From Elusimicrobiota bacterium (GTDB lineage: Bacteria > Elusimicrobiota > Elusimicrobia > UBA1565 > UBA9628): DNA of 33,132 nucleotides. The translations under genes and the position numbers were made by a program. Under the pieces are notes generated by a model. It searched no databases and had not been told where the DNA came from. It saw only the letters and a program-made list of their open reading frames with translations. Below, piece after piece: positions 1-33,132 of this stretch; the stretch's first letter is position 1, and each line of letters starts with the position of its first letter. The DNA is taken from positions 1 through 33,132 of the forward strand of contig JACRDS010000109.1 of assembly GCA_016212825.1 (NCBI GenBank), written 5' to 3'.

Positions 1-1
1 C

Positions 2-130
2 GTGCAGCGGATGCGGTTGGAGTTGGAGGAACTCGTCCTGCCTGAACGACGCTCAGAACGATCTTACCCGCGGCTCGTGAAGATCAAGATGAGCAACTAC
101 GGCCGCAAGACGGAGCATGCCCTTAACTAA
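2..130 (+). pseudogene. C-terminal end of a transposase-like protein (partial, cut by window edge)
   Basis: Frame 2 reads VQRMRLELEELVLPERRSERSYPRLVKIKMSNYGRKTEHALN*; the 'R-S-Y/F-P-R-x-V-K-x-K-M-S-N-Y' tail resembles the C-terminus of IS4-type DDE transposases (recalled family pattern). Only the 3' end is visible, so intact versus remnant cannot be decided. Confidence 0.5.
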
Positions 131-142
131 CCGGCATTGGCG

Positions 143-790
143 CTAGGCCGCCAGCTGAGGCGCGAAGGCCTCCGCCGCGCGGCGCGCCGCCGCCTTGGCC
201 GACTCCAGGGCCCGGTTGCGGAGCTTCTCGCCTCCGGCGTCCATGGGCTGGGCCAGGACGAAGGTGATGTCCTTGATGCCCACGAAGCCGAAGATGGTGC
301 GCAGGTAGGGCTCCTGGTGGTCGAAGGACGCCATAGGCGTCCCGGGCGGATAGGCTCCCCCTCGGCTGGCCACCACGACCATCTTGCGTCCCGCGGCCAG
401 GCCCTCGACGCCCTTGGCCGTGTAGCGGAACAGGTACTTGGGCTGCACTATGAGGTCTATGTAGTGCTTGAGCGTGTAGGGGATGTTGAAGTTCCACATG
501 GGCGTGCTGAGCAGGTAGCCCTCCGCGGCCAAGAAGCGCCCGATGTGGCGCTCGATCGGCGCCCAGGCCTCGCGGAGCCGGTCCGTGAGCTGGCCGCCGC
601 TGAGCAGGACATACTTGCCCGAAATCATGGGGATGCTCAAGGGCGGCAGAGGCTCCGTGGCGACGTTGAGCTCGTCGACCTCGCAGGCCGGGTTATGGGC
701 GCGGAAGGCCTCCAGGAACGCGGCCGAGACGGCCGAAGTCCGAGATTCGTCGCCCCGGGGTGAAGCGATGATGTGCAGCAACCTCTTCAT
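143..790 (-). CDS. azoR: FMN-dependent NADH-azoreductase / NAD(P)H dehydrogenase (quinone) flavodoxin-like fold
   Basis: 215 aa; MKRLLHIIASPRGDESRTSAVSAAFLEAF...STPMWNFNIPYTLKHYIDLI...VVVASRGGAYPPGTPMASFDHQEPYLRTIFGFVGI matches AzoR motifs. SD-like AGGAGG upstream of ATG at 790. Confidence 0.92.
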   Translation of the reverse strand: MKRLLHIIASPRGDESRTSAVSAAFLEAFRAHNPACEVDELNVATEPLPPLSIPMISGKYVLLSGGQLTDRLREAWAPIERHIGRFLAAEGYLLSTPMWNFNIPYTLKHYIDLIVQPKYLFRYTAKGVEGLAAGRKMVVVASRGGAYPPGTPMASFDHQEPYLRTIFGFVGIKDITFVLAQPMDAGGEKLRNRALESAKAAARRAAEAFAPQLAA

Positions 791-925
791 GAGAGCCTCC
801 TCAGAGAGCGGCCCGCAAATAAAGTTTAGCCCGGCCGAATCAACAAATGGTCAACGATGCCGCGGGGCGACCAACGAAAGATAATGGGGCCGGGTCAAAG
901 GCAGGTCAAAAGAACCCGCGTCGCG

Positions 926-1885
926 TCAGCGCGTCTTGGCGCGGTCCTCGGTGAGGGCCGCGCCCACGTCCCAGAGGCGGATGGTGTCGTCGTCGCCGGC
1001 CGAAATCGCGCTCCGACCATCCGGCGAGAAGGCCACGGCGCGGACCCGGTCGGTGTGCCCGGTCCAGACCTTGATCTCGCGGCCCGTGGCGACCTCCCAG
1101 AGGCGCACCGTGTAATCGTAGCTCCCGGAGAGCGCCAAGGAGCCGTCGGGAGAGAAGTCCGCCCAGGCCACGGCCTTGCGGTGGCCCTTCCAGACCGCGG
1201 TGAGGACCCCCGTCCGCGCCTCGTAGAGCCGGAGGTTGCCGTCCATGCCAGCAGTGAGGGCCCGGCTCCCGTCCGGAGAGATGTCCACGTCCAGGACGAT
1301 GCCGGTCGGGCCGGCCAGGACCACGCGGGTCTTGCCCGTGGCCAGGTCGATGATCTCGCAGTCGGACCCCCCCACCAGGGCCCGGGTCCCGTCCGGAGAG
1401 AAGGCCACCGCCTGCACGTAGTTGAAATTCCCGCGCCAATCCGCGGCTTCCCGGCCCGTGGCCACGTCCCAGACCCGGAAATGCCGGTCGCTGCCGCCGG
1501 TGATGAGCTTGGCGCCGCCCGGATAGAACTCGGCGCTGTAGACGAACACCCCGCGTCCGGGCCAGTTCAGCGCCGGCTCGCCCGTGGAGATGTTCCAGGA
1601 GCGGATGGCCGCCTGGTCGCTGGCGGAGAGGACCGTGCGGCCGTCCGCGGAGAAGGCCACGGCCGCGACCGGAGCCTCATGGCCCGAAAAGAGGGCGAGT
1701 TCCTTCCCGGTCGCCGCGTCCCAGAGGCGCACCGTCTTGTCCCGGCCCCCGGAGAGGACCTTCGTCCCGGCCTGGGAGAATGCCACGCTGACCACGTCGT
1801 CCGTATGCCCGTGCCAGACCGGGGGGGCCTTGGGAGCGCCGCAAAGAGAGGCGGCGAGGAAGGCGGCGACCGTCCAGACGCTCAT
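926..1885 (-). CDS. WD40 repeat (seven-bladed propeller) protein with apparent N-terminal signal peptide
   Basis: 319 aa; seven repeats of the type 'H..xVxxVAFSPDGxxxLSGSxDxTVRLWDxATG'; hydrophobic N-terminus MSVWTVAAFLAASLCGA. Confidence 0.9.
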   Translation of the reverse strand: MSVWTVAAFLAASLCGAPKAPPVWHGHTDDVVSVAFSQAGTKVLSGGRDKTVRLWDAATGKELALFSGHEAPVAAVAFSADGRTVLSASDQAAIRSWNISTGEPALNWPGRGVFVYSAEFYPGGAKLITGGSDRHFRVWDVATGREAADWRGNFNYVQAVAFSPDGTRALVGGSDCEIIDLATGKTRVVLAGPTGIVLDVDISPDGSRALTAGMDGNLRLYEARTGVLTAVWKGHRKAVAWADFSPDGSLALSGSYDYTVRLWEVATGREIKVWTGHTDRVRAVAFSPDGRSAISAGDDDTIRLWDVGAALTEDRAKTR

Positions 1886-1942
1886 GTCCTGATTATATCA
1901 CGGAAGGGCTCCGGAGCAAATTGATATAATCCCCTTCCCGCG
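1886..1942. promoter_or_regulatory. Divergent promoter pair with extended -10 elements (TGATATAAT on each strand)
   Basis: + strand TATAAT at 1925-1930 preceded by TGA; - strand TATAAT (plus-strand attata 1892-1897) preceded by TGA. ATGs at 1943 (+) and 1885 (-). Confidence 0.6.
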
Positions 1943-3058
1943 ATGATAGAACCCCTTCAAGTCGTGCTCGGCCCGGCCTGGGGAACCCCGCTCGTCGCGT
2001 CGGTCCCCGCGGTCCTGCGCGCGGCCCAGCGCGCCGCCGAGGAACTCTCCCCCCAGGGCATCGTCATTTCCGGAGCCGACGGGGATTTCGCCCGGCTCTG
2101 GGGCCGGCAGATCGCCGGCCTGGGCGCCCAGCGCGTGGAGTGCTCGCCGGAGGGCGGCGCCGCCGCCCGGCTCGCGCCGGGGACCGCGGTCCTGACGCTC
2201 TCGGCGCAGGGACTGCCGCGGGCCGGCGCGCTGGCCAGCTTCCTGAGCCGGGCCCAGGCCACCGGAGGACCGGCGCGCTGGCTGCGCGGCGGGGAGACCC
2301 TCGCCACCTACGAACCCAGCCCCGGCGCCGCAGGCCCGCGCGCGGCCCGGGACCTCGAAGCCGCGCCGGAGGAGTGGCTGGCATTCGTGGAGCCCGGGGC
2401 CGCGGCGCGCGCCGAAGCCGAGCTCTACGCGGGGCTGATCAAGGACACCGACGGGTTCATCGCGCGCTTCGACCGGCGCATCTCCATCCGAATCTCCCGC
2501 CTGCTGCTGCGCACGCCCGCCACGCCCAACGACATCACCACGGCCAGCCTCCTGCTGGGGCTGGCCGGCGCCAGCCTGCTCGCCTTCGGCTCCCATCCCG
2601 TCCAGGTCCTGGGCGCCGGACTGCTCTGGTTCTGCTGCATCCTCGACGGCTGCGACGGCGAGGTCGCCCGACTCAAGCTGCTCTGCAGCGAGTCCGGCGC
2701 GCGCTACGACCTGCAGGCGGACCATATCGCGCACCTGGCCGTCTTCATCGCCGTCCCTCTGGCGGTGCGCACGGCCGACCCCGGGGCTCGGGTCCTGTTG
2801 CCGGGGGTCCTGCTGGTCTCCGGACTGGCCGCGTCCATGTTCTCGGTCTGGTGGCTCATCCTGCGCCGATCCGGAGAAGGACCCGGCCCGCTCGGGCTTT
2901 TCGTGGAGCGCGTGGCCAGCCGCGACTACGTCTACCTCATCCTCGTCCTCACGGTCCTGGGAAAGCTCCACTGGTTCCTGTGGGCGGCCGCCTTCGGCAT
3001 CCACATCTTCAATCTCGTCCTCTGGACGCTGGCCCTGCGCCGTCCCCGAAGGGCGTAA
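1943..3058 (+). CDS. CDP-alcohol phosphatidyltransferase family membrane protein with N-terminal extension
   Basis: 371 aa; exact catalytic signature DG-EV-AR-x8-G-ARY-D-LQA-D (DGEVARLKLLCSESGARYDLQAD) plus several TM helices. Confidence 0.88.
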   Translation: MIEPLQVVLGPAWGTPLVASVPAVLRAAQRAAEELSPQGIVISGADGDFARLWGRQIAGLGAQRVECSPEGGAAARLAPGTAVLTLSAQGLPRAGALASFLSRAQATGGPARWLRGGETLATYEPSPGAAGPRAARDLEAAPEEWLAFVEPGAAARAEAELYAGLIKDTDGFIARFDRRISIRISRLLLRTPATPNDITTASLLLGLAGASLLAFGSHPVQVLGAGLLWFCCILDGCDGEVARLKLLCSESGARYDLQADHIAHLAVFIAVPLAVRTADPGARVLLPGVLLVSGLAASMFSVWWLILRRSGEGPGPLGLFVERVASRDYVYLILVLTVLGKLHWFLWAAAFGIHIFNLVLWTLALRRPRRA

Positions 3059-3073
3059 CGCCCGCCGGACGTC

Positions 3074-3102
3074 TTGCCATTGTAACATCAGCCCTGTACA
3101 AT
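3074..3102 (+). promoter_or_regulatory. Putative sigma70 promoter TTGCCA-N17-TACAAT
   Basis: TTGCCA 3074-3079, 17-nt spacer, TACAAT 3097-3102, immediately before the GTG start at 3111. Confidence 0.5.
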
Positions 3103-3110
3103 CTTTCCCG

Positions 3111-4424
3111 GTGAGGTTCTATTGGTTCGACGGCAAGGCGCCGCAGGGCCCCCTTGAGACAGCGGAGCTGTTGGCCCAGCCCGGGTTCAACGCGGAGACA
3201 GTGGTCTGCCCGGTCGGGGCCGAGCGTCCCGACGACTGGAAGCCGGCGGTGAACTACGAGCCGCTGCGCGACGCGCTCTTCAAGCCCAAGCCCGTCCTCA
3301 TCTCCCCTCCACCGCCGGTCGGCTCGCCCTGCTCCGCCTGCCGCAGCCGGAACCCCGAGGACGCCGTCTTCTGCAGCCATTGCGGCCAAAACCTCAAGGA
3401 AGCGGCGGCGGGAATGAAGCCGCCGCCCGCAGAGGCGCTCCCGCCCGGCCCGGCCATACTGAAGCCGCCCGAAGTCTCGGCCGGACCCCGGCGCGGATCG
3501 CCCCAGGGGACGATGGGCCGTCTGGCGCAGCAGCCGACTCAGTTCAAGGTCCCCCCCATGGCCAAGCCGCCGGAAGCCCGGCCTCCGGCGCCGGCTCCCA
3601 GCCGGCCCGCAGCCGCCGCCCCCGCCTTGAAGGACCGCCCCTTCCTCCTGGCTGCCGGCGCCTTCTCCGCCGCTTTCATCGTGCTGGTCGGGTTCTTCTT
3701 CTGGCGCCGAGCCGCGCCTTCCAAGGTCCCGGCCGTCGTCCCGGATCTCGCTCCCCCGGCAGCCGCCAAGCTGGGGACGCAGGAAGGGACGCCCGCGGCG
3801 GCCGCGGCCCAGCCGATCATGACGCCTCCGGCGGCGCCCAAAGCCGCCCCCGCGCCCGCCGCGGCCAAGCCTCGGTCCCCGGCCCGCAAGCCGCGCCAGC
3901 CCCAGGAGGCGCCCGCTCCTCCGGCCGAGAAGGCCCCGGAGCCCAGCGATGCTGAACTCGGGAAGCTCCTCCGGGACAAGGCCGAACCGGCTCAGCCAGC
4001 CGCCGGGAAGGCCGCCGAGGAGTACGTCCTGCCCGGCATACCGAAGAAGGTCCGCAAGGTCTCCGACGCACAGCCGCCCGCCCCTGAGCCCGCCGGACCG
4101 GACAGCGTCCTGGTCGAGCGGGCCAAGGAGCAGTTCAACTTCTGCCACCAGCTCATGCGCGCGGGGAACTTCGGGGATTTCTTCGACACCTGCCTCTGCG
4201 CGGACGCGCGCAACGCGGTCCCCTACAAGGGCCGCAAGCGGGTCTTCATCGAGAAGTCCTCCCAGGACCCGGCCAGCGAGATCGGTTCCACGGCCGAGAT
4301 CAGCGCCGTGAACGTATCGGGAGAGACCGCGGAGATCACCGCGCGATGGGCCAAGGCCGAAGGGAACGTCGAAGGCGTCGAGAAATGGGCCGTCGAGGAC
4401 GGGCTCTGGTGCCGCAGGAAGTAG
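3111..4424 (+). CDS. GYF-like domain / zinc-ribbon / single-TM protein with Pro-Ala-rich linkers
   Basis: 437 aa (GTG start); N-term FYWFDGKAPQGPLETAELLAQPGFNAETVVCP resembles GYF_2-type domains; zinc ribbon CSACRSRNPEDAVFCSHCG; TM PFLLAAGAFSAAFIVLVGFFFW; Pro/Ala-rich linkers. Confidence 0.65.
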   Translation: MRFYWFDGKAPQGPLETAELLAQPGFNAETVVCPVGAERPDDWKPAVNYEPLRDALFKPKPVLISPPPPVGSPCSACRSRNPEDAVFCSHCGQNLKEAAAGMKPPPAEALPPGPAILKPPEVSAGPRRGSPQGTMGRLAQQPTQFKVPPMAKPPEARPPAPAPSRPAAAAPALKDRPFLLAAGAFSAAFIVLVGFFFWRRAAPSKVPAVVPDLAPPAAAKLGTQEGTPAAAAAQPIMTPPAAPKAAPAPAAAKPRSPARKPRQPQEAPAPPAEKAPEPSDAELGKLLRDKAEPAQPAAGKAAEEYVLPGIPKKVRKVSDAQPPAPEPAGPDSVLVERAKEQFNFCHQLMRAGNFGDFFDTCLCADARNAVPYKGRKRVFIEKSSQDPASEIGSTAEISAVNVSGETAEITARWAKAEGNVEGVEKWAVEDGLWCRRK

Positions 4425-4438
4425 CCCCCGATAGGAAA

Positions 4439-4465
4439 GCCAAATCCCCTATTCGGGGATTTGGC
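4439..4465. terminator. Perfect 11-bp hairpin between convergent genes, probably a bidirectional terminator
   Basis: GCCAAATCCCC-TATTC-GGGGATTTGGC, followed by further shorter inverted repeats up to ~4525; located between the convergent CDSs 3111-4424(+) and 4531-5283(-). Confidence 0.6.
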
Positions 4466-4530
4466 TCAATCCGGCGGCATCGCCGCCCGGAGTCTCACTT
4501 AGGGAACCCGCAGGATCCCTCAATCTCAGT

Positions 4531-5283
4531 TTAACCCCGGTTCCGGCTTTTGTCAAGGGCTGCTCCCGAAGAGAGCAGCCTTGCGACGGTCTCGTCGGAA
4601 GGCGTCACCATCCCGGCGCCGAGGTCCACGGCGAAACCGTAGAGCGGTTCAGATTCCGGAAGACCTCGCGGAGTGAAGGACACGTCGCAGCGCAGGTCCT
4701 CATCGCATTCGATGTCCCAGGGAGATGGTCCCAGCGCCTCCTCCTGGGAGCCGATGAGGTCGAACATGTTCTGGTCCGTGCCGGGCAGCCGGTATTCGTA
4801 GACCAGTCCCAGGGCCTCGCTCTCCGGCCCCGCGGCCACGGCCGGCTCGGGCGGTAAGACAGGCGCTTCCTGGGCCGCGACGGATGGGAGGGACTCCTTC
4901 GCATGGCTGGTCCAGCCGTAGCCGATGCCGCCGGCGACGATCAGGACGTAAGGCAGGCACTGCAGGAGACCCTTCCCCGGCTCGCGGTCCGGGACGGACT
5001 GGGGCGCGGGCGGCGGGACCGTCGCGGCGGCGGAGGCCGCGGCGACGCCCACTCCGAGATCCTGGAGGCGGCGGGACATGTCCTCCAGCCTGGCCCGGAG
5101 GGCCGCGGCCTGGGCCTGAAGCTCGAGCGCGCCGCGGCAGACCTCGCGGACGCTGCGGTCCTGCGCCTGGAGCCGCTGGCGGCATCCCTCGACGCGGCCG
5201 CACAGGTCCTGCATGCGCTGCTGCAGACGGCTCGGCGCCGCGGTCCATTCCGGCGACAGGACGACCTGGGCTGGGCTTTCCAT
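4531..5283 (-). CDS. Hypothetical coiled-coil, single-TM protein
   Basis: 250 aa; N-terminal Gln/Arg/Leu-rich coiled coil, TM segment LLQCLPYVLIVAGGIGYGW, C-terminal soluble region; consistent coding between neighbours. Confidence 0.6.
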   Translation of the reverse strand: MESPAQVVLSPEWTAAPSRLQQRMQDLCGRVEGCRQRLQAQDRSVREVCRGALELQAQAAALRARLEDMSRRLQDLGVGVAAASAAATVPPPAPQSVPDREPGKGLLQCLPYVLIVAGGIGYGWTSHAKESLPSVAAQEAPVLPPEPAVAAGPESEALGLVYEYRLPGTDQNMFDLIGSQEEALGPSPWDIECDEDLRCDVSFTPRGLPESEPLYGFAVDLGAGMVTPSDETVARLLSSGAALDKSRNRG

Positions 5284-5345
5284 GGCCTGCGGCCCAGTAT
5301 AACCGCAGGCCGTTAAAGAATTATGGCGGCGCCGTTACGCGCTCT

Positions 5346-6230
5346 TTACAGCCGCTTGAGGGCCGCGATGCGCGAAGGCAGCGGCGGATGCGTGGAGAGC
5401 AGGGCGAAGAAGCCGCCGGAGCCTCCGGAGATCTTGAGCGTGGCCAGGGACTGGTGCTCCTTCTCCACGGCCTGGCGGTTGTCCCAGAGCCGCTCCAGGG
5501 CCGCGATCATCTTCTCCCTGCCGGCCAGGCGCGCGCTGCCCGCGTCGGCCGCGTATTCGCGCCGCCGGGAGAAGAAGGCCACGACCACCATGCCGAGTAT
5601 GCTCAGCATGATGTCCAGGGCGATGACCACCAGCATGTTGACCATGCGCCGGTTCTCTTCCTTGACCTGCAGGCTGACGAAGAAGCCGATGACCCGGGCC
5701 AGGAACATGACGAAGGCGTTGACGATGCCCTGGATGAGGGTCATGGTCACCATGTCGCCGTTGGCGACGTGCGAGATCTCGTGGGCCAGGACGCCCTCGA
5801 GCTCGCCGCGGTCCATGGCGGAGAGGATGCCGGTGGACACCGCGACCAGGGCGCGGCTCCTGGTGGGGCCGGTGGCGAAGGCGTTGACCTCGGGGCTCTC
5901 GTAGATGCCGACCTCGGGCATGGCGGGCAGGCCGGCGGCCTGCGCCAGGCGGTGGACCATCGCGACCAGCTCGGCGGCGTCGCCGCGGGCCTCGGTCGGC
6001 GCGATGACCCGGACCCCCATCATCCACTTGGCCATGACCCGGGAGAGGGCCAGGGAGATGAAGGCCCCGCCCATGCCCCAGACCAGGCAGAACATCATCA
6101 GGGCCCGATAGTCGATGCCGTAATGGGTCAGGTAGGGCCGCACGCCCAGGATGTTGAGCGTGATGGACAGCGTCGCCAGGATGAGGACGTTGACGGCCAC
6201 GAACAGGAATATCCGTTTCGCCCAAGCCAT
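5346..6230 (-). CDS. htpX: Protease HtpX homolog (M48 membrane metalloprotease)
   Basis: 294 aa; AWAKRIFLFVAVNVLI..., zinc motif HEISH (VLAHEISHVANGDMVTMTLIQG), FSRRREYAADAGSARLAG. Confidence 0.96.
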   Translation of the reverse strand: MAWAKRIFLFVAVNVLILATLSITLNILGVRPYLTHYGIDYRALMMFCLVWGMGGAFISLALSRVMAKWMMGVRVIAPTEARGDAAELVAMVHRLAQAAGLPAMPEVGIYESPEVNAFATGPTRSRALVAVSTGILSAMDRGELEGVLAHEISHVANGDMVTMTLIQGIVNAFVMFLARVIGFFVSLQVKEENRRMVNMLVVIALDIMLSILGMVVVAFFSRRREYAADAGSARLAGREKMIAALERLWDNRQAVEKEHQSLATLKISGGSGGFFALLSTHPPLPSRIAALKRL

Positions 6231-6287
6231 GATGGATGCGCCTCCTAGTATCGCGTCTACTGTGATTTTATCAAATCCGCCGCGGGG

Positions 6288-8666
6288 TCAGGCGATACCG
6301 CAGGCGCGGTCGAACTCCGAGCTGAAGAGCGCGGCGTTGGAGTAGCGCCTGGTGGGATCGGGCTCGAGGGCCTGCGCGAAGAAGGCGTCGAGCCCCGAAG
6401 GCAGGGCCGGGCCGCGCAGGGTGATGGCTTCGTAGCGCCTCTGCAGCTTGGCATCAAGGAAATCAGGCCCCTCGAAGGGCCGCGAGCCGCAGAGCAGCTC
6501 GTAGGTCATCACGCCCAGGGCGTAGAGGTCCGAGGCCTTGGACACGCTGCCCAAGCCCTGCTCCGGAGCCATGTACGGCGGCGTGCCGGCCGCGGCCGTC
6601 TGGGTCAGGATCGTGGCGGCTTTGGCCTGGTGCGCCACCCCGAAGTCCATGACCTTGGCCGAGCCGTCCCCCGAGATCATGACGTTGGAGGGCTTGAGGT
6701 CGCGGTGGATGATGTCGCGGCCGTGCGCCGCGCCCAGGGCCGAGGAGATCTGCGTGACCAGCCGCCGCACCGCGGGCACGGGCAGGGACTTGTTCAGGGA
6801 CAGGACCTTGTCGAGGGACTTGCCGTCCACGTACTCGAAGACCAGGAAGGGCTCGTCCTCCATGACCACGGTGTAGATCTCGGCCACGTTGGGGTGCTTG
6901 AGCTGGGCCACCAGGCGCGCCTCGCGCAGGAAGCGCTCGATGTCCTCGGCCGAGCCCAGGGCCTCGCGCTGCAGCCGCTTGATGGCCACGCGCCTCTGCA
7001 GGGTCTGGTCCAAGCCCTCGTAGACCACGCCCATGCCGCCGCGGCCGAGCTCGCGCACGATGCGATAGGTCCCCCCCAGCACGGAGTCGGGGGCGAGGTC
7101 CGCGGGCGCGGCCTCGGCGGCCCGCACGGGCGTCCTCCAGCGCTGGGTCAGCTCGCGGCCGCGCTGGGTCCCGAGCATGCCCAGCAGGACCAGGAGCAGG
7201 GACAGGGCGATGGCCCCGCCCCGCACGAGCCGGCGGTCCAGCTGCGGCGCCTTCCGGCGCGGGACCGCGGAGAGGCCGAGCTTGTCGCGCAGGGGCGCGG
7301 CCAGGGGCTCCAGCGACGGGTCCAGCCGCACCGCGGTCTCCAGGTCGCGCGCCGCGGTCTCGGACTGGCCCAGCCGCTCCTCGGCCATGGCCCGGTAGAG
7401 GAAGCCCAGGCCGTTGCGGGGGTCGAGCTCGATGGCCCGGCTGGCGTCGGCCAGGGCCTCCCGCAGTTGTCCGGTCTCGATGTGGGCATAGGCGCGGGCG
7501 CGCAGGGCACGGGCCGATATCGCCTCCACGGGCTTGAGGGCTAGGGCGGTCCCGGCGTCGCTGATGGCGGCAGGGAAGCTCCTCAGGGCGTTGTCCACCT
7601 CGGCGCGAACGGTCCAGGCCAGGGCGTCCTTGGGGTCGTCGTCCACGGCCTGGGAGAGCACGAGCAGGGCCCCGGTGTAATCTCCGAGCTCGCGCCTGGA
7701 CACCCCTTTCTGCACCAAGGGGGCGTAGGTGACGGGGACGGGGCCGCGGCCGCCCTGCGCCGCATTGGCCTGGTCCGCGACCTGCTGGGGGGTCAGCCGG
7801 CCCTGGGAGTCATAGGCGCCGGGCGCGGCGGCCTGGGCCGCGCGGCCGGCGGGGCCCCGGATCTCGGCCCGGCCCGGATCGCCGGGCAGTCCCTCCTCCA
7901 TGGCCTGTCCGCGCAGGAAGCCGTCGGTGATCCGCCTGACCTTGTCCGTGATGCCCGAGGCGCGCTGGACGTCCGGGCTCGTGCCGACGAGCATCTTGGC
8001 GGCCTTATTGTCAGGGTCCTGCTTCAGGAGCTGTCGAGCCACGGCCGCGGCTTCCTCGGTGCGGCCCTGCTGGTAGAGCGACCGGGCCAGGCCCTCCTGT
8101 GCCGCGACGTTCGTCCGGTCGGACTCCCACACGCGCCGGAAGTTGCGCTCCGCATCCTGGGGCTGCCCGGCCTGAAGGAAATCCCGGCCGGCCCGCAATG
8201 AAAGGGGCCAGCTCGAGGGGCCGGAGGTCTGCAGGGCCTCGCGCTCTCCTGACTGCGCGGCGCCAAAGAACAGCTTCGCATCAGCGACACTCTGGACGCC
8301 GAGCGCACTGGACTCGAATAGCTTTGCGGCGATCCCCGCCGCTCCGCCTCGCTGGTCCAATTGGATTGTATTGACGAGTTCATGCGACACGGCCCCGGAC
8401 AGCTTCTTGTTCTCGTCATCGGACTTATGCTTGACGACGTTCTTGCTCACACCGTTCCCGTCCCCGTCGAGCTCGTCGGAGGTCCGGTCTGTGGCGGTCG
8501 TCCACCCGTCCTGTTCCTTGGAATGTTCCCGAGACTCGTTCACCGTCTCGATCACGAGCGTCCCGGCAGCCCGCTCGACCCCGCCAGTCTCTCCAGGGCC
8601 GCCACCGCCGGCAGCAGAAACAGGCAGGAAACCGACACACAAGACGACGAGCGGGAGCCGCCGCAT
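6288..8666 (-). CDS. Signal peptide - TPR - TM - Ser/Thr protein kinase (C-terminal kinase domain)
   Basis: 792 aa; kinase motifs LGRGGMGVVYEG, VAIKRL, HRDLKPSNVMI, DFGVAHQ, APEQ; TM GGAIALSLLLVLLGMLG; TPR-like repeats upstream; N-term MRRLPLVVLCVGFLPVSAAG. Confidence 0.92.
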   Translation of the reverse strand: MRRLPLVVLCVGFLPVSAAGGGGPGETGGVERAAGTLVIETVNESREHSKEQDGWTTATDRTSDELDGDGNGVSKNVVKHKSDDENKKLSGAVSHELVNTIQLDQRGGAAGIAAKLFESSALGVQSVADAKLFFGAAQSGEREALQTSGPSSWPLSLRAGRDFLQAGQPQDAERNFRRVWESDRTNVAAQEGLARSLYQQGRTEEAAAVARQLLKQDPDNKAAKMLVGTSPDVQRASGITDKVRRITDGFLRGQAMEEGLPGDPGRAEIRGPAGRAAQAAAPGAYDSQGRLTPQQVADQANAAQGGRGPVPVTYAPLVQKGVSRRELGDYTGALLVLSQAVDDDPKDALAWTVRAEVDNALRSFPAAISDAGTALALKPVEAISARALRARAYAHIETGQLREALADASRAIELDPRNGLGFLYRAMAEERLGQSETAARDLETAVRLDPSLEPLAAPLRDKLGLSAVPRRKAPQLDRRLVRGGAIALSLLLVLLGMLGTQRGRELTQRWRTPVRAAEAAPADLAPDSVLGGTYRIVRELGRGGMGVVYEGLDQTLQRRVAIKRLQREALGSAEDIERFLREARLVAQLKHPNVAEIYTVVMEDEPFLVFEYVDGKSLDKVLSLNKSLPVPAVRRLVTQISSALGAAHGRDIIHRDLKPSNVMISGDGSAKVMDFGVAHQAKAATILTQTAAAGTPPYMAPEQGLGSVSKASDLYALGVMTYELLCGSRPFEGPDFLDAKLQRRYEAITLRGPALPSGLDAFFAQALEPDPTRRYSNAALFSSEFDRACGIA

Positions 8667-8720
8667 GATTAATTAGAAGTGTAGCGGAGGAAGCAGGTCT
8701 TGTCAATGAGCGCTCGGCGC

Positions 8721-9950
8721 TCAGGCAAAGCGGTGCCGGCGCACGGCCCCGCCGCGGCCGCGGAAGGCGCAGCAGTTGCGGCCCGAGGCCTTGCAAAGCA
8801 AGAGCAGCTCGTCGGCGGCCTTGATGGCCTCGTCGAAGCTGGGCAGGCCGCCGCGGCGCCCGGGCTTCACGGTGAGGATGCCCGCGCTGAAGCGCAGGCG
8901 CTCGGATGCGGCGCCGCGCGCCCGCGCCGAAGCCGGCATGAAATCCGCCTCCCGGAGCCGGGCGTGGACGCGCTGCAGGATCGAGCGCACGGCCTCGGAG
9001 CTCGCGCCCGGGAACAGGGCCACGAACTCCTCGCCTCCGTAGCGGCCCACCACGTCCGAGACGCGCAAGGTGGCCTGCACGGTCTGGGCGAAGCGCTTGA
9101 GCACCGCGTCGCCCACGTCGTGGCCGTAGCGGTCGTTGAAGCGCTTGAAGTGGTCGAGGTCGAGCATGGCCACGCTGACCACGCCGCCGCCCCGCCCGGC
9201 GCCCTCCAAGGCGTGCTCCCAGCGCTTGGCGAGTATGGGGCGCAGGAAGAAGCCGGTCAGGGCGTCGCGCTCCGAGAGGTACTTGGCCCGGCGGAAGTCG
9301 CGGGTGTGCAGGATGCGGTAGCGCAGCAGATCCGCGAAGGGCAGCAGGCGCTCGGTGAGCTTCTTCAAGGCCGGCTGGCGCGGCTTGGAGAAGGACATGT
9401 GCATCTTGGCCAGGACCTTGGAGTTGTCCGGGTGCAGGACGGTCCAGTTCATCCAGGAGCGCGTCTCCTGGTGCCGGGCCTGGGCGATCTCCTCCATGGA
9501 CAGCTCGCGCACCACGTTGTTGACGATGCGCGGCCGCTTGGTAATCATGCACTCAAGCATGCTGGCCTCTAGGAAGAGCGAGTCGCGTATGATCTTCTCG
9601 CTCTCGGCCGTGTAGCCGATGAAGATCTGCTCCTCCAGCAGTCCGCCCAGGTAGGCGCGGTGGCGCTCGGCCTGGCCCCGGTACCAGGAGATGGAGGGCA
9701 GGCGGCGCCGGGGCATCCAGCCCACCCGGTCGTAGAACTCGCGCTCGTCGTAGTCGGTCAGGATGGTGATGTCGCCGCGGTTGACGCCGAAGTACTCGAA
9801 GAAGTAGCGGTAGAGCTGGGCGCCGACCTCGCGCAGGTCGTTGGTCCGGATGGCCGCGGAGAACAGCTCGTTGCGGCGCCGGTTCTCCAGCCGCTCGCGG
9901 TAGAGCTGGGCGCGCACGGCCTTGAGCCGTGCGGAGAGGTCGCGTCCCAT
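8721..9950 (-). CDS. GGDEF domain protein (diguanylate cyclase)
   Basis: RYGGEEF active site with RxxD (RVSD) five residues upstream (inhibitory-site position), SERDALTGFFLR start of GGDEF. Likely start is ATG at 9950 (MGRDLSARLKAVRAQLY), not the ORF-track start at 10343, which would overlap ctaB. Confidence 0.9.
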   Translation of the reverse strand: MGRDLSARLKAVRAQLYRERLENRRRNELFSAAIRTNDLREVGAQLYRYFFEYFGVNRGDITILTDYDEREFYDRVGWMPRRRLPSISWYRGQAERHRAYLGGLLEEQIFIGYTAESEKIIRDSLFLEASMLECMITKRPRIVNNVVRELSMEEIAQARHQETRSWMNWTVLHPDNSKVLAKMHMSFSKPRQPALKKLTERLLPFADLLRYRILHTRDFRRAKYLSERDALTGFFLRPILAKRWEHALEGAGRGGGVVSVAMLDLDHFKRFNDRYGHDVGDAVLKRFAQTVQATLRVSDVVGRYGGEEFVALFPGASSEAVRSILQRVHARLREADFMPASARARGAASERLRFSAGILTVKPGRRGGLPSFDEAIKAADELLLLCKASGRNCCAFRGRGGAVRRHRFA

Positions 9951-9979
9951 GGTGGTCCGGATTCTAGCACATCGGCCCG

Positions 9980-10825
9980 TCACAGGTACGGGTCGGCAGT
10001 GATGAGCGCCATGACGATGAGGACGAAGGCGTTGAGCCGGCCGAAGGCCTGGCTCCGCGCGGCCTCGTCCGGCAGGCGCAGCAAAGGCACGCAGCGCCAG
10101 GCCAGCCAGCCCGCGGCCGCGGCCAGCAGGGCGCAGGCCGCGGGCGAGGCCACGACGCCGGAGAAAGGCAGCAGCAAAGCCGAGGCCGCGGCCGCGCATA
10201 TCCAGACCGCGCTCAGCCGGCCCAGGCCCGCCTCGCCCAGAGCCAGTCCCGGGTCCTGCAGGCTGGCGCGCCTGAGGTCCGCGGCCTGCCGGGGAGCCAG
10301 GAGCCAGAAGTGCGGCACCTGCCAGAGGTAGAAGAAGAGGCACAGAGCCGGGAGCCCCGGCTCGCTCCAGGACCGGCCCGCGGCCAGCCAGCCCAGCGCG
10401 GGCGGGACCGCGCCGACCAAGGCGCCGGGGACCACGGCGAAGGCGGTCAGTCGCTTGAGCGGGACGTAGACCCCGTCGTACCAGGCCACGGCCGCGGCCG
10501 CGAGCAGGACCCCGGCCGTGCCCGCGGCCAGACCGGTCGAAGCCAGGCCCGCGGCCAGCAGGCCCAGCGCCGCGCAGAGGGCTTGGGCCGGAGTCATGGA
10601 GCCCGCGGGCAAAGGCCGGCCCCGGGTCCGCTCCATGAGGCCGTCGCGGCGCCGCTCCAGGAGCTGGTTGAGCGCGCCCGCGCCGCAGGCGGTCAAGAGC
10701 ACTCCCAGGCCCAGAGGCCAGGCTCGCGGCCCGAAGCCGCCGGAGGCCAGGACGGACACAGACAAGGCCGAGGCCGCGGCGGCCGAGGCGATGCGCGGCT
10801 TGAGCAGGTCCGCCCCGGCCGTCAC
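9980..10825 (-). CDS. ctaB: Protoheme IX farnesyltransferase (heme O synthase)
   Basis: 281 aa; UbiA/CtaB-type LKPRIAS..., GAGALNQLLERRRDGLMERTRGRPLPAG, VPLKRLTAFAVVPGALVGAVPPALGWLA, FYLWQVPHFWLLA. Confidence 0.95.
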   Translation of the reverse strand: MTAGADLLKPRIASAAAASALSVSVLASGGFGPRAWPLGLGVLLTACGAGALNQLLERRRDGLMERTRGRPLPAGSMTPAQALCAALGLLAAGLASTGLAAGTAGVLLAAAAVAWYDGVYVPLKRLTAFAVVPGALVGAVPPALGWLAAGRSWSEPGLPALCLFFYLWQVPHFWLLAPRQAADLRRASLQDPGLALGEAGLGRLSAVWICAAAASALLLPFSGVVASPAACALLAAAAGWLAWRCVPLLRLPDEAARSQAFGRLNAFVLIVMALITADPYL

Positions 10826-11766
10826 TTGTCCCTCAAGGACTTGATGTAGGCGATGACCTCGGCGAGCTCGGCTTCGGTGAGGTCGGAAGGCGGCATGACG
10901 GGCGGATAGCCGACCACCACCGCGGAGTCAGGCTCTTGGATGACCTGCCGCAGGAACTTCTCGTCCGCCGCCACCTCGCGCTCGCCGTCCTTGAAAAGCA
11001 CGGCGTGGCGGGTGCCGTAGAGCCCCTTGAGGGTGGGGCCGACCATGGGGGTGCCGTCCACGGAATGGCAGGCCAGGCAGCCCTTGGCGCCCAGCAGCTC
11101 CAAGGCCGATGTCTTCCGGGGAGAGCCGGCGGCGGGCGCGGCGGCGTGGGGAGCATCCTCGTCGGAGAAGTACCACTTCTTGAAGTCCTCCTCCGAGAGC
11201 ACCCGGACCTTGGAGAGCATGGCGGAGTGGTCCACCCCGCAGATGACCGTGCACTGGATGTCGAAGTCGCCCAAAAGGCGCGGGGCGAACCAGACGAAGT
11301 TGCTCTTGCCCGGCACCACGTCCACCTTAATCCGGAAGGCGGGCACGAAGAAGCCGTGGATGACGTCGAGGCTGCGGGTGACGAGCTTGATCGGCCGGCC
11401 CAAGGCGGCGTAGAGCTCCCCGCTCTGCCGGCCGTTGGGGTACTTGAAGCTCCAGGCCCACTGCCGGGCCGTGACCTCCACCACCATGGCGTCGGGCGGC
11501 GGGTTGCGCATGGTGCGGAAGTCGGTCCAGCCGTAGTAGAACATGGCCAGGAAGAGGACCAAGGGCACTACGGTCCAGACGATCTCCAGGGGCGTGTTCT
11601 CGTGGATGTCCACCGGCTCCGGGTTGCGCTTGCGGCTGTAGCGGATGGAGAAGTACACGATGAAGAAGGTGACCAGCAGGAGGAAGGCGGCGCAGACCGC
11701 CAAAGTGCCCAGGAAGACCCGGTCCACCGACCCGCTGAAGCTGGAAGCCTGGGCTAGGAAGGGCAT
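10822..11766 (-). CDS. coxB: Cytochrome c oxidase subunit II with C-terminal cytochrome c domain (caa3-type)
   Basis: 314 aa; two N-term TM helices, WTVVPLVLFLAMFYYGWTDFRTM, ARQWAWSFKYPNG, CuA region CTVICGVDHSAM, heme motif CLACH at C-terminus; 4-nt overlap with ctaB. Confidence 0.95.
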   Translation of the reverse strand: MPFLAQASSFSGSVDRVFLGTLAVCAAFLLLVTFFIVYFSIRYSRKRNPEPVDIHENTPLEIVWTVVPLVLFLAMFYYGWTDFRTMRNPPPDAMVVEVTARQWAWSFKYPNGRQSGELYAALGRPIKLVTRSLDVIHGFFVPAFRIKVDVVPGKSNFVWFAPRLLGDFDIQCTVICGVDHSAMLSKVRVLSEEDFKKWYFSDEDAPHAAAPAAGSPRKTSALELLGAKGCLACHSVDGTPMVGPTLKGLYGTRHAVLFKDGEREVAADEKFLRQVIQEPDSAVVVGYPPVMPPSDLTEAELAEVIAYIKSLRDK

Positions 11767-11773
11767 AGGGTCT

Positions 11774-12058
11774 CTAACGGAAGGAGATGTCCAAAAATAG
11801 CATCCCGATGAAGATGATGAGCACGGCCAGGGCCGTGAAGACCATAGCCTTGAGCACGGCCTTCTCGTACTTGAGGTGCATGAAGAAGTAGAGGACCAAG
11901 GCGGCCTTCAGCGGCGTGAGCGCGAGCATGGCCCAGACCGCTGCGGCCTCGGAGACGCGGCTGGCCCCGACCAGGGCCGCGGTCAGCAGCACCAAGGCGC
12001 CCCAGACCTTGAGCAAGGTCGGGTACTCGATGGTGTGTCCCTGTTCCCGTACGCTCAT
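11774..12058 (-). CDS. coxD: Cytochrome c oxidase subunit IV (prokaryotic, CyoD/COX4 family)
   Basis: 94 aa; three TM helices, LTPLKAALVLYFFMHLKYEKAVLKAMVFTALAVLIIFIGMLFLDISFR. Confidence 0.85.
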   Translation of the reverse strand: MSVREQGHTIEYPTLLKVWGALVLLTAALVGASRVSEAAAVWAMLALTPLKAALVLYFFMHLKYEKAVLKAMVFTALAVLIIFIGMLFLDISFR

Positions 12059-12246
12059 CAGTTGTTGTTGCCGTTGCCGTCAGCCCCGGCGGCGCTTGGC
12101 GCCGCCGGGAGCGGGCGCACTATTCCTCCTGCGCCCGCACCTTCATAAAGAGCCGTTGTTATTTTATGAGAGATAGACTCTCTCTCCCGCCTTGCCGGCG
12201 GCACGAACTTTTGCCAGATGATGGGCACCGGTCTCTTCGTTTCCAT
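12058..12246 (-). CDS. Uncharacterized 62-aa ORF between coxC and coxD (overlaps coxD ATG as TGATG)
   Basis: METKRPVPIIWQKFVPPARRERESISHKITTALYEGAGAGGIVRPLPAAPSAAGADGNGNNN*; starts 10 nt after the coxC stop and its stop overlaps the coxD start; no TM segment; C-term half is low-complexity and lies on two hairpins. Confidence 0.4.
   Translation of the reverse strand: METKRPVPIIWQKFVPPARRERESISHKITTALYEGAGAGGIVRPLPAAPSAAGADGNGNNN
12085..12109. other. Perfect 11-bp stem hairpin (CCCGGCGGCGC-TTG-GCGCCGCCGGG)
   Basis: Read directly; lies between coxC and coxD. Confidence 0.85.
12111..12138. other. 9-bp stem hairpin whose loop on the minus strand presents GGAGGAATAG (SD-like)
   Basis: Minus-strand GCGGGCGCA-GGAGGAATAG-TGCGCCCGC. 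Confidence 0.8.
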
Positions 12247-12255
12247 TGTTTTGTC

Positions 12256-12858
12256 CTAGGCCGCCAGGTAGAAGAGAGGCAGCAGGAATATCCAGATGAC
12301 GTCGACGAGATGCCAGTACAGCCCGGAATTCTCCAGCAGGACATAGTCGTCCTGCCGCACGCGCTCGCGGGAGACCAGCACAGCCATGACGGTCAGCAGC
12401 ACCGTGCCAGCCAGCACGTGCAGGCCGTGCAGGCCGGTCATGATGTAGTAGAGCCCGAAGAACAGGGCTTCGCCCGCGGGCCGTTGGGCCAAGCCCGGGC
12501 CGTTGGGGTAGATGCCGTGGTGGAACTTCATCCCCCATTCTGCGGCCTTGTTGACCAAAAAGAGCGCGCCGCAGGCCGCGGTCAAGCCGGTCAATATGAG
12601 GGAGAGCTTCTTGTTCCCTTTCTGTATCGCCGTGATCGCTGCGGCCACGAATAGGCTGCTGGTCAGCAGGATGACCGTGTTGGCTACGCCCAAGGGCACG
12701 CTGAGCTCCCGTCCGGCGCTGTGGAAAGCCTCGGGGTTGAGCGCCCGGGAGCCGGCGTAGAGTATGAACAAGCCGCCGAAGAGCATGAATTCAGTGAAAA
12801 GAAAGAGCCACATGCCGATCTTGGCGCCCTGGTAGTCGTGGTGCACGGTCTCGCTCAT
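12256..12858 (-). CDS. coxC: Cytochrome c oxidase subunit III
   Basis: MSETVHHDYQGAKIGMWLFLFTEFMLFGGLF...GLYYIMTGLHGLHVLAG...YWHLVDVIWIFLLPLFYLAA; start ATG at 12858 gives ATGA overlap with coxA stop (the ORF-track start at 13056 overlaps coxA and is unlikely). Confidence 0.95.
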   Translation of the reverse strand: MSETVHHDYQGAKIGMWLFLFTEFMLFGGLFILYAGSRALNPEAFHSAGRELSVPLGVANTVILLTSSLFVAAAITAIQKGNKKLSLILTGLTAACGALFLVNKAAEWGMKFHHGIYPNGPGLAQRPAGEALFFGLYYIMTGLHGLHVLAGTVLLTVMAVLVSRERVRQDDYVLLENSGLYWHLVDVIWIFLLPLFYLAA

Positions 12859-14444
12859 CCCGGCCTCCCCGGGTTGTAGGCGTAGGGACCGGCGGTCACG
12901 GTGGGGACCTCGGCGAAGTTCTCGGTGGGCGGAGGCGAGGAGATGGTCCACTCCAAGGTGATGCCGCCCCAGGGGTTGGCCTCCGCCTTGCGGCCCCGGA
13001 ACAGGGCGCAGATGAAGTTGCTGAAGAGTGTCACAAGGCCCGCGGCCAGCAGCCACGAGCCGGCCGTGGCCACCAGATGCGCGTCATGGAACTGGGGCAG
13101 GTGCGCGTAATAGCGCCGGGGCATGCCCTGGGCGCCCAGCACGAGCATGGTGAAGTAGAGTATGTTGAAGCCCGTAAAGGTCAGGCCCCAGGCCGCATAA
13201 GCGGGCCTGGCCGCGTACATCCTGCCGGTCATCTTGGGGAACCAGTAGAGCAAAGCCGCGAAGAAAGCGAAGCCGGTGCCGCCGAACATCACATAGTGGA
13301 AGTGGCCGACGATCCAGTACGTGTCGTGCAGGTGCACGTTGAGCCCCAAAGCGCCCTGCATCACCCCGGTCAGGCCGCCGATGGCGAAGAGGAAGACGAA
13401 GCTCAAAGCGTAGAGCATGGCCGGGGACATCTCGATGGAGCCCTTGTAGAGGGTGGCGGTCCAGTTGAAGACCTTGATGGCGCTGGGCACGGCCACGATG
13501 AAGGTCAGCAAAGAGAACACGAAATCCGCGGTGTCAGCCATGCCGCTGGTGAACATGTGGTGCGCCCAGACCATGGAGCCGAAGCCGGCGATGGCGATGG
13601 AGGAATAGGCGATGGCGTTGTAGCCGAAGATGCTCTTGCGCGAGAAGGTGGGGATGATCTCGCTGATGGCGCCCATGGCCGGCACGATCATGATGTAGAC
13701 CGCCGGGTGGGAGTAGGTCCAGAACATGTGCTGGTAGAGCAGTGGGTCGCCGCCCTTGGCCGGGTCGAAGACGCCGATGTTGAAGAAGCGCTCCAGGATC
13801 ACCAGCACCAAGGTGATGCCGATGATGGGCGTGACCAGGACCTGGATCCAGGCCGTGGCGTAGAGCGACCAGACGAAGAGGGGCATGCGGTGCCAGGTCA
13901 TCCCGGGCGCGCGCAGGCGGTGGATGGTGGTGATGAAGTTGAGCCCGGTGAGTATGGAGGAGAGGCCCAGGACGAAGGCCGCCAGCACGGCCAAAGACAC
14001 GTTGGTGCCGGTCTTGATGCTGAAGGGCACGTAGAAGGTCCAGCCCGTGTCCGGCGGGCCGTGGCCGGTGAAGAGAGACAAGACGGCCAAAGCGGCGCCC
14101 GTGACGAAGAAGTACCAGGAGAGGAGGTTGAGCCTGGGGAAGGCCACGTCCTTGGCGCCGATGAGGATGGGCAAGAAGAAGTTGCCGAACACCGCGGGCA
14201 GGCCGGGGATGACGAAGAGGAAGATCATGATGACGCCGTGCACGGTGAAGAGGGCGTTGTAGGTCTGGGCGGTCATCAGGAAGTCCCCGCCGCTCAGGTG
14301 CTTGAGGCGCATGGCCACGCCGATGCCCACGGCCACGAAGAAGAAGACCGTCATGAGCGCGAGATAGAGCAGGCCGATGCGCTTGTGGTCGGTGGAGGCG
14401 ATCCAGGACAGGAGGCCGCCGCCCTGTCTGTCGAGATAGCTCAT
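12855..14444 (-). CDS. coxA: Cytochrome c oxidase subunit I (heme-copper oxidase, A2-type features)
   Basis: 529 aa; WTYSHPAVYIMIVPAMGAISEIIPTFSRK, VWAHHMFTSG, HDTYWIVGHFHYVMFGG. Confidence 0.98.
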   Translation of the reverse strand: MSYLDRQGGGLLSWIASTDHKRIGLLYLALMTVFFFVAVGIGVAMRLKHLSGGDFLMTAQTYNALFTVHGVIMIFLFVIPGLPAVFGNFFLPILIGAKDVAFPRLNLLSWYFFVTGAALAVLSLFTGHGPPDTGWTFYVPFSIKTGTNVSLAVLAAFVLGLSSILTGLNFITTIHRLRAPGMTWHRMPLFVWSLYATAWIQVLVTPIIGITLVLVILERFFNIGVFDPAKGGDPLLYQHMFWTYSHPAVYIMIVPAMGAISEIIPTFSRKSIFGYNAIAYSSIAIAGFGSMVWAHHMFTSGMADTADFVFSLLTFIVAVPSAIKVFNWTATLYKGSIEMSPAMLYALSFVFLFAIGGLTGVMQGALGLNVHLHDTYWIVGHFHYVMFGGTGFAFFAALLYWFPKMTGRMYAARPAYAAWGLTFTGFNILYFTMLVLGAQGMPRRYYAHLPQFHDAHLVATAGSWLLAAGLVTLFSNFICALFRGRKAEANPWGGITLEWTISSPPPTENFAEVPTVTAGPYAYNPGRPG

Positions 14445-15241
14445 GTCTTCTTCCTGTCCCAGAACACGGCCAAGAACACCGTGAGCAGGACCATCAGCAC
14501 GCTGAAGGCTCCCACCAGCCGGGTGACGCTGACGATGTAGCGCCGGCCGGCCGAGTCATAAGTGTAGCAGAAGGCGAGGGACTTGATGACGGAGGGACGG
14601 GTCTGCTCGCGCACGGCCTCGTCGAGCGCGGTCTGCAGGTCCACGGGCGGGAAGCTCGTGCCGTACATGTAGCGGGTGAGCAGGCCGTGGGGCGAGATGA
14701 TGAAGATGACGCCGGCGTGGATGAACTCCGCGCCGTAGGGCTTGAACTGGAAGCCCACCGCGTCGGTGAGGACCTTGATTTCCGGGGCCTGGCCGGTGAG
14801 GAAGCGCCAAGCCGCGGGCGGGAAGGGGCGCTGGAGTTGCCTGAGATAGTTCTGACGCTTCTTCTTGGCCATCTCGGGGATGTCGCGCTCGTCGAAGCTG
14901 ACCGTGACGACCTGGAAGTCCTTGGCCGGCTCGAGCTTGAGCTCGTTGAGAGCATCCACCAGGCCGTTCAAAAGCGGCGTGCAGATGCCGGCGCAGCGGT
15001 AGTAGTTGAGGGTGAGGATGGTGGGCTTATCGATGAGCCTGCCCAGCGTGACGGTCCTGCCCTCCTCGTCCTTGAAGCGCACCTCGAGCGGGAGCGTGGC
15101 GCCCAGGTGCTCGTCCACCCCGACCTCGGGCCGGTCTGCCGCCGGCGCGGCGCGGCCTGCCGCGGCGAAGGCCAGAGCCAAGACGATCGAGACGATCAGC
15201 AACGGTGTCAGGCCTTTACTTATCGTCCGTTTGCCCGTCAA
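14441..15241 (-). CDS. SCO1/SenC copper chaperone family protein
   Basis: 266 aa; PTILTLNYYRCAGICTPLLNGLVDAL (CxxxC), VTVSFDERDIPEMAKKKRQNYL, FIHAGVIFIISPHGLLTRYMYG; C-term TM; overlaps coxA by 4 nt. Confidence 0.92.
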   Translation of the reverse strand: MTGKRTISKGLTPLLIVSIVLALAFAAAGRAAPAADRPEVGVDEHLGATLPLEVRFKDEEGRTVTLGRLIDKPTILTLNYYRCAGICTPLLNGLVDALNELKLEPAKDFQVVTVSFDERDIPEMAKKKRQNYLRQLQRPFPPAAWRFLTGQAPEIKVLTDAVGFQFKPYGAEFIHAGVIFIISPHGLLTRYMYGTSFPPVDLQTALDEAVREQTRPSVIKSLAFCYTYDSAGRRYIVSVTRLVGAFSVLMVLLTVFLAVFWDRKKT

Positions 15242-16122
15242 AATGTCCTCCGGACTTCAGAAAACAAGGACCCCCACTCAGCCGGACTCAGCCCGGCGGA
15301 CTCCACGGCGAACCCATTGCCCGGGGCCTGGGCCATAACCGCCTCGGCCAGGGCCTTGGGTCCCCCCCGCCATGCGGTCGAGTTCCTGAGCCAAACGGCC
15401 GCGCGCTCCGGGTCCGTTACGACCCGGGCTGTCACGCCGGAGAAGACCAAGGGCTTGGGCGCCGAGTACTCCTCGACCAGCTTCTTCATGGCCAGGCTCA
15501 CCGGGATCTTGTTGGACACCACCTCGCCGGCCGAGGCGAAGGTCTTGGCCAAGGCAGCCAGCGCCGCCGCATCCTCGGGCGGCCTCTGGAACATGGCCTT
15601 GGACTGCACGAAATGCGCCAAGGCCATGCGGTCCTTGGCCCGGATAAAATCGAAAGCCGCCATGCCCCCGCCCGGGATGCCGCCGGCCAATGTCTTGAAG
15701 ATGCCGACCAAGCCGGAGCCGTTCTTCCAGCCGGCCGCCTGCGAGAAATTCCGCGGCCGGGGATCCATGGTCAGGGCCGACGCCCCATCGCCCAAACCGT
15801 CGGGCCCATGGCATTGCACGCAGTTCTTGGCGTAGAGCTCCTGCCCCCGCTGCACCAGCTCCGGCGAAGCGGTCAGCACGGTCTTCGGGTCCACCGGAGG
15901 CACCACATAACCCCTGACCGCCGGATACTCGGTCGGGTCCAGCCAGCCCGTGGCGCCCTGTTGCGGGATGTCGGCGCCGGAGGGCGGCCGATTGGCGATG
16001 CGCAGGCTCGGCACCACGATGAACTCGAACAAGGCCACGACGCAGAGCCCCACCAGCACGGTCATGAACACCGTGCCCAGGCGCTTGAGCTCCTCAGGGC
16101 TCGCGTAGTCTTCAATCCTCAT
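15238..16122 (-). CDS. Membrane-anchored monoheme cytochrome c (ActE-like, accessory)
   Basis: 294 aa; N-term TM TVFMTVLVGLCVVALFEFIVVPSL, one heme site CVQCHG, C-terminal half with no second CxxCH; 4-nt overlap with SCO gene. Confidence 0.85.
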   Translation of the reverse strand: MRIEDYASPEELKRLGTVFMTVLVGLCVVALFEFIVVPSLRIANRPPSGADIPQQGATGWLDPTEYPAVRGYVVPPVDPKTVLTASPELVQRGQELYAKNCVQCHGPDGLGDGASALTMDPRPRNFSQAAGWKNGSGLVGIFKTLAGGIPGGGMAAFDFIRAKDRMALAHFVQSKAMFQRPPEDAAALAALAKTFASAGEVVSNKIPVSLAMKKLVEEYSAPKPLVFSGVTARVVTDPERAAVWLRNSTAWRGGPKALAEAVMAQAPGNGFAVESAGLSPAEWGSLFSEVRRTF

Positions 16123-16294
16123 CGTTCAACACTGTACGTACAGAGTCGGTGGATAACTTCGGCCGCCTTCTCAACTTGGTGCGCACCAAGTTCATGGGAG
16201 CCTCCCGCCACCCCTACCCGACTCGGTCCAGACCGAGTTTGTGGATAACTCCGCGAAAAACGTGAAATATGTGAAAACCAGGCACCGTCATCCG
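16123..16294. repeat. 172-bp non-coding spacer with three palindromes, duplicated GTGGATAACT words and one dispersed-repeat copy
   Basis: CTGTACGTACAG 16132-16143; AACTTGGTGCGCACCAAGTT 16173-16192; ACTCGGTC-CA-GACCGAGT 16221-16238; GTGGATAACT at 16149-16158 and 16241-16250; GTGAAAACCAGGCACC 16271-16286. Confidence 0.75.
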
Positions 16295-17416
16295 TCATAG
16301 CTTGAAAGCTAGGCCTTCCTCCAGAAACGGATCGCCGACCGGCATGTCCGCGCCCTGCTTCATGGAACGCCGCACCCAAAGCAGAGCCGCGCCGATGAAG
16401 AAGGCGGCGAACCCCAGCTCGGGCCATGAGAACAAGGGCCTCTCGCCCAGCACCGGGAAGACCAGCCAATACAGGTCGAGGAAGTGCGCACCCAGCACCA
16501 GCACCGCCACCCAGCGCAGGCGGTCCAGGTCGCCCTTCGCGTCGCGCGGCACCAAAGCGAAGAACGGGATGACGAAATGCGTCACGGCCAGGGCCAAGGA
16601 CACCCAGCGCCAGGCCCCGTGCCCGCGGTGCGCGTACCAGAACACCTCCTCGGGCAGGTCCGCGTACCACATCAGCATGTACTGCGCGAAGGCGATGTAC
16701 GACCAGAACACCGTGAAAGCGAAAAGCCAGCCGCCCAGGCTGTAGACATGGTCGAAGCGCAGCTCAGCCAGGCGCCCCCGCCCCTTGAGGTGGCAGACCG
16801 CCAAGGCCACCGCGGCCAAACCCGCCAGGAAGCTCCCCGCGAAGAGATAGACCCCCATCACGTCGCTGTACCACTCCGGCTCCAGGCTCGAGACCCAGTC
16901 GAAGGACACCACCAAGGTGGTCAGGCCCATCACGGCCATGAAGAAAGGGGCGAAACGCCGCATGCGCACGCTCAAGGCCGCGTCGCAGGAAAGGTCCTGT
17001 TCCGCGGAGCTGCCAGCCAAGACCCGCCAGGAGAGCAGCCAGAGCGCGACGCAGGCCAGGACGCGGACGCTGAAGAACGGGATGTTGAGCCAGGCCGCCT
17101 TGCCCGCGATGGCCGGGATATGCGCGGCCTCAGGCCTAGCCCAGGGATAGAGGACCTTCAGGGAGAAGAGCGCGGTGGCGAGGGCGGCGCAGGCTGGCAC
17201 CAAGAGGCCGGAGACCCGCTCCGCCGTGCGGCGCAGCGGCACGCTCCAGCGCGCGTCGCAGAGATGCTCCAGGGCCACCAAGAAGAGCGCGCCCAGGCCG
17301 ACGCTCAGGAGCATCAGGGACCAGACCAGCCAGTTAGCCCAGAAGCGCTCCGGCCCGATGGCGAAGAAAGTCCCGGCCGCGGCCAGGCCCCCGAGCACGG
17401 TCATCAGGGATATCAT
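16295..17416 (-). CDS. actF: Alternative complex III integral membrane subunit ActF
   Basis: 373 aa; ~10 TM helices; GPERFWANWLVWSLMLLSVGLGALFLVALEHLCDARWSVPLRRTAE, MGVYLFAGSFLAGLA, W-SYIAFAQYMLMWYADLPEEVFWY as in ActF family; position in act operon. Confidence 0.92.
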   Translation of the reverse strand: MISLMTVLGGLAAAGTFFAIGPERFWANWLVWSLMLLSVGLGALFLVALEHLCDARWSVPLRRTAERVSGLLVPACAALATALFSLKVLYPWARPEAAHIPAIAGKAAWLNIPFFSVRVLACVALWLLSWRVLAGSSAEQDLSCDAALSVRMRRFAPFFMAVMGLTTLVVSFDWVSSLEPEWYSDVMGVYLFAGSFLAGLAAVALAVCHLKGRGRLAELRFDHVYSLGGWLFAFTVFWSYIAFAQYMLMWYADLPEEVFWYAHRGHGAWRWVSLALAVTHFVIPFFALVPRDAKGDLDRLRWVAVLVLGAHFLDLYWLVFPVLGERPLFSWPELGFAAFFIGAALLWVRRSMKQGADMPVGDPFLEEGLAFKL

Positions 17417-18540
17417 AGGTCGGAGTCCTTGGCGTGCTGGGCTCTCTGCAGAGCGCGCAGATAATGGATCACGGCCCAGCGTTCGTCCTCGGTGAAGCCG
17501 TCGCCCAGGCGGGGCATGGCGTTCTTGCCCCTCATGATGGTGTGGTAGATCTCCCCCTCCGGATAGTCCAGGAATTTCTTGGACTGCAGGTTCGCCGGCT
17601 TGCCCCCGTAAGCCGCGGTCAGGATCGGATTGCCGTCGGCCAAAGGCCCATGGCAGATGAGGCAGTTGTTGGAGAAGACCTTCTTGCCCAGCCTCAGCAC
17701 CTCTTCGGTCCTGGGCAATGGATTGGCCAGGCCCCTAGCCTGGTCGTCCTTATCGAAAGGATAGGGCAGCCCCCCCCGCGCCACCGCGCCCTCGGCCGGC
17801 GTCCGCATGCCGCGGCTGTCCCTGAAGAACCGGCTCGGCATCTGGGCGTCGAGCCTGGGCTGTGCCAGCATGTGCGACATGGGAGGCAGCGTCGGGAAGA
17901 GCTTGATGCCCCAATACATGAACGCACCCGCCAGCACGCAGGCCGCGGCGCCGGCCGCCGCCAGACCGAGCAGAGCGTTGATGGACACGAGCCTCGCGGA
18001 GGCCGGCTCAGGGATGGTCTCCACCGACGCCGCTCCCGCCGCCTTGAGCGCGGCCGAGACCGCGGCCGCGTCCAGCAGGCCGGCTTCAGCCTCCACAGCC
18101 AGAGCGAAGCGGTCCCGGGTCGCAACCTTGGACGCCTCCGAATCCAGGAAGGGGTGCCAGAAGGCCGGCAGCTTGTTGAGCAGGAGCAGCATGCCCAGCC
18201 CGGCCGTGAAGGTCGCGAAGAGCACCGTCACCTCGAACATGATGGGCACGAAAGCCTGCCAGGACGAAGGGTCCTTGCCGCCCGTGACCAAGGGATAGTC
18301 CACCGCGTTCATCCAGTACTGGAAGAGCAAGGCCGTGAGCGTGCCCAGCACTCCCATGACCATGACCATGCCGCCCAACGGCGAGCGGCGCAGGCCCATG
18401 GCCTCCTCCAGGCCGTGGACAGGGTAAGGGGTGTAGGCCTCCAGACGGCCCAAGGCCTTGGCCTTGAGTCTGGGCACCGCAGCCAGCAGGGCATCCGGGG
18501 TCTCGAAGAGGCCCAGCACGCTGAAGACCCGCTCAGCCAT
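17413..18540 (-). CDS. actDE: Fused ActD (two-TM) - ActE (monoheme cytochrome c) subunit of alternative complex III
   Basis: Start ATG at 18540 (MAERVFSVLGLFETPDALLAAVPRLKAKALGRLEAYTPYPVHGLEEAMGL = ActD/DUF3341-like); C-term CLICHG cytochrome c domain with MPRLGDGFTEDERWAVIHYLRAL; ORF-track start 18696 overlaps actC. Confidence 0.92.
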   Translation of the reverse strand: MAERVFSVLGLFETPDALLAAVPRLKAKALGRLEAYTPYPVHGLEEAMGLRRSPLGGMVMVMGVLGTLTALLFQYWMNAVDYPLVTGGKDPSSWQAFVPIMFEVTVLFATFTAGLGMLLLLNKLPAFWHPFLDSEASKVATRDRFALAVEAEAGLLDAAAVSAALKAAGAASVETIPEPASARLVSINALLGLAAAGAAACVLAGAFMYWGIKLFPTLPPMSHMLAQPRLDAQMPSRFFRDSRGMRTPAEGAVARGGLPYPFDKDDQARGLANPLPRTEEVLRLGKKVFSNNCLICHGPLADGNPILTAAYGGKPANLQSKKFLDYPEGEIYHTIMRGKNAMPRLGDGFTEDERWAVIHYLRALQRAQHAKDSDL

Positions 18541-19900
18541 GGGTGACCCCCTCGGGCTGGGCGCCGGGCAAGGTCGCCTTGACCTCGGTGGTGGCCACCA
18601 CGGGCAGGACGCGCGCGAAGAGCAGGACCAACGTGAAGAAGAAGCCGAAGGAGCCCAGCAGGATGCCGATGTCCACCATCGTGGGCTTATACACATGCCA
18701 GGCCGAGGGCAGGAAGTCGTGATGCAGCGAGATCACGATGATGACGAAGCGCTCGAACCACATGCCCGCGGTCACGCACAGCGCCACGCCTATCATGGCC
18801 GGGATGCTGCGGCGCACGCGCTGCGACCACAGGACCTGGGGCACGGCCACGTTGCAGACGACGGCCAGCCAACCGGCCCAGCCGTAGGTCCCGGTCACGT
18901 ACTGCAGGAAGGTGTGGTGGATGTAGGGGTTCATGCTGTACCAGGCCGTAAAGGCCTCGCACAGGTACGAATAGCCCATCAGGCAGGAGCAGCCCAGGAT
19001 CACCTTGTTGCACAGCTCCAGGTGGCGCATGGTGATGAGGTTCTCGATGCCCATGAGCCGCCGCACGTTGGAGAGCACCAGAACCACCATGGCGAAGCCC
19101 GCGAAGATGGCGCCGACCACGAAATAGGGCGGGAAGATGGTCATGTGCCAGCCCGGAACCAAGGAGGTCGCGAAGTCGAAGGACACCACGCTGTGCACGG
19201 AGAGCACCAGGCCCGTGGCCAAGCCGGCCAGGATCACATAGGCCTTCTCGTAGTGGCGCCACTGCTCGGGCGTGCCGCGCCAGCCCAGGCTCAGCACCGT
19301 GTAGGCGATCTGGCGCAGGCGGGTCTTGGCCCGGCCGCGCAAAGAGGCCAGGTCCGGCAGCAGGCCGATGTACCAGAACAGCAAGGACACCGCGAAGTAG
19401 GTCGAGACCGCGAACACGTCCCACATCAAAGGCGAACGGAAGTTCGGCCAGAGCCCCCTCTGGTTGGGATACGGGAAGAGCCAGAAGTCCAGCCAAGGGC
19501 GGCCCACGTGGATGGCAGGGAAGATGCCGGCGGTCATCACGGCGAATATGGTCATGGCCTCGGCGTAGCGCGCGATGGCGTTGCGCCAGCGCGCGCGGAA
19601 CAGGAGCAGGATGGCCGAAATCAAGGTGCCGGCGTGGCCGATGCCGATCCAGAACACGAAGTTGATGATGTCGAAGGCCCAGCCCACGGGTCGGTTGTTG
19701 CCCCAGACCCCGATGCCCTCGTAGACGGTGTAGCCGATCAAGGCGAAGCCCAGGCACATCACCGAGGCCGTGAAGGCGAAAGCCAGGAACCAGGCCCGGG
19801 GCGGCCGGCGCTCCGGATAGGAGAGGACCTGCTCGTCGAGAGCCGCGGCCGTCAGCGGCCCCGCGATCAGCGGCTCCCGGCGCAGGACCTCAGGAAGCAT
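18533..19900 (-). CDS. actC: Alternative complex III subunit ActC (NrfD/PsrC family quinone-interacting membrane protein)
   Basis: 455 aa; ~10 TM helices; GVWGNNRPVGWAFDIINFVFWIGIGHAGTLISAILLLFRARWRNAIARYAEAMTIFAV. Confidence 0.95.
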   Translation of the reverse strand: MLPEVLRREPLIAGPLTAAALDEQVLSYPERRPPRAWFLAFAFTASVMCLGFALIGYTVYEGIGVWGNNRPVGWAFDIINFVFWIGIGHAGTLISAILLLFRARWRNAIARYAEAMTIFAVMTAGIFPAIHVGRPWLDFWLFPYPNQRGLWPNFRSPLMWDVFAVSTYFAVSLLFWYIGLLPDLASLRGRAKTRLRQIAYTVLSLGWRGTPEQWRHYEKAYVILAGLATGLVLSVHSVVSFDFATSLVPGWHMTIFPPYFVVGAIFAGFAMVVLVLSNVRRLMGIENLITMRHLELCNKVILGCSCLMGYSYLCEAFTAWYSMNPYIHHTFLQYVTGTYGWAGWLAVVCNVAVPQVLWSQRVRRSIPAMIGVALCVTAGMWFERFVIIVISLHHDFLPSAWHVYKPTMVDIGILLGSFGFFFTLVLLFARVLPVVATTEVKATLPGAQPEGVTHG

Positions 19901-22766
19901 CGCGGTCTCCCGCCGGGTTGCTCAGGTCCGCGAGGTAGGTCACCGACGGCTTGACCCCCAGCTCCTCGAGCACCCGGTAGCCCCGGCCGCGGGCCGCCAG
20001 CCGGGAGACCCGGCTGGCCGGGTCCTTGAGGTCCCCGAAGACGATGGCTCCGGCCGGGCAGGCCGCGGCGCAGGCCGGCTCGATGTCCCCGTCGCGCAGG
20101 GCGCGGCCCGCGGACCTGGCGGCGGCCTTGGCCTCCTGGATGCGCTGCACGCAGAAGGTGCACTTCTCCATGACCCCGCGCGGCCGCACCGTAACCTCCG
20201 GGTTAAAGGCCAGCCGCCGGGACTCGGGCGTCTGCGCGTTGTACTCGAAGAAGTTGAAGCGCCGCACCTTGTAGGGGCAGTTGTTGGCGCAGTAGCGCGT
20301 GCCCACGCAGCGGTTGTAGGCCATCTGGTTGAGGCCCTCGTCGCTGTGGTTGGTGGCGGCCACCGGGCAGACGGTCTCGCAGGGCGCGTCGTCGCACTGC
20401 TGGCACATCATGGGCTGCAGCAGGACCTTGGGATTCTCCGCCGGGCCCTCGTAGTAACGGTCCACGCGCAGCCAGTGCATCTCGCGGCCTTCCAGCACGC
20501 GCTCCGCGCCCACCACGGGCACGTTGTTCTCGGACTGGCAGGAGACGGCGCAGGCCTGGCAGCCCGTGCAGAGGCTCAGGTCCACGGCCATGGCCCACTT
20601 GTGCTTGGGAAATTTCCGGGGCGGGTAGAGGGTGGCCAAGTCCTTGGAATGCGTCAGGCGCGGCTGGCGGCTCTTGGCCAGAGTGATGCTGCGCGCGATG
20701 TCGCGGCCCTCCATCTTGTGATGCCTCTGGATGAAGGGCAGGGCCGTGCGGCACCCGGTCTTCTGCAACTCCGTGTCCGGGAGCAGCAGGCCGGCGGCTC
20801 CGGAGCCGGCGAGCATGGGGAAGAGGTTGACGCCCACTCCGGCGGCCACGGAGCCGGCGCGGCGGCCGTAGCCCAGGGCCGCGCCGAGCGTGCCCGGAGC
20901 CTGTCCCGGCTGCACCACCGCGGGCAACTCGACTTCCACTCCCCCGGCCGAGAGCTCGACGATGTCGCCGTCCGCCAGACCCAGGCGGACGGCGTCAGCG
21001 GGGCTCACGCAGACGGCGTTGCCCCAGGAGAGCTTGGTCACGGGGTCCGGCAGCTCCTGGAGCCAGCCGTTGTCGGCGTAGCGGCCGTCGAACACGTTGG
21101 CGCCCGGAGACAGGATCAGCTCGAAGCCGGACGCCGCCGGAGCCCCGGTCTGCCGGGCCAGCTTGGTCACGGCCGCGCCGTCGAGGCGGCGGGGCGGGCG
21201 GGAAGCGGCCTCGCGCCGGAGCGCTCCGTCGTGCAGGGCCGATGACCAGAAGCGCTCGAAAGGGAGCAGCGACGAGGCGGGCTGGACTTCCCTGCGCCAG
21301 CGCTCCATGAGGTAGCTCCGGTAATCCAGGGGAGCGCCGCCGCCCAGGCCGCGCAGAAGGTCCAGCAGCACGTCATCGCCCTGCCTGGTGTCGTACAACG
21401 GCGCGACCGCGGGCTGCTGGAGCAAGAGCAGGTCCGAGGACGGCTCGAAGTCGTTCCAGGACTCCAGCCAGTGATGCTCGGGCAGGACGATGTCGCAGGC
21501 CCGCGCGGTCTCGTCCAGAGTGCGTCCGATGCGCGCCTTCAACGGAATGGCCGCGGCGGAGGAGTCCCAGAGCGCGGCGTCCGGGAAAGCGTAGGCCGGG
21601 TTCACCCCCCAGAAGACGGCGGCGGCGAAGCGTCCCTGAGCCGCCTCCAGAAGGAAGCGCGAGCTCTCCTCGTCCCCGGCCAGTTCCTCGGCGGGCGGGG
21701 AGATGGACGCGTCCACGGTGCTCCCCTCGGCGCCGAGCATGGTGTTGAGCAGGAAGGCTGCGGCATGCGCCTGCGGGGGCAGGGCCGGCCCCGCGACGAC
21801 CAAAGCGGAGCTGCCGGCCCTCTTGAGGTCCTCGGCCAAGGCCCGCAGCAGAGCCGGGTCCGCGCCCTGCTCCTTGGCCAGGGCTTCCAGGTCGAAGCCC
21901 GCCAGGACCGAGTCCGCCACTCCCGCGGGCAATGGACGCCCCGACTGATGCAATGCCCGCGCCAGAGCAAAGCCCAGAGCCGCGGCCCGGGAAGGCTTCC
22001 AGGGCACCCGGTGGTCGGCGTTGGCTCCGGTGAGGCTCATCCCGGCCTCGAACGCGTAGAGGCGGCTCATGGAGCCCTCGCCCCGGTTGGCCGCGAAGCC
22101 CTTTATCTCCTCCGGCCGGTCTCCGGAAAGCAGTTCAACCTCCAAGGCCAGCATCACCTTGGCGCGGTCCAGACGCAGGCGGGGCCGGCGCGCGTCTCCA
22201 TAGCAGGCCTTCAGGGCGGCGGCCTCGGCTCCGCCGCAGGCGGGCTCGCGGACCGCATGCTTCAGCCCCGGCAAGGCCTTTCCTAAAGCCGCGACCAGCG
22301 CCCGCCGCGTGGGCGAGAGCAAAGCGTTGGTCATGAGCAGCACGGGCCGTCGCTCGGCGCGGGCGCCGAGGAGGTCGGAGAGGAGCCGACCGCGGGCCTG
22401 GTCCCAGGACGCCGGACGGCCCTTGACGAGCGGCCGGCGCAGCCGGCCCGGGTCGTAGAGGCCCATGATGTCGGCCATGGCGCGCAAAGAGGTCTTGCCC
22501 GCGCAGGACGGATGCTTGTCGTTTCCCTGCACGTGGATGGGCCGGCCCTCGCGGGTCTTGACCAGCACGCCGTAGGCGCTCAGCCCTTCCTGGAAGGCGC
22601 TGGCGTAGAGGTCGGCGTTCCCGGGCCGCGCCCCGGCCGGCCTCTTGTCGAAGGGCACGATCTCCCCGCGGTCCGGCCGCGAGCAGCCCGCGGCCAGGGC
22701 GGCGGAGGCGCCCAGCACGCCGAGGAACTCCCGGCGCGAGAGGTCGGGCTCGATAGGCTCAGCCAT
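19890..22766 (-). CDS. actB: Alternative complex III subunit ActB (molybdopterin-oxidoreductase-like + [Fe-S] domain fusion, Tat signal)
   Basis: 958 aa; Tat motif SRREFLGVLGASAALAAGC; C-terminal ferredoxin-like cysteines CTGCQACAVSCQSEN, CQQCDDAPCETVCP, CVGTRYCANNCPYKVRRFNFFEYN, CTFCVQRI, CAAACPAGAI. Confidence 0.95.
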   Translation of the reverse strand: MAEPIEPDLSRREFLGVLGASAALAAGCSRPDRGEIVPFDKRPAGARPGNADLYASAFQEGLSAYGVLVKTREGRPIHVQGNDKHPSCAGKTSLRAMADIMGLYDPGRLRRPLVKGRPASWDQARGRLLSDLLGARAERRPVLLMTNALLSPTRRALVAALGKALPGLKHAVREPACGGAEAAALKACYGDARRPRLRLDRAKVMLALEVELLSGDRPEEIKGFAANRGEGSMSRLYAFEAGMSLTGANADHRVPWKPSRAAALGFALARALHQSGRPLPAGVADSVLAGFDLEALAKEQGADPALLRALAEDLKRAGSSALVVAGPALPPQAHAAAFLLNTMLGAEGSTVDASISPPAEELAGDEESSRFLLEAAQGRFAAAVFWGVNPAYAFPDAALWDSSAAAIPLKARIGRTLDETARACDIVLPEHHWLESWNDFEPSSDLLLLQQPAVAPLYDTRQGDDVLLDLLRGLGGGAPLDYRSYLMERWRREVQPASSLLPFERFWSSALHDGALRREAASRPPRRLDGAAVTKLARQTGAPAASGFELILSPGANVFDGRYADNGWLQELPDPVTKLSWGNAVCVSPADAVRLGLADGDIVELSAGGVEVELPAVVQPGQAPGTLGAALGYGRRAGSVAAGVGVNLFPMLAGSGAAGLLLPDTELQKTGCRTALPFIQRHHKMEGRDIARSITLAKSRQPRLTHSKDLATLYPPRKFPKHKWAMAVDLSLCTGCQACAVSCQSENNVPVVGAERVLEGREMHWLRVDRYYEGPAENPKVLLQPMMCQQCDDAPCETVCPVAATNHSDEGLNQMAYNRCVGTRYCANNCPYKVRRFNFFEYNAQTPESRRLAFNPEVTVRPRGVMEKCTFCVQRIQEAKAAARSAGRALRDGDIEPACAAACPAGAIVFGDLKDPASRVSRLAARGRGYRVLEELGVKPSVTYLADLSNPAGDRDAS

Positions 22767-22935
22767 CCCTTTTCACCGAATGCGGCGGAGGCTTCAGCCG
22801 GCGCGGGGCCGGCTGCCGTCTCGAAGAGAAAACGTCTTTCCAGCCGATGACGGCTCCACCCGCCAACGCGCCCAGGCCGGCCCAGAGCCCGGCCAGGCCC
22901 TTCAGGAAGTCCTTGCGGCTAGCGGTGGCAGGCAT
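22759..22935 (-). CDS. Unlisted 58-aa Tat-like/single-TM small protein bridging actA and actB
   Basis: Minus strand from ATG at 22935: MPATASRKDFLKGLAGLWAGLGALAGGAVIGWKDVFSSRRQPAPRRLKPPPHSVKRDG*; overlaps the actA 3' end by 17 nt and the actB start by 8 nt; fills what would otherwise be a 152-nt gap. Confidence 0.65.
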   Translation of the reverse strand: MPATASRKDFLKGLAGLWAGLGALAGGAVIGWKDVFSSRRQPAPRRLKPPPHSVKRDG

Positions 22936-23509
22936 AACAGTTCTCCGGGCCCCGGGCGATGGCGGAGCCCGCGGGCAGAGCGGCCTTGGGGTCGCGGTGG
23001 CAGGACAGGCAGTGGCTCATGCGCAAGGACATGTCCTGGCGCAACACGGCCATGTCCTGGACCGGGCCGTGGCAGGTCTGGCAGGCGATGCCCGCGGACA
23101 CATGCGGGCGGTGGTCGAAGAACACGTGGCCGGGCAAGGAGTGCACGCGCTTCCAGGCCAGGGACCCGCCGGACTCGTAGAGCGAAGCCAGCTTCCGGAT
23201 GGGAGGACTTTTGATCCTGGTCACCTTGTGGCAGCCCATGCAGATCTCCAGGGACGGCACGCCGGCCGAACGGGAGCGGTCCGCTCCCGAGTGGCAGTGC
23301 TGGCAGGGGATGGCCAAGGAGCCGGCGTGCAGCCGGTGCGAGAAGGGGATGGGCTGGGCCGGGGCGAAGCCGCGGCTGAAACGGTCGGGCTGGGCGGACC
23401 AGCCCACGAGGCAGACCACGGCCAGCGCCGCGGCCGCCGAGGCGGCCAGCACCAGGCGCACGGCAGGGTCGCGCAGACGCTGCCACAGTAACTCGGCGAT
23501 GCGGTCCAC
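22919..23509 (-). CDS. actA: Alternative complex III subunit ActA (pentaheme cytochrome c)
   Basis: 196 aa (GTG start); five CxxCH: CQHCH, CMGCH, CQTCH, CLSCH, CYACH; N-terminal TM helix. Confidence 0.95.
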   Translation of the reverse strand: MDRIAELLWQRLRDPAVRLVLAASAAAALAVVCLVGWSAQPDRFSRGFAPAQPIPFSHRLHAGSLAIPCQHCHSGADRSRSAGVPSLEICMGCHKVTRIKSPPIRKLASLYESGGSLAWKRVHSLPGHVFFDHRPHVSAGIACQTCHGPVQDMAVLRQDMSLRMSHCLSCHRDPKAALPAGSAIARGPENCYACHR

Positions 23510-23560
23510 AGCGCGCCTAGTCTATTAAAAATATGCCAATCGCGAGTCTTTCTAAGAAGA

Positions 23561-23592
23561 CGCCCCCGCGCCGATGCTCCGGCGCGGGGGCG
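23561..23592 (-). terminator. Strong GC hairpin downstream of the Lon-like gene
   Basis: CGCCCCCGCGCCG-ATGCTC-CGGCGCGGGGGCG (13-bp stem), just after the stop at 23610 on the minus strand; only a weak T-rich tail. Confidence 0.7.
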
Positions 23593-23609
23593 GGCCCCAG
23601 CCTTGCCTG

Positions 23610-26600
23610 CTATTTCGCCGGGCCGCGCAGACTGTCGAGCCGCGCCGAGGCCTTCTTGAGGATCTCCGAGTACGCGGTGCCGGTCAGGATCTCGAGCCCC
23701 TGGCTGACGTGCTTGACCGCGTAGATGTGGAACTTGCCTTCCCGGACGGCCTGCACCACCTCGGGGGAGAGCTGCAGGTCGGCCACGTTGGAGGCCGGGA
23801 TGATGATGCCGTGCTCGCCGGTCAGGCCCCGGGCCTTGGCCAGGGCGAAGTAGCCCTCAATCTTCTCGTTGGCGCCGCCGATGGCCTGCACGTTGCCGAA
23901 CTGGTCGGCCGAACCGGTCACCGCGTAGTTCTGCTTGATGGGCACGTTGGCGAGACGCGAGAGCGTCGCGTAGATCTCGGTCGAGGTGGCGGAGTCGCCG
24001 TCGATGCCGCCGTAGTTCTGCTCGAAGGAGATGCGGATCTGCGCGGAGATGGCCTTCTTCTGCGCGAAGGTGTTGCGCAGGAAGCCTTCCACCACGCCCA
24101 GGGCCTTGTTGAAGCTCGAGCCCGTGGTCCCCGCTTCCCGGTCTATGGAGACCACACCGGGCGCGCCGGCGCTGGCCGTGACCGTGATGCGGGCCGGGAC
24201 CCCGAAGGTCCCCATGACCGCCAGGCCGTTGATCTGCCCGACCTCGGCGCCGGAGGTGGCCACGTGGAAGATGTCGTTGAGGTAGGTGTCCATCACGCGC
24301 TTGACGTAGCCCTCTTCCCGCTCCTTGCGGGCGTTGAGCGCCGCCGCGATGTCGGCCCCGGTGACTTCCTTCCGGCCCTCCTCCTTGGCCCAGAAGGTGG
24401 CCTCGCGCAGCAGGCCGCTGAGCGCGCCGAACTGGGCCGTGACCTTCTGGTTGCTGTCCACCAGGCGCGCGCTGTACTCGAGCACGCCGGAGATGGCGTC
24501 GCGGGTCAGGTCCATGACCGCGCCCGCGCTCTTGACCACGATGGTCTTGATGACCTCCACGAAGCCGGCCACGGTCTCCGCGCTGATGGGGAGGCGCGAC
24601 TCGAACTCGGCCGTGGCGTTGAAGGCGGAGGCGAAGGAGTCGTCATGCTCGCGCAGCAGCATCTTGAGCATGGGCGAGCCCATGAGCACGACCTTGACCT
24701 TGGCCGGGGCGTAGTACTTGGTGCCTTCCATGGTGGCCAGGCCCTTGAGCCCGTCGGTGGTGATCTCGGCCTTGCCGGAGCGCACCGCGGCCATCAGCGC
24801 CTGCCAGGCGCCGGGCTCGCGCAGCACGGACATGGCGTCGAGCACCAGGAAGCCGCCGCTGGCGCGCAGGAACGAGCCGGCCTTGAGCGTGGGGCCGCCG
24901 GGGTTCTTGGACTTCATCATGCCCGCGCCCGGGACGATGACCGGCTGGGCGTTTTCGTCGGCCGAGCCGAAGAGGCGCTCGTAGCTGGGGTGGGACTCCC
25001 AGACCACGGGCGCGCCCTTGGTGTCGGAGTTGTCCACCAGGAGGTTGGCCTGGTAGAGCTTGGCCGGATCGATGCCGTTGAGGGGGCGCGGGGAGTTGGC
25101 GTCGTACTCGTGCGGCAGGAAGGCCTGGAAGTTCTTGGCCGCGTGGTTCATGAGCATCTTGACGTAGGCCAGGACCCGCTTCTCCTCCATGGAGACGGGC
25201 TTGGAGGACTTGGCCTTCTTCAGGACGACGATGTCGGCCTGGTTGGCCTTCATCATGGCCTGGAACTTCTCGATGAGCGGCGTCACGGCCGCCTTGAGCC
25301 CGGCCTGGGCCTCCTCGAACTCGGCCTGGGTGAAGGCGCCGGAGGCCACGAGCTTCTCCGCCATCTCAGGGGAGATGGGCTGGCCCGCGAAGGTCAGGGC
25401 CACCACGAGCTTCATCTTATTGCCCTCTTGAACGGGCTTGAAGAACACGCCGAACTTGCCGATCTGGACCTTGGCCACTTCCTCTTCGAAGGCGACCTGG
25501 CGCTCCTGGACCTTCTGCATCACGGCCTGGGCGGCCGCGGAATCCATGGGATCGCCCTGGATCGCAGCCACGATGCTCTGGCCGAGCTGGTTGACCACGG
25601 AGACCACGGCCTTCTGGGCCAGGCCGTTGACCTGCTCCTGGATCGCGGCCATGTCGGTCTGGTTCTGCTCCATCATGGCCCGGAACTTCTCCATGAGTCC
25701 CTGGGCGTGCTCCTGCATGGCGGCCTGGGCGGCCATGAACTCTTCCTGGGTGAACTTGCCGTCCTTGATGGCGGCCTGGACGAGCTCCTCGGTGAGGGGC
25801 TGGCCTTCGTAGGTGGGGGCGACGAGGACGCGCACGCCGTCCTCGGCCTGCTGGACCTGGAAGGCCACGCCGAACTTGCCCTCCTTGATCTTGGCCACCT
25901 CGGCGTCGAACTCCTTCTGGCGCTGGGCCATGACCTGCTTGAACTCGGACATCATCTGGGACTTGGCCTGGGCGAGATCTCCGGACTCGAGGACCCGGGG
26001 CAGGACCTGGGACAGGCCTTCGACGAACTCGGCCACGGCTCCGGTGAACGCCTGGCCCTTGCCCGCGGGCAGCTGCATGACGATGGGCTGCTCGGGGTTG
26101 GCGAAATTGGTCAGGGCCACCATGTCGTTGGGGGTGGGCATGGCGGGCGCGATCTCTGAGAGCACGGACTTCAGGGCCGTCTCGCGGCCGACCCCGCCGG
26201 GGCCGGAGACGTAGACGTTGTAGTTGCCGCCGGACATCTTGAGGCCGAAGCGCAGGGCCTTGACCGCGGCGTCCTGGCCCACGATCTTCTGCTCGCCCAA
26301 AGCGACTTCCTTGGTGCTGGCGGGCAAAGACTCGGGCGCGGGCACCCAGCGCAGCTTCTCTATGGAGACCTCATAGGTCTTGGGCGCCGCGGCCTGGGGG
26401 ATCACCCGGCCGGCCTCGGCCTTGGCCTGGATGTACTTGGAGCGGCCCAGCACGGGCATGCCGGCGAGCTTCTGCCAGATGGTGGTCTTGGCCTCGACAG
26501 CAGCCGAGGAATCATCGGCCTTGGCTCCGTTCTCGTAGACCTTGGCGATGCCTTCGGAGGAGACGCCCTTGGGCCCGGTGATGGCGGCGGCCAGGGCCAT

Positions 26601-27053
26601 GAGGTTGTCGCGCACGGCGCCGGCGGGCATGGCCTGGGCCGCGGCGGCGATCTTGGCCGCGTCGGCCGGGGTGTTGGCGGTCTCGGGGAGGCTGACGCCC
26701 GCGGCCTGGAGCTTGTTGATGAGGTCGACCACTGGGTGCGCGACCACGGACTGGGGCATGACCAGGGGCGCTCCGCCGACGGCGGCCTGGGAGACGCCCA
26801 CGGTGGGGGCGGCCATGTCCTTGAGCGCGGCGGAGCCGAGGCTGGAACCGAGGCTCATGGAGCCGAGGTTCATGTTGATGTCGAGGGGAACGGTGACCAC
26901 GCCGGCCGCGCCGGCGAGGTTGCCGGTGATGGCCGAGCCGCCGGTCTGCCCACGCACCACTGTGCCGGCGGCCGCTGCAGGGCCGGGCAGCCAGAGGGCC
27001 AGGGCGAGGACGACCGCGAGGGCTCGGGTGGCGTAGGTGGTGGGGTTCTTCAT
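23610..27053 (-). CDS. Lon-like (S16, AAA_32/LonB-type) protease with N-terminal signal peptide and long extension
   Basis: ATG 27053 is preceded by AAGGAG; MKNPTTYATRALAVVLALALWLPGPAAAAG signal-like; P-loop-like GPGGVGRET; VLDAMSVLREPGAWQALMAAVRSG; S16 dyad GGIDGDSATSTE (Ser) and GGANEKIEGYF (Lys). An in-frame upstream ATG at 27095 also exists. Confidence 0.9.
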   Translation of the reverse strand: MKNPTTYATRALAVVLALALWLPGPAAAAGTVVRGQTGGSAITGNLAGAAGVVTVPLDINMNLGSMSLGSSLGSAALKDMAAPTVGVSQAAVGGAPLVMPQSVVAHPVVDLINKLQAAGVSLPETANTPADAAKIAAAAQAMPAGAVRDNLMALAAAITGPKGVSSEGIAKVYENGAKADDSSAAVEAKTTIWQKLAGMPVLGRSKYIQAKAEAGRVIPQAAAPKTYEVSIEKLRWVPAPESLPASTKEVALGEQKIVGQDAAVKALRFGLKMSGGNYNVYVSGPGGVGRETALKSVLSEIAPAMPTPNDMVALTNFANPEQPIVMQLPAGKGQAFTGAVAEFVEGLSQVLPRVLESGDLAQAKSQMMSEFKQVMAQRQKEFDAEVAKIKEGKFGVAFQVQQAEDGVRVLVAPTYEGQPLTEELVQAAIKDGKFTQEEFMAAQAAMQEHAQGLMEKFRAMMEQNQTDMAAIQEQVNGLAQKAVVSVVNQLGQSIVAAIQGDPMDSAAAQAVMQKVQERQVAFEEEVAKVQIGKFGVFFKPVQEGNKMKLVVALTFAGQPISPEMAEKLVASGAFTQAEFEEAQAGLKAAVTPLIEKFQAMMKANQADIVVLKKAKSSKPVSMEEKRVLAYVKMLMNHAAKNFQAFLPHEYDANSPRPLNGIDPAKLYQANLLVDNSDTKGAPVVWESHPSYERLFGSADENAQPVIVPGAGMMKSKNPGGPTLKAGSFLRASGGFLVLDAMSVLREPGAWQALMAAVRSGKAEITTDGLKGLATMEGTKYYAPAKVKVVLMGSPMLKMLLREHDDSFASAFNATAEFESRLPISAETVAGFVEVIKTIVVKSAGAVMDLTRDAISGVLEYSARLVDSNQKVTAQFGALSGLLREATFWAKEEGRKEVTGADIAAALNARKEREEGYVKRVMDTYLNDIFHVATSGAEVGQINGLAVMGTFGVPARITVTASAGAPGVVSIDREAGTTGSSFNKALGVVEGFLRNTFAQKKAISAQIRISFEQNYGGIDGDSATSTEIYATLSRLANVPIKQNYAVTGSADQFGNVQAIGGANEKIEGYFALAKARGLTGEHGIIIPASNVADLQLSPEVVQAVREGKFHIYAVKHVSQGLEILTGTAYSEILKKASARLDSLRGPAK
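25215..25931 (-). repeat. Internal ~100-aa tandem duplication inside the Lon-like protein
   Basis: Copy 1 (25632-25931): MAQRQKEFDAEVAKIKEGKFGVAF...YEGQPLTEELVQAAIKDGKFTQEEFMAAQAAMQEHAQGLMEKFRAMMEQNQTDMAAIQEQ; copy 2 (25215-25511): VQERQVAFEEEVAKVQIGKFGVFF...FAGQPISPEMAEKLVASGAFTQAEFEEAQAGLKAAVTPLIEKFQAMMKANQADIVVLKK. Confidence 0.85.
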
Positions 27054-27104
27054 AGATGGCTCCTTGGTCATGTCACGGCGCTGCGGATTTCCCATGCTCT
27101 TAAG

Positions 27105-27110
27105 ATTATA
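27105..27110 (-). promoter_or_regulatory. Putative -10 box TATAAT upstream of the Lon-like gene
   Basis: Minus-strand CCCTATAATCTTAAG; no convincing -35. Confidence 0.45.
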
Positions 27111-27215
27111 GGGTTCCTGCTGCGCTCTTTGATGGGCCGATTGGACTTATCTGGAATGGAAAATGGCCCACAATGGCGTAGAACGATGGGCCTAAGGCGG
27201 GTGGGTAGCTTGGTC

Positions 27216-27770
27216 CTACTGGAGAGAGGCGCTCTGGAACACGACGGCGAGGCTGTTGGCGTCGTCAGCCGAGGCCAGATAGGGGCTGAGCTCGGTAGCC
27301 CAGCTCTGCGCGGCCTGGGGCAGGACGATGCCGCGCTGGGCCCCTGGGGTGGCTTTGCCGCTGGCCACCATGGCCTGGAAGACCAAGGACGGGGTCCCGA
27401 TGTCCTCCGCGTGGAGGCCTACGGCCTTGGCGAAGCTTTTTGAGTCTATGCGGCAGTCGACGACCACGGAGACTCGGCCGTCATAGAGGGTGTTGACGTT
27501 GACGGTGAGGCCTCGGGAGGCCTTGCAGGAGTAGTCCCATTTGCTGCCGTCCTTCTTGACGATCTTGACGGTGAGGCGGGAGCTTCTGCCGAGGCTGCCG
27601 CCATCGAGGTCGAAGCTGAAATCGACCTCGTAGGACCGCCAGCCGAAGCGGTCATAGAACTCTATGCGCTGCCCGAGGGGCATGAACTCCCCGGAGTCGC
27701 GCAGCTCGTAATCGTGTGCCCGCGCGGCGGCGGGCAGGCCCAGGAGGACGGCCAGGAGCAAGCGCCTCAT
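27216..27770 (-). CDS. Hypothetical secreted protein
   Basis: 184 aa; signal peptide MRRLLLAVLLGLPAAARA; no recognised domain. Confidence 0.7.
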   Translation of the reverse strand: MRRLLLAVLLGLPAAARAHDYELRDSGEFMPLGQRIEFYDRFGWRSYEVDFSFDLDGGSLGRSSRLTVKIVKKDGSKWDYSCKASRGLTVNVNTLYDGRVSVVVDCRIDSKSFAKAVGLHAEDIGTPSLVFQAMVASGKATPGAQRGIVLPQAAQSWATELSPYLASADDANSLAVVFQSASLQ

Positions 27771-27804
27771 CCTGTCCTGGTTTTAGCAGTCCCCTGCTAC
27801 GGAA

Positions 27805-28263
27805 TTATTGCGGGTCCGCGCCGAGGTGCCTGAGGCCTTCGTAGAGGACGAGGGCGGCGGCCGTGGAGATGTTGAGGGAACGGACATCCGGGGTCTGGGG
27901 GATGCGGTAGAGGTTGTCGCCGCAACGCCTGACTACGGGCTCGGGAAGGCCTCCGGATTCGCGCCCGAAAAGAAGATAGCTGTCTTGGCGGTAGGGCGCG
28001 TATCTGAAGCTGGCCTGGCCTTTGGTGGTGAAGGCGAGAATGACGGCGCGTCTGGGGATGCCGGCCAGGAAAGCCTCGAAATCCTCATGTATGTGGAGCT
28101 TGAGCTTGGGCCAGTAGTCGAGGCCGGCCCGCCGGATCTCCTTGCCGGCGACCTTGAAGCCGAGGGGCTTTATGAGGTGCAGGGTGGTGCCTGTGGCGAC
28201 GCAGGTGCGGCCGATGTTGCCGGTGTTCCAGGGGATCTCGGGCTCGTGCAGGACGATGTGCAT
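27805..28263 (-). CDS. trmL: tRNA (cytidine(34)-2'-O)-methyltransferase (SPOUT)
   Basis: 152 aa; MHIVLHEPEIPWNTGNIGRTCVATGTTLHLIKPLGF...RRAGLDYW..., LLFGRESGGLPE, IPQTPDVRSLNISTAAALVLYE. Confidence 0.95.
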   Translation of the reverse strand: MHIVLHEPEIPWNTGNIGRTCVATGTTLHLIKPLGFKVAGKEIRRAGLDYWPKLKLHIHEDFEAFLAGIPRRAVILAFTTKGQASFRYAPYRQDSYLLFGRESGGLPEPVVRRCGDNLYRIPQTPDVRSLNISTAAALVLYEGLRHLGADPQ

Positions 28264-28264
28264 C

Positions 28265-29056
28265 TTACTGGGGCAGGTCGAGCAGGTAGTCGAGGATGTG
28301 CTTGTTGAAGGCGGCCGGGTTCTCGAGGCTGGAGAGGTGTCCGGCGTCGGGAATCTGGACGAACCTGGCCTCGGGGATGGCTTGGGCCATGGCTTGTCCG
28401 ACCGCGGGCGGGGTGAGGCTGTCGTGCTCGCCGGCCATGACGAGGGCGCGGACCTTGATCCGGGCGAGAGCGGGGGTGGTGTCGGCCCTGCTCATGATGG
28501 CCTTGGCCGCGAAGCAGACGCCCTGGGGGTCGTTCTTCAGGATGGTCTTGCGGATGGCGTCCACGCAGGGCTTGTTCTGGGCGAGGGTCCGGGGCGCGAA
28601 GACTTTCCTGAGGGAGTCTTCCGCGGCGTTCTTGAGGCCTTCCGCCTCGATCTGCCGGATGGCGGCGAGGCGGGCTTGTCTGGCCTCGTCCGTATCGGGC
28701 TGGCTGCGGGTGTCGGCGAGGATGAGGCCGAGCGCGCGCTGAGGCGCGCGCTCTATGGCGCGCAGGACGATGTAGCCGCCCAGGGAGAGGCCGCAGAGCA
28801 CCGCGGCGGGCATGCGCAGGACGTCGAGCAGCGCGAAGAGGTCGTCTGCGAGCTGGTCCATGGTGGCGGGAGCGTCGCCGGCCGGGCTGCGGCCGAGGCC
28901 GCGGACGTCGTAGGTGATGACGCGGCACTGGGTCTTGAGGGCCTGCACCTGGGGCTCCCACATGGTGTGGTCGAAGGGGTAGCCGTGGATGAGGACGATG
29001 GGGGTGCCGGTGCGGGTGCCTTGGTCCAGGAAAAAAGCGGTCATGACCTGGCTCAT
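28265..29056 (-). CDS. Alpha/beta hydrolase
   Basis: 263 aa; IVLIHGYPFDHTMWEPQ, DVRGLGRSP, LCGLSLGGYIVLRAI (GxSxGG), DAGHLSSLENPAAFN. Confidence 0.92.
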   Translation of the reverse strand: MSQVMTAFFLDQGTRTGTPIVLIHGYPFDHTMWEPQVQALKTQCRVITYDVRGLGRSPAGDAPATMDQLADDLFALLDVLRMPAAVLCGLSLGGYIVLRAIERAPQRALGLILADTRSQPDTDEARQARLAAIRQIEAEGLKNAAEDSLRKVFAPRTLAQNKPCVDAIRKTILKNDPQGVCFAAKAIMSRADTTPALARIKVRALVMAGEHDSLTPPAVGQAMAQAIPEARFVQIPDAGHLSSLENPAAFNKHILDYLLDLPQ

Positions 29057-29723
29057 CTCTTTTGGGACGGCTCGAAGGTCCCGGTCTCGATAAACCGCCT
29101 GGCGAAGGAGAAAGTATCCTTGCCGTCACGAACGCCTTCATGCCGGGCAGCTTCGTGACCTCCAGGTCCAGGACGCCGTCGTTGGGCCCGGCGGAGGTGA
29201 TCGGGTTGCCTCGGTCGCCGGCGATGATGCCGAACTCCGCGGCCGGCGCGGGCAAGGTCCGGTAGAACTCATCCTCGGCCAGCTTCTGGCCGCTGTCGTG
29301 TGTGATCCATTGGTAGAGCTGGCTGTCTTTGAGGAGCTTGGCCAGGGGCACGGCATGGTTGGGAGGCGCGAGCATGACGATGCGCCCGAGCCCGGGCTTG
29401 AGGCTCTGGCGCAGGGCGTTGCGGATGATGATGTTGCCCAGCGAGTGGGCGACGAGGTGGTAGCGGGGGGTGCGCACGTTCTTCTCGAGGAAGGCCGCGA
29501 GGGCATCGGAGAGTTCGTCGAGCGTGGCGCTTTTCTGGCTGTAGGGGAAGTTCAGCGTCTCGTAGCCGGCGCTCTTGAAGCGCTTGGCGAGGATGGCCAT
29601 AGAGGCGCGGGTGCGGCCCATGCCGTGCAGGAAGACGATGGTCTCCCGCTCCTGGGCCGAAGCTGGGAGGGCGCAGGCGCAGAGCATGAGCGTCGCGAGG
29701 AGGATGTCGGGAGCTGTTCGCAT
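29053..29723 (-). pseudogene. Secreted lipase-like alpha/beta hydrolase with C-terminal frameshift
   Basis: Signal peptide MRTAPDILLATLMLCACALPASAQ; ETIVFLHGMGRTRASM, LVAHSLGNIIIRNAL. After ...LPGMKAFV (codon at 29129) a -1 shift gives DGKDTFSFARRFIETGTFEPSQKR*, ending at 29053 in an ATGA overlap with the next gene. Confidence 0.75.
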
Positions 29724-29787
29724 GGGACCAGCCGAGTGCCGCCAAGACAGATTGTATCCCTCCAGTCTGCGCTAGGCAAGCCGCGCA

Positions 29788-29863
29788 TCCCGCCAAATCG
29801 TGAAATCGTGAAAACCAGGTACCAAAAGGTCAAAAGGTGAAAACCAGGCACCAAGAGGCGGGA
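29788..29863. repeat. Two tandem copies of GTGAAAACCAGGYACC flanked by TCCCGCC...GGCGGGA inverted repeat
   Basis: GTGAAAACCAGGTACC 29808-29823; GTGAAAACCAGGCACC 29837-29852; TCCCGCC 29788-29794 and GGCGGGA 29857-29863. Confidence 0.8.
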
Positions 29864-29893
29864 ACAAAATCGCGTTTCGATCGTATGATTAGT

Positions 29894-30076
29894 ATGGACC
29901 GCCAAGAAGCCCTGCTCATCCAGGCCCGCCGCCACTTCGGCCGCCTCGCCTCCTGGCGCGCCCGGCCCGACCCCACCGACGCCCGCTGCTGGCGCCGCTC
30001 CCCCCGCTCTGGCCTGCCCTGCCTGCGCCCCGCCGGTCACACCGGAGCCTGCCGCCACTATGAAGCCAGCGCCTAG
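29894..30076 (+). CDS. Small Cys/His-containing hypothetical protein
   Basis: 60 aa MDRQEALLIQARRHFGRLASWRARPDPTDARCWRRSPRSGLPCLRPAGHTGACRHYEASA; C-LRPAGHTGAC-R-H pattern; located immediately upstream of and co-directional with the aminotransferase. Confidence 0.45.
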   Translation: MDRQEALLIQARRHFGRLASWRARPDPTDARCWRRSPRSGLPCLRPAGHTGACRHYEASA

Positions 30077-30094
30077 ACCTATCCCTGACGCTCT

Positions 30095-30103
30095 TGCTAC
30101 GAT
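30095..30103 (+). promoter_or_regulatory. Putative extended -10 (TGCTACGAT) six nt before the aminotransferase ATG
   Basis: TG-C-TACGAT at 30095-30103; ATG at 30110. Confidence 0.4.
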
Positions 30104-30109
30104 ACCCCC

Positions 30110-31390
30110 ATGCCCCGAGCCATACCCGCCGCCGGCATCAATCTCTTCCAGTTCATCTACGTGCTCCTGGCCGAGTACGAGCGCCGCTCCGGCCTGCCCG
30201 CCCTCAATCTTTCTTTAGGGAACCCCGACGGCATCCCCCCCCAGGAGATCCTCGACCGCCAAGCCCAGTTCTGCCAGGACTCCGGCTACGACTTCCACAC
30301 CTACGCGGAGGACAAGGACCTCCTGGATTTCTGCGACGGCATGGTCGAGCTCCACGGCCGCATCCGGTTCAAGGAGCATTCCCATCTCAAGGCCACCCCC
30401 ATCGCAGGCATCAAGACCGCCACGGCGCTGGTCCCCCTGGCCTGCGGCCTGCACCTGCCGGACAAGCGCCGCCGCAGCCGCTTCGTCATGGCCTCCAACC
30501 TCCCGGCCTACGACGTCTCCGGCACCTGGGCCGACTCATATCTGGGCGCCAAGCGCGTGGTCTGGCCCCTGTATTCCACGGAGAACATGCGCCTGTGCCT
30601 GGCCCACCTGGAGACCGCTCTGCGCAAAGCCAAGGTCAAGAGGCCCGACCTCATCTTCGTCATCCGGCCCGGCAACCCGGCCTCGGTCGGGGCCAGCGCC
30701 AGCGAATGGGAAGCTGTCATCCAGTTCTGCCTGCAGCACAAGACCAGGCTCGTCAACGACGGCGCCTACGCCGGCCTCAGCGACGCCAGCCACGTCCCCC
30801 TGGCCGCCGTGGCCAAGGACACCCCGGACCTGGAGTGGCTCGAGCTCTACTCCGTGAGCAAATCCTTCTCCGACCCCGGAGCGCGCCTGGGCGCCGTGGT
30901 CGGCTCCAAGGACTTCGTGGAGGACTACATCACCATCAAGGGCAACACCGACTCCGGCCCCGCGCCCATGCTCATGGCCGCCTACGGCCGCTTCTTCGAG
31001 GACCGCGAAGCCGCGCGCAGGTCCATCGACTCACTCTACCGCCTCTACCGCAGCCGCCTCGACTACGTCATCTCCTCTTTCAAGAAAGCCGGCCTGCGCC
31101 AGGCCTGCGACACCAACGCCGGCTTCTTCACACTCTGGAAGGTCCCCCGCCAGGTCCTCGGCCAGGACCTCGCCGCCCTGGCGCGCCGGCAGGGCTTGGG
31201 CCTCCACGAAGCCTACAACCGTCTGGTCATCTCCGAGACCGGCATCGTGGGCGTGCACTTCCAGGGCTTCGGCCCGGGCGGCAAGCCCGAGCCTTTGGTG
31301 CGCTACGCCGTGTGCGCCGACGTCCTGAGCCGCAAGTTCCAGGCCCGCTTCGAGACCGAACTCTCCCGCCTCGAGCCGAAATACGATTGA
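30110..31390 (+). CDS. PLP-dependent aminotransferase class I/II
   Basis: 426 aa; LNLSLGNPDGIPPQEI, VIRPGNPAS, VNDGAYAGL, YSVSKSFSDPGARLG (PLP lysine context), NAGFFTLWKVP. Confidence 0.9.
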   Translation: MPRAIPAAGINLFQFIYVLLAEYERRSGLPALNLSLGNPDGIPPQEILDRQAQFCQDSGYDFHTYAEDKDLLDFCDGMVELHGRIRFKEHSHLKATPIAGIKTATALVPLACGLHLPDKRRRSRFVMASNLPAYDVSGTWADSYLGAKRVVWPLYSTENMRLCLAHLETALRKAKVKRPDLIFVIRPGNPASVGASASEWEAVIQFCLQHKTRLVNDGAYAGLSDASHVPLAAVAKDTPDLEWLELYSVSKSFSDPGARLGAVVGSKDFVEDYITIKGNTDSGPAPMLMAAYGRFFEDREAARRSIDSLYRLYRSRLDYVISSFKKAGLRQACDTNAGFFTLWKVPRQVLGQDLAALARRQGLGLHEAYNRLVISETGIVGVHFQGFGPGGKPEPLVRYAVCADVLSRKFQARFETELSRLEPKYD

Positions 31391-31444
31391 CCCCCCCTGC
31401 AATAAAAACCGGGCTCGGCCGTTATATCTGTTGAGGACGCATCG

Positions 31445-31981
31445 GTGGACGACCAGCAGATAGCGGCCGGCATCCGAGCCAAAGACGCCGAAGCCTTCCG
31501 TGAGCTGGTCGAGCGCCACGGCCCGGGCCTGTACAGCTTCCTCGTGTACCGGCTGGGCGACAGGACGGAAGCCGACGACGCCTACGCGGAAGTCATGATG
31601 AAGATCTGGCAGAACGCAGAGAGATATCAAGAGAGCGGCCGGCTCAAGGCCTGGCTCTACACCATCGCGCACCGCACCGCCCTGGACCGCCTGCGCAAGA
31701 AGAGCGACCCGGCCCTGACCGAAGCCCTGGAGGACCGGGCCATCTCCGCGGAGCCCGGCCCGGAGCGGGAAGCCGAGAGCCGGCAGGTCTCCCAGCGTTT
31801 CCGGGAAGCCCTGGCCGACTTGCCCGAGGCTCAGCGCGAGGTCTTCCTGATGCGCGAGTACTCCGGCCTCTCCTTCGCAGAGATCGCCGCGGCCCTGGGC
31901 TGCCCGCTGGGCACGGCCCTGGCCCGCATGCGCTACGCCGTCTTGAAGCTGCGCAAGGGATTGGAGGAGTTCCATGCATGA
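31445..31981 (+). CDS. ECF-type RNA polymerase sigma factor
   Basis: 178 aa (GTG start); AFRELVERHGPGLYSFLVYRLGDRTEADDAYAEVMMKIW, LYTIAHRTALDRLRKK, LPEAQREVFLMREYSGLSFAEIAAALGCPLGTALARMRYAVLKLRK. Confidence 0.95.
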   Translation: MDDQQIAAGIRAKDAEAFRELVERHGPGLYSFLVYRLGDRTEADDAYAEVMMKIWQNAERYQESGRLKAWLYTIAHRTALDRLRKKSDPALTEALEDRAISAEPGPEREAESRQVSQRFREALADLPEAQREVFLMREYSGLSFAEIAAALGCPLGTALARMRYAVLKLRKGLEEFHA

Positions 31982-32402
31982 CGAGAGGCACGAAGAGCGC
32001 TGCCTGCTCGACGGCTCCGGCATAGAGGGCTGCGCCGAGTGCCGCGCCTTCCTGGCCGCGATGGAAGCGGCCTCGGACTCGGCCCGGCGCGCCGCGCTCG
32101 AACCCCCGGCCTGGCTCGACGCCCAGGTCCTCGGCGGCAGAGCCTCCCGGCCGCGCTGGTCCTGGGTCGGGGCCAGCCTGGCCGCCGCCTGCGCGGCCGC
32201 GGCCCTGGTGGTCATCCCCACTCTCAGGGTGCCGCCCAATCTCAGCTGGACCAACGGCATCGAGAAGGACCTGGCGCGCATGGACAAGGAGCTCGCCGAC
32301 ATCTCCAAGCAGGTGGCCGTGGATTCGGAGGCCATCGAATTCTATCAGGACCTCGACCGCATCGAAAGGATGGCGCAGAGCCTCAAGCAGCAGAAACTCT
32401 AG
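31974..32402 (+). CDS. Single-TM anti-sigma-factor-like protein
   Basis: 142 aa; overlaps sigma gene by 8 nt; N-term HDERHEERCLLDGSGIEGCAECRAFL (Cys/His-containing), TM WVGASLAAACAAAALVVIPTL, C-terminal coiled coil. Confidence 0.7.
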   Translation: MHDERHEERCLLDGSGIEGCAECRAFLAAMEAASDSARRAALEPPAWLDAQVLGGRASRPRWSWVGASLAAACAAAALVVIPTLRVPPNLSWTNGIEKDLARMDKELADISKQVAVDSEAIEFYQDLDRIERMAQSLKQQKL

Positions 32403-32412
32403 GGAGGACAAC

Positions 32413-33048
32413 ATGAAAAAGTGGACACTGGCCGTGGCGTCTATGCTGATCCTGTCGCTGGCCGGCTCGGCCTTCGCGCAGAAGCCGCCGAAGGCTCCGA
32501 GGCACGTCCCGGACGAGCAGGAGATGGAAGAGCCGGACGAAGGCCAGATGGCCCCCAGGCCGGGAATGCCTCCCAGAGGCCCCATGGGACCCGGGATGGA
32601 GGAGCGCAATCCCGCGGTGGAGAAGGAGGCCATGGACTACCTCAAGAAGCAGGTCCCGGGCATCGAAGAGGACATCGAGAAGATGCAGCAGGACAAGCCC
32701 GAGGCCTTCCACAAGATGTTCCGGGGCTACATGTTCGCCTACCACAAGCCCGAGCTGCGCGACAAGGTCATCAGCAAGATCAAGTCGGACTTCCAGGTGC
32801 GCCGCCTGGTCAGGGCCGTGCGCCAGGCCAAGGGCGCGGAGAAGGACAAGTTCAAGGTGGACCTGGAGAAGGCCCTCTCCGAGCAGTTCGACAACAACCT
32901 GGAACGCATGGAGTTCAAGCTCAAGAAGATGCAGGAGGGGATCGCGGACCTCAAGACCCGCATCGACAAGCGCCGCTCGCTCAAGAGCGACATCGTCAAG
33001 AAGCGGCTGGGCGAGCTGACCGGGGAGACGGAGACCTGGGACTGGTGA
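32413..33048 (+). CDS. Secreted, charged helical protein (possible periplasmic partner of the ECF system)
   Basis: 211 aa; signal peptide MKKWTLAVASMLILSLAGSAFA; Pro/Met/Glu-rich then long charged helices; SD-like AGGGAGGA upstream. Confidence 0.75.
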   Translation: MKKWTLAVASMLILSLAGSAFAQKPPKAPRHVPDEQEMEEPDEGQMAPRPGMPPRGPMGPGMEERNPAVEKEAMDYLKKQVPGIEEDIEKMQQDKPEAFHKMFRGYMFAYHKPELRDKVISKIKSDFQVRRLVRAVRQAKGAEKDKFKVDLEKALSEQFDNNLERMEFKLKKMQEGIADLKTRIDKRRSLKSDIVKKRLGELTGETETWDW

Positions 33049-33066
33049 TTGGCAATCCGTAGAATG

Positions 33067-33126
33067 GCGCGGCATCCCCTACGGGGGTGCCGCGCAACCG
33101 CCGGCCCCTATGAGGGGCCGGCGGTT
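33067..33126 (+). terminator. Two directly abutting 13-bp hairpins after the sigma-factor operon
   Basis: GCGCGGCATCCCC-TAC-GGGGGTGCCGCGC (33067-33095, one G:U) then AACCGCCGGCCCC-TATGA-GGGGCCGGCGGTT (33096-33126). T-tract, if any, lies beyond the window. Confidence 0.75.
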
Positions 33127-33132
33127 CCGTTA

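Follow-up and report, generated by a model that had tools for sequence, protein, structure and literature searches.

Background

Modular or very short palindromic elements are found between genes in several systems, including the BOX elements of pneumococcus and the GC clusters and PstI palindromes of fungal mitochondria; to our knowledge, none of these has an HNH partner. In the REP/RAYT and REPIN/BIME systems, the enzyme is a Y1 transposase (RAYT). The palindromes of these systems are short and dispersed in intergenic regions, the enzyme gene is flanked by the same palindrome, and the sequences are lineage-specific, with complementary changes and clustering into mosaics (PMC2817692).

Two further systems involve HNH proteins. 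The mycobacterial REP13E12 (or 13E12) loci, which encode DUF222-HNH proteins, are repeated and are hot spots of gene conversion (PMC13061034); according to a published statement, these best-known DUF222-HNH repeats lack a defined function. In the case of free-standing HNH homing endonucleases, the gene is bordered by its presumed target and copying by repair is expected, as in phage examples (PMC12724721). No earlier description of HNH genes paired with palindromic repeats was found in the open-licence literature, and the REP surveys consulted do not mention HNH.

Composition of the actF-cytochrome c spacer

The stretch of DNA analysed here (the window, 33,132 nucleotides) corresponds to contig C61 in a draft genome of 3.56 Mb (G000). 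On its minus strand, an alternative complex III cluster (ActB-like, NrfD, ActD-cytochrome c and ActF-like) is followed by cytochrome c, SCO and cox genes. The ActF-like gene (16295..17416, minus strand) has no Pfam match and is named by position. The cytochrome c gene downstream of it (15238..16122, minus strand) matches PF00034 (E 1e-11), and the nearest named relative of its product, at 71% identity, comes from an Elusimicrobia MAG (nzgw215). Elsewhere in the cluster, positions 17413-18696 encode a single protein in which ActD is fused to an ActE-like cytochrome c domain, and a tRNA-Gly called by ARAGORN at 20785-20882 on the minus strand, within the ActB-like gene (19890-22766), is probably false.

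The spacer between the ActF-like and cytochrome c genes (16123..16294) had been described as the only long one in the cluster, which is incorrect, as 197 bp (12059-12255) separate cox3 from the subunit IV gene. This other spacer carries a pair of G+C-rich inverted repeats as well as TTTATGAAG, a word that recurs next to repeats at L003, L007 and L018 and is perhaps a third dispersed family.

The repeats named in the original prediction are all present where it placed them. They include the palindromes CTGTACGTACAG (16132-16143), AACTTGGTGCGCACCAAGTT (16173-16192) and ACTCGGTCCAGACCGAGT (16221-16238), two direct repeats of GTGGATAACT 92 bp apart (16149-16158 and 16241-16250), and a copy of the dispersed motif GTGAAAACCAGGCACC (16271-16286), with more at 29808-29852. 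The 20-bp AACTTGGTGCGCACCAAGTT is the sole perfect palindrome of at least 16 bp in the window; Markov simulation gives an expectation of about 1.4 per window, so that by itself it is unremarkable. Of simulated 172-bp stretches, 0.3% contained a pair of perfect palindromes each 12 bp or longer. The palindrome density of the spacer is unusual, and the case rests on genome-wide counts.

When the spacer was used as a query against the genome, some 40 short partial matches were obtained, falling into three blocks. One is the GTGAAAACCAGGCACC block, with 11 exact copies in the genome; the second and third are palindromes followed by NNGTGGATAACT, and AGTNNGTGGATAA has 16 copies. Both counts fall to 0 for the reversed controls. 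The further copies that the original prediction had proposed to look for thus exist, and the spacer is a composite insertion of two kinds of dispersed short repeat. Read on the plus strand, these are the solo end of a RAYT element (16257..16286, with GTGAAAACCAGGCACC as its core) and, in descending coordinates, three palindrome units. Unit 1 (16221..16250, plus strand) consists of ACTCGGTCCAGACCGAGT and a GTGGATAACT cap, and matches covariance model R1 at 46.7 bits (E 7.8e-19). Unit 2 (16173..16192, no strand assigned) is internal and capless, and its palindrome is identical to one in two arrays (L138 and L156) of the related genome G006. Unit 3 (16129..16158, plus strand) consists of ACACTGTACGTACAGAGT (16129-16146) and the second GTGGATAACT cap, and matches R1 at 31 bits (E 4.8e-11). 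An inserted REP- or MITE-like element had been suggested for this spacer; insertion is borne out by the genome copies and by empty sites in relatives, whereas a single element is not, since two kinds are present.

Empty and filled sites

The empty sites are seen in G006, which belongs to the same genus, and in the more distant G028, where the actF-like and cytochrome c genes overlap by ATGA (locus L090 in G006). In G014 and G003, this junction is likewise closed up. By contrast with these empty sites, G002, a member of the same genus with a cytochrome c 74% identical to that of the window, has about 110 bp at the same junction, comprising a RAYT end of another type and then two capped palindromes, so that in G000 as in G002 the palindrome array adjoins a RAYT end. 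Given that the site is empty in G006 and the outgroups and filled in G000 and G002, the genus is the most likely place of origin of the insert. The ATGA overlap is the sole sequence doubled at the insertion, and the need for both codons would by itself be enough to preserve it; no target-site duplication was recognised beyond these 4 bp.

The G002 orthologue of unit 3 differs from it in the core, and the changes between the two are mirrored (CTGTACGTACAG versus CGGTGCGCACCG). A second orthologous site, L007 versus L219, also has mirrored core changes (CGGTCCGGACCG versus CTGCCCGGGCAG).

The RAYT end

The GTGAAAACCAGGCACC copies are dispersed between genes, and the block has an A-rich extension. 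This genome contains five Y1 transposase (RAYT) genes, of which the one on contig C186 (PF01797; L065) is bordered by GGTACCTGGTTTTCAC at 979 and GTGAAAACCAGGCACC at 1931 in inverted orientation. In this genome, GTGAAAACCAGGCACC therefore forms the terminal inverted repeats of a RAYT element, and the block in the spacer is a solo end. Two other RAYT genes (L067 and L068) have terminal inverted repeats of the form GGTGTCAGGC...GCCTGACACC, and ends of the GGTGYC/GGTACC type are found on three of the five. Outside the operon, two RAYT ends matching the spacer repeat lie in tandem at 29795..29852 on the plus strand, in the same orientation and 29 bp apart.

The capped palindrome family

Relatives show the second repeat in full, as AGTTATCCAC-NN-[18-bp palindrome]n-NN-GTGGATAACT, with one to four palindromes that are separated in the multi-unit arrays by short unrelated spacers. 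With a single palindrome, the entire capped element is itself a palindrome of about 42 bp. The AGTTATCCAC/GTGGATAACT caps constitute terminal inverted repeats, as in MITEs, and the cap-(palindrome)n-cap architecture is found in several genera. At E <= 0.05, the covariance model detects 40 matches in G000, 37 in G002 and 40 in G006, with fewer in other genera; weak matches across the class (E about 1e-3) were counted as noise.

While the caps are constant, the cores are genome-specific, as in AAACTTCCCGGGAAGTTT in G008 and ACTCGTCGCGCGACGAGT in G129. Among 26 distinct units, two-sided changes occupy 35 cells, a number reached by none of 500 shuffles, and a G-U pair occurs in only one of 182 cells. 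The four central bases are self-complementary as well (25/26 and 22/26 rows). A self-complementary centre together with two-sided changes points to a symmetry of duplex DNA, such as a dimeric protein would read, rather than that of an RNA hairpin. As for a cluster of DnaA boxes, the base that would complete the word TTATCCACA is free, being T, G or C in 11, 9 and 6 of the 26 aligned units on the cap strand.

HNH endonuclease genes

An all-against-all comparison of the reading frames around the arrays returned one conspicuous recurrent non-orthologous neighbour. This protein has an HNH domain over the curated cut-off (PF01844, E 2.9e-6, 27.7 bits versus 21.4) and a weak DUF222 match below it (E 0.0038, 17 bits versus 24.4). 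A profile built from this protein matches about 100 times, in 28 of the 38 genomes searched. Of 70 HNH loci, 12 have a cap or capped palindrome within about 150 bp, whereas copy numbers predict 0.08, or 0.8 if a factor of ten is allowed for gene avoidance; four of the 12 genes seeded the profile and had been found through the arrays, which is not the case for the other eight. Any palindrome at all occurs within 300 bp of 40 of the 70 HNH loci compared with 21 of 600 control segments, a contrast that is somewhat overstated, as the controls are not intergenic only. About 30 of the 70 loci have no recognisable palindrome nearby.

The type of palindrome follows the HNH phylogeny. On the HNH tree, the capped-type label changes twice, as against 11.3 times when shuffled (0/500 shuffles do as well). 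Different palindromes accompany the remaining HNH clades, and at L257, L280, L282 and L306 an identical palindrome stands on both sides of the gene; that of L282, GAACTCGGTCCAGGACCGAGTTC, has nearly the core of ACTCGGTCCAGACCGAGT in the window.

Solo copies were sought with a pattern built from three HNH-bordering palindromes. Identical copies number 14 in G023 and 22 in G024, and in either genome two of them flank the HNH gene; the reversed control gives 0. The pattern was built without G028, where it detects five copies, two of them next to an HNH gene. Many of the G024 copies are alike in the palindrome alone and some are at the centre of larger inverted repeats, while the majority of those in G023 lie within a longer repeated stretch. 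The pattern also caught an unrelated element in G006, which is excluded from the argument.

Two side observations concern these genomes. In G024, HNH-type palindromes at L349, L362, L366 and L367 occupy the centre of GTGCACGCTTCGCGCACGG...CCGTGCGCGAAGCGTGCAC inverted repeats, as if inserted into hairpin loops. The separate element in G006 (L344-L348 and L368) is about 160 bp long, with GGCGACCT terminal inverted repeats, ACTTTCCCCGGGGAAAGT at its centre and about seven copies.

In G000 itself, an HNH gene on contig C115 is a possible partner of the cores in the window; it ends its contig, and the DNA upstream of it is therefore outside the assembly. The non-Elusimicrobia loci compared contain no HNH of this family, and a plasmid search with the HNH protein returned only two Deinococcus TerD-HNH fragments. 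HNH genes and palindromes are associated by adjacency and by a palindrome type that follows the clade, and the palindromes themselves show dispersal and paired core changes.

Proposed mechanism and alternatives

The spacer probably consists of a RAYT end and three units of a capped palindrome family whose full form is an HNH gene bordered by the palindrome and whose spread is nuclease-driven. The capped 18-bp palindromes would then be the dispersed, gene-less form of HNH-gene elements. The HNH protein would bind its own palindrome in duplex DNA as a dimer and nick or cut there, and repair from another copy would carry palindromes to new intergenic places. Such repair would also overwrite older palindromes with the current core of the genome, so that both halves would change together. 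Recognition and cutting of the palindrome by the HNH protein, and the subsequent copying, are inferred from sequence comparison. In a broader version, to which we give slightly less than even credence, the several DUF222-like HNH paralogs of a genome each drive their own palindrome by cutting and repair copying; the arrays would be layered landing places, and the core a specificity code rewritten genome-wide whenever the nuclease changes.

The main rival, which we consider unlikely, treats the palindromes as operators. The HNH/DUF222-like protein, or else a regulator linked to it, would bind them to govern its own gene, and the dispersed copies would form a regulon, here including the cytochrome c-SCO-cox half of the operon. 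The two-fold symmetry and CG centre do resemble a dimer site, and many HNH genes have a palindrome just upstream, an adjacency that self-regulation likewise predicts. However, other HNH genes have it downstream or on both sides, and the core halves change together, unlike those of drifting operators. Nor is there a promoter bias: when genes were predicted with a simple script based on codon usage, all but one of the judged sites in three genomes proved intergenic, and the 35 classifiable sites lie between 19 co-directional, 9 divergent and 7 convergent gene pairs. The spacer itself has no terminator-like or sigma-70-like site, and it is missing in relatives with the same operon. A regulator-responsive operator, as originally suggested for the spacer, is not supported by these contexts.

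It is rather improbable that the arrays belong among the ordinary REP/BIME or MITE repeats and owe their movement to a RAYT or another transposase of the genome, with the HNH adjacency explained by intergenic repeats accumulating at hot spots. The caps resemble terminal inverted repeats, the genome has five Y1 transposases and the array adjoins a RAYT end in two genomes. Against this, the ends on three of the five RAYT genes are of the GGTGYC/GGTACC type and none of the five genes has these palindromes, the capped palindromes have no GTAG or CGTC head, the HNH clade predicts the palindrome type, and solo copies match the palindrome at the HNH gene of the same genome. As candidates for Y1-transposase elements, the capped palindromes fail at every Y1 gene of this genome: none borders any of the five, and neither GTGGATAA nor TTATCCAC is found near them.

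Two further readings raised in the original prediction, a cluster responding to DnaA and a structured site for RNA processing between the act and cox halves, are scarcely credible despite one exact TTATCCACA word and palindromes that can form hairpins. The caps occur in dozens of unrelated places and the last base of the DnaA box varies; the fold of the transcript is no more stable than those of shuffles (z -1.06), the symmetry crosses the would-be loop and Rfam has no match to the spacer.

The act-cox spacer is a landing site for repeats and should not be taken as a regulatory region. DUF222-type HNH proteins are present in multiple copies in many genomes, and the link to palindromes would give them a testable role.

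Comparison with known systems

BOX elements, GC clusters and PstI palindromes are unrelated in sequence to the capped palindromes. Free-standing homing endonucleases share with the HNH loci a gene bordered by its presumed target, but here short palindromes are spread without the gene, and the cutting is putative. The mycobacterial REP13E12 proteins are possibly related in architecture, with HNH and the weak DUF222 match seen here, and gene conversion at those loci fits, without proving, conversion of the palindromes; unlike the present HNH loci, dispersed cognate palindromes are not reported for REP13E12 in accessible papers.

The greatest likeness is to REP/RAYT, in the dispersal of short intergenic palindromes, the enzyme gene flanked by its own palindrome, the lineage-specific sequences with complementary changes and the clustered mosaics. 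However, the capped palindromes have a symmetric centre and no loop, in addition to the missing GTAG/CGTC head, and they adjoin HNH endonuclease genes instead of Y1 transposase genes; only the GTGAAAACCAGGCACC part of the spacer is RAYT-linked. We read the capped palindromes and their HNH genes as a likely HNH counterpart of the REP/RAYT system, a link that would mean REP-like repeats can also arise by another route, through an unrelated kind of enzyme.
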